Assembly (NCBI GenBank): GCA_029834535.1
Contig: JAQMWT010000024.1
Coordinates: 62,001-126,000 of the forward strand
Direction: 5' to 3'
Source of the DNA: Chrysophaeum taylorii
Taxonomy: Eukaryota > Sar > Pelagophyceae > Pelagomonadales > Pelagomonadaceae
DNA: 64,000 nucleotides
The notes beneath the pieces are model-generated. The model searched no databases and was not told where the DNA came from. It saw nothing but the letters and a program-made list of their open reading frames with translations. This document shows positions 1 to 64,000 of the stretch, piece by piece (the first letter of the stretch is position 1; each line of letters begins with the position of its first letter). A program made the position numbers and the translations under genes.

Positions 1-398
1 CCCTTTGTCCTTCTTCTCTTACATAATAAATAAAATATCCTGCGTCGGACGGACGGACGGACGGAGACCTGTCTCTCCTCCTCGGCAAGAAGAAGAAGAA
101 GAAGAAGAAGGAGAAGAAGGCTGTTCTTTCTTCGCCTCCCAAAAAAGAAGAAAAAAGTGATGTTGTTGTATAAAGAAGAAACAGTTCTCCCAACGGCCAG
201 ACGCCACTAAACGACGTAGACAATGCAATAATTCAGCGAAGGAATGAATATTTTAGGTGTTTCGAAGGATTCTCAACAATTCCGAGCAGAATATTGGGAT
301 GATACATATTGGATGTTTGTATAGGGCTAGGCTTGGAAGCCTTTCCTGGGTGCAAGGACCCTGATTGATCAAAACAAAACCACAAAGCAAAAAACAAA
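1..398. other. 5' flank of the polyketide synthase gene, no gene seen
   Basis: No convincing coding region. It holds a short ACGG tandem run near 51-65, GAA/AAG-rich microsatellites near 88-120 and 147-180, and AT-richer DNA just before the ATG at 399. The upstream promoter and 5' UTR of the large synthase presumably lie here, but I see no clear TATA box. Confidence 0.5.
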
Positions 399-3300
399 AT
401 GGCTGCCTACGCCCAAGCCGTGCGGTGGGGCGGCCAGCCGACGAGGAGGACGACGAGGACGGGGGACACGAGTTTCGCCGAGGCCGAGCTGTCGAAGGCG
501 AAGGAGGCGCGCGATCTGTGGGCACCGCTGGAGCGCGGTATGGCGCTTCGCGGCGACGAGGCGACGCTCTACGACGAGGAGCTGGGCGCCATATCTTACG
601 TGGAGCTCTCAGACCGCGCGACGCGTCTCGCGGCGTGGCTGAATGCGCGCGTGGCGGGCCCCGGGTCGACCGTGGGGGTGCTGTTGCACAACTCGACGAA
701 GGTGATCGAATGTCACTACGCGATCGCGAGGATCGGGTGCGTCGTTCTCAACCTCAACACGCGGCTGAGCGCGAGCGAGCTCGCGTACGTCCTCGAGGCG
801 GCCGAGTGCGAGGTAGTTATATGCAGCGAATCGGATCGTGTCGACGCCCGGGTCGTGGTGCGGTCCGACTTGGAGCCCGAGGAGTCCGAGTCGTCGTCGT
901 CGTCGTCGTCGTCTTTCGTCGCGAAAAACGCCGGCGGCGCGGCCGAGATGTACTTCACGTCCGGCACGACGGGACGGCCGAAGGGCGTCGTCCTCGAGGC
1001 CGAGGTCGTGCTCCTCCACGCGCTCGGGTGCATGGTCGAGCACCGGCTCAAGGCTTCGGACGCGTGGCTCCACGCGGCGCCGATGTTTCATCTGGTCGAC
1101 GCCTACGCGATTTTTGCCATAACTTGGGTCGGGGGATCGCACGTTTCTATCCCCTTCAGCCTCGACGGGGTCATCGATGCCGTCCGAACTAAAGGCATCA
1201 CCGTCACGAATGTCGCGAGTACCATGATCACGATGCTGGTCTCGACGCCCGACGTCGCGGATTTGGGTAATTCGTTGGATTTGCTGTCGTGCGGAGGCGC
1301 GCCTCTCGCTCGGGCGACGGCGGCCAAGCTCCTGGCTGTTTATCGGAACGAATTTTTCCAGAGCTACGGCATGACCGAGTGCTGCGGGAAGATCGCGATG
1401 TCCCTGATAGCCCCCGAGCTCCGGGCCACGCTGACGCCCGCCCAGACGATGGATCTCGTCTGCACGTCGGGCCGGCCGTTCCGATTGATGAACGTCCGCG
1501 TCGTCGATCCCGAGAGTGGCGAGGACGTCGGAGCCGGCGAGGTCGGCGAGGTCTGGATTAAGGGCCCGACGGTCTTTGGTGGGTACCACAAGCTCGATCC
1601 CACTGTTGGGTTTCGCGGCGAATGGTTCCGCACGGGGGATCTCGCGTTTACGAGACCAGACGGCTACTTGACGATCACCGACCGCCTCAAGGACATGATA
1701 CTCGTCGGCTCGGAGAACGTATATTGCGTCGAAGTCGAGCGCGCGCTCCACGAGCACCCCGACGTCATCCAGGCCTGCGTCTTTGGGGTCCCCGACGCGG
1801 CCCTCGGGGAGCGCGTCAAGGCGGTGGTCCGCGCGCGCCGGCCTCTCGATCCCAAAAAACTGACGCTCTTCGCCTCCACCCTCCTCGCCGACTTCAAGGT
1901 CCCGCAGATCGTCGAGTTCGTGGACGAGTTCCCGCTCACGGGCAGCGGCAAGATCGCCAAGGGCGAGCTCAAGAAGAAAATGAAGACCAAGTCCGACGAC
2001 CTTCTGCTCGGGGTTGACTGGGAGCGGGTCGGCCCGCCGCCGGCAGCTGCTGACGTCGCCTCTGTTGTCTGCGTCGTCGTCTCTGGTTGCGGCGACGACA
2101 AGAACCTGGCGTCGATGCTAAGTTGCGGCGGCGAGGTGGTGCGGCTCGAGGCTTGCGACGGGCTGCTGAGCGAGGCGGCGCTCGCGGCAGACGCCGCGGC
2201 GCTCGAGCGAACTCGCGGCAGACGCCGCGTCTTGTTCGTGGTGGACGAGACCACCAGCCCGCACGTCGCTGTCCGCCACTCGCTCGCCGTCGCGAGGCGC
2301 GAGTTCGAGACCTACGCTGTGGTGGCTCGCGCGGGCGCCGTCTGGGGCTTCTGGCGGTCGTTCGCCACCGAGACCTCCGCGACGGTGCGGCTCGTCGAGG
2401 TCGTCGGCTCGGCTCGCCGCGAAGACGTTCTGGCCGTCGCCTTTCCCCGAGGAGGAGGCTCCTGCAACGAGGAGCGAAGGCTGGTGGATGGGATGGTGTA
2501 TCGCCCCGTGCTCAAGCCGCGAACACCCCCCGCCGTGGCGCTGCCAGATTTTCGCGGCACGACGCACCTCGTCACCGGCGCGAGCGGCGGTCTCGGACGA
2601 GAACTCTCCGAGCGGCTCGCGGCCATGGGCGCGGCGAAGCTCGTGCTCGCGTCGCGCCGCGGCAATTCGTCGTCGTCGTCGTCGTCGATGACCGGTAGTA
2701 TCGAGGCTGTCGTCGTCGTCGTCGCCTGCGACGTCGCCGATCGATCGGCGGTCCGCGAGTTAATGGCTCGGTTTGGCCCCTTCGACGCGATCTGGCATCT
2801 CGCGGGCGCGGTCGACGACGGGTTCGCAAAAACGCTCTCGCCAGACCGCGTGCTTCGCGTGCTCAGACCCAAGGTCGACGGATCGCTCGCGCTCGCGGAA
2901 TTCTCGCCGCCGTCCACCAAGCTCGTCATGTTCTCGTCGGTCTACGGTCTCCTCGGGTCGCCTCAGCTCACGCACTACGCGGCGGCCAACGCCTTCCAAG
3001 ACGCGCTCGCGACCAGGAGGCCGAACTCTTTGTCCGTGAGCTGGGGCACCTGGGCCGACGCGGGCATGGCCCACCGGTTTGGGCCGGACTTTCGCAAATC
3101 GATCGAGGCCGCGGGCATGCGCATGATCGAGCTCGACGAAGGCTTCGACTTGCTTTTCCGATTGTACGCTACCGGCGAAACCGAAACCCACGCGGCCGCG
3201 ATCCCTGCCGACTGGAAGAAGTACGGCAGATCGAGACGTGGAATGAAGCCCCAGCCCCTCGCCGAGGCCCTAACCGAGGGTGCGGTCGTCGAAGACCCGC

Positions 3301-6300
3301 CGCGCGCCAAGACACCAGTAGACGATGCGCGCTCGAAGGTCCGCCGCGTGCTCAAAGAGGTGATCGGCCTTGGTTTTGACGACGACGACAAGGATGATTC
3401 GACGCCTCTCGCGACCTTGGGGGTGTCGTCGCTCCACGCCGTCGCCTTCGCGAACGCCCTGAGCGAGGCGACGGGCCTCGACCTCCCGCCCACTTTAGTC
3501 TTCGAGTGCGTGAGCGTCGCCGGCGTCGTCGAGCACATCTCTTCTTCCTCCTCCTCAACGCGAGACGACGAAACGAAAGTGGTGCGCCGCGTGCTCAAAG
3601 AGGTGATCGGCGTTGGTTTCGACGACGACGACAAGGATGATTCGTCGACGCCTCTCGCGACCTTGGGGGTGTCGTCGCTCCACGCCGTCGCCTTCGCGAA
3701 CGCCCTGAGCGAGGCGACGGGCCTCGACCTCCCGCCCACTTTAGTCTTCGAGTGCGTCAGTATCTCGGGCGTCGCAGACCGCATCAAGCGCGGTCGTCGT
3801 CGTCGTCACGACCCCGTCAAACCACCACCTCAACAAATCCAGGAGGAGGAGGAGGCAAGGATGAAGAAGGTGGTGGGCGCCGCGTGCCGGCTGCCAGGAT
3901 CAGTCGACGACGTCGCGAGTCTCTGGCACAAGCTCGAGACTGGTTCGAACTGCGTGACGGCGCCGTTCGCGGGTCGACCCCACGCCGGCAGGCCGGCCGG
4001 CTACTTGAGCGCGGCGAGCATCACGTGCTTTGACGGCGAAGCGTTTGGAATGTCGCACGCCGAAGCGTGCGTCCTCGATCCCCAGCAGCGTCTCGCGCTC
4101 GCGTGCGGCGCGGAAACGCTGCAGTTCTTGGTCGACGCGAGCGACGACGTTTCGACGTTCGTCGGCGCGACGCAGGTGGACTACGCCAACGTCCTCGCGA
4201 AAGCCAAAGCGACCTCGGCCTACGAGGCGACGGGCGCCGCGACGATCGCTGCTATCGCGAACCGAATTCCCTACGTCTTCGATCTGAAGGGTCCGTCGGC
4301 GGCCGTCGACACGGCCTGCTCGTCGACGCTCGTCGCCCTACACCTCGCGTCGCAGCAGCCGACCAAAGGCGCGGTGGTGGGGGGCGTCAACGCGATTCTC
4401 TCGAGCCGCTGGTCCGACGCCTTTTCGCGCGCCGGAATGCTCTCGCCGACCCACCGGTGCGCCTTCGCGTCGGACGACGCCGACGGCTACGTTCGGGGCG
4501 AGGCTTCGAGCTTCGTGGCGTTGTTGGACGACCAAAAGGAGGAGCAGCAGCAGCAGCAGCAACGGGGGTTGTTTTTGTTTTTGGAGGGGGTCTCGGTGAA
4601 TCAGGACGGCCGGTCGAACGGCCTCACGGCGCCCAACCCGGCCTCCCAGGTGGCCATGCTGCGGCGGCGGCGGCGGCGAGCGAACGTCCCGGCCTACGTC
4701 GAAGCCCACGGCACCGGGACGCGTCTGGGCGACCCGATCGAGCTCGAGGCGCTGAGCAGGGTCTACGGCGACAAACGCGAGCCCTTGTTGACGGCGTCTC
4801 TCAAGTCGAATTTTGGCCATTCGGAGTGCGCGGCGGCGGGCTCCTCTTTGGTCAAGCTCGTGTGCCTCTCTTCACGGCGCGATGTTCCGATATCCCTGCA
4901 CGTCCGAAAGCTCAACTCGCACCTCGACTGGGCCAACCTCGGCGTCGAGGTCGTCGCCGCTCCGGGCGAGAGGCTTCGCGACCAAGAAGCGAGCCTGGCG
5001 TGCTCGGGCTTTGGCTTCGCGGGAACCAACGCCCACGCGGTCCTTCTAGCAGCACCACCAGCAACAGGCGTTGGTGGTGGTGGTGGGAAACGCCCCGCAG
5101 GCCCGGTCGTCGTCCTGGAGAGCCACTCGCGCGAGGGTCTGAAGGCGACGGCGCGGCGGTGGGCGCGGTTCGGCGGGTCGCTCGCGGGCGTCGCGGCGGC
5201 CAACGCGGCGCGCCGCAAGGTGTTCAAGCACTGCAACGGCGGCGGCGGCGGCTCGGTATGGCGCGCGGCCGCGCGGGACGAGGCCTCTCTCGAAGCGATC
5301 GCCGACGGCGAGGCTCCGGCGATAAAAAAGTCGGTCGCCAAGCCCAACGTCTGCGTGGTGTTCGCGGGCCAGGGTACGGCCTACGCCGGCATGGGCCGCG
5401 ATTTGTCGGTAGGGGACGAAGGCTTGGAGCGCGCGATTCGCGACGCGGCTCGAATCGCCGACGGCGTCACCGGGCTGGACGTGACGGGCGTTCTGTTCGA
5501 CCGCGAGAAACCCCCCGAGTCGAGGCTCCTCCAGCCGGCCCAGGTGTGCCTCCAGTACGCTGTTTTCGGGCGCCTCGAGGCAACATCTTCGGTTTTCAAG
5601 GAAAAGGCGACGGTGATGGTTGGTCATTCGCTCGGCGAAATTTCGGCGTGCGCGTGCGCGGGTCTCGCGACGCTCGAATCCGCGCTCGCCTTCGCGGCGC
5701 GTCGCGGCGCGGCCGTCGACGCGCTTCCGGCGGCTAGTTCGTGGGGCATGCTCGCGCTGCGAGGGTCGGAGGTTCCCGAGGGGTGCGAGCTCGCGGTCGT
5801 CAACTCGCCCGAGTCGGTGGTTGTCGCCGGCCCGACCGAGATTTTGGACGAGAAAAGCGAAGGAAAAAGGCTGAAAGTGGCTGCGGCGTTCCACTCTTCC
5901 GCGATCGAGCCCGCGCTCCCGGCGATCAAAGCGGCGGCGGCGGAATTAGTTGTCGATGAAAGTCCGCGCCGCTTTGATCGCCGGGTGGTCTCGACGCTGA
6001 CGGGAGTTGAGCTGGGATCCTCGAACGACGACGACGACTTTGACCACTGGGTTCGACACGCGCGCGAAGTCTGCGACTTTGCGGCGGCCGTGCGGACGGC
6101 CGCCGAGTCGTGCGACGTCTTCGTGGAGATCGGGCCGAGGCCGCAGCTCGCGCGCCACGTCGAAGCAACGTGCTGCGAAGAAGAAGTCGTGGTGCTGCCG
6201 ACCGTCTTCTCTTCTTCTAAAAGAAGAATAGATCTGTCATTGACGCGTTCGGGCCTCGACGCCCTCTGGATCCAGAACGAAACCCTGGAGGAGGACCTGC

Positions 6301-9300
6301 CCTTCCCGCCGCACGCGGTCTCCTACGAGAAGACGGCTTGGGTCCGTGATATGATCCCGGACGCCGGGGACTCCACCACCGAGGAGGAAGACTGGGCGTG
6401 TTCGCTGCGCCTCGTCTACGACACCGAGTGGGTCAAAGTGCTGCGTCCTACCGTAATTCAAGAAGAAGAAGAAGAATACGTTGTTTTCGAGCGAGCGCCT
6501 GGTGATGAGGACGTCGAGGCGGCGATCGAGGGGCTCGTGGAGGTGCTGCGCGCCGCCGCCGCCGCGGCGGACAAAAAGACGACGGTTATCGTGGTGACGA
6601 ACGGCGCCTGCGAAGGTCGAGACCTGGTGGGCGCGGCTCTGTGGGGGGCCTGCGAGACCGCGCGGCTCGAGGAGGAGAAATGGCGAAAAATCGTCTGCGT
6701 CGACGCCGAGGATCGCGACGAGGCAGTCGCGGCGGCCCTCGGGAATCCGGACGAGGTATCGCTGAGGATTAGGGACGGCGACGTCGAGGCGCTCAGATTG
6801 AGACCTTCGTTCGATCATCACGGCGCCTCGAGCCGGTGGTTCCCAAAAAAGAAATTCCCTAGAGGCGGAGCGGTTCTGATTACCGGCGGCGCGGGCGCCC
6901 TCGGGACGAGAGTGGCGCGCTGGCTTCGAGACGACCACGATCTTCGTCCGATCCTCCTCTCGCGGCGCGACGTGCCGTCGTCCGAGTTCGAAACAAGAAA
7001 ATGCGACGTTTCGGATTGGGACGCCGTGCGCGACGCTGTCGCGGCGATTCTGAAGAAGAAGAAAGACCGAATCGTTGGCGCGATTCACGCCGCGGGCGTC
7101 CTCGACGACGCGGCGGTCGCGACGCTCTCCGTGGACCAGATCAGGCGCGTCGTGCGCCCCAAAGTCCGCGGCGCCTTGAATCTCGCGCGGGCTCTGCGAG
7201 ACGAGGACGTCGACTTCGTCTGGTTCTTTTCGTCGGTGACGGCGCTCATGGGAAACCCTGGCCAGACGGTCTACGGCGCGGCCAACGCAGTCCTGGACGC
7301 GATCGCCCGCCGCTCCAACCACGAGCAGCAGCAAAATATCCTCTCGATACAGTGGGGGCCCTGGGCCGAGCGCGGCATGGCCGCGGGCGTCCTCCACAAG
7401 CTCGAGGCGAGCCCGTGGGTCCCCATGTCGGACGACGACGCCCTCGACGGCCTCGGCGCCGTCCTCAACAGCAATAACGACTCGTCGTCGTCGTCGTCGC
7501 GGGTCGTGGCCGTCGCCCGCCTCAACGCGCAGCGCATCCGAGCCTCGATGCGACGACACCCCCATCGAGCGCGCTTCTTTTCGAACATCATCTCCCCGCC
7601 GGAGGACCACCGCGAACGACGAGATTCGTCCGTTGGCGCCCCTCCGGCGGAAGAAGTTTTTGAAGATGGCGACGACCAACAAAACCAGGCGGTGCTGCTG
7701 CGCGCGGTGCTGGAGAAGAACGGCGCTTCGACCCGCGGGCTCGAGCGGTCGACGTCGCTCGCGTCGCTCGGGCTCGACTCCCTCGACAGCGCCTCGGTCG
7801 CTTCGGATTTGGCCGCGGCCTTTGGGATCATCGCGTCGCCCATGCTTCTCCTCGAGCTCGAGTCGTACGGCGACTTGTGCGACCGCGTCGCGCAGGAGGC
7901 GGTCGTGCCCGCAACCACCACCACCACAAAGAGGAGGAAGAAGAAGCCGTTTCGCTGCGATGATGGCGACAACGAGAGGTCGTCGTCCTTCGAGACCAAG
8001 CTGCGCGCGGTGCTGGAGAAGAACGGCGCTTCGACCCGCGGGCTCGAGCGGTCGACGTCGCTCGCGTCGCTCGGGCTCGACTCCCTCGACAGCGCCTCGG
8101 TCGCTTCGGATTTGGCCGCGGCCTTTGGGATCATCGCGTCGCCCATGCTTCTCCTCGAGCTCGAGTCGTACGGCGACTTGTGCGACCGCGTCGCGCGGGA
8201 GGTGCCACCACAGCAGCCGTTGGTGCCTCCCAAGCAGCAGCAGCAGCGCGCCAGCAGCAGCGAGGGGACGCTGCGCGCGGTGCTCGAGGCACACGGCGCT
8301 TCGACCCGCGGGCTCGAGCGGTCGACGCCGATCGCGTCGCTCGGGCTCGATTCCCTCGACAGCGCCTCGGTCGCTTCGGATTTGGCCGCGGCCTTTGGGA
8401 TCATCGCGTCGCCCATGCTTCTCCTCGAGCTCGAGACGTACGGCGACTTGTGCGATACTTGCGGCGGGAGCAGCAGCGTCCAGCAAGAAGTCGTCGTTAA
8501 ACCCGAACCCCGAGACGACGCTAGCGCGAACTCGTTCGCGGGCGAGGCGTTGGCGGCGATCGAGGCGCTCCGGCTGCCGTCGCCGGGATTCCTGCTGGCG
8601 TGGGGGTTTGCGAAAGTGGTGTGGTGGGCGACGCGCATCGCGTTCGTATTTTGGGCGGTGACCTCGGCGTTTCCCGAGTCGTACCAGGATCTCGTCGAGG
8701 GCGAGCGGCGCGAGAGGTGGGGCTGGTTCGCGTTGGAGTGGTGGATCTCGGGCACGATGGCGACGGTCGTGATGTGGGGCGCGTCGCTCGGGTTTGGCCT
8801 CGCGGCCAAGTGGGTGCTCGTGGGCGAATACAGAGAGGTGCGCCGAGAGTCGAACTGGTCGTGGTACGCGCTGAGGTGCGAGCTCGCGGACCGCGCGGTC
8901 GCGCAGGCCGAGGCGTCGTGTTTGTGGGCCGTCGCGGACGGCTCGGGGTGGCTGCGGGCGTGGTACCGCGCTCTGGGAGCGAACGTGGGCGCGAACGCGA
9001 TCCTTTCGCGCGGAGCGTGCGCGCGAGCGCCCGACCTCGTCGCGATCGGCGAGGGCGCGATTTTCGAGAGGGGAGCGGCGTGCGAGCCGTGTCGCCAGGA
9101 CCCCGGCGCCAAGTGCTTCGGGGCCCGGAAGGTCGTGGTCGGGCCGAGGGCGCGAGTCTCGGTGGAAGCGCGGGCGTACGGCGGATGCGTGCTCGGGGCC
9201 GGCGCGGTCGCCGAGCCCGGGGCGGCCGCGACGGGCTTGGTGCCGACGGGCGCTCGCGCGACGGGCCACGGCGTCGTTTTTGGTCTCGAAAAAGCCGCCT

Positions 9301-12300
9301 CTCACCTCGAGTCGTCCTACTATTCTTCGTCGTCGTGGTTTTTGGATATTCTGGAGGCCGTGTGCCTCGTGGCGTTCGGAGCCGTCCCGGCGTCGATGCT
9401 CGCGGCCGTCGCCTACCACCTCTACGCGAGCGTCGCGGCCTCGTACGTCCTTTTCGGCACGTATCTGTGCTTCTTCGCGATCATTACGAAACGAGCGTTG
9501 CTCGGGGCGCGCCGCCGCGAGGACGTCGCCGTCGAGCTTGCGACCCAGTCGCTCGCGCGTCGAATGAGTTTCGCCGACCGCGCGGCCGCGTTGGCCGCGG
9601 AAAATTTCGTCGATCTCTTCTTTTCCTCGACGATAATCCAGAACCTCTGGCTCAACATGCTCGGAGCGGACGTCGCGTGGTCGGCGGACGTGGCTTGTTT
9701 CCGCGATTTCCGGGCCTCGACGGCCGAGTTTTTCCACGTCGGCGAGGGCGCCTTTTTGGCTGGAATTCCGAGAATTTCGTGCGCGGAAGTCGTCGGCGAA
9801 GTCGTCCGATTCTCGGCAGTTCGCGTCGAGGCGGGCGCCTACGTCGGCTTCGGGGCGTCGCTGCTCCCGGGGACCACGGTCAAGACTGGAGGGGCTGTCG
9901 CCGATTCGGCTTTGGTCGGTCCGCGTCGCGTCGTCGAATCGCGAACGACGATCGTCGGCGTCCAAGGCTACTCCGACCGCGAGATCGCCTTCAAGAGGAG
10001 GAGACCTGACTTATTAGTAACAACAACGTCGTCGGAACCGACGCCGACCTACCACCTCATATTGTTGACGTGCTTGGGCTTCGCGGTCGGGCTCGAGTAC
10101 GCGTTGATCAGCGCGTCGCTCCGCGCCTGCGCTTTCGTCGTCGCGACCGTCGGCGGGAAGTCGCGTTCTCCGAGCGCTACTCTGCTCGCGATACTCCCGT
10201 TCGTGCGGTTGTTGGCGGGATGCGCGGCGACGCTCGCCGCGCTCCTTCACAAGCGCCTGGTGCTGGGAACAATCCGTCCGCTCGACGACGACGATCACCA
10301 CCGCACGTCGTGGCGGCCGCGGAGTTTCGGGATCATCGCCTGGCTCGTCCAGTTCCGCCTCAACATCGCGGTCGACGCGTGGTTCGAGCCCCTGGCGTTC
10401 ACGCCGCTGATAGCAGCGTTATGGCGTACGATGGGCGCTTCGGTCGGGCCGCGCGCGCGCCTCGCGCGCCTCGGTCCCCCCGACCACGACGCTCTACGTG
10501 TAGGTTCGCGCGCTTACCTCGGCGCTACGGGCGTCGTCTACGCGCACGACTTTGCGGGGGGTGGTCTCGGCTTCAAACGGTGCGTGATTGGCGACGACGT
10601 CTCGGTGTTCGGGCCCTCGGCCGTGCTCCCCGGCACGCGCCTCGCGCCCGGCGTCTCGCTCGCTCCGGGCTCGATGACTCTGGCTGGAACCTACGAGAAG
10701 CGCGACCTCCACGGCCTCTACAAGGCGAATCCGGCGCGACCCTGCATGGGTCCGGCCATTCCCCCCGACGACGCGCCGTCCTCGTTGTTCGACGACCGCG
10801 CCGACGCCGACTGGCTTTTGAAGGGGGACAACGTCCGGCCTACCCCGAACCGTCTCCTCGACGACGCGTTTCGCCTCGTGGTTTCGGCTTCTTCTTCTTC
10901 TTCTTCTTCTTCTTCTTCTTCTTGTTGGAAGAAGACTTCTTCCAAGAATAAGAAGAAGAAGCAGCAGCAGCTTCCGTCGTCGTCGTCGTCCGAGGAGGTT
11001 CCGCGCGCGGTGCCGGTCGCGGCGTCGTCGTGGGGCAAGGACGACAAGACGCCCTGCGCCGCCGTCGTGGTCGAGCCGCCACAACCCGAAACGAACGAGG
11101 ACGCCACGACGCCGCGCCTTCGATTCGCTTTGGCGGTCGCGGCCGTCGCCGTCGCCGTCGCGGTCGCCCCGCTCGCGTCGGCGTTAGGCGCGGGAGCCTG
11201 GTGGTGGTGGTGGCTGAACAGCACCGACGACAAGACCGGCGTTGTTGTTCCTTCTTTCGAATCGCGAGAAGAAGACCAGAAGAAGATCCTGGTGGCCGTC
11301 CTGCTCGGAAGCGACGAGGAGTCGTGGGCGCGAGAGAAGGACCTCTGGCGAGCGTGCTGCATGGTCGACGCGACCCGAGCCCTCGCGCGCCGTCGGATCG
11401 CCGAGGCGCCGGTCCCGGCGGCCATCGCGTGCGCGACGAGTCCCCGCGCTCTGATGGAGAAAATCGAAAGAGCGACCAAACATCAGAACACACGACAACA
11501 ACAGCAGCAGCGGGTGGCTCTCCTGTTTGGCGGCGAATCGCTGTACGCGGGCGTCGCCGACGGGCTGTGGGAAGGGTGCGACGAGTTCCGGCGCGCCGCG
11601 CGGCGCGCGATCGACGTTTTCGCGGCCGAGGGCGTCGCCCTTCGATTCGGGACGGCTTTGGTTCCGCGGGACACGAAGGAACGCAACGCGCTCGCGTTTG
11701 TCGTCCAGTACGCGCTAGCTCGCCTCGTCTGCGAGTCTTGGGACCTCCGGCCCGTGGGAGTTTTGGGGTATTCGATCGGCGAGCTCGCCGCGGCGGTGAT
11801 TTCTGGGACCCTTACCCTCCGAGACGTCGCGCGTCTCTTCGCCGCGACTACGTACTCTCGCTTCGACGATCGCGAAGGCGCGATGGCCGTGGTTTCTCGC
11901 ACGACCCGGTCTAGTTTGGTTCGGGATCTCGGAGACGCCTGTATTGCGGCCGAGTATTCGGACGAAACCTTTATGATTGCGGGCGCAGCCCGAGCCGTTC
12001 GAGAGGCTCGTTTTCGGTTAGAAAGTCGCGACGCGACCTGTACCATTCTCAAGGAGGTTCGGCGCGCGTACCATTCGCCGCTCCACTCGGTCCAGACCGC
12101 CAAAGACTTTGTTCTTCTTCCCATTAGTAATAATAATAATCGTGCTGGCGAGCGAGAGCGATTACCCCCCTTCTATTCGTGCGCCCTCGGCGCTCGAATC
12201 CCAGAAAAGCAGTGCCGGCCCAAGACGACGACGGACCTCGGAGCCCTCTACGACGCCCCAGTTCTGTTTTCGAGGGCGATCGACGCCTTAATAGAAGAGG

Positions 12301-12527
12301 CCGCCCCAACCTTGTTGCTCGACCTCTCCCTCAAGGCGGACCTCTCCTACTACTACTCCACCTGGTGCCAAGACAACAAGAAGAACAACAATAATAAGCA
12401 CCAGCTCCCCCGCGCCATCCCGACCCTCAGGCCCGACACCAACGCCTCCGAGCGCCTCGCCCTCGCCGCAGCAGACCTCATCCTCTCCGGCGCGTCGCTC
12501 TCGCCCTCCGCCGCCCTTGGTTTATAA
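399..12527 (+). CDS. Giant modular type I polyketide synthase with Pls-like membrane/hexapeptide region
   Basis: Single uninterrupted 4042-codon frame. Domains by approximate residue: adenylate-forming acyl ligase 40-530 (SGTTGRPKG near 187, YGMTE near 322, GEWFRTGD near 407, C-terminal GSGKIAKGE); KR1 720-930 (TGASGGLG, Ser847, Tyr860, VDD); tandem ACPs with Ser1011 and Ser1093; KS 1155-1550 (Cys1307 in DTACSS, His1437, His1474); AT1 1648-1930 (GHSLGE, Ser1744); KR2 2150-2330 (Ser2279, Tyr2292, LDD); three near-identical ACPs (Ser2461, Ser2562, Ser2652); 2730-3445, six predicted TM helices in pairs separating three hexapeptide-repeat blocks, the layout of the poly-lysine synthetase C-terminus; poly-Ser linker; TM near 3574-3605; second AT 3705-4042 (GYSIGE, Ser3792; His3892). 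No thioesterase, DH or ER is visible. Known: ligase-ACP loads a starter, KS/AT extend, KR reduces. Inferred: membrane-bound synthase whose terminal region handles or ligates the ACP-bound product. Domain calls are strong; product unknown. Confidence 0.95.
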   Translation: MAAYAQAVRWGGQPTRRTTRTGDTSFAEAELSKAKEARDLWAPLERGMALRGDEATLYDEELGAISYVELSDRATRLAAWLNARVAGPGSTVGVLLHNSTKVIECHYAIARIGCVVLNLNTRLSASELAYVLEAAECEVVICSESDRVDARVVVRSDLEPEESESSSSSSSSFVAKNAGGAAEMYFTSGTTGRPKGVVLEAEVVLLHALGCMVEHRLKASDAWLHAAPMFHLVDAYAIFAITWVGGSHVSIPFSLDGVIDAVRTKGITVTNVASTMITMLVSTPDVADLGNSLDLLSCGGAPLARATAAKLLAVYRNEFFQSYGMTECCGKIAMSLIAPELRATLTPAQTMDLVCTSGRPFRLMNVRVVDPESGEDVGAGEVGEVWIKGPTVFGGYHKLDPTVGFRGEWFRTGDLAFTRPDGYLTITDRLKDMILVGSENVYCVEVERALHEHPDVIQACVFGVPDAALGERVKAVVRARRPLDPKKLTLFASTLLADFKVPQIVEFVDEFPLTGSGKIAKGELKKKMKTKSDDLLLGVDWERVGPPPAAADVASVVCVVVSGCGDDKNLASMLSCGGEVVRLEACDGLLSEAALAADAAALERTRGRRRVLFVVDETTSPHVAVRHSLAVARREFETYAVVARAGAVWGFWRSFATETSATVRLVEVVGSARREDVLAVAFPRGGGSCNEERRLVDGMVYRPVLKPRTPPAVALPDFRGTTHLVTGASGGLGRELSERLAAMGAAKLVLASRRGNSSSSSSSMTGSIEAVVVVVACDVADRSAVRELMARFGPFDAIWHLAGAVDDGFAKTLSPDRVLRVLRPKVDGSLALAEFSPPSTKLVMFSSVYGLLGSPQLTHYAAANAFQDALATRRPNSLSVSWGTWADAGMAHRFGPDFRKSIEAAGMRMIELDEGFDLLFRLYATGETETHAAAIPADWKKYGRSRRGMKPQPLAEALTEGAVVEDPPRAKTPVDDARSKVRRVLKEVIGLGFDDDDKDDSTPLATLGVSSLHAVAFANALSEATGLDLPPTLVFECVSVAGVVEHISSSSSSTRDDETKVVRRVLKEVIGVGFDDDDKDDSSTPLATLGVSSLHAVAFANALSEATGLDLPPTLVFECVSISGVADRIKRGRRRRHDPVKPPPQQIQEEEEARMKKVVGAACRLPGSVDDVASLWHKLETGSNCVTAPFAGRPHAGRPAGYLSAASITCFDGEAFGMSHAEACVLDPQQRLALACGAETLQFLVDASDDVSTFVGATQVDYANVLAKAKATSAYEATGAATIAAIANRIPYVFDLKGPSAAVDTACSSTLVALHLASQQPTKGAVVGGVNAILSSRWSDAFSRAGMLSPTHRCAFASDDADGYVRGEASSFVALLDDQKEEQQQQQQRGLFLFLEGVSVNQDGRSNGLTAPNPASQVAMLRRRRRRANVPAYVEAHGTGTRLGDPIELEALSRVYGDKREPLLTASLKSNFGHSECAAAGSSLVKLVCLSSRRDVPISLHVRKLNSHLDWANLGVEVVAAPGERLRDQEASLACSGFGFAGTNAHAVLLAAPPATGVGGGGGKRPAGPVVVLESHSREGLKATARRWARFGGSLAGVAAANAARRKVFKHCNGGGGGSVWRAAARDEASLEAIADGEAPAIKKSVAKPNVCVVFAGQGTAYAGMGRDLSVGDEGLERAIRDAARIADGVTGLDVTGVLFDREKPPESRLLQPAQVCLQYAVFGRLEATSSVFKEKATVMVGHSLGEISACACAGLATLESALAFAARRGAAVDALPAASSWGMLALRGSEVPEGCELAVVNSPESVVVAGPTEILDEKSEGKRLKVAAAFHSSAIEPALPAIKAAAAELVVDESPRRFDRRVVSTLTGVELGSSNDDDDFDHWVRHAREVCDFAAAVRTAAESCDVFVEIGPRPQLARHVEATCCEEEVVVLPTVFSSSKRRIDLSLTRSGLDALWIQNETLEEDLPFPPHAVSYEKTAWVRDMIPDAGDSTTEEEDWACSLRLVYDTEWVKVLRPTVIQEEEEEYVVFERAPGDEDVEAAIEGLVEVLRAAAAAADKKTTVIVVTNGACEGRDLVGAALWGACETARLEEEKWRKIVCVDAEDRDEAVAAALGNPDEVSLRIRDGDVEALRLRPSFDHHGASSRWFPKKKFPRGGAVLITGGAGALGTRVARWLRDDHDLRPILLSRRDVPSSEFETRKCDVSDWDAVRDAVAAILKKKKDRIVGAIHAAGVLDDAAVATLSVDQIRRVVRPKVRGALNLARALRDEDVDFVWFFSSVTALMGNPGQTVYGAANAVLDAIARRSNHEQQQNILSIQWGPWAERGMAAGVLHKLEASPWVPMSDDDALDGLGAVLNSNNDSSSSSSRVVAVARLNAQRIRASMRRHPHRARFFSNIISPPEDHRERRDSSVGAPPAEEVFEDGDDQQNQAVLLRAVLEKNGASTRGLERSTSLASLGLDSLDSASVASDLAAAFGIIASPMLLLELESYGDLCDRVAQEAVVPATTTTTKRRKKKPFRCDDGDNERSSSFETKLRAVLEKNGASTRGLERSTSLASLGLDSLDSASVASDLAAAFGIIASPMLLLELESYGDLCDRVAREVPPQQPLVPPKQQQQRASSSEGTLRAVLEAHGASTRGLERSTPIASLGLDSLDSASVASDLAAAFGIIASPMLLLELETYGDLCDTCGGSSSVQQEVVVKPEPRDDASANSFAGEALAAIEALRLPSPGFLLAWGFAKVVWWATRIAFVFWAVTSAFPESYQDLVEGERRERWGWFALEWWISGTMATVVMWGASLGFGLAAKWVLVGEYREVRRESNWSWYALRCELADRAVAQAEASCLWAVADGSGWLRAWYRALGANVGANAILSRGACARAPDLVAIGEGAIFERGAACEPCRQDPGAKCFGARKVVVGPRARVSVEARAYGGCVLGAGAVAEPGAAATGLVPTGARATGHGVVFGLEKAASHLESSYYSSSSWFLDILEAVCLVAFGAVPASMLAAVAYHLYASVAASYVLFGTYLCFFAIITKRALLGARRREDVAVELATQSLARRMSFADRAAALAAENFVDLFFSSTIIQNLWLNMLGADVAWSADVACFRDFRASTAEFFHVGEGAFLAGIPRISCAEVVGEVVRFSAVRVEAGAYVGFGASLLPGTTVKTGGAVADSALVGPRRVVESRTTIVGVQGYSDREIAFKRRRPDLLVTTTSSEPTPTYHLILLTCLGFAVGLEYALISASLRACAFVVATVGGKSRSPSATLLAILPFVRLLAGCAATLAALLHKRLVLGTIRPLDDDDHHRTSWRPRSFGIIAWLVQFRLNIAVDAWFEPLAFTPLIAALWRTMGASVGPRARLARLGPPDHDALRVGSRAYLGATGVVYAHDFAGGGLGFKRCVIGDDVSVFGPSAVLPGTRLAPGVSLAPGSMTLAGTYEKRDLHGLYKANPARPCMGPAIPPDDAPSSLFDDRADADWLLKGDNVRPTPNRLLDDAFRLVVSASSSSSSSSSSSCWKKTSSKNKKKKQQQLPSSSSSEEVPRAVPVAASSWGKDDKTPCAAVVVEPPQPETNEDATTPRLRFALAVAAVAVAVAVAPLASALGAGAWWWWWLNSTDDKTGVVVPSFESREEDQKKILVAVLLGSDEESWAREKDLWRACCMVDATRALARRRIAEAPVPAAIACATSPRALMEKIERATKHQNTRQQQQQRVALLFGGESLYAGVADGLWEGCDEFRRAARRAIDVFAAEGVALRFGTALVPRDTKERNALAFVVQYALARLVCESWDLRPVGVLGYSIGELAAAVISGTLTLRDVARLFAATTYSRFDDREGAMAVVSRTTRSSLVRDLGDACIAAEYSDETFMIAGAARAVREARFRLESRDATCTILKEVRRAYHSPLHSVQTAKDFVLLPISNNNNRAGERERLPPFYSCALGARIPEKQCRPKTTTDLGALYDAPVLFSRAIDALIEEAAPTLLLDLSLKADLSYYYSTWCQDNKKNNNNKHQLPRAIPTLRPDTNASERLALAAADLILSGASLSPSAALGL
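3331..3786 (+). repeat. Tandem ACP duplication (2 copies, 246-bp offset) inside the synthase
   Basis: Two carrier-protein units follow KR1. Each carries the motif LGVSSLHAVAFANAL, with the phosphopantetheine serine at residues 1011 and 1093. The nucleotide sequence is nearly identical between copies, including synonymous positions, which indicates recent duplication or gene conversion. The motif has Ser in place of the usual Asp before the attachment serine (VSSL instead of xDSL). Confidence 0.9.
7696..8463 (+). repeat. Tandem ACP triplication inside the synthase
   Basis: Three carrier domains with the motif LGLDSLDSASVASDL occur in a row, offset by 303 and 270 bp, with attachment serines at residues 2461, 2562 and 2652. 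The ~195-bp cores are almost identical at DNA level. The linkers between them (Thr/Lys-rich, then Gln-rich) differ, so only the domain core is homogenised. Multiple carriers in series are known from polyunsaturated fatty acid synthases, where they raise flux. Confidence 0.93.
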
Positions 12528-12586
12528 TGTTGACTCGATTTTTTTTTTTAAACTCAAATTAAAGTAGTAGTAGTCTTGTTGTATAC

Positions 12587-13198
12587 TTATTCCTCCTCCT
12601 CCTCGACTACTACCGGGGGCGCCGGCGGCGCGAGAAAAGGGAGCCAGGGCGCAACCGCGGACAACAAAATGTCCCAGGACGGTATAGAGAACCGGTCCTC
12701 CTGGAACGAGACGAGGCCGTCTTCGATAAGGAAATCGGTGTAGACGATGTAGGGTTTAATGCGAACTACGAAGGGACCGAGCCGCGCCCCCCCCGAGAGG
12801 CGCCAGGTGACGCCAAAAGTGTCTCCGCGCAAACTACAATTCAAAATCTCCGCTCGAGATTCGTCGGCGAACAACCGACTCACGCCCTCAGAGTACGCGC
12901 GCACGCCTTGGACCGACACGTCCGGGTCTTTGAACACAAAGTTATCGGCAAAATACTGCGGCAAAATTCGACCCGTCACGAACCACTCCCGCTCGCGGAG
13001 ACCCTCCTCCAGAACGACCGCGAGCTCGGACGCCGGCAACGGCTCCTTCGGAGCTGTCCACGCGACATCCAAGTTGCGGGGACTCCCCAGGACGCGGCTC
13101 AGCGCCTCCACACCCGGATTCGACATCCGAATCGGATGGAACGACAATCTCCTCTGCGCCAAACCCGCCAAGCTGGCCAACAACACAACTCTCCGCAT
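12587..13198 (-). CDS. DUF2358 / NTF2-like protein, probably plastid-associated
   Basis: 203 aa, converging on the synthase with about 60 bp between stops. The N-terminus (MRRVVLLASLAGLA) looks like a signal or transit sequence. The body contains the stretch FADNFVFKDPDVSVQG followed by a second half rich in beta strands, as in the DUF2358 family of SnoaL/NTF2-like proteins widespread in plants and algae. No enzymatic residues can be assigned. The C-terminus ends in a run of Glu encoded by a GAG repeat. Family assignment is from motif recognition; function is unknown. Confidence 0.75.
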   Translation of the reverse strand: MRRVVLLASLAGLAQRRLSFHPIRMSNPGVEALSRVLGSPRNLDVAWTAPKEPLPASELAVVLEEGLREREWFVTGRILPQYFADNFVFKDPDVSVQGVRAYSEGVSRLFADESRAEILNCSLRGDTFGVTWRLSGGARLGPFVVRIKPYIVYTDFLIEDGLVSFQEDRFSIPSWDILLSAVAPWLPFLAPPAPPVVVEEEEE

Positions 13199-13709
13199 TT
13201 TATTATTACCTTCTAGGGTTTTGACTGATTGACTGACTGACTGACTGACTGTAGAGGGTTTTGAAAGGTCATTTCATTCATTTGGGAGTGAAAAAAAAAA
13301 ATAAAAGTGGGGAATAAATACTACGTACGAGGCCTATAGGTTATCATCGCCGAGCCGCCGGGCAGGCGAAGAGAGGGCGCCCGCAGATTTTACGCATGCT
13401 CCCTTCCGCCGGGCGTCAGTCAGTGTGGGGCTGCCCGAGGCACTCGCCGTTTCTTTCTTTCGCTCCAGTAATAACAACTGAAATTGAAAAGCGAAGCCCG
13501 CCGACCGAGATGCCGAGACCTACTACGTACGCTCGATCTCTGGATGAAGAGAAGTGAAGGCAAGTTGCAGGTACAAAGTCTCGGCGATAAATGATCGTTG
13601 AAACGGGCCGAGTTCGGGGGGAGTCGGCGCGATTCGGAGAAAGCTGTTATCAGAAAAAAAAAAAGTTGTAAAGAATGACTTTTTGAGTTTCTCGTTGCAC
13701 TTATTGAAG
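13199..13709. other. Intergenic region between divergent genes, no gene seen
   Basis: Contains a short TGAC/TGACTGAC tandem run at about 13224-13250, A-tracts at 13290-13300 and 13650-13662, and otherwise unremarkable sequence. It would hold the divergent promoters of the flanking genes. Confidence 0.5.
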
Positions 13710-14159
13710 ATGGGAGACGACGTCAGCATCATCATGGTTCACAGCGATCGGCTCCCGAAGCCGCTCAAGGTGTGCCGGGGGCGCGATGTGACGTGCGCCG
13801 AGGCGCTGGCGACGGTGCGGCGAGAAGTGAAGCGGTTCGCGAGCGACAGCGTGATCGCCTTGGCGACACGCGGCGCGGACGCCTTTTTGCTGCCGAACGA
13901 TGACACGCGGCTGGTCAACGCCCTCGACGGCGAACGCGTGGTCCACTTGGACGTGTTGTGCGCGAATCGATGGCGGGATTCGATGATGGTTACCGAGCTC
14001 TCTGCCACGTCAGGACAGACCGAATTGCTTTGCTGCGATCGCCGCGCTCCGCACCAGAGGGACCATCCGAACAAACCGACGCGGAAGCGGCCGAGCGACG
14101 TCTGGGCACCGTCCTTGAAGCGACGCCTCCCGCGGTCTCCTGACGACCTCTATCGCTAG
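13710..14159 (+). CDS. Hypothetical protein, 149 aa
   Basis: The ATG at 13710 opens a frame of 149 codons with coding-like composition in its first two thirds. Residues 1-85 could form a small alpha/beta domain resembling a ubiquitin-like fold, with alternating hydrophobic strands (SIIMVHSDR, VIALATRG, VVHLDVL). The last ~45 residues are basic and Pro/Arg-rich, compatible with a nuclear localisation signal. I do not recognise a family. It could also be a spurious frame, although the opposing frames look worse. Confidence 0.45.
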   Translation: MGDDVSIIMVHSDRLPKPLKVCRGRDVTCAEALATVRREVKRFASDSVIALATRGADAFLLPNDDTRLVNALDGERVVHLDVLCANRWRDSMMVTELSATSGQTELLCCDRRAPHQRDHPNKPTRKRPSDVWAPSLKRRLPRSPDDLYR

Positions 14160-16690
14160 CCTTCTCGAGGCGACCTTCCCTCCTTCAACTAGGATGTTTT
14201 GCCTCCCACTCTTTTCCAAAGAGGGCTGCGTCCTTTCTTTAGACCTGACTCACGCCCGCAGGCTCCGCCTCTTTTATCTCCTTCATTTTCGTCGTCCGCC
14301 CACGAAGGTTATCTCATCTCAGCGTACGCTCTTGCGCATGATGACAAGACAATTATGTGGGGCTGCGGCGTTGCTGACCCACCCTTTTGGGATCATCCTC
14401 CTTGTACGCAAAACGTACCTCGCATTATGTTTTCGTAATGATTCGCGACACCTTTGATCGCTGTAGTACGGAGCATGTTCATCACGTACCCCAATGGTCC
14501 TCTCTAAGCAGCAGCAGCAGCAGCAGCAGCTGATCGGAGTGTGTTTGATGCTTTAACAGGGCCGATTCATAGAAACGGACGAGCGACGGACTTAGTCGTT
14601 CGATCAAAAACAACTCTTCGGCTATTCGCTGATACGGTCGTGCTTTTGGGCGTCCGCCCTTGAGGCTTCCTTCCTGTAAGAGGCCCGCGGCATCTACTCG
14701 CGGATAAATAACGGCCGGGCCGCAGCTCCGAACGAAAGACGCCGCCCTCGCACCAACTCGCAGAACAACGACGACGTCATCTCTTGCCTCAAAAGCCGTG
14801 CGATTGCGCGGCGACCAAGCTCAAGTTGCCAACGCGGTGAAGCGAAGTCTGCGACGTACGAACAGCAGCAGCGTGCAACTTGAAGCACGCGTTGTGGGCG
14901 GAGGGCGCTAAAGGATGCGCGTCGGAAGACGGCGAAGCGGATCTGCGGCGGTTGGCGACAAAGGGCGCAGGCGCGCGCACCGTAAAGCCTTGAATCGAAT
15001 CATCGAATCAAAGATCTCGTGTTTTTTTTGCCGCAGGAAGGCGACGGATGCGCAGGCGGCCAAGAGCGCGCACCGTGAGGCCGCGGCTCGAAGCGCACAA
15101 CGTAGTCAGAGCCAAGAAGAAGATCCCTCACTTGCAATTCCTACTACACAAGATAATGATATCCCTTACAAAAATATAAAAATAGTGAAGTTATTGAAGT
15201 GAGATGAAATGCCTTTATCTATTTGTACTTGTTGTATTTCTTTTATATTTATTCGGTGCCTCTAGTTAGTTAGCTAGAGCTATTCGGTGTACTCACTCAC
15301 TCACTCACCTGCTTCCTCTCTATGCTTTATCCTAGCTTCCTTCTTCAAATGAAAAAGAATCAAGATCCAAATCTTGACGAGGCGTTCGGACAGAAAAAAA
15401 ATGGGGGGCTTGTGGCGAGGCAGGAGGATGTGGGTCTCAGCACGAAGAAGAAGAAGGCCGCGGCATTTTTTTTTCGGAAAAGGTCGCGCGAGCTTCTGCC
15501 GCGGCATTTTTTTCGGAAAAGGTCGCGTGAGCTTCGGACTCGTTCGTGAAAGAAAGAAGGCCGCGAGACCCAGGAAGTCAACGTCGACGGGCGAGTTTTC
15601 CACCCGACTTTGGCGCGCGCGAGGGGGCAGCCGTCGGCGCAAAGGAAATACGTCGCCATACGTCGCGGTCGAGCAGCTCGTGGAGCGCGTCATGAGGTTC
15701 ACGAGATGCGGCCCCAGTCGTACGCGGGACCGACGTTTTTGACAAAGAGACTTTCAAATCGCTCGAGTCTAAATAAAATACTGGAGCTCCCCAATTCTAT
15801 TCTCTCCCGACAAAAAGGGGACTGCGGCGACCGCAGCAGCACGGTGTTCAAGTGGTCCGACGCACACCTCTCCACCCGCGAGCGCGACGGATCCCATGCT
15901 CCGAAATAAGACATATCATCTAGAACTTATATTTCATTTATAGGATCATCAACTTATTAGGATTCTAGCGTTGTTGCGTAGTTCTGGTTGCAAGCAAACC
16001 CCCGATGATAGCGGAGGAAGAGAAGACGGAAGACCACAGACGATGGACCGGAGTGGAGGAGGAAAAAAATCAAATGGAAAAAAAAAGCGCGTGAAAAGAA
16101 TGGGGCAATGCAAACAGGGCAGGGAAGGTGCTATCGATGAGGGTGCCAGCGCGAGTGTTTGGAGGAGAGAGAGGAGGATAGGGCTCGGTTCAGAAGAGGC
16201 AGGAGCAACTGTCGTCGCCGCCATTTCCCGCCCATGCAACAACAACACGGGGCAATTCTCCAGGGGCGCGGCCTCCTTGCTAGCTTACATAGTTTTCTTA
16301 TCTTCCAAAAGCGCATTTTTTTTGGTCGACGGGTCGGTTTGAGATAAACGTTCCAGGGTATAGGTAGCTCCCTCCCCCGACACGACGACGTTGCCAAGCA
16401 AGTGATGCTTCCCTAAGATTGGCGAATGAATTTGAAAACGCGAGCCACGTAAGGAAGGCGAAAGTGCCCTCCGTCAAAGCATGGTTGCGCGCAGTGGTGA
16501 AAGAAAGACGCCGAGCCTGCGTGCCTGCCGGCCCCGGGCGGGCGCCTTTACATACATTTGGTAGACGCGCGGGCCATCATGCATGCATGGATGGTTCCCG
16601 ATGAGGAAAGAGTGAGCGATTTCCCGCTGGTGGTGGCGTCTCCTCCTCCTCCCCATTCTACTCCTAATAACAGAAGCTCGGCGAGTGACA
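14160..16690. other. Long intergenic stretch with simple repeats, no supported gene
   Basis: No frame here reads like a conserved protein. Visible structures: a CAG run at 14509-14530; near 15458-15537 an imperfect direct repeat whose units read CCGCGGCATTTTTTT, then CGGAAAAGGTCGCG; CTCACT repeats at 15290-15308; A/T tracts; and a TGCATG-rich spot near 16577-16590. Apparent ORFs are Arg/Ser-rich shadows of GC-rich DNA. Confidence 0.5.
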
Positions 16691-19432
16691 TCAAAAACAT
16701 GCCCCCGCGTAGAAGCTGCTTGGCGACGGAGAAGGACTAGTCCTCAGGGAGTCGGGGGAGTTTCCGTCTCCCCGGACGACGAAATCGGGCACCATCCTCA
16801 TCCTCCTCCTCGGAAGGAGAAGATTGGCCGGCGCCGCCTGCCTCTTGAGCTCGAGGCGGCGGAGGACGGCGTCGATTTTGGCCGCGTCGTCGGCGTTGAG
16901 GTTTCGGTTTCGAGATGTTTCGTAGAGGACGTCCTCGGGGGTGTCTGCCATGATGAGGTAGTCGACCTGGACGGGGTGGGTCGCGCCGATCCTGGCGGCG
17001 CGCGAGACGAGCTGCTGCTCGACGGCGGGTTCCCAGATTGTGGAGATGATGAATATGTGGGTGCAAAAAGGGAGGGAGAGGCCGTGGCTGCCGTCGCGGT
17101 GAAGCAGCAAGACGCGCGGGCGGCATCGGGGAGCTGTCGTCGCTCGGCGCGGCGAGAAGTTCGTTTGATGCCGCAGCGCTTGACGACCTCGACGTTGGCG
17201 CGGACCTCGGAATTATTATTGTAGGGAACGACGACGGGCTCGCCGACGCGGTACACCCGGCCGACGTAGTGGCCTTCTACGTGATCTTCCGGTACCGAGA
17301 ATCGTTCTCCGGAAACTCGAGCGTGGACGAAGCGACGCGCGCACGCGCGGGAAGAGTCGTCGTTCCAGTGGCGGCAGCGCGGGCAGCGCCAGCCGACAGC
17401 GAGGCCCGTGGCGAATTTGGCCAATTCCTCGCCTCTCGCCCGCCCCCAGTGCTGCTGGACGGCGTCCTCGCCTAATCTGAGCACGAGATAATGTCCGACG
17501 AAGTCGAGAACCTTGCGGTCTTCGGCGAAAACGATGGCGCGGACGGGACGTGGGTCGTCGCGCGAGCGCACGGCGGCGTCCAGGCGAGCGAGGACGTGCG
17601 ACGCTTTGGAGTGTTGATCGAGCGTATCTCGGCGCTTGATTTCCGCCAAAGTCCGGAGACTCTCGTGCTCCTCGTCGCGCCCCCAGTCTCGGCGCCGCCA
17701 AAGAGCGAGGGCGCGCGCGTCGGCGTCGGTCTCGAGGAGGGCCTCGCGCCACCGGAGTTCGACGCCCGGCTGCAGCCAGACGAACGCTTCTACGCCGTCC
17801 ATAACCTTGGTCCGCCACTTGGCGTGCTGTTTGTCGCACCGTCGCGACCGCGCGTCGTGGCGCGTGGCCCAGCCGTGCCAGTGCCGGCACCGGAGTTGGT
17901 GGGTCGCCGAGACGGTGCCGCTCGGAGGAGGAGGAGGGTCGTCGTCGCCTATTACTTCCACCGCGTGTTCGTACGCGTCGTCGGACGCGAGGTACGAGAC
18001 GTCCGAAAAAGGCTTCCCGCACGCGACGCAGGCCTTGTGGTGCGGCCGGACGCACTCGGGGCACACGAGGTGGCAGCACGGCGTGACGAGGAGGTACGCG
18101 AGCTCGACGCCGCACGAATCGCACGGCCGGAGCTGCTGCGGGAGACCTCCTCCTCTCTCTTCTTCCTCCTCCAGAGAACGCCTCTACGACCTCCGAGACT
18201 CGTCGCGGATCGGCTCCGTGAACTTTTAAGAGCAGAAACTCCAGCTCCTCGACGACCCCCGGCCCCGCGTCCAGGACCATCTCGCCGCCCCCAGCGCAAC
18301 ACAGGAGGATATTCCGGATGGCGTCGAGGGCCTGGCGCCGGTTCTTGGGGTTGGCCAACGAGACTTCGAATCCGTCTCGCATGCTACGTTCGTCCGAAAC
18401 CTCCATCTTCGTGCAGAGGAGGTTTGTCATAATAAAGGACACAAAGGCGTTGAGGCTCCGGGTCTCCGCGACGGAGGCCTCGAGCCGCACGACCTGCTTC
18501 ACCGGCACGGGAAGCCGAATGTCGGATGCCGCGTGGCGCACTACGGCTTCCCGCGTCGCGCTCGCGAGTCCAGACCGAGCGGGACATCCGACGGCCGCGA
18601 GAAGGCGTCGGAGCTGCTTGACCGCCGCCTCCCCGCCCCCGCGCTTCGTGGTTGGAGTCCCCGTCACGATCCACTTGCGCTGCGCCGTGAGCCGGTCGAG
18701 CATGAGCGCCGTGTTCGACTCGCAAGAGCCGCCGAGGTGTTGACCTTCGTCGACCACGACGCGCAGCCACGCCGTCGACGACAGGGGCGACCGGTAGGCA
18801 TCGCGCCCAAAGTACTGGGCGTCGCGCTCGGCCCCGAACTCGGCGCTCAGCCTCTCGCGCGAGCACACGGTAACCTCGTCATCATCGACGAGCCCCGGCG
18901 CGAACCGGGAGACTTCCGATTTCCAGTGAGACACGAGCGTTCCGGGAGCCACGATCAGCGTTCCCCCCAGCGTCTCGGGCCGCACATTATCGCGTCCCGC
19001 CGACCGGAGCCCCGGCACCGCCGCGGCGCGCCGACGCCGCTCGAGATCGACGCTCGACTTTCCGACGGCTCGGAGCTTGGCCGTCTTGAGAGCGAGGCAG
19101 ACGCACACCAGCGACTTTCCCAGCCCTGGCTCGTCGCAGAACAGCCCGCCCCCCTGCCGTTCGCGCCGGAGCATGAACGACAACGCGTTCACTTGGTGCG
19201 GGTACAGCCGCGTCCCCTCTAGCAACCCGGGGACGATGTCGCGGGTCGCCCGGTATAGCCCGACCGAAGCCGCCGCCAGCCTCGCGAGGCTCGGCGCCCC
19301 GCAGAAAGACGCGATGCCCCGCCAGCTGTCTTCCTCTTTCACGCGCTTCTCGCGGGGCCACACCTCCTCGTCCCACCGTCGTCCCTTCTCGTACGCATCC
19401 TTGAGTATCTCCTCCATCATCGTCATCATCAT
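16691..19432 (-). CDS. SNF2-family helicase with embedded RING finger (Rad5/SHPRH-like), frame split in three
   Basis: Frame A (from ATG 19432) has the Q-motif YPHQ at 77-80, Walker A-type EPGLGKS with Lys106, a DEGQ box (DEAH equivalent) at 228-231 and VTGTP near 257. Frame B carries a RING finger (CDSCG, CCHLVCPEC, CVACG) near 18150-18010 and the start of helicase lobe 2 (RAIVFAEDRKVLDF). Frame C (to stop 16691) supplies motifs V-VI: VLLLHRDGSHGLSL and EPAVEQQLVSRAARIG. This order (lobe 1, RING, lobe 2) is typical of Rad5/HLTF/SHPRH-type proteins that remodel chromatin and ubiquitylate targets. The A-to-B join near 18190-18137 can be closed by a 55-nt phase-0 GT-AG intron (reading SE then QLRPCDSCG); the B-to-C join near 17115-17130 needs a 1-nt correction. 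Probably one functional gene. Confidence 0.85.
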
Positions 19433-19557
19433 CGGAGAGCAGATTCTCTTTCAACAACGGAACGGACCTGACCGGAACGGACGGGACCGGACCGGACCGA
19501 CCGCGGGTTAGTTTGTGGTGAGGAGTCGCCGATCGCCGTCACACTACACTTTAGAAG

Positions 19558-20147
19558 ATGGGAGTGAGTGGGAGCTGTCCTCCCGTCGTAAATCGCCCCG
19601 CAGTTTACGCGGTTCGTCGAGGTCGGCCGCGTATGTCTGGTCAACTACGGCCCGGACAACGGCAAGCTCGGAACCATCATCGACATCGTCGACGGCAATA
19701 AAGTGCGCTGCTCTTATTATTTTTGGATATGAACAAACACGTACGCAGTGCCTTGTGGACGGCCCCCGAACTCACCGGCCTCGCGCGACAAGTGATGCCC
19801 TTCAAGCGACTCGCCCTAACAGACATCACGGTCAAGATCCCGAAGAACGCGAGGCAGAAAACGCTCAAAGCGGCGTGGGAGAAGGCGGATGCTCTCGCGC
19901 AATGGGAAGCCACGGCCTGGGCCAAAAGCTCGCCGCCAAGAAGAAGCGCGCGAACCTCACCGACTTCCAGCGCTTCCAGCTCATGGTCGCGCGAAAGCAG
20001 CGGGCGGCCCTCGTTAAAGAGAAGCTCGACGCCATCAAGGACGGCACCCTTGTGCCTTCGGTTCCCGAGAAAAAGGCAAAGACGGCGCCGCCCCCCGCGG
20101 AGGAACCCGAACCCGAACCCGAACCCGCCGCAGCGGCGGACTACTAA
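19558..20147 (+). CDS. RPL14: 60S ribosomal protein L14 (eL14), three exons, two homopolymer indels
   Basis: Structural protein of the cytosolic large ribosomal subunit. Exon 1 is only ATGGGA (19558-19563); intron 1 is 19564-19603 (GTGAGT...CAG, 40 nt); exon 2 is 19604-19702, encoding [18 protein letters not shown]; intron 2 is 19703-19748 (GTGCGC...CAG, 46 nt); exon 3 runs 19749-20147. The spliced start [12 protein letters not shown] matches the eL14 N-terminus. In exon 3 the frame shifts twice: one surplus C in the CCCCC run 19763-19767, after which it reads [18 protein letters not shown], and one missing A in AAAA 19924-19927, after which it reads [18 protein letters not shown]. The tail is Glu-Pro repeats. 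The two slips compensate, as expected of sequencing indels in an essential gene. Confidence 0.93.
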
Positions 20148-20900
20148 TTTTATTAGTACTTGTTATATCGTGGGTCGCACCTTGGATTTTTAGAGACCGT
20201 CGCGGTTATGTCGCGAGCGAGGTGCGGTGTCCGGTCCCAGTGCGAGGGGTGTGACACCCCCTCTCTCTCATGCATCACATATCAGTGGTCGATCGCAGCC
20301 TTGTTGTTGGTCGCAACGGCCGAAGAACATAATTATGCAGCGTTGATAGCTCATAAATGTGTGCAAAGCATCGCCGTCGTCGCCAGGGCTCCATTGCCCG
20401 AACACTATTCCGATGTTAGACCCACGTCTGGTCAGCTTTATTTTTTTCAGCCACAAATCATCATCATCATCATTAAGTGCTGCATGCGGTAGTGGAACGA
20501 GAGTCCAGTGATACGAACGTCGCGATCGCGCCAGGTCATAAAAAGCAATCGCGAACAACGATAACAAGCAGCGAAAGCAACGCCGGGGTCGTAATTGGAT
20601 GGGGAACCCGCCGCCATAATTTTTGTTCCACGCGCAGAGAGAACAGTTTTTTTCAGATAAGGCAGTTATTAATTCGGCATCGATGGACCAGTAGTGTGGT
20701 AGAGGAAGAAAAAGCAACGTGAGCGGGCAGTGCGCGTGCACCGCTGTCATCACTATCGGCGCGGCAATAACTATACCCGAGCTCGAGAAAAAGAAAGAAT
20801 AGCGGACGCCGTGGTTGGCGCTTTGATCAAAAGGTTACAAAGAGCACGCACGTTGATGCTGCGGACATTTAGCATATTTTGAGAATGACAGAATCAATGC

Positions 20901-20936
20901 CGATCGAATCGAATCGAATCGAATCGAATCGAATCG
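20901..20936. repeat. (GAATC)n microsatellite
   Basis: About seven perfect copies of the pentamer ATCGA/GAATC in a row, in non-coding DNA between RPL14 and the 32-bp minisatellite. Confidence 0.95.
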
Positions 20937-21416
20937 TCGTGGTGGCAAGTTACCGCGGCGACAAGGTACTCCACACTTTAGTTTACGGTACCACGCGCTC
21001 GGCGTGGATCTAAATGCTGTCGAGATAGTGCGGCCTATTGGGAGCGTAGGTTCCCGAGACCTTCAAGCGATGTACAAATGTACGCTAGGATCACATCGAA
21101 CGAGGACAAACACCCTAATCACGTTCGACCCTCAACAAAAACCAGCGAAGGTGGTTGAAGCTGTTGGCCTTGTTCTTAAAGCGCTGATATGTGTCGTGAA
21201 TTCCTTGCTCGCCAGCTTTTTAAATGCGGTGCAGCAGACTATGTCCTAAGCGTGCGCCGTGAGAATGATGATAAGGCGAACGAAAAAGTGGAAGCAGAAG
21301 AAGTCGGCATCGCACATGGAGAATAAGTAATCTGGGCGATTCAGTATTCTCTTGAGGAAATAGAGGCAAGTACGCCGCATATTTTTGTTACCATAAATTG
21401 TGGCGACATCGTACGC

Positions 21417-21919
21417 GGAGAAGTCTGGAGGAGGAAACTGTCGACATCGTCAAAGTCTGAAGGAGGAAACTGTCGACATCGTCAAAGTCTGGAGGAGGAA
21501 ACTGTCGACATCGTCAAAGTCTGAAGGAGGAAACTGTCGACATCGTCAAAGTCTGAAGGAGGAAACAGGAGGAAACTGTCGACATCGTCAAAGTCTGAAG
21601 GAGGAAACTGTCGACATCGTCAAAGTCTGGAGGAGGAAACTGTCGACATCGTCAAAGTCTGGAGGAGAAACTGTCGACATCGTCAAAGTCTGAAGGAGGA
21701 AACTGTCGACATCGTCAAAGTCTGAAGGAGGAAACTGTCGACATCGTCAAAGTCTGAAGGAGGAAACTGTCGACATCGTCAAAGTCTGAAGGAGGAAACA
21801 GGAGGAAACTGTCGACATCGTCAAAGTCTGAAGGAGGAAACTGTCGACATCGTCAAAGTCTGGAGGAGGAAACTGTCGACATCGTCAAAGTCTGAAGGAG
21901 GAAACTGTCGACATCGTCA
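21417..21919. repeat. 32-bp minisatellite array, about 15 copies
   Basis: The consensus unit reads CTGTCGACATCGTCAAAGTC then TGAAGGAGGAAA; neighbouring copies start 32 bp apart (for example 21438 and 21470). Variants alternate TGAAGG with TGGAGG, one unit near 21661 is one base short, and two units carry a 10-bp internal duplication AGGAGGAAAC (near 21560 and 21795). The 10-bp insert recurs with the same neighbours, so a multi-unit block was itself duplicated. The sequence stays open in more than one frame but 32 is not a multiple of three, so protein coding is unlikely. Confidence 0.96.
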
Positions 21920-22659
21920 TTCATCGATGCATAGTGGGAAATGAAACTCTAACAACGGTGGTGCGATCAGCAACAACGAGTGCTTCGTTTTTGGCTCCGG
22001 ATTTTGCGCGACGAGCACTCATTTGACTGACTGTAATAAGTTTCTTTAAGTGGGTCTCAAATCTCCTCGGCGAGAACTCGGGTAGTCCGATCAGACGGCA
22101 GTTCGATCAGCATGTCCAGAGAGTACTCGAGCCTCAAGAGCTGCGTACACGTCGCGACAGATAAATACACGAAAAATAAAACACGCTGGTTGATTCATCG
22201 TCACGACTCTTCCAAACTACTACTGCCTCGAAAAGTGTGTGTCTAGTGATCGGATCGTGATGGACCTCGCGTGCAACACGCACTCGGGGATGGTCGCCGT
22301 TTGTTTTCCCAGAGGCGGAGCGACGGCATTATGATGAACAATGATGGAATGGAGTCGAAATGTGCCAGGAAGTCGGTCCTGCCGCTTTGGCATATAAAAA
22401 TTCTCGCACGGCAATAAGTGCGGGCAACCGTCGTCGTGCGGGCAACCGTCGTCGTGCGCACTACAACGCGAAAACATCTGCAGTTCTGGCACCAACGCGA
22501 CTTTCAAAACACGCTCAGAAACCCACCCACATCCTTCATGCTCCCCACACACCCCCTCTTAGCAGTCGACATTTAAAAACACGCTCAGAGGCTTATTACT
22601 AGTTTCCGTGTTTCCTCTTTCGGACCAACAAAGGGTCTGTCTGTCTGTGTGTGTGTCTC

Positions 22660-23554
22660 ATGTTGTTGTTGTTGGTATATGGTGCGTTGGCGCAGGAGCT
22701 CTTGGGGAGCGAGGGGCTGCGAGAGCGGTGGGCGCGGGTTGCGGCAGTGTCGGCGCCGAGCAACGAAAGCGCGGTTTATCTGGTCCACAACCCCAAGACG
22801 GGGAACCTCGCTTCTCGGCGCGTTCGACGAGGTGTGTCGTCGGCGGTCGGTGTGCTGGGCGCGGCCAGGGACGCGCGAGACATTCGAGATGAAACCGTGC
22901 GAGCGCGCGATGATTGTGTTGTCGCACCGGCCGTTCGACGCGTCGGCGCGGCGAGCGGTCGCGATTACCTTTTTGAGAGATCCGGCAGCTCGGGCGACGA
23001 GCCTCGCGAGCTTCCAGGGAATCGTCTCGCGCGAGGAGTTCGACGCCGGGCTGTGGCGCGCCTACGTCGGCAACGGCCAGACCTTGCGGCTGGCTGGGCA
23101 GTCGCCGAGTGCCGATTCTTGCGAACGATGGTCGCCTATCGCGTTCCGAAGACTTATCTACGATCTCGCTTTTGTGGGTGTCACCGAGGACTTTCGGAGG
23201 AGCGTCTGGCTGCTGCAGCACGTCTTGGGGTGGGGGGAGAGCGTGGTCGAGGGCGCCGTGGCCGCGCCGAAGCGACGGTTTCGCAGACCAAAGTCGTGGC
23301 CGAGACCCCCAAAACTCGAGGCGGACGCCGCGAGGCTCAGCCTGTCGCTTTCCCCCGGCCAAAAGACCCCCTTTACGGTGCTGGACATCCGGAACGAGAC
23401 CCGCGCGAAGATCCAGGCCTACGACGCGTGCGACCTCGATCTCCACCGCGTCGCGACGGCCATGCTCGCGGCGAGCCTCGCGAGCCTAACGGACTCCGAA
23501 TCGGCAGCCCTCCATACCTTCCTAAACCGAACAAAGGACGCCGACAGTACGTAA
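22660..23554 (+). CDS. Secreted/Golgi sulfotransferase-like protein, one frame slip at its P-loop
   Basis: The ATG at 22660 starts a hydrophobic signal sequence (MLLLLVYGALAQ) and continues to VYLVHNPKTG, the start of the PAPS 5'-phosphosulfate loop. At the GGGG run 22800-22803 the frame must change; the second frame resumes with TSLLGAFDEVCRR, giving a PKTGGTS-type loop as in Golgi carbohydrate sulfotransferases. Further features are AITFLRDPAARATSL (the 3'-phosphate-binding RDP region) and FVGVTEDFRRSVWLLQHVLG near the C-terminal half, both typical of Sulfotransfer_2-like enzymes. It ends 20 bp from the stop of the convergent RAD52 gene. Likely transfers sulfate from PAPS to a glycan in the Golgi; substrate unknown. 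Confidence 0.8.
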
Positions 23555-23573
23555 TGTTTCCTAGGTGTGTCCT

Positions 23574-25040
23574 TCATGATGATAATTGTAATCGGGGGAT
23601 TTTGGGTGCGGGGGGCTCCTCCAAGTCAGCAGCCGAGTAAGCGAAAAAGTCGTCGACGTCGACCCCCGCAAGATCTTCTCCCGGATCTACCCGCGGAGCA
23701 TGCCTTTTTTCCTCTAATAACAACACCGCTTGCGTCGGCGGCCCGGGCGCAATTGTTGCCTTGTTGGACGGCCCCCGGGGCGGCGGTGGCGCGGGCTTTC
23801 GCTGCTGCTGCTGCTGGTGGTGGCGAGCCCCCTTCTTCGCTTCCTTCATCTTTTCCTTGGAATAACACATGTTCCCCAAGGCGTCCCCAAACAATCGCAA
23901 GGCCCGCTTCTTCGCGTCGGTCACGGCCGCCTTCTTGCAGTTCCCCAGCAATTCCCCGCGGTCCTTTCCCTTGAGCGACGCGCAGCCTATATCCTCGTGC
24001 CCGTAGTCTTTCCCTCCGGCCGAAAAGACCCAAACTTTCGCCGTCACGTCGCAGCACCACATCTGTTTGCCGTCCATCTCGAACGTCACATCCAAAAGCC
24101 GCGATCCCCACCCGTTGTACCCGAAGATCCTGTTCGCGGCCTCGAACACGTCGCAGGCCTCGACGTATATCACCTTCTGCCCGCCGGGACCCGGCCGCGA
24201 TTGCAGTTTCTCCAACGGGATCGGCTCCTGCAGCTTCCGAGCCACATCGGGCTGCTCCCCATTCAAATCGAATGTGTCCGGTGCCGGCTCGACGTCATCC
24301 CAGGATTTTAACAAGTCGTCGACGTCGACGCCCGAAAGATCTTCCCCCGAAGCGCGGCGCTTTTCCTCCGACGCGGCTTTCGTCGTCGTCGTCGGCGCGT
24401 TCGTCGCCTTGGACGTCGGCCCTTTCGGCGGCGCGGGTTTTTGCTGTTGCTCCTTCTTCGCCTTTTTCATCTTTTCCTTCGAGTAACACATGTTCCCTAG
24501 GGCATCACCAAACACGCGCAAGGCCCGCTTCTTCGCGTCGGTCACGGCCGCCTTCTTGCAGTTCCCCAGCACTTCCCCGCGGTCCTTCCCCTTGAGCGAT
24601 GCGCAGCCTTCCTCCTCGTGCCCAAGCACTTCCCCGCGGTCCTTCCCCTTGAGCGATGCGCAGCCGTCCTCCTCCACGTGCCCGTCGTCTTTTTCTGGCT
24701 TGACGTAGACAAACGCTATCGCCGACGCGTGGCAGCACCACGTCTGCTTGTCGTCCATATCAATCCAGTCTACCATTAGTTTCTTCACCCGCGACCCCCA
24801 CCCGTTGTACCCGAAGATCTTGTTCGCGGCCTCGAAGACGTCACCGGCCTCCATGTATGTCACCGTCTGCCCGCCGGGACCCGGCCGCGATCGCAGTTTC
24901 TCCAACGGGATCGGCTCCCGCAGCTTCCGAGCCACATCGGGCCGGTCCACTTGCTCCCCATTCAAATCGAATATACCCGAAAACTCCTCCTTCGTCGGAG
25001 ACGACGCCTCGATGATGCTGCCTGTCGTCGTCGTCGTCAT
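23574..25040 (-). CDS. RAD52-family protein with two tandem single-strand-annealing domains
   Basis: 488 aa, intact. Residues 41-192 and 271-400 are each a Rad52/Rad22-type domain: LEKL(R/Q)SRPGPGGQ, then Y(M/V)EA, then AAN(K/R)IFGYNGWGSR, and later NCKKAAVTDAKKRALR(V/L)FGDALGNMCYSKEKM. The two copies are highly similar and joined by a Lys/Thr-rich linker with EDLSGVDVDDLL; a related EDLAGVDVDDFF motif follows the second copy, so the whole unit (domain plus tail) was duplicated. Copy 1 has an extra internal duplication of GCASLKGKDRGEVLG (residues about 126-159, nt about 24565-24670). RAD52 anneals complementary strands and forms multimeric rings; two domains in one chain is unusual. Role in homologous recombination is inferred from family. 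Confidence 0.9.
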   Translation of the reverse strand: MTTTTTGSIIEASSPTKEEFSGIFDLNGEQVDRPDVARKLREPIPLEKLRSRPGPGGQTVTYMEAGDVFEAANKIFGYNGWGSRVKKLMVDWIDMDDKQTWCCHASAIAFVYVKPEKDDGHVEEDGCASLKGKDRGEVLGHEEEGCASLKGKDRGEVLGNCKKAAVTDAKKRALRVFGDALGNMCYSKEKMKKAKKEQQQKPAPPKGPTSKATNAPTTTTKAASEEKRRASGEDLSGVDVDDLLKSWDDVEPAPDTFDLNGEQPDVARKLQEPIPLEKLQSRPGPGGQKVIYVEACDVFEAANRIFGYNGWGSRLLDVTFEMDGKQMWCCDVTAKVWVFSAGGKDYGHEDIGCASLKGKDRGELLGNCKKAAVTDAKKRALRLFGDALGNMCYSKEKMKEAKKGARHHQQQQQRKPAPPPPRGPSNKATIAPGPPTQAVLLLEEKRHAPRVDPGEDLAGVDVDDFFAYSAADLEEPPAPKIPRLQLSS

Positions 25041-25523
25041 TCCTCCTAGCGCATGCTTGCTTCAACAGACAAAAAAAATAGAAAGGTAACGGTCATCATC
25101 ATCATCATCACGTATATAGGGGAGTGTCGCTTGCTTGCTTGAAGTTGAACAAAAAAAAAAAGAAAAATGGTCTTCGGTGGGCGGGCGGGCGGGCGGTCGG
25201 TCTTTTTGCACTTCGACTCGAGGGTTCGAGGACCGAGCCCCCCATTAAGGAAGGAAGCCTCGTCATCCACGCCTTGGCCTCTCTGTTCGCCATTACCTTC
25301 TCTCGACCTGACCACATACCTTTGTCTGTCCGTCTGTTTGTTTTTTTTTTGTTTGTTTGACCAGCGTAGGTCCTCCCTCCCCCCCGTGCCATTCCTAGAC
25401 ACCTAGGACCAAAAGAGAAACCACGCATGGGAGGGGCGGGGACTTTTCTTTGGAATACATCGTTATTTTAAGGGGGGAGACCACAAACCACCAAAAGAAC
25501 CGGCGTTGCAGTCAGGAAGCTCC
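25041..25523. other. Intergenic region, no gene seen
   Basis: Contains ATCATC repeats at 25094-25111, a GGGC/GGGCG run at 25178-25198, T-tracts near 25330-25352 and pyrimidine-rich DNA. It lies between the 5' end of the RAD52 gene and the 3' end of the PSMB1 gene, so it probably holds the RAD52 promoter. Confidence 0.5.
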
Positions 25524-26150
25524 TCATCCTCCTAATTGGAGTTGGCGGTGCTCCGGGGGCCGGGAAGGTCGGAGGACGACGACATCGAGCGTCGCACCTA
25601 ACGCAACGTCCCTCCGGAGGGCAGCCTGGAAAGCGCGCTCGACGAGAGCGAGGGCGTCATCGGGGTCGCTTCGGGAATCGGCGCAGAGGTCGTCGAGGAT
25701 TGGCTGAAGTATTCGCTGCGCGGCCCCCGTAGCCGCCGCGTCGACGCGCGCGAAGGAGCCGAGGGAGTCGAAGGTATAGACCCCATCGCAGCCCGCGACG
25801 ACGGTTTGTGCCAAGTACGGAAATCCACGCCTCGAGTAGAGCGCGAGAGCGACGAGGTGCGCCACGGCCTCGGCACCGAGCTTGCGCGAGGCCAGCCACT
25901 CGTAACGCCGCGCTTCGGCGCAGACAACTTCGACGAGGCCTCGAGAATCCGCCTGGCTACCGGCGCAGGCGACGCAGGCGTCGCCCACGACCGTCAGCCG
26001 GTCCGTTGAGCTCCGGAGGCTGTACCCCTCGACAAGCATGCGGTCGGCAGCGACCACGGCGAAGCCGCGGCCAGCGACGGCGACGACCGAGCCCCCGTTC
26101 ATCGCATACGGCTCGAACCGCGCCGAGACAGAAATGACCAAGAGAAGCAT
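25524..26150 (-). CDS. PSMB1: 20S proteasome beta-6 subunit (beta type-1)
   Basis: 208 aa from the ATG at 26150 (in-frame codons further upstream overlap the neighbouring carrier gene and are not used). Recognisable stretches are RFEPYAMNGGSVVAVAGRGF, AADRMLVEGYS, LALYSRRGFPYLAQTVVAG and YTFDSLGSFARVDAAATG, matching the beta-6 subunit pattern (RFxPYxxNGGT, LYSRRFFPY, YSFDPVGSYxR). Beta-6 is a non-catalytic ring subunit, and no N-terminal catalytic threonine is expected. It is nearly full length. Transcribed in the same direction as the mitochondrial carrier, with only 31 bp between them. Confidence 0.92.
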   Translation of the reverse strand: MLLLVISVSARFEPYAMNGGSVVAVAGRGFAVVAADRMLVEGYSLRSSTDRLTVVGDACVACAGSQADSRGLVEVVCAEARRYEWLASRKLGAEAVAHLVALALYSRRGFPYLAQTVVAGCDGVYTFDSLGSFARVDAAATGAAQRILQPILDDLCADSRSDPDDALALVERAFQAALRRDVALGATLDVVVLRPSRPPEHRQLQLGG

Positions 26151-26181
26151 GGTGGTGGTGGTGGTTATTGTTGTTACATCA

Positions 26182-27006
26182 TCAAAAGAGGGGGAGGCGG
26201 GCGAGCTGCTCGGTGAAGAACAAGGTACACGCGACGGGGACCGCCACGGCCACGAGGTTTTTCTCGGCACCGCGCATGAACCAGGAAAAGTTGGGGTATT
26301 CCGCATTGAGTTTGCGCGTGGTGGCCACCATGCTAAGGTGGGTCTTGAACATCTCGTTTCGGAGGACGTCCAGGGGATTGGTTAGGATGGCGCCGGCCGT
26401 CGCGGCCGAGACGGCCTTGACAGCCGACCTCGCGAGCACCATGGTCTCGTCGCCGCGGCGGGGGCGCGGGAGCCACTGGTCGAGAGTGTCCTTGATGATG
26501 ACCGCGACGCAATACTTGGGCACGGACTTGGCTACGCCGGCGGAGGTACCGTGCCACAATGCCGCGACCCCGCGCTCGCGCGAAATGGACCGAAGCGCCT
26601 CGAGGACCGTGTTGTGCGTGGAACTCGGGTCCTGGAGCTGGATGCTGCCGCGAACGAGCGGCTGGTTAACTATCTGGACGCAGGTAGACACTACGAGCGG
26701 GGGCATTGCCAGCGACAGGAACGACGGTTTTTCTTCTTCGCCGAGGAGTCGCATCACGAGCGGCCGACCCACTTCCGATCCGTAGAAGATAGCAGCGCGG
26801 GCCCAGGTCATGCCGCCGACGACCGCCAGGGCGCCGCGGTAAGGCGGCGAGATGGCGGCGACGTACGCCCCCCCCCAGCCACTCGCTTCCACCTTGTAGC
26901 CGGACTGCGCCATTGCGGACGCCTTCCAGAGCGGAAAGTTCAGCAGCGCTGCGAGCCCGCTCCCCACAAGGTGCGGCACGGGACTCGTGCCGGTTTGGGC
27001 TCCCAT
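26182..27006 (-). CDS. Mitochondrial carrier family (SLC25-like) protein
   Basis: 274 aa from the ATG at 27006 (MGAQTGTSPVPHLVGSG); longer in-frame starts would run into the SNRPG promoter. Three repeats are discernible through degenerate carrier signatures: LNFPLWKASAMAQ, VNQPLVRGSIQLQ and the best preserved LTNPLDVLRNEMF (PxDxxR). About six hydrophobic segments are present. The weak first and second signatures suggest a divergent member, such as those seen on peroxisomal or outer mitochondrial membranes; the substrate cannot be predicted. It is divergent from SNRPG with 111 bp between start codons. Confidence 0.78.
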   Translation of the reverse strand: MGAQTGTSPVPHLVGSGLAALLNFPLWKASAMAQSGYKVEASGWGGAYVAAISPPYRGALAVVGGMTWARAAIFYGSEVGRPLVMRLLGEEEKPSFLSLAMPPLVVSTCVQIVNQPLVRGSIQLQDPSSTHNTVLEALRSISRERGVAALWHGTSAGVAKSVPKYCVAVIIKDTLDQWLPRPRRGDETMVLARSAVKAVSAATAGAILTNPLDVLRNEMFKTHLSMVATTRKLNAEYPNFSWFMRGAEKNLVAVAVPVACTLFFTEQLARLPLF

Positions 27007-27117
27007 CGCGCTGGAAGATACGTCAGCAGCAGGAGCAGCAGCACTACGAGATGACGCAAACCCTAGTCTGGCGATGAAGGTCTCGACGACCACTTCGCAG
27101 CAGAGAGGCGTTGCACC

Positions 27118-27346
27118 ATGAGTAGCCGGTCGAGCGGGCCCGACTTGAAGAAGCACATGGACAAGCTGCTCACCGTGAAGATGAACGGAAACCGGCGCGT
27201 AAGCGGTGTTTTGAGGGGGTACGACCAATTCATGAACCTCGTGCTCGACGACGCGACCGAAGAACGCGACGGGGGAAGGTCCCCATTGGAATGGTCGTGC
27301 TTCGGGGAACGGGATCGTCCAGCTTCAGTCGCAAGAACGCATCTAG
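27118..27346 (+). CDS. SNRPG: Small nuclear ribonucleoprotein SmG, two 1-nt indels
   Basis: Core Sm-ring protein of spliceosomal snRNPs. Frame 1 gives DLKKHMDKLLTVKMNGNRR and VLRGYDQFMNLVLDDA, the Sm1 motif. The Sm2 part is in two other frames: VPIGMVVLRG after 27277, then GIVQLQSQERI and stop TAG (27344-27346) after 27309. Restoring one A at 27276-27277 and one A at 27308-27309 gives a 76-aa protein, exactly the usual SmG length, which argues that both are assembly or read errors and not decay. No intron fits. Convergent with the next gene, 28 bp away. Confidence 0.9.
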
Positions 27347-27374
27347 AATAGTATACCTACGTAGACTAATAACG

Positions 27375-27983
27375 CTACCGATCACCACCACCACCACCAC
27401 CAGCAGCAGGAGTAGCAGCGGCGGCGGCGCTAGGGGCCTGCTGGAGCACGAAGACCGGCTCGCCAATTTTGACCTTGCGCTCGGTGACCTTCTTAATCGC
27501 GCGCCAAAAGCGCGCCCGCAAGGTTGGCTTGGAGGTTTGGAGCGCCTCGACATGGTCAACGACCGAGACCTCGACGTCGTGTTTCTCCTTGCCCTCATCA
27601 AACCGCACCGTTTTTTTGCGCCTCCCGTTCGCAGACGCTACCCGGGGCCGCGACCCCCCGTTCGCAGACGCTACCCGGGGCCGCGACCCCCCGTTCGCAG
27701 ACGCTACCCGGCGCCGCGACCCCCCGTTCGCTTTCTCCCGCGCCGGCTCCGCCCTTCGCCTCGACGACTCCGACTTGGGACGCTGCTGTTGTCGCCGCCT
27801 CGGTTTTTTTATGCTGGAATTCCGCTTCGTGCGTTTCTTGTCCTGGGCGTACGACACTTCAAGCCACGGCGTCACCGTCGCTTCTTCCACGGCCTCCTCC
27901 GCCCCTGCCCCGAGCTCCACCACGGGGACCGCCTTCTCGCCGTAAATCATCGTCTCGCAACTCAGCGTCCACATGCTATACAT
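27375..27983 (-). CDS. Basic low-complexity protein with a possible PP1-docking motif
   Basis: 202 aa with ATG at 27983. The N-terminal 50 residues are acidic to neutral; the centre is strongly basic (KKRTKRNSSIKKPRRRQQQR), followed by three copies of an 11-residue repeat (SRPRVASANGG type), then KKTVRFDEGKEKHDVEVSVV and a Gly/Ala-rich tail. KTVRF fits the RVxF docking consensus for protein phosphatase 1 ([KR]x[VI]xF preceded by basic residues); this is inference only. I do not recognise the family. The intact frame, true ATG and tight packing against SNRPG support a real gene. Confidence 0.55.
   Translation of the reverse strand: MYSMWTLSCETMIYGEKAVPVVELGAGAEEAVEEATVTPWLEVSYAQDKKRTKRNSSIKKPRRRQQQRPKSESSRRRAEPAREKANGGSRRRVASANGGSRPRVASANGGSRPRVASANGRRKKTVRFDEGKEKHDVEVSVVDHVEALQTSKPTLRARFWRAIKKVTERKVKIGEPVFVLQQAPSAAAAATPAAGGGGGGDR
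27626..27729. repeat. 33-bp in-frame tandem repeat (three copies)
   Basis: Three consecutive units beginning CGTTCGCAGACGCTACCCGG, identical except for one G/C difference in the last, encode the Arg-Val-Ala-Ser-Ala-Asn-Gly repeats of the basic protein on the minus strand. Confidence 0.95.
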
Positions 27984-28434
27984 CTCGTTGTCGTCGTCGT
28001 CTCGGAAGTGCCGACGAGGAAACGAACACTGCCAGATGATTATTTCTTATTGAGAGTGGCAAGAATAATTAATATGCGTCAACTTGGGGAGGAGAGTTTT
28101 GTCTGAGAAACGTGTTTTAGTGACGAGGTCTTCTTTCCCTTTTCTTGTGGCAACGAACTGCTCCAGCCGTTGCCAGAAAAGCAACGTGTTTGAATCTGTC
28201 CCCCGAGCTGCTGTATGCATATATGGCAACCAGCGCTTCGCACGCATTTTGTTTGCACCAGTGATTGATTGATCTGATCTGATCTGATCTGATCGATCGT
28301 GTCCAAGGCCTGCAATGATGTAGGGGTCCTCCGACGAAAGGATGATCGCAGCAGTATCACCACCACCGATCTCTCGTCTCTCTCTCTCGTCGTCGTCGTC
28401 GAAAGTTTATGATAGACCTCCTAATAATAATAAC
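27984..28434. other. Intergenic region, no gene seen
   Basis: Holds a GATCT pentamer run at about 28267-28296, a CT-rich tract at 28372-28388 and a GAAGAA microsatellite at the 28435 edge of the next gene. No conserved frame. Confidence 0.5.
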
Positions 28435-29336
28435 TCAAGAAGAAGAAGAAGAAGAAGAAGTCGTCGGATGGAGAAAAGCGGAGAGGCAGGGTCGGTGGGC
28501 GGGCGGGAGGGAATCGAGGGGGTCCTGGTGGTGCCAGGGCTTGTCGTCGCCCGGGTAGTGGCGAATGTATGCATCGTCCCAACATCGGAGGTTGTGGGCG
28601 TGTTGCTTGTGCGTGCCGCGCATGCAGTTCCACCGAGGGTCGAGCCTCGCGAAGTTCGAGCGGACGGCGAGGACGAAAGGGGGGTTCGAGCCGAGGGCGT
28701 AGATCCTCGAGTAGGCGTTGGCGAGGATCCACTTGTGGGCCTCCTCGCGCATTCCTAGGCGCCGCCAGCGGTCGAGGTCGTAGACGACGACGCCGGCGTT
28801 GAACGCGTGAAGGTCGGAAGGTTTGGCTCCGAGGTCGGCGACCTTGGGGCAGTCGACGACGCGACACACCTTCTTGAAGTCGCGCGGGGCCACCGCCACG
28901 ACGGCCTCGGGGTCGAGTTCGAAGAGGAGGGCAGCATCGTCGTCGAGGCGGCCGAGGTCTCGCCGTACGAAAACGTCGGAATCCAAGTAAATCGCTCGAT
29001 TCGTTGAAGGAAGGAGGTCGCCGAGGAAAAGCGCGCGTAGTTGAGGGGTTCGGAGAGGCGGGCTTTGGACGACGAGACGGCGGTCCACGGGAGCGAGAAT
29101 GCGACGGCGCGGACGTTTGGGGTCAGGCATCGGAGCGCGGCTTGGACCTCCGCGGCGCCTTCGGAGACGACGACGAGGAACCGCAGGTGGTTGGGCCGGG
29201 CTGAGCTGTTCGTCGCCGAGGCCACGACGCCCACGAGCCCGGAGTAGTGGGACGGGGTCGCCGCCACAACCACATCTTGGCTGCGAACAACTTGTAGGTT
29301 GATGATAAAGATGATCAGCCGTAGTAACAAGCTCAT
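28435..29336 (-). CDS. Glycosyltransferase family 8 protein, secretory, one frame slip
   Basis: The ATG at 29336 opens a signal peptide (MSLLLRLIIFIINLQVVRSQ) followed by a GT-A-like N-terminal half (DVVVAATPSHYSGLVGVV). Near 29027-29035 the frame changes (LNYAR, then FLGDLLPSTNRAIYLDSDVF). The second frame carries the DxD metal site DSD at about 28975-28983, FNAGVVVYDLDRWR, and a C-terminal HYPGDDKPWHH, all hallmarks of GT8 (glycogenin/galacturonosyltransferase-type) retaining enzymes. One extra C at the GCGCGC/TTTT junction would join the halves. Likely acts in the Golgi on glycans; the nucleotide sugar is unknown. Ends in poly-Ser from an AGA/TCT repeat. Confidence 0.83.
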
Positions 29337-29396
29337 CCCACCAAAAGGGGGGGGGTGTCTTGATAAGTGCCTTGAGCCTTGAGCCTTGAGACGAGC

Positions 29397-31340
29397 TCAT
29401 CCTGCCAAAGGGGCGGGGGTGTTGACGACCGCGTCGGTCCAGGGGTCAACCTTGAGCTCCTCCTCCTCCTTCTTTGAGAATGAGGTGTCCTGATCGCCGT
29501 CGTCGGCCACGATGACGAGGCGCGCGAGGTGGTCCGGGTCGAGGGAGGGGAGCAGCTTCCAGGCGTCGAGGAGGGCGCGGCGCGCATCTCGGTCGTTGTT
29601 GTTGTTGTTGTTGTTGTTGTTCGAGGAGGAGGAGGAGGCGGCGGGGAGGAGGTCGAGGAGGTCGGTCGGGGCCAGGGGGGTCTCGTGGGTCGCCGCGACG
29701 CGGAGGCCCTCCTCGAAAAAGCCCATCTCGAGCAAAATTTTCGCGAGTTTGGCGTGGTGGCCTAAGCGGTGGAGCGCGTCGAAGGCGAGGCGATGCAAGC
29801 GGGGCTGATCGGGCTGGGCGAGGAGGAGGTCGCAGAGCTGGGGCGAGTCCGGAAGGACCTTGAAGTGGATGAAGTGGGCGAGCTCGTCGTTCGCATTCAA
29901 AGTCACGAGAAGCCGCGCGAGCTTGTCGGAAAGCGACGGCGAGACTGGAACGCGTCGCCTGTGAAGCGCGGCGAGGTACGCCACCAGTGCGTCCGCGAGG
30001 GTGCGGTCGTCGACGTCCGTCGCGTGGTCGAAGACCCTTTTGATCATGAGGCGCTGGGAGAGCTGGTCGGCGGCGACGAGATCAAACAAATCCGCGAGAT
30101 CTTCGAGGTCGTCGTCGGCCATGAGCTCGACGGCCGTCGCGGCGACGAGATCGAAAGCGTGGCGCGCGAGTTCCTTGTCGTCGTGGCCCCGTCGCAGCAA
30201 AAAGCTCACGAGCCGCCGCGGATCGTCGTTGAGGTGCTGCGCCACGTAGGAGAGGTTGATCGCGACCCCGACCCATCGACCTTCGTCTCGGGAGAAAAAC
30301 ACGGCGGCGCCGCCCGACGTGGTTCCGGGACGCGCCGTTCCGGGAACGCGGTCGACCGCCGTGGCGGCGACCACGAGAGGCTGGGTGGCTGCCACGTCCA
30401 ACACCTGGAGCATCCGCGGGGTCCAAAAATAAACGAGGTTGTCGTCGCGACAGAGGACCGCGTCCGTCGCTCCGCACCGCGGTGACAGCTTGACCGACTT
30501 GGCCAGCACGCACTTGTCCTTGGCGACCGCGTAAAACAACACCTGGAGCTCGCGGCGATGGGCGTAGACCAAGTAGACCTGCGCATACAGCACGGCCAGG
30601 GCAGCGTCGTCGCGATCGACGGGCGCGGCTTCGACGTATCGCGACGCGGGCAAATCGAGCTTGCGAATTTTCTCGGGGGGCGGCAGCTCGAATTTCGGCA
30701 GGTCCGAGACCTGGGTCCGGAGCCAGTACCCCCGGACCTCGGCCCCGAGGCTCGACGTCGCGAGCATCAGCAGCCGGTGACTCGGAAGGTACCAGTACGT
30801 CCTCGTATTGTAGGTCAACGACCTCACGTGCCGGCACTGGGAACGCGACGCGGCAACCTTGTAGAACTCGACCCCGCGGGTCGTCACGATCACGAGATCT
30901 TGGGACGACCCGCCGTGGTCCGACCACACAAATCCCAGAATGCGAGCCGCGTGCAAATCGTCGTCCTTAGGTCCAAAAACGGTCGTCAACCCCGTGTCTC
31001 TCAGCAGGCTCGGCGTCAGGCTCGTCGTTTGCTTCGCCTCGATGCGCCACCTTTGCTGCTGCGATCCCGTCGTCTCCCCCACCACCAAGCTCGCCTCCCC
31101 GACGTGCGCGCCAAACAGCGAACCGTCCAGCGAAAATCTCACGAGTCGCGAGGTCGGAGGTACGGTAGCCCGGCGGTCGCCGGACGACGCCACGTCCCCG
31201 CGAAGCGACACCACGGCCTCGTGGGTCTCGTCGTACCACGCATTCTTCGCGCTCACGCCGAGGCTGCGGATCGACACGAGATTCCTTTTATGCTGCTTGT
31301 CCAGGGAAGAGGACGACACATCCTCATCTGACGACGACAT
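29397..31340 (-). CDS. RMC1: RMC1/C18orf8-like regulator of the Mon1-Ccz1 complex
   Basis: 647 aa, intact, ATG at 31340. The N-terminal ~370 residues read as a beta-propeller with ILGFVWSDHGG, TTRGVEFYKVA, LPKFELPPPEKIRKLDLP and LAVLYAQVYLVY, matching the pattern of animal and plant RMC1 proteins. The C-terminal half is alpha-helical (VAYLAALHRRR, AFDALHRLGHHAKLAKILLEMGF), consistent with the Mic1/colon-cancer-associated domain. An Asn run (AAC repeat on the minus strand) lies near residue 580. In animals this protein supports Rab7 activation during endosome-lysosome traffic; a similar role is inferred here. Assignment from memory of the family pattern. Confidence 0.75.
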   Translation of the reverse strand: MSSSDEDVSSSSLDKQHKRNLVSIRSLGVSAKNAWYDETHEAVVSLRGDVASSGDRRATVPPTSRLVRFSLDGSLFGAHVGEASLVVGETTGSQQQRWRIEAKQTTSLTPSLLRDTGLTTVFGPKDDDLHAARILGFVWSDHGGSSQDLVIVTTRGVEFYKVAASRSQCRHVRSLTYNTRTYWYLPSHRLLMLATSSLGAEVRGYWLRTQVSDLPKFELPPPEKIRKLDLPASRYVEAAPVDRDDAALAVLYAQVYLVYAHRRELQVLFYAVAKDKCVLAKSVKLSPRCGATDAVLCRDDNLVYFWTPRMLQVLDVAATQPLVVAATAVDRVPGTARPGTTSGGAAVFFSRDEGRWVGVAINLSYVAQHLNDDPRRLVSFLLRRGHDDKELARHAFDLVAATAVELMADDDLEDLADLFDLVAADQLSQRLMIKRVFDHATDVDDRTLADALVAYLAALHRRRVPVSPSLSDKLARLLVTLNANDELAHFIHFKVLPDSPQLCDLLLAQPDQPRLHRLAFDALHRLGHHAKLAKILLEMGFFEEGLRVAATHETPLAPTDLLDLLPAASSSSSNNNNNNNNNDRDARRALLDAWKLLPSLDPDHLARLVIVADDGDQDTSFSKKEEEELKVDPWTDAVVNTPAPLAG

Positions 31341-31746
31341 AATACACTACCACAACCTCAAGCTAACCCAACCACCACCGGTTTTTGTAATGATAAAAAA
31401 TGGGATCGGTCAAGTTTGGTCAACAAGTTTGGTCAATTTCTTTCATGCATGTTTAAGGAAAAATGCATCACTGTGTTTGGTTTTCACCTTCAACAGAAGA
31501 AGTTTGATCAGTCAAGAGTTTGGCCACTCCTCCGAAGTTGCATTAAGTTTGATCAATCAACCCTTCAAGTTTGAATAAATAAATAAATAACCTTGGAAGT
31601 TTGGTCAACAAGTTTTTGATCACTAATTTGATCACTCATCCTTTTGACCACTAATTCTCAAACTTCCACAGTATTGACCAAGCTTTGGCTTATTAAATCA
31701 AACTTAAGAAGGAGGCTTTTCTTTCAAGGGGGCGCGTGAGCGCTTT

Positions 31747-31852
31747 TGGTGCGAAAATGCTGTAAAAACGAGAGCTAGGTGCTGCAGTCACGCAGAACAA
31801 AAGCGCGAAAATGCTGTAAAAACGAGAGCTAGGTGCTGCAGTCACGCAGAAT
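31747..31852. repeat. ~55-bp tandem duplication
   Basis: Two direct copies of a unit starting GCGAAAATGCTGTAAAAACG and ending CTGCAGTCACGCAGAA lie back to back. The related element copy near 55690-55735 has only one unit, so the duplication happened after the copies diverged. Confidence 0.9.
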
Positions 31853-33284
31853 CTACTACCGTGGCGTTACACACGCGTGGCATGGGCATCCCCCCCCATG
31901 ACCGCCCGCCTTAGAAGGAGACCCATCCTAAGACAGCGCGGCGATACGCGCGAGGACAGCGGGCAGCGCCGCGCGGCCTCGATTTTTCCCACGGCTTGGC
32001 GTATTTAAGCTGGGCCCATTCTTGTACCTTCCATCGTTCGTAGAACCCACCCAAACCGCGACTCACCACAGTGGTCTTGCCGTCGTCGTACTTCATTCTT
32101 CACCAACAAGCGGACATCGTCGGACACCAGAGACTTACATGGTCTGCGTGAGACGGATCACCCCATTCTGCATCCCAATTCTCTCCGAGAGGGAGCGCGT
32201 CTTTGATAATCGACTCGGGGTCGAGTTAAAACGCGAAACTCGACGACCTCGAGAAACTGCGCGAGCAACGCCCCTCGAGCACCCAAAGATTGATTGTAGT
32301 CCCACACTTGTGCGGGACCGTAGAGGACCACGTTCAGGAGTTCCTCACCGTCGCGTCGTACCCGATCCGGAGTTAGCTGTCCAGCTTGGACATGGGACGG
32401 CAACGCGAACACGTGCCGTTACGCCTGCATAAACAACTCGCACGACCGTAAGTGAACACCTCCTTATCCTCCTCCTCCTCGCGCATCTCGACAACCCCAC
32501 CGCAAGATCTCCCCGGGAGCTGCTGCTGCACCGTCGAGCACTGTACGAGAAAGTCGGCAAATACAAGCTGCGGCGCGAAGGGATGACAAGACGTCGACAG
32601 CCTCGCTCCGGAAGAGATCGCTGACACCACCCCTGTAATTCTAACCCAGTCATCATCATCAGTCCTCAGTCCACAATAATTAATTGGGAAACGTGTGTCT
32701 GTCCGTCACAGAACTCTAACGGCACTCTACTTTCTGTTCTTTTCCCTATGTATGCTCGAAACGGCCCGACAAAATCTGCGTTTTGTGAAGCCGATTTATT
32801 TCAAAACGCTTCACTCGCGACCTACTTTCTGTTCTTTTGGTAATGTATGCGCCAAAAGCAAAGCTCTTTATAAAATGTTTTCTTCTTGGAGTGCGGGAGA
32901 GTGTTGTGTGTTCCGGGAGAGACCGACGAACTTTGAGCGAGAATCTGGGGAGGGTGCGCTACGTACGTCTCGAGTTCGGATCCTGTTGGTCGTAAAAAAT
33001 CGAAAGTAATTCGAAGAAAAAAACCCTTACCCTTTTTTCTTTTTTTTTGGCTATTTGCTATACAAACCCTCGGCCGATCTTTTTTGAAGTAAGGTTGACG
33101 CGTGCGACGGGGATGGAGCCTTCGCCCGGCAAACGAGACGACGCGCTCGAGCCAGGGACGCGAGCCTCGACGCCGGCATGGCATGCCGGGGGGCTCCATC
33201 TTTTCTTTCGGGGTTCTTTCGGGCTTCTGGCGCGCGCAAAAATGCGACGCGATTTCGCCTTTTTTGCGCGCGAACTCTTCGGTA

Positions 33285-33740
33285 CGCGCGATGCTGCCCG
33301 GCGTCTTCGTCGCCGCTGCGAGAGGCCACCGAAATCGACAACGGCTTGCCGCGCTCGCGTCTGCGGTCAAAGCCCGCTTGCCGCGCTCGCGTCTGCGGTC
33401 AAAGCCCGCTTCCACGGCTACGACTCGCTCTTCCGACGGGCCGTCCTCGAGAACGCGCGCGACCGAACGAGACGCGACGGTCGACTCGGTGGATCGACCA
33501 CCGTTTAACCTTCGTTACGATGCGTGCCGGCGGCTTCGTCGCCGCGAGCGGCCACCGCCGTCGCGACCGCGGACTCGGACTCGCCCGCGGGTTGACGTCC
33601 AGTCGACCAACCCGAAATGAAAACTCCGCGGCGCGTCGAGCTCGACGCGTCCGCCAGCGCTTCGATACGATGCGTGCTGGCGTCTTCGTCGCCGCTGCGA
33701 GCGGCCACCGCCGTCCCGACCGCGGCCTCGGACTCTCCCC
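33285..33740. repeat. Imperfect ~145-bp GC-rich repeats
   Basis: A segment reading GGCGTCTTCGTCGCCGCTGC followed by GAGCGGCCACCG recurs near 33300, 33530 and 33680 with divergence, and a shorter CCGCGCTCGCGTCTGCGGTC is duplicated at 33350-33405. The region is very GC-rich and open in several frames, but no protein family is recognisable. Confidence 0.7.
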
Positions 33741-34043
33741 CGCGGGCGACAACGGCTCGCCGTAAAGTCGCGGCCGGCGTCGACGAAGGCCGCGACGACG
33801 TCGCCGGCGCGACGAGTCTTCGAGCTCGACGCGTCTGCTACCGCGATTTCGGCTTGGGCGACGTCCTGGGACTCGCCGCCTCCGCTTTGCCTTCTACGAC
33901 AGACGCCCCGTCGTCGCCGCGACCGGTGCGCCTACGCGCCGACGACCGACCGCGCGCCCGCGCGCGTCCACGAGGACCGCCCGTGGCCGCGGTCTGGCCA
34001 TCGCCGAGGGAACGGACCCCGCATCCACCGCAACGCCTCGCTC

Positions 34044-34110
34044 TTCGCGCGGGTCGTTGGGGGGCAGAGCCCCCCAATTCCCGGGGTTCGGGGGGCTTGC
34101 CCCCCGAGAA
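34044..34110. other. Two adjacent G/C hairpins
   Basis: GGGGGGCAGAGCCCCCC and, 15 bases on, GGGGGGCTTGCCCCCC each form a perfect six-base-pair stem with a short loop. They are followed by A-rich sequence. Such hairpins near element ends can be Helitron 3' termini or insulators; no CTRR end at the expected distance is evident. Confidence 0.7.
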
Positions 34111-34145
34111 AAAGCCCGGAAAAAAACCGACTTGGCCTTACTAGT

Positions 34146-34262
34146 CCTAACTACTAATCGACAGATGTTTGTCTGTTTGTTTGTCCTAACTACTAATCGA
34201 CAGATCCTAACTACTAATCGACAGATGTTTGTCTGTCTGTTTGTTTGTCTGTCTGTTTGTCC
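34146..34262. repeat. Tandem CCTAACTACTAATCGACAGA repeats with GTTT/GTCT runs
   Basis: Three copies of CCTAACTACTAATCGACAGA (starting near 34146, 34186 and 34207), two of them followed by TGTTTGTCTGTTTGT simple repeat. Confidence 0.9.
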
Positions 34263-34571
34263 CTCGATTTAGGGTAAGGATCATGTGGGCCCGCGAGCCA
34301 CACATTGATCCTCCAAGCCGTCTACGGCGACCTCGCAGACTATTTCCACGACCCGCGGCGGCTCTTTCAGCGCGCCATTCTCACGCCCGTCGAAACGATG
34401 TTGTCGATGCTGACAACGCGCGCATGACCGCGGCCTTTTTTTCCCGGAGACGAGGCGTCGGAGTTCTTTTCGGCCGACTAGGTTGGGTCGGAAGACGACG
34501 CCTCGCTCTTTACAGTAGAGTTTTCAACTCCCTGACAACCAACGGCACGCTGACTTTGATCGCGAGCTTAA

Positions 34572-34905
34572 AGTCTTCGCAACCTCGACCCGTCGCACGG
34601 CCACTGCAACGGTACCAGATACGTGATCGATCGTGTCGTTGTCACCGAGGCTCCTCCAACCTGTATCGCTTAAGGCCCGCCTACGCCAAACGATCAACAA
34701 GAGCCAGGGCCAGACGCCCCGCGAGGTCTCCTCTTTCCCAAGCCCGTCTTCTGCCACGTCCAGCTCTACGTGGCTCTCTGTCGATCGGCATCTCCGAGGA
34801 TATACTCATCTGGGTCGACGACTCCACCCTACCCCACGCGTGCTGCGCAATACCGATAAGCCCCCTCCCGGCGTCTACACGCGCACTATAGGTGAACTTA
34901 CTGGG
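34572..34905 (+). pseudogene. Helitron Pif1-type helicase C-terminal fragment, degenerate
   Basis: Read across frames, the plus strand gives SLRNLDPSHGHCNGTRYVID, then a stop near 34674, then RLRQTINKSQGQTPREV, then PKPVFCHVQLYVALS and DILIWVDDSTLPH. RNLDP..G.CNGTR, TINKSQGQT and QLYVALSR are the signature blocks at the C-terminus of Helitron RepHel / Pif1 helicases. Several frame changes and a stop show it is dead. It is followed by GGTGAACTTACTGG repeats. A second copy lies at 56826-57120. Confidence 0.88.
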
Positions 34906-36663
34906 ACCACGTGAACTTACTGGGGTTGGAGATTGGGACTAGGTGAACTGAGTGACCAGGTGAAACTGGGACCAGGTGAACATACTGGGGTTTTTAGAGT
35001 AGAGGGTTTTTAGAATAAACTAAAAGGTTGGCGGCGCGTGCGGATCAAAGCAGCTTAGATTGGCGGAGGCGAGAGCGACGAGGTCAAAGGAGTTGGTGTG
35101 AGCTAGGTGAACTTACTGACCAGGTGAACTTATATGAAACTTACTGGGACCAGGTGAACTTACTGGGGTTAGAGATTGGGAGTAGGTGAACTTACTGGCC
35201 TGCACTTGTACGAGTCTAAAATATGACAAGTTTGATGTGATTGTTCGAAATTTGATCACACCAAATTGAATGCCCCCAAGTTTGACCATACACGCGCATC
35301 AACATGCGAATACTCGCAGCACAACACCCACAAACAAGGCCTGCGTAAGACAACGCTGATACCACGCTGTTTCGTCGCCCAAGATTATTCGGATGCGCCT
35401 TATAAGTTCGATGTTCATGACAGACTACAGCGAACGATCCCGGTTCGTCATCTCGTGCCTTTAGCGGATGACACTGCTGCAGACGTCTATCAAACGCGTA
35501 TGCCGAGAAGAGCCGCCTGACAGACTGACTAACTAACTAACTAACTTCAGACCTCTCCCGAGCATGGGAGCCAGGCCGGACCGGCAGGAGCCGGTACGGA
35601 ATCACGGAGGAAAATCACGCAGTTGGGGCAGAGGCGAGGGACGAGGACGGACTTGTTGATGGTGGACCGCCACTGCGCGGTCTTGTGCGAGGTCGTGCAA
35701 AAGCGTCGCAGGCCGCGGACGAGTTGGTCCACGAACAATCGACCTGTCCGTCGCGCGCTCCCCAACCGAGCAAACCCCATCCTAACACGGACTTTCCGGG
35801 TGCTAACCGGCCAGCGAGCCGCCTGACTTGCCCTCCATAAAGCCCTTGATGAGGACCGACACGGCCTCGCAGAAGTGCTTCGCGCGATAGCTGGATCTTT
35901 GTCGGCAAGAAGGTTCGGAGCAGGTGCGTCTTTTAGCATACGTGACGGCATTGTCTACTTGGACATCACAACGAGCAGCACGCACATAAAAGCTGCATCT
36001 TGCGTATAGCACTCGAACGACAGCGCTGTCGCGCTGTAGACCATGTTGTTGTAAACGCCGTCAACTTGCCGCCCGTGTCGAACATCAGATGCTGCTGCAA
36101 GTCGGCCTCGAGAACACGCATGCTGAACTTGGCATCTTGGTTAGATCGAGTAAAGTGGACTACCCTCGTATTTTTTGCGCGCTCCGAGCTGCGACAGCGT
36201 ACTCGGCGATCTCTCATAGTCGTTTACCACCTTCGTCTGGGCACGCTTAGACTTGTTGTTTTCTTTCTCGGCGTCGTGGTCAACCGACGTCGGCGTGTTA
36301 CCACCACGCTCCCGCTCGACCTGAGCGACGAAACCCGCATCGATACCGTGTTCGTTTCGACGTCGAAGGACGCTCCGGAGTCTCAGTGCGACGTGCAGAA
36401 CCGCTGAAAGCTTTTGATCACGGCGGCCCTTGTTTTGTTGTCTTTAAATGTCGACTTGTTTTGTTGTCTTTAAATGAATTAAATTTTGTTGTCAGTGAAC
36501 CCTTTATGTTTGCTCTCTTTAAAAGTACAAGTTTAGTCAACCAAAAGATACGGATTGACCAAACTTAAGTGACCAAACTTGTTGAGGGTTTACACGGTGA
36601 CCAACATATATGGTGGTTGGAAACTTGACTTTTCCCTAATAATAATGATTGTGGAGGAAAATA

Positions 36664-37467
36664 ATGGTAATATCCCATCGTGCAATCGGCGATGCGGCGA
36701 ACGTCTTGGTCCTCGTGCTGGCAGCCGCATACGCGGTGGCGACGGTGGGGCACGGCGCCGGCTTGTGGCACCTCGCGAAATTTGGCAAAAATTGGTCCGC
36801 CGACGGGTTTTGTCTGTCTTTTAAAGATACGAAATATTACCACACGCATCTCCTCTGCTTCTACGGGGACACCGTCTTTGCGGTCCTGACCTGGGCGCTG
36901 ACGCGACATACCTCCTCACGTCCCGAGCTCCGCGTTGTCGAAGATAATATCGCGTCTTGTTTCTTCCACGGCCTCGCTCACGCCGCCGTCTGGTATCAAG
37001 GAGCAAAAGAGGGCGACGGCGAGCCGACCATGATCAAGGGTATACTCGGGTATGCGCTCTTCTACGTCTTCTGGGCATCGTTCCTCCTTGGCGTGCCGAC
37101 GCCCTTCAAGAAGCGGGGGAATCTCGCTCAGGCGCTCGTGCACGCGGTCGTCTCGGTTGACGTCATACCTCCCTTTTTTATTTTCACCTACGTCAACACG
37201 GTCTTGTTCTTCAACATAAATATCGCGAGGCTTGTGGATGGGGTCGAAGGCGAGCACGACCTCTTCTACACCCTCCAGTCCACCCTCATTTCGATCCCTA
37301 TCATGCTCGCCACGTATGCGGAGCCGCTCCTCTGCGACGCCTGGCTCGTCAATTGGGGCGGCCACATCCTCTTCGACTACACCATCCCCGCCACCTGCCT
37401 CCTCTACTTCGCTGTCGCCTCGCGTCTCCCACCGCGCAGCAGCAGCAGCAGCAGCAAAGGGGAATGA
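36664..37467 (+). CDS. Conserved-looking multi-pass membrane protein, 267 aa
   Basis: The ATG at 36664 opens an intact frame with about six to seven hydrophobic helices: VLVLVLAAAYAVATVGHG, LLCFYGDTVFAVLTWAL, GYALFYVFWASFLLGV, VIPPFFIFTYVNTVLFF, LISIPIMLATYAEPLLC and FDYTIPATCLLYFAVAS. Several His and Asp/Glu residues sit at helix ends (HGAGLWHL, CFFHGLAHAAVWY). The C-terminus is a poly-Ser stretch from an AGC repeat. I do not recognise the family; the pattern could fit a small integral-membrane enzyme or transporter. Same strand as the downstream plastid protein gene, 79 bp away. Confidence 0.75.
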   Translation: MVISHRAIGDAANVLVLVLAAAYAVATVGHGAGLWHLAKFGKNWSADGFCLSFKDTKYYHTHLLCFYGDTVFAVLTWALTRHTSSRPELRVVEDNIASCFFHGLAHAAVWYQGAKEGDGEPTMIKGILGYALFYVFWASFLLGVPTPFKKRGNLAQALVHAVVSVDVIPPFFIFTYVNTVLFFNINIARLVDGVEGEHDLFYTLQSTLISIPIMLATYAEPLLCDAWLVNWGGHILFDYTIPATCLLYFAVASRLPPRSSSSSSKGE

Positions 37468-37546
37468 ATGAATTTTTTTTGGAAAAAAAGCAGCGCGTGC
37501 CGTTGGGTGAAGCGTTCCGTTCCAATTGGTTCAAGGTCGCCAACCG

Positions 37547-38680
37547 ATGCGGATCCAGGCGCTGTTATTTCGGTTGATCGCGTTTCAGGTTGCGGTGGGG
37601 TTCGTGCCCCCCTCCCAGCCGTGCGTGCCGAGGACGAGGGTACGCGGGTCACCGAAGGAGGAGAGAGAGGGCGTTGAGGTGGTGGTGAAGAAACCCCCAG
37701 TTCTGTTCGCTTTGTTTCCCGCGCGAATCGAGCAGACCAGCGATTTGCTTCCGTACCTCGTGGTAGGGTTTCTGGTGTATTGGCGGGGGAAGAAGGCGTA
37801 CAAATTTATCCAAAAGCGGCAGGCGAAGCTGCTCGAGGACTACGGGGCAGAAATCGCCCGAGCGGCCGCGCGGCCTCAGACGCGGAAGACGACATTCTAC
37901 AAAACTAGGGTTGCGTTTCGTCGCAAGCTGTGGTTTCTCCGCGGGAAGGCGATGGTCATCAAGGCGGTGGACGGGATCATAAAGCCCCGCGTCTCGATCA
38001 ATAGTTTGCGTGCCTTCGAAGACCTCCTCGCCGTCTACAAAGTTAAAAACGTCGAAAAATTCGTCGAAGACGTCGCCGAGGAAATCACTGCTTCGAGCGA
38101 TCGCGGGAAACTCTTGTATTATGCGAAGATGTTAGGCGCGAAGGACCTCCCCAACCTCGAGGCCCTCGTCCTGAAGTCCCTCAAGGGCAACGAGGATTTG
38201 CTCGCCGCGACGCAGCGGACCTACGCGGACGCCGCTTACCTCGCGATAATTCAAAAAACGAAGGAACCGGACATCGAGAGCGCGGCGATGCTGGGGATCG
38301 ACGAGGACCGGGCCCAGGCAATCTACGACAACACGTTCAAAAAGGAACCCGAGCCGGAGAAGCCCGTCAAGGAGGCGTGGCTCCAAGAGCTCGAAGCCAA
38401 GGTCACCGCCGAGTCGGGACCCGTTGACATGGTTTCTGACAACCTCGACAAGGTCGACGCCTTCGGCAACAGGATCGATGGCGACGACACCACCACCACC
38501 TCGCAGTACGAGGGCAAGGAGCTCACGATTGAATGCCAAAACTGCGGCCACACGATGTTCATCGCCAAGGGTCGCGACTTTAAGTTTTTCGGTCCCTCCT
38601 TTACCTGCCCCACCTGCGGGGCCTCTAGGGACCAGCAAAAGGTCACTGTCATAGACGAATCCGAGTTTCTTTCTCTTTAG
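37547..38680 (+). CDS. Plastid-targeted membrane protein with C-terminal zinc ribbon
   Basis: 377 aa from the ATG at 37547; a longer in-frame start lacks ATG support. The N-terminus MRIQALLFRLIAFQVAVGF followed by VPPSQP resembles a stramenopile bipartite plastid presequence: signal peptide with cleavage before Phe (ASAFAP-like), then an Arg/Ser/Pro-rich stretch. A TM helix follows (LLPYLVVGFLVYWRG), then a long charged helical region with conserved-looking KTTFYKTRVAFRRKLWFLRG. The C-terminus has a zinc-ribbon CQNCGH...CPTCGA. The family is unknown to me; the targeting call is an inference supporting a red-lineage complex plastid. Confidence 0.75.
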   Translation: MRIQALLFRLIAFQVAVGFVPPSQPCVPRTRVRGSPKEEREGVEVVVKKPPVLFALFPARIEQTSDLLPYLVVGFLVYWRGKKAYKFIQKRQAKLLEDYGAEIARAAARPQTRKTTFYKTRVAFRRKLWFLRGKAMVIKAVDGIIKPRVSINSLRAFEDLLAVYKVKNVEKFVEDVAEEITASSDRGKLLYYAKMLGAKDLPNLEALVLKSLKGNEDLLAATQRTYADAAYLAIIQKTKEPDIESAAMLGIDEDRAQAIYDNTFKKEPEPEKPVKEAWLQELEAKVTAESGPVDMVSDNLDKVDAFGNRIDGDDTTTTSQYEGKELTIECQNCGHTMFIAKGRDFKFFGPSFTCPTCGASRDQQKVTVIDESEFLSL

Positions 38681-38943
38681 GACTCCTAACATTGTCGCCA
38701 AGCTGGGGATATTATACAATAATAGGCGGGGCCTCTCTGAGGCTTCACGGCTGCTGCGCGAGGACATCGACGCACCATCAGAGACGCGTCTCGAGGCTCC
38801 CACTTGGTTCAGCACGAAGCTTTCTTTTTTGAAACCCTGGCGTCGCTCTTTCGGAACGACGACGACGACGACGACGACCAGCGTACCGGTCTCGGCGCCG
38901 GCGGTTAGGGTCGTAGTTGCAGAAGAAGTGCTTCAACTCGTAT

Positions 38944-39447
38944 ATGTGGTTCGCCATAGTCGCTGCGTACGCGCGGCTGAGTCCGCGCGGAGTGCTGAGT
39001 GCACCCGAGCTCGAGGCGCGATGTCGCGATTGGCCGTTCGTGCTGTACTTTGACGGCGGGTCACGAGGAAATCCGGGGTCCGGCGGCTGCGGAGCTGTGG
39101 TCCTCAACGCTTCGGGGTTGCCTGTCGTCGAAAGCTGGGCATTTCTCGACGACCCGCGAACAACAAATAACGTCGCCGAATATTGCGGTCTCTTGCTGGG
39201 AGCCAAGGGCCTCGACGGCATCGATCGATGCCTGATCTGCGGGGATTCGAAACTTGTCGTGAGTCAAGTTTCCGGCGACTGGCGCTGCAACGACCGCAGA
39301 CTCAAAGCCCTCAGAGCTCGGGTCCTCGAAGCCCTCGATGGAACCGAATTCGAGATCATACATATCCCGAGACACCTTAACGCGAGAGCAGACGACCTCG
39401 CGAATCATGCGATGGACACCGCCTCTTCCGGCTCCCGACGAGTTTAG
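38944..39447 (+). CDS. Ribonuclease HI-type protein
   Basis: 167 aa from the ATG at 38944. The RNase H core is complete: YFDGGSRGNPGSGGCG (Asp37), NNVAEYCGLL (Glu79), CGDSKLVVSQV (Asp101) and HLNARADDLANHAMD (Asp150), the DEDD tetrad that binds two metal ions and cuts RNA in RNA-DNA hybrids. The first ~28 residues are hydrophobic (MWFAIVAAYARL) and may be a targeting signal to an organelle. Free-standing, not attached to a reverse transcriptase here. The plant/archaeal-like form with NNVAEY is common in algae. Confidence 0.9.
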   Translation: MWFAIVAAYARLSPRGVLSAPELEARCRDWPFVLYFDGGSRGNPGSGGCGAVVLNASGLPVVESWAFLDDPRTTNNVAEYCGLLLGAKGLDGIDRCLICGDSKLVVSQVSGDWRCNDRRLKALRARVLEALDGTEFEIIHIPRHLNARADDLANHAMDTASSGSRRV

Positions 39448-40357
39448 TTTACTTTACTTTACTTTACTTTATTTAGGCGCCTCGTCGGCTAATAATAATA
39501 ATAATAATAAGATGTGGGGTGCTTATCCCGCTTTTTTGTCGTGTTGTCGTATTATGACGGATTGACGATGCGCTCGCCGACGCAGGATTGGTGGACTTAC
39601 AATGTCGCTCTCAGCAGCAGCAGCAGCAGCAGCAGCAGCTTATGAATAATAGAACGTCACTTAATTTTGCGAATGTGGTGGTGGTGGACAGGCTGGGTGC
39701 GATTTGATTTGATTTGATTTGATTTGATTTGATTTTGGTGGGGAAGTAAAAGATTTATTTCTTGACGAGGTAGGTAGTCAGTCAGTCTACTTTCGCCGCC
39801 GCCGGGACTTTAAGCTCGAAAAAAGGGCTTGATGCGTGCATCACCGTCCGGTGGTGAGATCGTCCGACGATGGGACCGAGGTGACGCCGGGATCGAGATG
39901 AGATAATGAAAAAAAAACACCCTCAAAGTTAAGTTAAATTAAATCAAATTAAATTAGATTAAATTAATTAAGCAGGACGTCACACACTACTACGCAAGCA
40001 CACACTACTACGCAAGCAAGGCCCGGCCCGGCCCGGCCCGGCCTCTCTTCGCCTGGCCGCTAGGCCCCGCCGCCTTTCGGGCATCCCTCGCATCTTGACG
40101 AGATTCGCCTTGTGGATCTCCGTGCACCAAAAAACCTCTCACAAAAAAATTAATTAATTAATTAATTAATTAATTAATTAATTGCGCCCACAAAAAACAA
40201 TTCTGTAGTAGTAATAAATAATACGAAGATAGTAAAAAAAAATTTCGAAAACAAAAATCTGGGGAAAACGCGAAAGGTTCGGATACGTTTAGAAAAGTGT
40301 CGAATCCCACTCACTTATCACACTTTCCGCGCGACAAGCCAAGCCATTTTCCATTTT
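39448..40357. repeat. Cluster of unrelated microsatellites in an intergenic region
   Basis: No gene. Successive simple repeats: TTTAC (39446-39470), AAT (39491-39511), CAG (39613-39638), GATTT (39703-39736), AAATT-rich (39925-39970), a duplicated ACACACTACTACGCAAGC at 39982-40018, CCCGG (40021-40042) and a perfect ATTA/AATT run (40148-40184). The density of different repeat types in 0.9 kb is unusual for this window. Confidence 0.9.
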
Positions 40358-41483
40358 ATGGATATCATCGAGGAGAGCTGGAGGGTGTCGATCGCGGTGG
40401 GGATTTTGGAGTGGCGGGGTCTCGAGAGCGAGGAGGTCGTCGCCCTCGCGTGCGAGAATATGGGCGAGCAGTTCTCGTTGGACGCATCGATTCGGCTCGT
40501 CTGGCCCAACGGCCAGCCCTGCGGGAACCGGCCCGGCGAATGGTCGCGGCTGGGTCCCGCGCGACGGAAGAGCTTCGTCTCGCCCGCGCTGGACGACACC
40601 TTCGTGTTCGGGGACGTTCCCGTCGGCGCGGCCGTGAGGATCGACGTCTACAAGAAGTCGGGCGAAAGGCCCGGGAGGTCCGTCAACAATTACTGCAAGT
40701 GGCTCGGGGCGGCGGTGGTGATGCCCGAGAGGCAGCCAAAGGACATCCGCGCACGCTGGGTGACCTTGGTCGACGATGCCTCGAAACTGTACGCGGGTTC
40801 TTTGGCGGCCGACGGTTCGGTGCCAAAGCCTCGGCCGTCGCCTCGCCTCTGCCCGTCGGTGCGCGTGGTTGTCACCTCGGAGCCGTCGACCGGCGACGCC
40901 GTTTTGGACGTATGGAGGGTCGTCGAATATACGTCGACCCAGTGGGCCACCGCTGCCTCGCCGTGGGCCGCAAAGCCGCTCCGAAACAATTTTGCGCGGA
41001 GAAACGTCGTGCGCGCGGCCGTCGCTTGCGGCAGATTCGACGACGACGAAAAGTGCTTCACCCACGCGGCCGTGAGCGTCGCGATCGACGACAAGGCCGT
41101 CGACCGGACTCGCGAGTCGACCACGGGCGTGTGGATGCAGTCTTTGGTGTTGCCTTTGTCAGACGACAGCGCGTGCCTAGACGTCTGCCTCGTCGACGTT
41201 TTGAGAGCTCCAAACGGTCGCGAAGCGAGCGAGAGACCGTTGGGCCGCGCCTTCATTCCGATCGACCACATCGACACCGACGAGTTCTGCTGGGTCCAGC
41301 TCGCCCCCGGGATCGCGCTGAGGCTTGCGTTGTTGTTAGACTACGACGAGACCAGAGACGACGGCGAGGATCGCCCGTTCTTCGACGAGGAGCTCGGGGT
41401 GCTCGGCCCTCGGGAACAACAGAACCAAGAAGAAGACAACATCCTCCTGCGGCCGCCCCTGAGGGCAGAGAACAGCCCCGGCG

Positions 41484-41541
<58 letters not shown>

Positions 41542-43618
41542 GGATGTTGTTGTTTCGTCGGGAGACTCGCTCTCGAACGTAGTGCGCGTCGTCGTCGCGA
41601 GGGCCGACGGGCTGCCGCCGCACGAAACGTGCTCGGCGGTGCTCCACGTTCAGACGGAAGAGGGCGAGTGCGTGCGGTCGACGGTCGCCGCGTACTGCTC
41701 GGCCGACGGGGTCGCCGTTTGGAACGACTGCTTTGAGTTTCTCGCGTCGTCCGCGCCGTGCTCGATTCGGCTGGCCATCTCGAGCCGCAACGGAAAGAAG
41801 CTGGTGCGCACGCTCGAGGCGACCATCGAGGTCCCCGACTTAAGGAACAAAACCCGGGCCTGGCGGAAATGGCACGACCTCGACGACCTCAAAGCGCGGG
41901 CGCTGGTCGTGACGTCGCGAGCCTACGACCCGTCGCTCGAGCGGGTAGACGACAGCCTCGCGGCGCGCTACGTCGCGCTGAGCTATGCGTATCCCGACGT
42001 CGACGCCAAATACATCGAGCGCACATTAGAATCGACGCGCGGCGACGTTTCCAAGGCCGCCATCGCGCTCGGGACGGCGATCGCCGCCGCCGCCCCGCCC
42101 GCGAGAAAACACGACGGCCCGAACCTCTCGGGCCTCGAGGACGCGATGATCCTGCAGGTCGTGTCCGACGCCAACAACACGGACCTCGCGTGGGCGACCG
42201 TGCCACCCGTGACAACAACAACAACCCAAAGCAACCTTATCACCACCACCAGGACGACGACGGCGGCGGCGCGATCGGCGTCGTCGTCGTCCACTTACGA
42301 CGCCTTGCCGGCCGTGCGAGAAGAGGCGGACGAGGAAAGCGAGAAACACACGACGCTCATCGAGCGGGTGTGCCAGAAGCTGGAGGTGGTCAAGTTCGTG
42401 TCGCTCCAGAGCTTTGCGTCCGACGACGGCATCGACTTCCCATATTACGCCGACCCCCCCGCCGACAAAAAGAAGAAGTCTCCCGTGAAATTCTCGTTTC
42501 CATCATCGCTGTTCGCCGCCGCCGCCGCCGACGACGAGGAGGACGACGACAACAACAAGAACTCGGTGGTCGCGGCGAGGTTCGAGAATGTCGAGGGGCA
42601 CCACCGACAACGCCCCTTGTCGATGGTGCCGAGCGAGGCGAGCTCGGCGAGCGTCGCCCGGAAAGAATCGACGGACTGCTTGGATAGACCGCGTTCCGGA
42701 AGTTGTTCTTGCGACGGTGACCCAAAACGAGGATCGGTGGCCGTCGACTCCCCCGTCGGCGGCGGCGAGAAGATCGTGAAAACCAAGGGGGATACCCTCG
42801 CCCTCATGAAACTTCAGCCCGTCCACACCCTCAAGGTGTCGATGCAGTGGTCGCACGCGAACAGGCTGGTCGTGACGGAGGACGGCGAAGAGCTCGCGCC
42901 CGGCGAGCGCAAGGCGCTCTCCGTGTACCTGGACGAGGAAGGAGACGCGCCGCGCGGCCGGCTCATCATCCGAACAAATTTTAGCGACCTCTCGAGGAGG
43001 CCTCGCAAAATCCATGCCTCGGTGTCTAGCTCCGAGTGGGAACCGACGCGCATCGACGTCAAGGTTTTGAGAAGGCCTAGAGATTTGGTGACGCTGCGAT
43101 GGGGCTTGATCACAAAGTTCGGGGGGCAAGCCGCCGCCGAGATCCCTGAGTTGCCCAACTGGGTCAGGATATCCCTCCAGATGCGACCGCGCGCCGAGCG
43201 CCGCTCGGCCGCGGCGGGCATCACGGCCGCGTCCGTCTCCGCGGCCGTCGCCGTCTCGACCGGCGTCCTCCCGGCCCTCGCAGTCTCCGGCGGCTTGTGC
43301 CTGGGGGCCGTCGCCTGCGGCGGCACCCTCCACACGCAAAAACTCATGACCAGACGAAAGCTCGCGCGCGAGGTTGCCGACTGTACGTGGCTCGCCGACG
43401 TCGTCGAGGCCGTCGCGAACTCGTCTGCCCCCCCAGACCGCAAGAGGGACGCTTCGTTGTTTTTGAAGCAGTTCCTCGCTCACAACGGTCGCGCTGTCGT
43501 CTACCAGGGGCCAAAGCCCAAGCGCGCCCCAAAGCTCTCCAGCCTCGTCAACGCGGGCTCGCACAACTCGTTCGTCCGCGGTGCCCGCGACCTCTTCTTC
43601 GCCCCCTCGCACTCGTGA
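40358..43618 (+). CDS. C2 / CUE-domain protein with C-terminal hydrophobic segment
   Basis: 1086 aa, intact. Residues 1-340 contain C2-like beta-sandwich stretches (VSIAVGILEWRGLES, VRVVVTSEP, LDVCLVDVLRAPNGREASE). A poly-Ser run encoded by TCA repeats (41485-41540) leads into a clearer C2 domain at about 405-510 (VVRVVVARADGLPPHETCSA, WNDCFEFLAS). Residues about 535-575 match a CUE ubiquitin-binding domain (ALSYAYPDVDAKYIERTLES, then GDVSKAAIAL). The remainder is low-complexity, then a globular region, a hydrophobic hairpin near 950-990 and a basic tail. C2 plus CUE recalls the Tollip arrangement (membrane lipid plus ubiquitin binding), so a role in ubiquitin-dependent trafficking is possible but inferred. 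Confidence 0.7.
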
Positions 43619-43766
43619 GCGACTGCGTGATGATCAACACCTGCTTGTCTTCGCCTTTTTCCTTGGGGTTATGTCTGCCCCTCCTGCCTTCCACACCCAC
43701 CTTTTGCCGAGCTGTGCGCCCCGCAACAAATTTTAGCATGTGCCGAGTTATGGTTGCACGCTCTGC

Positions 43767-43802
<36 letters not shown>

Positions 43803-45016
43803 GTGGCCCCCTCTTTCTTGCTTTCTTCTTCTTCGCAATGGACGGCGGCGGCGGCGGATAAACCACCCTCGGAAGAAGAGAGAGGCGGCCGGAAGTCTAC
43901 TACGACGGCAATTATTATTATTTTTAGACGCGTGCGTCCGTCCGCAATTCGTCGTGTCGTGTCGGTGTTATCGCCAGGCGTTAGCAGCTTTAACGTATGC
44001 GTGCGTTCTTGTTCTAGTGTTGGCATCCATCCTACTGTGCCGCGCGGTGCGAATCGACGACGTTGGGTGCGCGTGCTTTGGACTGGTATGCGATCTCGGT
44101 GTGGGCACAGTACTACACGGCCGCAGCATCATAAAGCGGCGACGACGACGACGACGTCAGAAGCGCATCTGCTTCGCGCCGGGAGGTCGGTCGCCTCGGG
44201 CTTTCGCGCGCGGGGTTTCTCCGATCTTCCTGGCTGGCCAGCCAAAAGACAAGTCTGGCGACTTACTTCGAGTGGTGGGTGGACCGGGGTCAACATGATT
44301 TTTATCTCTGTGGAGTTTGGGGTAATTACTGTAGGGACCGAGTCAATCAATGGCCTGGACTTGTATTTCCCCAACCACGGAACTCCCTGCCACACGAGGC
44401 GACTTTCCCGGATATGGCCGTCGGAACAACAATTCTTGAAGTGAGGGTAATGAATGAATATAGGGTAAGGAAGGAATGTGGCGTTTCCGCAACAGTCCGC
44501 CAAGTTCATGTTCTGCCTCCAAGCCGCGCAGTGCTCAAGTCCATTGTCGAAGAAGCCCGCGTCGCCTTCCGAAACTCGCAGTGCCCGCCGACGCCCACCA
44601 CATTGACGCCCGCGATACAACCGCAGACAACGCCCAAGCTCGCGACGAAGGCGTCGAGTGAGTCGGCCTCGCCTTGACAAAAATGCTTCCAATTGTCGTA
44701 GCCGTCGCGACGACAGCCTAAGCAAGGAAGGTCCCAGGACGTTGTTCCCACCGTCCGGAGTAAGTTAAGGGGCGCGCGTAGCACCCTCCAGGCTGCTCCT
44801 CCAGCTTTATGCCTCATTCTTCGGCCGGACTCCGCCCTTCGGCTTCAAAACGGGCGATATCGGTGCGGGTATCTCAGGTAGACAGACTCGCACCCCGCCC
44901 GTATGTCGTCGTCGAAAAGACATCTTCTTTGTACGAAGTCGGTGATTAGTACTACCCATTTCACACAAAAAAAAATGACCGTGCCGTGGGTTATTATGAC
45001 TCGCGCAAAGACACCG
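43619..45016. other. Intergenic region with possible gene debris
   Basis: A TTG run lies at 43770-43801. On the minus strand around 44300-44720, two frames read like pieces of a Cys-containing secreted protein (SLDAFVASLGVVCGCIAGVN; NADCCGN-like stretch near 44490), needing at least one frame change; I cannot name a family and treat it as debris or an unrecognised broken gene. Confidence 0.35.
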
Positions 45017-45958
45017 TTACTTTTCTTGTTCTATCGCGTCGTACATGTGTTTGAGATCCGCGTCGATTTTGTTTTCGACTACAACAAAACGGTTGTGGCT
45101 TTGAGGAGCGATGTTAGCCCTCCGGCGCTGGTTGCGCCACGGGTTGCGGCGGCCGAGCTCGCGCCTCCTTGGGAGGTCTCGGATATTGTCTCCTTGGTTG
45201 TCGGGCAACCAGAGCTCGCGCCGCGGCTGCTTGCCCGTAAAGGGCCAGACGACCCGGGAATGGCGGGAAGCCTCAATGATGATGGGGTCTGCGAGGTCGT
45301 CGGCGTAGTTCGCTTCGAGGTAGGCCTTGATCTTGGGACCGTCGGAGTGGAGGTCGGGGACAATTTTTTGGAGCGGGGGTGCCCTCTTAAAGACGGTCAA
45401 GTTCAAAATCCCCAGGACCGGTTCGTGGTTGGCACGGTTGGATACGACGAGGTCGCAGGCCGGTGTGCCATCGCGGTAGAGATAAGCTGTCTGTTGGCGG
45501 CAGTGCGCGAAGGTGACGTGGTCTTTGAGGGGGTCTGCAGCCGCGCAGTCCCGCGCCATCTCGTCTATCCGGTTGTTATAGCCGACGCTCAAGATTGTCA
45601 GCACCCGATCGAGCGGGTCTCTCACGAGGCAGAGTACGAAGCTGTTTGCAAAGTAGTCCCTTCCGACGACGCCGCAGGCCTCGGCTTCAGCGGGCGCGAG
45701 ATGGTACCGCGACGCGGACCTCACACCGCAGCTCAAGTTTGTATAGCGACCGTTGGGGAAGCGCGAACGGTAATCTTTGGGCATCGCTGCCCGCAAAGCG
45801 ACGCCATTGTTCTTGGGGATGTGGATGAAGCTCAGAGCCTTCGATGTCCGTACCGCCGACGCCATCGCCGCAACCGCCGTATCCGCGTTCATCGACACGA
45901 ACAAAGCCTCCTCGCTCGCGGCGACGACGACCTTAAGAAAAATAATAACGTGAAGCAT
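45017..45958 (-). CDS. Sulfotransferase-like protein with altered PAPS loop
   Basis: 313 aa from the ATG at 45958, with a signal-anchor-like start (MLHVIIFLKVVVAASEEAL). It aligns along its length with the protein at 48239-49153: FIHIPKNNGVALR against FVHTPKTGGSSLR, YHLAPAEAEACGVVGRDYF against FHMTQAEAVACGVVDESYW, VLCLVRDPLDRVL against VLCPVREPLDRAL, AHCRQQTAYLYRDG against AHCRPQTDYLYRDD. These are the 5'-PSB loop and the RDP 3'-PB region of Golgi-type sulfotransferases. Here the loop reads PKNNG in place of PKTGG, losing the first Gly and Thr, so PAPS binding may be weakened. Intact frame; likely recent paralogue, function uncertain. Confidence 0.8.
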   Translation of the reverse strand: MLHVIIFLKVVVAASEEALFVSMNADTAVAAMASAVRTSKALSFIHIPKNNGVALRAAMPKDYRSRFPNGRYTNLSCGVRSASRYHLAPAEAEACGVVGRDYFANSFVLCLVRDPLDRVLTILSVGYNNRIDEMARDCAAADPLKDHVTFAHCRQQTAYLYRDGTPACDLVVSNRANHEPVLGILNLTVFKRAPPLQKIVPDLHSDGPKIKAYLEANYADDLADPIIIEASRHSRVVWPFTGKQPRRELWLPDNQGDNIRDLPRRRELGRRNPWRNQRRRANIAPQSHNRFVVVENKIDADLKHMYDAIEQEK

Positions 45959-45999
45959 TTTTTGCTGCTTCTTCACGCCGCTGTGGAAAAAAAACGGCA

Positions 46000-46337
46000 C
46001 TCCGAATTGTTTAAACGGCGCCCGCTGGTCGGGGACTCTGATTTGTTGTTTTTTAAATAGAGAATCTGATGACGTTTAGCTCGCTACACGTCACCGCAGC
46101 CACGTATGCGCACCCAATGAGGAATTATCAGTCTACCGTCGAGGCCATGTCATTCCTGCACCCGCGCCTGCTCCTCGAAGGCCAATCTCCCAGCACTCGC
46201 GCCGCGTTCCCGACCTTCTTGAGGTCGATCATCCATGCTCCCCCTGTAGACACGGCGCTCGGGTCGAATCCGATCTTGGGTTGACGCGTAACCGCCGCCC
46301 CAACGCCCTGACCACCAGGCGGCCAATGAGGGAACAC
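46000..46337. other. Intergenic region, no gene seen
   Basis: Lies upstream of the sulfotransferase-like gene and the MITE. Short open frames here show no conserved features. Confidence 0.4.
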
Positions 46338-46559
46338 ACAAAGACCACCTAAAGGAAGCAACGAACCCAGGGTTCGCGTTCGAGTTCGGGTTCGCTATTG
46401 GTTCGTGCGTTCGCGGCGAGTTCGGGTTCGCTGCTGGTTCGCGTTCGGGTTCGAGTTCGCGTTCGCTCGCTGTTGGGATGCGAACCACAGCGAACGCGGA
46501 CCGAGTTCGCGCGTCGAACGCGAACCAGGTCGTGGTTCGTTGCTTCCTTTACAAAGACC
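46338..46559. mobile_element. Mutator-like MITE with 17-bp perfect TIRs and a 9-bp flanking direct repeat
   Basis: AAAGGAAGCAACGAACC (46351-46367) is the exact reverse complement of GGTTCGTTGCTTCCTTT (46534-46550). The ~200-bp interior is packed with GTTCG/CGAAC motifs. ACAAAGACC occurs directly at 46338-46346 and 46551-46559, the length expected of a Mutator-type target-site duplication, though four extra bases (ACCT) separate the left copy from the TIR. No coding capacity, so non-autonomous. Confidence 0.78.
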
Positions 46560-46999
46560 CACGATGCAAGAGGTGAGGTCGCTCGAAACAGAGCGACCCG
46601 GTCGCCACTGGCAAGCACCACGAGCAGCAGCAGCGCGCTAGGAAGAAGACGACAGCAGTCTTCCCTCGAGTGGATAAATTACGAAGCCTAGAGTGGAGCT
46701 CCTTATTATTGATGCTTACTTACATTCTCGCGCTTTTGGCTGTCCACGAGGGGTGGAAAGGGCGCGGGAGATCCAGCCTAAAACCTGTGTTGGTCGGCCT
46801 TTTTAAAGACGGGGACTTCCTCCATTTCCCCATCCCTGCTCAATCAACAAAAAATCTCTATGATATACAGAAGCAGAGCCCGCCGTTCTTCGCCTCGAAT
46901 GCGCGCACCAGGGGGGGCGTCGCACCGAGCTCTGCCCGAACGAAACGGCAAGAGGAGCGTCGTTTTAGCCCTCTTTTTAACAGTGGCGTCCGATTGTAA

Positions 47000-47990
47000 A
47001 AAAAATGGTGGCGTGGAGCGCTGAATACAACAATGAGCGCGCGAGACACGCGTTTCGGCGGGCTCAAGCGGCCGGTGGTCCGGAATATATCAGCATACTC
47101 CGGCAACGTGCGTTCGCGCGCTCCAACGGGGTGATTAAGCATGTAGAAGTCGGTGACGTGCTTAAGGCGCTCGAAGCTCCGTCGACGTCGAGAATCATTT
47201 CAAAGAGGGCGAGTGCGGCGCCGGGCCGTGCGGCAGCGGCGACGTTGCGCAGAATTCGCACCGCATCCTCGTCGCCCCAGTCGTGGGACGATCCACTTCA
47301 TGAAGATGAAGGTCGCGGCGATTTATTTCCGAGAGTGGTTCGAACCTTCTTCAACGCAGCCTCGACGCGTTCATCCTGGTCGAAAAGAACGCCACGGGCA
47401 GAGGGATACTCTTCTTGCAAGAACGAGGCAAGCAGATGTCCCGCACCTACGTCGCAGACCCGACGCCGCGTAGTCGGCGACGATGATGCGATCGACAGCC
47501 GCGCTGAACCCGTGCATCCCCCCGTCGAAGGTGTTGGCGAAATCGGGCGCCGTCTTCTTGCTTGTAGTCGAAGAACTTTGCGAGGTTGAAGCCCTCTCGC
47601 CGGCGACCCTCTCGCGGCGAGGTTCGAAGGCTCGCCGACCCCGTCGCTCGGCTTCGTAGTACCTCTGGTCTGCAACTTGATCATGACGTAATCTCTCGCC
47701 GATTCCGGATGGTTCGACACCAGCAGAGCATGCCGGCCTCCGTCAGCGCGACGCTCCCGTTGGCCAGTCGTTCCAGGAGTCCGGCGCCGAAACGCGCGTA
47801 CCGACGAGGAAAAGCTCAGAGAAATTCCCGTATGCTCTTCTCTTTCCGCGAGTTCGTCCAAAATTCAGAGATTGATAACAGCGCCATCGCGCGCGCCTGC
47901 CTAGCCACGATCTCTTGGAGCCCTGGTGAGCAAGTCGCGCATCCACGCGCGCCCCGAAAACACCACCCACTCAGACTGCAACACGAACGA
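47000..47990 (-). pseudogene. SAM-dependent O-methyltransferase (Methyltransf_2 type), multiply frame-broken
   Basis: Read in order on the minus strand across frames: dimerisation-domain-like FGAGLLERLANGSVALTEAG (about 47800-47740), NTFDGGMHGFSAAVDRIIVA, then the SAM site CDVGAGHLLASFLQEEYP (about 47460), IFMKWIV followed by DWGDEDAVRILRNVAAAARP (47310-47240), and a C-terminal MLNHPVGARERTLPEYADIF. The order matches acetylserotonin/caffeate-type O-methyltransferases, including the HDWGDED catalytic block. At least five frame changes are needed, more than in other split genes here, so true decay is as likely as sequence error. SAM glycine motif GxGxG is reduced to GAGH. Confidence 0.75.
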
Positions 47991-48238
47991 CGCCCACCAA
48001 GGCGACGGCGCGCATATACGAGCAAAGAAGAGTCCTGCTGCTGCTTCGCATGCTGACAGTTTCTTCTTCTGGTGAAAACTTTTTCGTCCCTCAAATTTTA
48101 CTACAATTGTTCGTTCTATAGACGTCTACAACACAGTGTAGAGGTTCGAAAAAAAAAAAATTTAATAGGCGAAGACTACAGTCTAATAATCTCTAGTAGT
48201 AAATTTGGTCTAACGGCCCTCAGAATTAGTTTAACGGG

Positions 48239-49153
48239 ATGTTGCGGTGGAGTGTTGTTCTCCCCGAGGTCCTCGTCGAGATGATCTTGAACCAGAGTGT
48301 CTGGATGACGCAGCGGAAGCTGACGTTCGTGCACACGCCCAAGACGGGAGGAAGTTCCCTGCGAACGGGCATGCCCGACGACTATTTACGAAAGTTTACG
48401 TGGGGTCGCGACTTCGATTCGGTGGAGTGCGGTGTCGTCCGCGCTTCCAGATTCCACATGACACAAGCCGAGGCCGTCGCGTGCGGGGTCGTCGACGAGT
48501 CATACTGGGACAATTTCGTCCTGTGTCCCGTGCGCGAACCGTTGGATAGAGCATTGAGCGAGCTCAGATTCAACTACCGGGGGAATTTTGAAAAGTTCAG
48601 AGATGCTTGCGACGTCGCCCGGCCGGACCTCCTCCACGACACCTACGCGCACTGCCGCCCACAAACAGACTACTTGTACCGGGACGACGGCGAGCCCACG
48701 TGCGACCTCGTCATTGCGAGTCCCGATAGACATAGGCGCCTTCTCGCCGCGTTCAACGTCACGCTTCCGTCCAGGCCCCTCAACGTCTCGCCCTTGATGA
48801 ACATCTCGGCACCGCGGGCTTTTGACGCCTGGTTCAGGCACAGGTTCCGTTCCGACATCAACGATCCGTTGATCGCGAACGCCGTATATGGCTTTGCCGT
48901 CTGGCCGAGAACCGGCAAGGAAAATCATACGTATTGGCTCCCCACGAATCCGGCGAGAACCACCGCCGCGGTCGGCGTCTTCCGAAGGATCGAGACGCGC
49001 GCGCCGAAAAAAATACGTCTTCCCGAGGAGCGCAACCTCCCGCCGATCGTTGCGCCCAGGGGAAAAAGAAGAAAAAGAAGAGGCGGCTTGAGCAAAGGCG
49101 GTGGTGCTCTTGTCCACAACAAGCGGCCTGCACCGCGACATCGTGGCAGCTAG
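48239..49153 (+). CDS. Sulfotransferase-like protein with canonical PAPS loop
   Basis: 304 aa, ATG at 48239 (other in-frame ATGs at 48281 and 48305 are possible). FVHTPKTGGSSLR is the 5'-phosphosulfate loop and VLCPVREPLDRAL the 3'-phosphate region of the Sulfotransfer_2-like families. The middle contains AHCRPQTDYLYRDD, a HCRxQ pattern seen in 2-O/uronyl-type sulfotransferases. The C-terminus is basic (KRRKRRGG). Closest relative in the window is the gene at 45017-45958 on the opposite strand. Predicted to sulfate a carbohydrate in the secretory pathway. The start lacks a strong signal peptide, so the true 5' end might lie elsewhere. Confidence 0.82.
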   Translation: MLRWSVVLPEVLVEMILNQSVWMTQRKLTFVHTPKTGGSSLRTGMPDDYLRKFTWGRDFDSVECGVVRASRFHMTQAEAVACGVVDESYWDNFVLCPVREPLDRALSELRFNYRGNFEKFRDACDVARPDLLHDTYAHCRPQTDYLYRDDGEPTCDLVIASPDRHRRLLAAFNVTLPSRPLNVSPLMNISAPRAFDAWFRHRFRSDINDPLIANAVYGFAVWPRTGKENHTYWLPTNPARTTAAVGVFRRIETRAPKKIRLPEERNLPPIVAPRGKRRKRRGGLSKGGGALVHNKRPAPRHRGS

Positions 49154-49900
49154 CCTTGTGTAGTCTAATAATATCTCTGCGCTATTACCACCAATTGAGA
49201 CGAGACGAGACGAGACGCATGACGAGACTTGCGGTGCTCAGCTGGACTGGACGTCCGTCCGTCCGTCCGTCCTGGAGCTGCTCGGTGGAAAATACCGTAC
49301 TAGCCTCCAGTAGTCTTGCGCCACTGGATGATTACGGCTCCCATCAGACACTTTCCCACCACTAGGAGCAACCGCATATACGGCGCAGTATCCTTCATAT
49401 TATTCTGGGAGTTGCTAACCATAATCCTTTTAATTAAATAAACCTCCACGACGATGGCCCCGACTAGGCCTCGAGATGCCGCTGCCTAGCAGGTATCCCC
49501 CAAGCTCACACATAACCCCCCAAACCTGAACGCTCTACGTGCTCTCGTTTGCGCCCCCCTTCCCAACAGTCGACTTTGAAAACGTCTCCAAGCTCGCAAA
49601 TCCCCCCCTATAAGCAGCCGATCTTGCACCTGCGTCCTCCCTTTCGCACTAAGTCAGCAATAAGTCCGCGAACTCAAGAACGAGGCGACTATGCGGCATA
49701 TTTATGCGGGCATGTACCAGGAAAACTTGGTTCTCGGGAAATCAATAGTTGGAGAGGATGGGCACACGCTGTTTTTTGCGTTGGTTATCCTGCTGGAGAA
49801 CAAAGCTACAGAGAGGCCAACAGCCGTGTCACTCAGCCGGCGAGGGCATGGCGAGGCAACGGCGAAAAAACGATTCGGGCCTAGGCTTGCAACATGGCAT
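49154..49900. other. Intergenic region with simple repeats
   Basis: Contains GACGA pentamers at 49198-49216 and a CGTC/GTCC run at 49250-49272. The part after about 49600 may be the degenerate 5' end of the LINE listed next, but I cannot support any motif there. Confidence 0.45.
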
Positions 49901-49959
49901 TGCGGCTTGTCGCGAAAGATGCGAACGGTCGTCGCGTTGGGTCCGTCATCGTCAGTGCC

Positions 49960-52480
49960 TGTTGGTAATAATGCCTCTATTGAGGCGCGGACCTCTTTTA
50001 TGATGATTTGGATACCGCACTGCAACTAAAACGGCGTCACGACACTCTCATTGTGAGGATGGATGGATGGATGGGAACGCCAGCATTGGCGTTCGGGCTG
50101 ATTTGGATGACGGACACGCGCGTGGTCCACGTAGAGTACGGCACGTGAATGACGCTGGTCGTCGGATGTACACCGACCGTTGCAATTTGTGCCGTTTTTG
50201 GGATGTAGGCGTCATCATTTCCGACTCTGCTCACCGAGCGACAAAGTGCATTTTCCAAATGCGACTCGCGCGGCCTATAAACGCTCGACAACCCCGCCTA
50301 GACTACTCTCCGCTGGAAACTCCCGCTGGTGAGGCCGTTCTTTGTCGCGCCGTGCATAATAACTACCGCAAGTTAGAATCGATACCGTCGGACGCGGACG
50401 CAGGCTATGTGTACTCCAACTTGGAGACAGCGGCGCGCGCGACGGCTCACGCCAAGCTGAATTTTTAGCACCCGGCGCAACGAACTGGGATGCTGCAGCT
50501 AAGATGCTCTCAACCCTTCTTCGAGCGCGCAACTCGGCTTCTGCAGCGTTCGCGGCACCAGCCTCGCCCGCCGCGCGTCGCTTGCTCCTCACTCCTTCGC
50601 GAGTTGCTCGTCGTATCGTTTCCACTGCCGTAGTACACACAAAGGAACGCTGCTCGATGTGTGACGGTTTGAATGTCGGCTGTGAGTTGCTTGGTGGCAC
50701 GTCTCGATACTTTTGGAAGATTATCGGCGGTCTTAAGAATAGTTCGTCCACCGATAGAACGTCGCGTCAGACGCTCATCCAAAAAAAAGACACGTAGTGC
50801 AAGCTTTTCAACCCCTCAGAAGAATAATGCCAAAATTTTCCGTACACACTTTCGCGAAACTATATCACCACCACCAACCTAGTTTTGACGCAGAAAAAAT
50901 CATCGAGGACACATAGCACAGCGGCCAATCCGTGATGAACTTTGTGTCGTACCGTCAGACGACGAGATTATTAGTCGTGCTGTACGGCAGCTCAATCATT
51001 CAACTGCTGGAGCATCGAGCGTTCGCGCGGAGAATCATGTGGCGGACGCTGGTCGTCAGAACACGTTTAGGATCCTCAGAACTGTAGTACATGATTTCTG
51101 GCCGTTCGAGCAACAACCGGAAGCCCGGGATACCAGCCTCCTTGGTATTTTGCCGAAAAAAGGTGACCTTTCGCTGCCAGGTTCTAATCCCGGCGTGACG
51201 ACGGTCGAGGTCGCGCAAAAGATTGTCTCAAACATCATGCGCGCTCGTCTCGGAGTCATTGTCTCCAACATCATGCGCGCTTGTCGCGGAGTCATCTACG
51301 CTGAGCTCGAACACGAATCGCATTGCGGCTTTCGACCGGAACGGGCGACACAACCTTCATCAGCCTGAAGGTCATTGAAGAAGCGTCGTGAGCATGGCAT
51401 GGAAACGTAGCGCATTGATTTCGTCAAGGCTTTTGACAGGGTCTCGCGGGAACTACTATGGCAAAAGAGCCATTGGAGTTCGGCGTTCTTCCATAGCACC
51501 CCACCATATACAAATGCGGTTCTCCGTTTCCGACCGCTTCGATCGACTCAATCATCGGCGTTAGGCAGGGTGATGTCCTAGGTCCGGTTCTTTTCGTTCT
51601 GTACGTGGCGGCCTTGGCCATCTCGCGGCGACGACGCGAAGGTGGGGAGCCAGTATACGCTTTCAAGACGAAGCGAGACGATGCACTCGCTGGACGTCGT
51701 TGCAATGCAAAACGCGGCACTGAGGACGTCGCTCTCGAAGACAGTCAGGCGTAAGCAGACGATATGGCGCTTCCGTTCCCCCGACCGTCGCGCTGTGAAC
51801 GAGGAGATACCCCCGTGTCATCAAGCACTTTTCCTGATGGAGTATAGAAGTTCACGCGGGCGACCGCCAAGCAGGGAATGAGTCGAGGTATTGGTCGTTG
51901 CCAAATAGGGCATGATCCGGCAACCTATGACGGTGTCGACCTCTCCGAATTATTACCTAGGTGACGGTCGTCATATCCCTTTTTGTGGCGACGTTCATAT
52001 ACGTGATGCTGAGAACGTTGACTCTCGTCTGAAGAAGACGGCAGCGGCTCTTAGCGCGCTCCGTCATTATGTTTTCGCCTTGAAATGTGTCTCTGCTCGA
52101 GCCGAGCGAACTGTCCGCGTCGGTCTCATCCTTGCCATCCTCCTCCACGGTGCGGAATCGTGGGGCCTAACCGAGGTTGCGCCTACGATGCTTTCAGTGA
52201 AGTTTCACGCACAGTGCGCACGCACGATGTGCCGCGTTACACGTCGGCCCCAGACCTGGAAACATCATGTCAAGACTTTAAGCCTCCTTCTGCGCCTTGA
52301 GTTAGAGACTATTGATACCTAAATCTCTCGCCGACAGCTCGGCTGGGCAGGAAATGTTGCCCGCGTGCCCTGGAGCCGCCTCTTTCGGAAGATGCGATGC
52401 TCTCCTCCCCTCTCCTCTCCTCTCATCCTGGCGCGCCTCTGGACAAACGCCCCCGCGGATCGGGTCCCCACAGGTCACGT
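49960..52480 (+). pseudogene. Degenerate non-LTR retrotransposon (LINE) with APE endonuclease and reverse transcriptase
   Basis: Endonuclease traces: DLFYDDLDTALQLKRRHDTL (from about 50000), then in another frame GNASIGVRADLDDGHA and VNDAGRRMYTD. RT traces: LGILPKKGDLSLPG (51140), a GFRPERAT block (51330), IDFVKAFDRVSRELLW (51412), GVRQGDVLGPVLFVLYVAAL (51560), and ADDMAL at 51755 where the preceding Tyr codon of the YADD box is TAA (51752-51754). The thumb/connection region YLGDGRH...LLHGAESWGL with FHAQCARTMCRV runs to about 52320, followed by a RRQLGWAGNVAR block. Several frame changes plus the stop at the catalytic motif make it dead. Belongs to an APE-type LINE group; clade not determined. 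Confidence 0.88.
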
Positions 52481-52629
52481 CCGGCCAAGGTCTCTCTCAA
52501 CAAGGCACTCCGTAAATTCCACGTACCAACGAAGACCTGGTACTCCCTCGCTTAAGACAGCGACAACTGGCGACAGACGACCAACTCGTCCTCGCTCCTC
52601 CTTGCTACACCCCTCGTCTGATCGCCCAG

Positions 52630-55350
52630 TCACTCTGATCCCACGCGCCAGGGCGTTGGAATCAGCCTACGCTTTTTTCTGCGGCCATCCTTTGAATTCG
52701 CATCCGAGACGGCCTCAATCTCGCCTGGCATCCAATATGCCCGAGGCTTTCCCTCGAGCTCCCTGGCCAACGAGAGAGTCAACAATCGAAGAAGGCAGCT
52801 GGTCTCGTTTCGCCACTCGCTTGCGCTTTGCTCGCTTTGTGGCCAGAGCAGTCCCGGCTTTTCCTTGAGCTCAGCGTCGCTCAAAAGGCGCCGAGCGTCC
52901 AGGGCCCTGCGCTCCTGTGTTTCCGTACCAAGGAACGGCGGCGGCCGTCGCTGCGGAACAACAGGCTCATCCGTCAATGCCCGCCTCTCCATCTTGATCT
53001 TGCCGTAGATCTGCTTGAGATGCTCGGCTAAAGAGGTAATATTTGTTTCTGAACCAGACTGGCCGACCAGTGCGTCCTTCGTCGAAGTGAAGGACTTGGG
53101 CTTGAGGTCACCCACGCCCGTGCCGTGGGTGTAGCGAGCAATGTTGCTGACGAGCATCTTGCATCGACCACTGTTGCTACTACGGAGCTTGGCGAGTTCG
53201 GCGTCGACCTTTCTTTCCAACTCTGCGAGCGTGATTTGTCCCTCCAGCTCCTGGTTGCTGACAAGGGGCACTACCTTCTCGATGGCATCCCTGGCCCTCG
53301 TCAAATCGATTACGCGTCGATCGAACGCCGCCGCGATCGTTTCGGCATTTCGCGCACGGTGCCGATCGATTGCTGCTTGGCGAAAACCGGCGGCTTTCGC
53401 CTTGTAGTCCCGCCGCCCCATTTGCGCTGCTTCAATCACGGCCGTCACAGTTTCTTGTCGTCGTGCTGGTCGAGACGAGCGGGGCGGATATCCTTCCACC
53501 AATACCACCTCTTCGTCGGTGCCTTCGGCAGCGGCGGTGGCTCGGCGCTGACGCTTGAAGGCATGCGCATCGACCCGCTCTCTGACGCTTGCCAAGACCG
53601 CCGCTGCGTTGTCGGTCGTCCCGACAGCACCTTCAAGACTGCGAACGTCACAAATCGCTGAGAATTCCGTCCGCCGAGCCATGAAGCTTTGCGTACACGC
53701 CACGGACCTGATCGAGGGTGCTCAGGATGCCTTTGAAGCGGGCTGCAATAGCCCGGGATTCGCCGTGTGCGGTCTGGCCGGCGAGCTCGGTGGTGCCCAT
53801 GGTCCAGTCTCGAACTCCAAGGTCGCCGTGGATTCGGAGTTGCGTGCCGATGAGCTCCTTCCCGTCGAGCAGCGACGCGTCCGATTGGAACGCGCGCACC
53901 TCGCCCTCGCTGAGGTCGAGGGCCAACAGGAGCTCGTGGGGACGTCCCATCTCGATTCGCAGGTTGCGCACGAACGCAAGGCCGGGAGCTCCATCTCGTC
54001 GGCCCGCTCTTTCCCGATGACCGCGATCGAGGCGATGACTTCAGAGACCTCTGACGGCGCGACGCACGACGCCAACAGACGCATACAGAGGTGTCGCACC
54101 CACGGAGGCCAGGCCTGGCCCTTGCCAGCACCGACGCCTGCAGACCGGCATGGAACTCGAATGGTGGCGTCTCGCGTCTCGAGCTCGACTACGCGCGCCC
54201 GTAGTCGATCGATCTCCTCATCCCGCGCTCCAAGCTCGGCCTCGGACTTGTTTAGCTCCAGGGCCACCTGCTGCTTCGCATCCCTGTTGACGTCGGCGTA
54301 GCTGCGCTGGAGCTGGCGCATCTTCGCCGGGTCGCACTTTTAGCCAGCTGCGCCTTGGTCCGATCCGTCTCTGCTGCCGCCGCCTCGGTCGCTGCTCGCT
54401 TCACTTCGGCGTTGGCGTCGGCCGCCGCCTGTTTCTCTTCAGCCGCCGCCTGCAGAGCGCGCTTCCGCTTCGCCACCGCATCCTCCTCGCTCCGCTGATG
54501 CTGGATCTTGAGTTGTTGCTCTCGAAGGGCCGTCTCCCGGGCCTCGTCATCAGCTCGGGTGGCGACAGCTGCCGTAGCCTCCATGGCCTCGGCCTTCTCG
54601 ACCTCGGTTTCGAAGGCCTCTTCGCTTGCCACCATGACGGCACGCTCGGCCGCGGCTGCACGGTGTTGCTGGGACGCCCTTGCTGCCTCGAGCTGCAGGG
54701 CCTTGAGCCATGCCGCCACCAACTGCCTGCGGAGCTCAGGCGACTGCGACAGCGATTGTGCTGGCTGCAGCGCAGGCGCCCGCCGGTGCGAAGCGGTCGA
54801 CGATCGAGCGCGACAGCCGACGGCGTTCTCCCTTGTCCGACGCTGCGCGGACGCCGCTCAAGCCCACCTTGATGGTCCTGTTGGAGGCGCACTTGACCGT
54901 CAGAGTGACCGAGCTCGTTGCCGCGTCGTAGTGGAGCTTCTGGATAGTAACCGCCTCAGCGTAGACTCTGACGCCCGCCGAAAGGCTGCCAATCGCCTCG
55001 ACTCGAGGGAGGTCTGATGTCCGTCTTCAAGCACATCTCTTCGAGCACATCGTCAACGCCGCCGAGATGCGTTTCTTGATCTCGAGCACGGGCCGTAGGG
55101 TCGGCGTGCCTTGGGGCAAAGTCGTTGCGGCAGCGCTTACTGCAGACGAAGAATTGAAGGGGCAGCTCGCCCTCGATGCCGAGCACTCGTTCCAGGTCAT
55201 AGCCTTGCCCGTATCCTCCAGTAGCACAGCGACGCAGCAGCAACGCTCACCTTCGCGGAGGTTGGACCGGCGTACGCGCCGCTCGGCCGGTTTCCTTGAC
55301 CGATTCTGCAAGCCCACTTTCTCGGGGGGCTCCGTGACCGTATCAGGCAA
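52630..55350 (-). pseudogene. Coiled-coil protein gene of unknown family, broken into several frames
   Basis: The minus strand reads as one coherent protein through at least four frame changes: an N-terminal globular part (EGELPLQFFVCSKRC near 55150; AVTIQKLHYDAATSSVTLTV near 54930), an Ala/Glu/Lys-rich coiled coil (54722-54340), LNKSEAELGARDEEIDRLRA (54250), VRNLRIEMGRPHELLLALDL (53960), and a 357-codon uninterrupted C-terminal part (53703-52630) with more heptad-like helix and a basic end (GRRKKRRL). It overlaps nothing on the plus strand except the LINE tail. I do not recognise the family; it may be host gene or element cargo. Confidence 0.5.
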
Positions 55351-55429
55351 GATCTAAACAGCCGCCGGGGCCGCAGCCATTGTCCTAGACCGCTTTGAAC
55401 CGCCAAAGGCGCGTCCCAACGGCTTTTAT

Positions 55430-57460
55430 TATCAGGCTGAAATTGTGGCGTCTGAAAACTTCACAAGTTTTGTCACTTTCAATAGAAGTTTGATCAGTTA
55501 AGTTTGGTCACTCCGAAGCTGCATTAAGTTTGATCAATCAACCCTTAAAAAAGTTGGATTAATAACCTTGTAAGTTTGGTCAACAAGTTTGATCACTACT
55601 CCTCAAACTTCCACGGTATTGACCAAACTTTCGCTTTTAAAAATCAAACTTACGGAGGCTTTTTAAGGGAACGCGTGAGCGCTTTCGGTGCGAAAATGCT
55701 TTAAAAACGAGAGCTAGGTGGTGCAGCTACGCAGAACCTACCGTGGCGTTACACGCGCGGCATGGGCACCCCCCCATGACCGCCTTAGAAGGAGATCCAT
55801 CCTAAGACAGCGCGGCGATACGCGTAAGGACAGCGGGCAGCGACGCGCGGCCTCGAGAGCAGATTCCCACGGCTTGGCGTACTTAAGCTGGGCCCATTCT
55901 CGTACCTTCCATCGTTCGTAGAAGCCACCCAAACCGCGACTCACCACGGTGTGTTGCCGTGGTCGTACGTCATTCTTCAGCAACAAGCGGACATCGAACA
56001 CCACCAGACTTACATGGCCTGCGTGAGACGGATCACCCCATTCTGCATCCCAAAATCCGAGAGGGAGCGCGTCTTTGGTAATCGACTCGGGGTCGAGAAC
56101 GCGAAACTCGACGACCTCGAGAAACTGCGCGAGGAACGCCCCTGGCGCACCCAAATATTGTAGTCCACACTTGTGCGGGACCGTACAGGACCACGTTCAG
56201 GAGTTCCTCACCGTCGCGTCGTACCCGATCCGGAGTTAGCTGTCCAGCTTGGACATGGGACGGCAACGCGAACACGTGCCGTTACGCCTGCATAAACAAC
56301 TCGCACGACCGTAAGTGAACACCTCCTTATCCTCCTCCTCCTCCTCGAGCATCTCGACAACCCCGCCCCGCCGCACGATCTCCCCGGGAGCTGCTGCTGC
56401 ACCGTCGAGCACTGTACGAGAAAGTCGGCAAATACAAGCTGCGGCGCGAAGGGATGTCAAGACGTCGACAGCCTCGCTCCGGGAAGATCAAATTGAATTC
56501 GGTTTGATCACAAAAAGATACAAGTTTTTTTGTCACAAATACGTAAGTTTGATTACTGGGATTTAAGTTTGATCACAAGGTCGCAAGTTTGGTCTCAAAT
56601 TTTGATCAACTATATTCCAAGTTTGGTCACACAGCCTCCAAAATTGACCATACGCATCAACATGCGAATAATTGCAGAACAACATGGCCTGCGTAAGCCA
56701 GCGCTGATACCACGCTGTTTCGTCGCCCAAGATTATTCGAATGCGCCTTATTAGTTCGCTCTCTACAGTCGAGTTGTCAACTCCCTGACAACCAACAGCA
56801 TGCTGACTTTGAGCGCGAGCTTAAGGTCTTCGCAACCTCGACCCGTCGCACGGCCACTGCAACGGTACCCGATACATGATCGCTCGTGTCGTGTCACCGA
56901 GGCTCCTCCAACCAAATTTGTATCCCTTAAGCCCCGCCTACGCCAAACGATCAACAAGAGCCAGGGGCAGACGCCCCGCAAAGTTGGCGTCCTCTTGCCC
57001 AAGCCCCGTCTTCTGCCACGTCCAGCTCTAAGTGGCTCTCCGTCGAGTCGGCAAGCCCGAGGATATCCTCTTCTGGGTCGACGACTCCACCCTACCCCAC
57101 ACGTGCTGCGCAATACCGATAAGCCCCCTCCCGGCGTCTACACGCGCACTGTAGGTGAGCTTACTGGGACCAGGTGAACTTACTGGGGTTAGAGATTGGG
57201 ACTAGGTGAACTTAGTGACCAGGCGAACTTACTGGGACCAAGTGTGAACTTACTGGGGTTTTTAGAGTAACGTGTGCGGATCAAAGCAGCTCAGATTGGC
57301 GGGGGTGAGAGCGACGAGCTCAAAGGAGAGTGGGGTGAGTGGGTGTGAGCACGAGTGGGTTTACGCCGGGTTAGAGATTGGGACTAACTGACCAGGTGAA
57401 CTTACTGGGACCGGGTGAACTTGCTAGGGTTAGAGATTGGGACTAGGTGAACTTACTGGC
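55430..57460. mobile_element. Second copy of the Helitron-bearing dispersed repeat, rearranged
   Basis: 55440-56510 matches 31430-32630 almost base for base in long stretches (for example the CTAAGACAGCGCGGCGATAC block). Then come AAGTTTGATCA-rich sequence, a piece matching 35290-35400 (CCACGCTGTTTCGTCGCCCA), and 56755-57460 matching 34505-35210. Relative to the first copy the 35.3-kb piece lies before, not after, the helicase piece. About 2 kb of the first copy (32.7-34.5 kb) is absent. Confidence 0.8.
56826..57120 (+). pseudogene. Helitron Pif1-type helicase C-terminal fragment, second copy
   Basis: Same order as in the first copy: RNLDPSHGHCNGTRY, then QTINKSQGQTPRKVGVLLPK, then LPRPALSGSP in place of the QLYVALSR block because of a frame change. 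Frame changes and stops show it is inactive. It is followed by the same GGTGAACTTACTGG repeats up to about 57450. Confidence 0.85.
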
Positions 57461-58260
57461 CTGCACTTGCACTTTTGTTTGCTCTCTAACTAAAAAAGAG
57501 TACACAATCCCTAACTTCAACGGACTTGTCACACATGGATTATGTTCTTTGATGCGCTGGTTCAGGTCCTTGTCCTATCGTCTCTCCAAAGCGCGTCACG
57601 CCGTGTTTCGTTACTTTTTCTCTCTATTCCGCTGTCTCTTCGCGCGTTGTCTTGTTGGCTGGTCGTTTCCCCCGTTGTCGATCTCCCCGTGTTTTTGTCT
57701 CCTCGCCGCCGCGTCGTCTTGCTTGTTCTAACTTATCCCGTCACAGTAACGCGCGCGGGATCTTCAATTGGTTTGTCTCTTCAGGCTCCGCGTGTTTCTG
57801 TCTTTCTTTCTTTCCTTTTTACCACCCAAACAAAACGCCACATCTTTGGCGGCGCCCCTGCTGCACTCGGGTCTTTCTTCCACCAGTGAGTCGGGTGTGA
57901 GATGGTTCCGGGCAGGTATCGTACCTCCTCTCGATGATCCCCGAGGGGAGAAAATGGGAGCTCGCTCGCACCCTCCTTGGACCTTGGGGGGAGGGCTGCT
58001 GTTCAGTTCAGAAACAGACCGCGTTGAGTGAGAGAAGAAGGGGGGTTTCGGGTTGAAGTACGGAGAGGCGTGTGCACCCAGCAGGCAGGCACGCGCGTTA
58101 TAGTCGCGCGTGCCTTTTATACATAATTTAAAGATGTATGTGGACTACTAAAGGCGTGGCGTTTTTGTGTTGCCGCGTTCGGGCCTCAAAAACTCAAACC
58201 GCACGTGGTATAGGTATATTTAGGGGCTAGGTCGTTGTTGTTGAAGCAGAAGGTGAAGAA
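57461..58260. other. Pyrimidine-rich intergenic region upstream of the cupredoxin gene
   Basis: 57480-57850 is rich in TCT/CTT/GTC and open in several frames, but the readings are Leu/Ser-rich without family features. The proximal 150 bases before 58261 would contain the promoter of the cupredoxin gene. Confidence 0.45.
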
Positions 58261-59454
58261 ATGTGGTGGATCCTCGTGTTGGGCGGCGGAGCCGACGCTC
58301 AAGTGTGCCGGGCTATAAACAACACGTTCACGGCGAAAATCAACCCGTTCGCGTCGTCGACTGGGTACTACACGTTTGACGAATGCGGGAACGAGACTCA
58401 GCCAACTATTGGGATGGAATTGGGCGTGGAATACACATTCAAGCAGACGGATGCGAGCAATTGGTACCACCCGTTGGGGTTCGCGTATTTTGCGGACGGC
58501 GCGCACGAAGATGTGGATGAGCTGGAGCCGGGGATCAGCCTGACCAACAGCAGTTGCGCTGATAATTTGACGTGCCAGTCGCCGATTTACTATTTGAACG
58601 GCGAATTCCTCGGCGCGGGCGGCGAAGACTTTGGGCTCGATGCGTACGAACCCGACTTTTTCCTGCCGCGCGGAGACTGGATCGAGAAGGGCGAGTACGA
58701 AGTCAAGCTCACGTTGGACGAAACGAACGACGTTTTCTATTTCTGCCATATCCATAACGAGATGTCGGGGAGGATCAAAGTCCTCGTGGATGATGTCATC
58801 GTCTCGGAGGAGGACAGGCCCGCGTTGGGATACGAGTACGAGGTACCCTCGGACTTCGACGCCGGGTGCGGGACCTACGGGACTGGAGACTACCAGGAGT
58901 CTGGCGGCTTGTGCTCGGACACGTTCTTATGTCTTGATGGAAACGAGAGCGATGTCATGGTCGAATTTTCCGAGTGCTTGTACGCTACGGACTGCGCGAT
59001 GGACTACTTGATGCGCACCGAAATCCACGATACTAACCCCGTTGTTGCTTTTATTCACCAAATGATACCGCACCACGACAACGCGATCAACATGGCCAAG
59101 ATATTGTTGAAAATCCAGGGCGACTGGCTCGACGCCGATAACGAGAACGATGCGGAGATGATCGACGTCTTGTGGGACATCATCAACACGCAGAATCACC
59201 AGATCGATATCATGCAGAACTGGCTCGAGGCCTTCGGCTATGATTCCGAGGACTCTGCCGTATGCTCCCTCTGTACCAACTCGGCCTCCTGGTACAAGAC
59301 GGGCGACCCCTCGAAAGACTGCGATTGGGTCTCCGAGTGGGAGCCGCGCTGCGATACCAAGGGCGAAGGCGCGATCCTCGCCTCCGCGGCATGCCCTCTG
59401 GCCTGCGGCGAGTGCGCGGTCAACACCGCCGTCACGGTCGCTGCTTCCGGGTAG
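58261..59454 (+). CDS. Secreted cupredoxin-DUF305 fusion protein, predicted copper-binding
   Basis: 397 aa, intact. A short signal peptide (MWWILVLGGGADA) precedes a cupredoxin-like domain (about 15-180) with a plausible type 1 copper site: His70 in NWYHPLGF and Cys162, His165, Met168 in FYFCHIHNEMSG. A Cys-rich spacer (CGTYG, CSDTFLCLDG) leads to a DUF305 domain (about 245-335) with FIHQMIPHHDNAINMAKIL and IINTQNHQIDIMQNWL; DUF305 is a four-helix, ferritin-like fold whose His/Met residues often associate with copper. The C-terminus holds a Cys-rich module (CSLCTN, CDWVSEWEPRC, CPLACGEC) resembling ShK-like repeats. Possible role in extracellular or luminal copper handling (inferred). Confidence 0.85.
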   Translation: MWWILVLGGGADAQVCRAINNTFTAKINPFASSTGYYTFDECGNETQPTIGMELGVEYTFKQTDASNWYHPLGFAYFADGAHEDVDELEPGISLTNSSCADNLTCQSPIYYLNGEFLGAGGEDFGLDAYEPDFFLPRGDWIEKGEYEVKLTLDETNDVFYFCHIHNEMSGRIKVLVDDVIVSEEDRPALGYEYEVPSDFDAGCGTYGTGDYQESGGLCSDTFLCLDGNESDVMVEFSECLYATDCAMDYLMRTEIHDTNPVVAFIHQMIPHHDNAINMAKILLKIQGDWLDADNENDAEMIDVLWDIINTQNHQIDIMQNWLEAFGYDSEDSAVCSLCTNSASWYKTGDPSKDCDWVSEWEPRCDTKGEGAILASAACPLACGECAVNTAVTVAASG

Positions 59455-59467
59455 TGCGAATTTTTTT

Positions 59468-59470
<3 letters not shown>

Positions 59471-59500
<30 letters not shown>

Positions 59501-59506
59501 CTTCTC
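59471..59506. repeat. (TTC)n microsatellite
   Basis: Perfect CTT/TTC run in the 3' flank of the cupredoxin gene, between two convergent genes. Confidence 0.95.
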
Positions 59507-59574
59507 CTTAAAAAGGGCCATGCATCGTCCATCATATAGCACTTATTATTTATTATAAGAAGAAGATAGCACTT

Positions 59575-60705
59575 CTATTCATCGTCGTCGTCGTCGAGGT
59601 CCTGGATGTCGTCGAGATCCTGGATTTCGAGGTCATCTTCATCATCCTCGAAAACGACGACGTCCTCATCGGAGGCCTCCTCGGCCACAAAGGCCGAAGA
59701 GGCCGTTTCGCGGGCCATCTGGTCCCGACGGCGCTGCTCCCTTTCGCGCTGGAGTTTCTCGGCCTCCTCGGGAGAGAGGGGTTTTGGTTCGTCGTCTTGT
59801 TTGGGCGGGGGCTTGGGCTTGGGTTGGCGCTTTCGTTTTCTCTTGACAAGTTTCGGGCGATGATCGCCGTCTTCGTCTTCGAGGACGACGGTCGCGTCTC
59901 CGCGGTTAACGTCGTCCAGAAAGGCCGCGAGAGACCCCCACTTTGGGCTGATGGCGCGCGTTCCGTTGTTCTTAAAGTAGATGGCGCGATGCGTGCCGGG
60001 CTCGAAGCGCCGAAGCCGCAGCCTGTCACCGAGCTCGAAACCCTCGAAACTCAAACGCCACTCGGCAGCGTCCAACGAGGCAAAGGTGGTCCCTACGTGG
60101 GCCCCGGCGAGCGCATCGAAGGATTTTGCAGCGGCAGCCTCGAGCTCGGCGCCACCGCGCAAAATCAAGAGACACTTTGGTTTGGTTAAACACCGTTCTT
60201 CGAACGTCTCTTGATTCCTCACGTCGAACGGTCGACGCACGGCCGCCAGCCGCAGCTCGCGAATCAGATCGTACTCGGAACGACAGCTCGGGAGCTGTGT
60301 GGTTTGGACCCCGTTGGCCACGAAAATCACTGGTTTCGTGTCTTTGAGCTTCCATCGTTGGATCGTGGTCCTTCCCGACGGCAGCTTCGCTTTGCAGTCG
60401 ACGGCCCCAAACTGCATCTCGAACGTCCGGCTCGCGACGGCCTCGAAGTGGGGAGGGACTTCGTCGCACGCAACGGCCCACACCTCCCCCGAAAAGAAAA
60501 CACGTCTTAGCATCGATTCGTTTTCGGGGTCTATCCGAATCACCGACGACGACTTTCCCCCACCAAACACCAACGCCCCCACCGCCGCCAACACCACGCC
60601 GCCGGCCCCGAGACCGTACTTCTTCCACTTCCCATCGCTTTTCGTCGTCGTCGCACTAGTCGCAGCGACCGACGCGACGCTCTTCCCCTTCTTGCTCCGC
60701 GCCAT
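59575..60705 (-). CDS. Membrane-anchored thioredoxin-fold-like protein with acidic tail
   Basis: 376 aa from the ATG at 60705 (MARSKKGKS); further upstream in-frame codons are low-complexity and lack an ATG in good context. A single TM segment (YGLGAGGVVLAAVGALVFGG) at about residues 29-50 precedes a region reading like a degenerate thioredoxin fold (SGEVWAVACDEVPPHFEAVA, FGAVDCKA, KPVIFVANG) without a CxxC site, and a second similar half (CLLILRGG, GTTFASLDAAEWRL). A Lys/Pro-rich linker and a very acidic C-terminus with DLEIQDLDDIQDLDDDDDE follow, with EEAEKLQREREQRRRDQMAR coiled coil. This resembles ER DnaJ/thioredoxin-like membrane proteins of algae; function unknown. Confidence 0.68.
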   Translation of the reverse strand: MARSKKGKSVASVAATSATTTKSDGKWKKYGLGAGGVVLAAVGALVFGGGKSSSVIRIDPENESMLRRVFFSGEVWAVACDEVPPHFEAVASRTFEMQFGAVDCKAKLPSGRTTIQRWKLKDTKPVIFVANGVQTTQLPSCRSEYDLIRELRLAAVRRPFDVRNQETFEERCLTKPKCLLILRGGAELEAAAAKSFDALAGAHVGTTFASLDAAEWRLSFEGFELGDRLRLRRFEPGTHRAIYFKNNGTRAISPKWGSLAAFLDDVNRGDATVVLEDEDGDHRPKLVKRKRKRQPKPKPPPKQDDEPKPLSPEEAEKLQREREQRRRDQMARETASSAFVAEEASDEDVVVFEDDEDDLEIQDLDDIQDLDDDDDE

Positions 60706-60840
60706 CAAGAAGAAGAAGAAGAAGAAGAATCGCTCGCCAAACTTTACCCCCCCCCAAACAACAACAACAACAACAACAACACTCACTAGTGATCGTGTTG
60801 AATGAATCTCAGACCCTAATAAACCCTAGCTCGTAGCATC

Positions 60841-62247
60841 ATGTTTTTGTTCTTTTGGATGGCCGCCGCCCCTGCCGCCGCCGCCGCCGGCGCCGGGGGG
60901 CTGCTGCTGCTGCGCGAGCCGCCGCACGTTGTGAACGGGACGTACGACCGGAGGTGGGTGGCGGAGCGCATTCTCGCCCCCCCCGTCGTGGACGCGAACG
61001 GGTGGGAGGCCGTCCTGGTAGCGCTGGTCGACAAGGGGTCGTGCGCTTACGACCCCATTACTCTCCGCCACGCTCAGCGGTTTCGACCGAAAAGATTCAT
61101 GCGGACCGCCGTCGCCTTCAAGGAGGACTGGGAGGAGTGGCCGATACCGAAGTGCGGCCTCGCGCTCTACGACAAGAGCGGCGCGAGAACCGCGAACCTA
61201 CCATCCCTCGACGCTTCGGCGTCCGCGAGAGCTCGAGTTACGGACTTCGTGCACTCGACGGCGCGCGCGGAGAAGTACACCTTCCAGAACCGCCTCGACA
61301 CGCCTTTGACCGTGTCGTGGTTCGACGTGACGCGCGAGGAGGGGATTTCGGGGGAACCGTGGAGAGAGGTCGCGATAGTTCCGGCTCGGTCGTCGACGAC
61401 GATTTCTTCCGTCGTATCTCACGTCTTTGGCGTGTCCACCACGTCCAACGGCGAGTTCGTGGCGAAATTCGTGTGTCGCGGCGACGGCGACGTCGCCGTC
61501 GTCGACCGAGACGCGCTGAATACCGCGACTTCGACCTGCGAAAATCCGAGCGATCACAACGCGGCCGACATGTACGAAACGGAGGTCGCGAAACTCGAGA
61601 CGCGCGACCAAATCGTCCGGTTTGCCGCCCGCGAGCAAGTCTACGACATTGCGATGGAAAAGAGGCTCGCGCTCTCTGACGTTCAAACGAATCTCGTTCC
61701 GAACGTCACGGACGACGGGTTTAGGCTCGTCCAAATGCCCGCGAAAACGTACTCGAAGGTATTGGGGTGGTATCGCGAAAACCACGACCGCCTCAAGGTC
61801 CCCGAGTCGGACGGTGGACCCCTCTACAACCAGCGCGCGGTGCCGACGTGGCACACCCCGCTTCCCCCCCGCCTAAAAGACCAGGTCTTCGACGAGCTCA
61901 AGCTCACTATGGAGGCGTGGGCGCCCGCGACGGCGCCCCTCCACGGGACCTCGGCCTACGGCGTCCGGACCTACGAAAACGGCTCCTATCTCCACCTTCA
62001 CGTCGACACGGCCTCCACCCACGTCGTCTCGGGTATCATCAACGTCGACCAGCAATCACGCGTGCCGTGGCCGGTCCAGATCTTCGACCACCAAGGCAAC
62101 CTCCATCAAGTCGAGATGCATCCCGGCAACATGCTCCTCTACGAAAGCGCCAAGCTCCTCCACGGCCGCGTCGTCCCCTTCGACGGCAAATTCTACGCCA
62201 ACATCTTTGTCCACTACGCCCCCGAAACCTGGCCCGTCTCGATCTAG
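60841..62247 (+). CDS. 2-oxoglutarate/Fe(II)-dependent oxygenase (prolyl 4-hydroxylase-like)
   Basis: 468 aa, intact. N-terminal Ala-rich signal peptide (MFLFFWMAAAPAAAAAGAG). The N-terminal half (about 30-250) contains FQNRLDTPLTVSWFDVT, a beta-rich segment possibly of carbohydrate- or substrate-binding type. The C-terminal 200 residues form the oxygenase: SYLHLHVDTASTHVVSGIIN with the metal ligands His387 and Asp389, distal His441 in KLLHGRVVPFDG, and a basic residue (Arg443 or Lys450 region) for 2-oxoglutarate, ending in FYANIFVHY. Such secretory P4H-like enzymes hydroxylate proline or other residues of secreted proteins. Divergent from the membrane thioredoxin-like gene with about 135 bp between starts. 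Confidence 0.85.
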   Translation: MFLFFWMAAAPAAAAAGAGGLLLLREPPHVVNGTYDRRWVAERILAPPVVDANGWEAVLVALVDKGSCAYDPITLRHAQRFRPKRFMRTAVAFKEDWEEWPIPKCGLALYDKSGARTANLPSLDASASARARVTDFVHSTARAEKYTFQNRLDTPLTVSWFDVTREEGISGEPWREVAIVPARSSTTISSVVSHVFGVSTTSNGEFVAKFVCRGDGDVAVVDRDALNTATSTCENPSDHNAADMYETEVAKLETRDQIVRFAAREQVYDIAMEKRLALSDVQTNLVPNVTDDGFRLVQMPAKTYSKVLGWYRENHDRLKVPESDGGPLYNQRAVPTWHTPLPPRLKDQVFDELKLTMEAWAPATAPLHGTSAYGVRTYENGSYLHLHVDTASTHVVSGIINVDQQSRVPWPVQIFDHQGNLHQVEMHPGNMLLYESAKLLHGRVVPFDGKFYANIFVHYAPETWPVSI

Positions 62248-62580
62248 AAGAGCCTCTAGACCCTTAGGCACACGTGTTTGATTGTGTTCGCGTTGGGAAA
62301 GAAAGGAAGGCGCACGTCGTAGGTCCGTTGATAACGCGCCGTAAGATTGAGCGTGCCGCATCGCCGTCCGACTTTATGATGAATGATCAAGTGTCTATCT
62401 ACGTCTATCTCCCCCCCCTCTTATGTACAACGACCATCCAAAAACCAGCGTTGGGAATATTCACTGGGCTCACTTCACTAGGCTGTTCACTGCATTTGGT
62501 TCACTTCACTTCACTTCACTTCACAGAAAATTTTCGTCCGAAGTCCAATGTTCACTTCACGTTCATTAACTTTGGCAGAC
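62248..62580. other. Intergenic region with CACTT repeats
   Basis: No gene. A TTCACTTCACTTCACTTCAC run lies at about 62498-62525, with more scattered TTCACT motifs from 62459 to 62570. Confidence 0.7.
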
Positions 62581-62589
62581 GGCCAAGTC

Positions 62590-63960
62590 TGATGAGCGAA
62601 GTCGAACCGCGCTACCTGGAGGTGGAGGATAATGTTGACGATGAGGAGGAATTTAAAGGCGGTGTTAACAGAAGGAGGAACTTCTTCACAAGAACGAGCC
62701 GATTGCGACGTCGATGTTGTGACGTGGAGCACACCCGGCAACAAAAGTGGACGATCAACCAGAATTTTTCAAGGTGTGGTTGGACTGCGTGCGTCGACTG
62801 AAGGAAAATCATCCTGTCCGCGTTGACCAGTGGGAAGGCGACGACGCATGTGTGTATCCGGTGCTGGGAGCACCTCAAGGTGACGAGAGACTTCAAGAAA
62901 GGCACGTAGCAGACAGACGACCAAGCCCTCTTGGGGCCGGCCCACTTCAAGGCTGCGCATCCGGAGGAGGATTCGACGAGCTGGGACGTCAACAGCTCAC
63001 CAAGAAACAGAAGACAGACCAAGAAAAGGAGGGCGTTTTTTATGACGGCCGCGGGCGTTGTGGCAGCCTCGAAGGGTAAATCGGATATTACGAGATACTT
63101 CATGGCCATGCCCAGCCAGGCAAAGCACTCTTCCCTGATGATGGCGTTCTCGGCTCGGCACTACGTGTGCACGTCGCAGCGGATTTTTTTCCGAGCGCGC
63201 CTTTGACTGACGACGAAGATCATCGCAACCTAATTGAGGCGTAGTATTACCGCGGCGGTGGCGGCGGGAAAGGCAAGCGCCCTCGTTCATGACTCGAAAG
63301 GCGCTGTTTGATGAATGGGTGGACGCTGAATATCGTTGTTTTGTTGTTCGAATCTTGAAGCACGTCGTTACGGAGTGTTATTTATGAAATGCGGCGGCTT
63401 TCGGCAATCCATTCGCCCCCCAGGTGCTGCATGACGGCGGCGGGACACTCAAGGATAAGAAGTTCAAGCGACAGGCCATTGGCCTTGTATCCTTCATCTG
63501 GCCCGATTGGAATGGCGTTGAGACGGTGTTCCCGCGTGGGCCTTGTTCCAGCTGACGACGGAACAGATTCCGGCACGGTTTCTCTGGTCCGTTCTGTGGT
63601 CGCGGAGCGTGCGAGAATCGATATCGATTTGGCGGCCGCAACCATTGTTCAAGACCGGGCTCCCAATTGGCGTCGCTGAAGATATTTTTGTTGAGGTCGA
63701 ATCGTGTGACATGTGCATGATACCTCAAAAATCTCGGCAGCGGCATGTGGCGACTTGACACGATCCAGAGGCAAGCAGGTGATCAATCCATTCTCAGCTG
63801 GCCAGGAGCTGCTGAACAGTGCCCGCGATGGAGCCAAGTACTTTTCTTACGGCGGCGGCACACGTTTGAAGGATCTGCATGCGCTATTGCCATTACAGCC
63901 GGAGAAATAAATCGCCGAAGCTCAAGCTCGATCTCAATAAGACGAGGTTCCGGGCGCGAT
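62590..63960 (+). pseudogene. Degenerate hAT-like transposase debris
   Basis: Plus-strand fragments in different frames read like one protein: VDDQPEFFKVWLDCVRRLKE (62740), a segment near 63300 (ALFDEWVDAEYRCFVVRILK), then AFGNPFAPQVLHDGGGTLKD and RQAIGLVSFIWPDWNGVETV (63400-63520). The GNPFA...HDG.TL.....ALG..FI pattern is typical of transposase-like proteins abundant in stramenopile genomes. Stops and frame changes throughout; the element continues beyond the window or is truncated. Confidence 0.45.
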
Positions 63961-64000
63961 ACCAACTTATTCGTTCGTTCCTTGCTGCGTATGCACCACG

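Follow-up and report, generated by a model that had tools for sequence, protein, structure and literature searches.

A gene of Chrysophaeum taylorii raises the question of how algal polyketide synthases (PKSs) that have no thioesterase release their products. It lies in the window, as the whole 64,000-nt stretch of DNA under analysis is called here. An uninterrupted frame of 4042 aa (positions 399–12527, + strand) encodes a protein with the domain order A-KR-ACP-ACP-KS-AT-KR-ACP-ACP-ACP, followed by a terminal region of the type known from Pls and PosA, the epsilon-poly-L-lysine and delta-poly-L-ornithine synthetases (NCBIfam family TIGR02353).

Domain order and the activating domain

A Pfam scan of the window protein detected an AMP-binding domain (residues 52–397, with its C-terminal part at 445–518), two KR and five PP-binding domains, KS and AT, plus a weak second AT-like match near the C-terminus. 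The hallmarks of a type I PKS, namely KS, AT and ACP with their catalytic residues, are thus present. The scan, at E 0.1, revealed no thioesterase (TE) in this protein, and neither DH nor ER was found in it. An earlier note on this DNA had described KS/AT/KR/ACP modules joined to the terminal region; the fusion to PKS modules stands, while the A-KR-ACP-ACP loading part and the hydrophobic segment and AT-like tail at the far end had been missed. The features are as follows (all on the + strand):

399–12527, +: single open reading frame of 4042 aa; GC3 0.69–0.88 in 17/17 windows of 250 codons
540–1994, +: adenylation/acyl-CoA-ligase-type (A) domain; PF00501 (E 6.4e-69) and PF13193; A4 motif APMFHLVDAY, without the Asp of FDxS
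2541–3278, +: ketoreductase (KR) 1; PF08659; GxGxxG, Ser-Tyr-Asn kept
3342–3788, +: two tandem acyl carrier domains (ACPs); PF00550; Ser kept
3846–5198, +: ketosynthase (KS); PF00109/PF02801; Cys, His and His kept
5346–6203, +: acyltransferase (AT); PF00698; GHSLGE, AAFHS
6846–7388, +: ketoreductase 2; PF08659; LDD, Ser-Tyr-Asn kept
7701–8468, +: three tandem acyl carrier domains; PF00550-type; 99.5% DNA identity between the first and the second across 65 codons
8583–10745, +: Pls-type terminal region, whole; TIGR02353 E 7.7e-31; bacterial-only HMMs; model pTM 0.83
8583–8819, +: transmembrane (TM) helices 1–2; model helices 20–47 and 59–98, hydropathy for the second only
8862–9305, +: beta-helix block 1; structure model
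9336–9503, +: TM helices 3–4; hydropathy and structure model
9546–9968, +: beta-helix block 2; structure model
10044–10262, +: TM helices 5–6; hydropathy and structure model
10317–10745, +: beta-helix block 3, carrying the conserved histidine; structure model
10545–10547, +: His3383 codon, within the motif YAHDF; this residue is the proposed catalytic base; alignment conservation
11124–11186, +: extra hydrophobic (TM-like) segment after the Pls-type region, residues 3576–3596; hydropathy
11466–12488, +: extra C-terminal AT-like domain (GYSIGE); PF00698 E 2.1e-10; PDB match to the EryA2 synthase, E 2.7e-12

The near-identity of the first two ACPs at 7701–8468 is due either to a duplication that happened very recently or to an assembly effect.

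In Pls and PosA, a single A-T unit with an amino-acid-type A domain (FDxS) precedes the terminal region. Here, PKS modules intervene, and the A domain reads APMFHLVDAY, as it does in two paralogues described below, where five bacterial Pls proteins read FD-x-S. Its best PDB matches are a fatty-acyl-CoA synthase (E 6.2e-62) and a feruloyl-CoA synthetase (E 9.7e-62). This acyl-ligase-like character makes a hydroxyacyl product probable. Both KRs carry the DD pair, which goes with an R-hydroxyl.

The Pls-type terminal region

The claim of Pls-type homology after the last ACP is borne out by TIGR02353 and by profiles built from bacterial sequences only. The earlier note had proposed residues 2730–3450 for comparison with Pls profiles, and these proved related to TIGR02353 over nearly its whole length. 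The match runs colinearly from residue 2781 to 3430 (profile 38–681 of 695, E 7.7e-31). At 107.2 bits, it falls short of the curated cut-off of 423.1 bits, and because of this the region is, as far as profile scores can tell, a distant homologue of Pls-type terminal domains and not a poly-lysine synthetase. An HMM from five bacterial plasmid Pls proteins matches residues 2786–3430 (profile 53–683 of 704) with 113 bits. A further HMM was built from 54 bacterial and archaeal Pls sequences, obtained from the best 80 of 583 relatives via 77 with a near-complete domain and a 75% identity filter. It gives the window region 123.9 bits, compared with at most 6.3 bits in 500 shuffles, and the reversed window sequence is absent among the matches listed for it. 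Pfam reports just a sub-threshold Hexapep repeat in this part of the protein. As for the background of TIGR02353, 13 of 14 control genomes match at E 0.001, two at E 1e-15 and one (Corynebacterium) at E 1e-20; the window match, at 2.7e-28 in the genome-wide search, lies beyond this noise. The homology is thus significant and colinear over most of the Pls-type terminal domain, which places the region in this superfamily.

The layout of six TM helices and three soluble blocks, also part of the earlier note, agrees with hydropathy and with a structure model. With a hydropathy threshold of 1.5, five of the six TM segments to be expected stand out (2788–2808, 2984–3004, 3010–3030, 3220–3240 and 3262–3282); since parts of the soluble KR2 and ACPs exceed it as well, this is weak evidence by itself. 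The first TM segment lies below the threshold and is visible solely as a helix in the model. This AlphaFold2 model, computed with 54 homologues (pLDDT 74.6, pTM 0.83), contains the helix pairs 20–47/59–98, 271–295/299–326 and 507–545/550–579, with beta-helix strands after each pair. A control with bacterial and archaeal rows only (first row L042) has an identical order of elements (pLDDT 94.6, pTM 0.93). Modelling of PosA likewise yielded six helices, and three beta-helices of five turns each that pack into a single domain of roughly three-fold symmetry (PMC10522769). In a comparison with PDB folds, the window model weakly matched beta-helix (hexapeptide) acetyltransferases, and the PDB relatives of the Pls profile are hexapeptide proteins, including LpxA and LpxD.

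Within block 3, His3383 aligns with a histidine in all 15 Pls proteins chosen independently of the motif, ten of them hand-picked after being found by the TIGR02353 profile alone and five being plasmid Pls retrieved in a tblastn search that had the Pls-type region of the window gene as query. These 15 sequences share 25 invariant positions, 13 of which, including His3383, are kept in the window protein. The histidine also occurs in 54/54 of the larger Pls set drawn from the best 80 of 583 relatives, a count that is not independent since the peptide pattern partly used for gathering contains the histidine motif. Among the 69 near-invariant positions of that set, the window protein keeps 30 and changes 39. 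In the alga, all 14 copies with a readable last block carry the histidine (C24, which is the window gene, C10, C5, C524 twice, C27, C529, C390, C330 twice, C488 twice, C451 and C349); near-identical sets within C524, C330 and C488/C451 reduce them to about ten distinct sequences, and C309, C44 and some further loci are left out of the count. The residues around the histidine differ. Where 15/15 Pls have Gln (−2) and an acidic side chain (+4), the window protein has Tyr and Gly. Because these flanking residues are changed and the A domain is without FDxS, synthesis of a poly-amino acid by this enzyme appears unlikely.

Paralogues, relatives and host

A search of the host genome (G000, 70.8 Mb, 697 contigs) revealed two paralogues that share the PKS–Pls domain order, each with two ACPs before the Pls-type region compared with three in the window gene. 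The C10 paralogue is a single frame of 3946 aa through ACPs and Pls, and the C5 paralogue is spread over frames of 2515 and 1575 aa, owing to an intron or a frame break. The trio keeps the Cys/His/His of KS, the Ser/His of AT, the Ser-Tyr-Asn of both KRs and the ACP serines, and its motif at the block-3 histidine is Y[AG]HDF. Identity between the window gene and C10 falls from 58% in the A domain to 25% in the Pls-type region; against both paralogues, the ranges are 55–58% and 24–25%. In a tree of 10 algal and 18 of the 54 bacterial and archaeal sequences, the trio splits off with support 100, the one split used from this unrooted tree of 685 columns with long branches. Within the trio, the TM-like segment and AT-like tail were seen only in the window gene, as C10 and C5 end soon after the Pls-type region. 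A near copy of C10 on C297 has equal match scores, but its KS and Pls parts do not share a frame (2519 and 1882 aa); it is either a haplotig or a decaying copy.

Across the genome, TIGR02353 has 73 matches at E 0.001, forming 46 clusters at a 4.5-kb gap; many of them are weak, and some may be ordinary hexapeptide proteins. Several Pls-type genes adjoin ligases of the fatty-acyl-AMP-ligase (FAAL) type. Those on C488, C349 and C44 have a YHD/FHD motif, and those on C330, C309, C390 and C351 are assigned to this type by similarity and, in part, by YGLAE; NCBIfam FAAL models match on C330, C488 and C349. The Pls-type genes on C27, C524 and C529 sit with A domains of the NRPS type; Gly aligns at the Asp position in C27 and C524, and no Asp does in C529. 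The 14 histidine-bearing copies include three kinds of activating module. Three kinds were likewise seen with those of the 46 clusters that were examined, so the Pls-type region may underlie a lipid-type chemistry.

Loci combining Pls and FAAL-type parts are L013/L014 (C390), L018/L019 (C330), L022/L023 (C488), L025 (C349), L027 (C44) and L123 (C351); both parts share one frame in L022 and L025, and some of these loci are near-identical tandem copies. In several non-PKS genes, ligase and Pls parts lying in separate frames are presumed to be fused through introns. The Pls–FAAL genes may possibly outweigh the PKS fusion as the story of this genome. The genes at L015:2973–8687 (C27) and L016/L017 (C524) are of the A-T-Pls type and nearer to bacterial Pls, with FGxSE in the A domain and HTVENM as the block-3 motif. 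A KS near the C390 Pls gene was rejected as a further fusion, as it belongs to a separate frame of 392 aa.

Outside the alga, relatives were gathered from prokaryotes with the peptide patterns [LV]QTHLF[EH]D and [TVE][AEH]PLWS[TKG]FV, and the best 80 of 583 were kept, a set biased in favour of classical Pls and of the histidine motif. None of the Pls frames among these best 80 bacterial and archaeal relatives matches KS, AT or KR, and no KS frame was detected in the fetched flanks of the 80 loci (single-sequence phmmer with the window domains, E 1e-8). A screen of 1380 genomes with TIGR02353 at E 1e-15 gave 78 matching genomes: 3/292 in the phylum of G001 (cyanobacteria), 27/396 in that of G004 (actinobacteria), 27/398 in that of G005 (Pseudomonadota) and 21/294 in that of G003 (planctomycetes). 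Two or three candidates were scored per genome, some matches being single blocks or contig ends; the phylum names are inferred from seed loci, and myxobacteria, like all other phyla, lie outside the screen. None of the 78 showed a PKS–Pls fusion, the longest matching open frame being 1695 aa. In the planctomycete sample (G1171:C138, G1343:C30), frames of about 300–390 aa match one block of the Pls profile; they may be ordinary hexapeptide proteins or else single-block relatives of the domain with three blocks. Viral contigs gave no match to the window Pls region or to the A-KR1 part of the trio. A search with bacterial Pls gave one viral contig, L128 (IMGVR_UViG_3300031372_000055), whose Pls gene is of the bacterial type and shows 40% identity across query residues 5–706.

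The eukaryotic host asserted by the earlier note is supported by 84 LHC-type matches in the genome, one of which has FCPs as its best PDB matches (E 5.3e-80); together they make the host an ochrophyte-type alga. Neighbouring genes point the same way, as five of ten scanned frames match Pfam, families of eukaryotic type such as SNF2, Rad52, proteasome and RMC1 among the matches. No evident biosynthetic partner indicative of a gene cluster was seen in these ten, scanned from 49 frames of at least 200 aa.

A eukaryotic protein with a Pls-type C-terminal region has been described before. Epls of the fungus Epichloe festucae is 51% identical to Pls of Streptomyces albulus; unlike the window protein, it has the order A-T-C1-C2-C3, makes poly-lysine and contains no PKS part (PMC7179176). 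Algal type I PKSs with an N-terminal ligase resemble the window protein in having a ligase-type loading domain followed by PKS modules (PMC4661987, PMC10366177), but the main text of PMC4661987 is without the terms hexapeptide, beta helix or transmembrane. The genome paper on C. taylorii reports single-KS, AT-containing PKSs with left-handed beta helix (LbH) domains (Davison et al., 2023, PMC10366177), and, going by its main text, the genes studied here are probably the same. The assertion that no eukaryotic enzyme with this layout had been described therefore holds in part: LbH domains in PKSs were already in print, but the main text of that paper makes no mention of Pls, lysine or transmembrane. 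In the literature searched, no paper named TIGR02353, none joined poly-lysine synthetase to polyketide synthase and alga, and nothing came nearer to the fusion than PMC10366177. The combination of left-handed beta-helix, polyketide synthase and acyl carrier protein was also not found; negatives of this kind are weak, since PMC10366177 spells the term without a hyphen. In passages of PMC10756674, PMC11837247 and PMC11211512, the fusion is not mentioned. Thus terminal regions homologous to this one, a Pls enzyme from a fungus and PKSs with LbH domains, probably from this alga, are separately in print. New, as far as the literature was searched, is that these PKSs end in a Pls-type membrane domain of nearly full length that retains its histidine, an end present in three paralogues and common to FAAL modules.

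Product release and competing readings

The reading favoured here, held with rather more confidence than doubt on the basis of homology and conserved residues, is a membrane-anchored type I PKS that releases its product by acyl-ACP-dependent transfer onto an acceptor, and not by a thioesterase. The N-terminal acyl-ligase domain would activate a carboxylic acid and load the first ACP pair, and KR1 would reduce the keto group of the loaded unit, if present. KS-AT would then extend the chain by one or a few malonyl-derived units, and a 3-hydroxy group would be left by KR2. Because no DH, ER or TE was found, a hydroxylated acyl chain would be expected on the last ACPs. In the Pls-type region, three left-handed beta-helices spaced by membrane helices would assemble as one pseudo-trimer and work in the manner of the hexapeptide acyltransferases LpxA and LpxD. 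With His3383 as the base, an O- or N-nucleophile may attack the ACP thioester; candidate acceptors are lipids, sugars and amines, or a further hydroxyacyl unit, in which case a polyester would result. The changes beside His3383 speak for a different acceptor from the one used by the poly-amino-acid synthetases. The AT-like tail, peculiar to this gene, may act in cis, supplying acyl groups or editing them.

Two known systems frame this proposal. LpxA and LpxD consist of left-handed beta-helices in three units, an arrangement proposed for the Pls-type region too, and they use acyl-ACP donors with a catalytic His. They are, however, soluble homotrimers acting on sugar nucleotides, whereas the window protein is one membrane-embedded chain fused to its own ACP. 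Pls and PosA share the three beta-helix blocks, the paired TM helices between them, the colinear arrangement and the block-3 histidine. They differ in the single A-T unit that stands in the place of PKS modules and an acyl-ligase-like A domain; the window protein also stays under the curated cut-off, has altered residues beside the histidine and bears the extra TM segment and AT tail.

The Pls-type region may instead be a polymerase: at the membrane it would join ACP-bound hydroxyacyl units into an oligoester or polyester, in the way bacterial Pls links diamino acids. Two KRs would yield the hydroxyls, three tandem ACPs could hold several units, and the tested members of the homologous family polymerise (PMC10522769, PMC7179176). 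This version is a good deal less probable, though worth keeping in mind. The Gln and the acidic residue that flank the histidine of all 15 Pls are lost, and we know of no polyester from C. taylorii. Tandem ACPs also exist in enzymes that do not polymerise their products.

A catalytically dead terminal region, serving as membrane anchor and scaffold while the product leaves by hydrolysis in trans, would fit the low identity of this region across the trio relative to the A domain, as well as the 39 changed positions among the 69 that are near-invariant in the 54 Pls (from the best 80 of 583). It is nevertheless improbable, as all three paralogues retain the histidine and Y[AG]HDF even though the region has diverged so far, and the histidine also stands in the 11 further algal copies that are readable.

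An assembly or gene-model artefact in which two separate genes, one for a PKS and one Pls-like, stand in frame by chance might be suspected from the split of C5, and of the C297 copy of C10, over two frames, but such an artefact is very unlikely given 12 kb free of stops with steady GC3, the equally continuous frame of C10 and the recurrence of the domain order at C5. Still harder to credit is a gene from a bacterium in the culture: the 12-kb frame is intronless and bacteria are present in the probable source culture (PMC10366177), yet the same stretch has SNF2, Rad52, proteasome, GT8 and RMC1 matches, the protein contains poly-Ser and poly-Asp runs, and no comparable fusion occurred in the best 80 of 583 bacterial and archaeal relatives or in the phylum samples.

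Release by acyl transfer, if it is what the Pls-type region performs, would link two separately studied families, make His3383 a testable catalytic residue and predict acyl conjugates or polyesters made at a membrane. The chain may then go to another molecule at a membrane and not just be cut off, and Pls-type domains would not be limited to cationic amino acids. More speculatively, and with clear doubt, the terminal domain may have been turned into a general membrane device for joining acyl chains in the lipids of this alga, perhaps of pelagophytes at large. On PKS and fatty-acyl-AMP-ligase modules alike, it would polymerise hydroxyacyl chains into polyesters or attach them to form acylated wall or mucilage polymers, an unrecognised eukaryotic route to lipid biopolymers.
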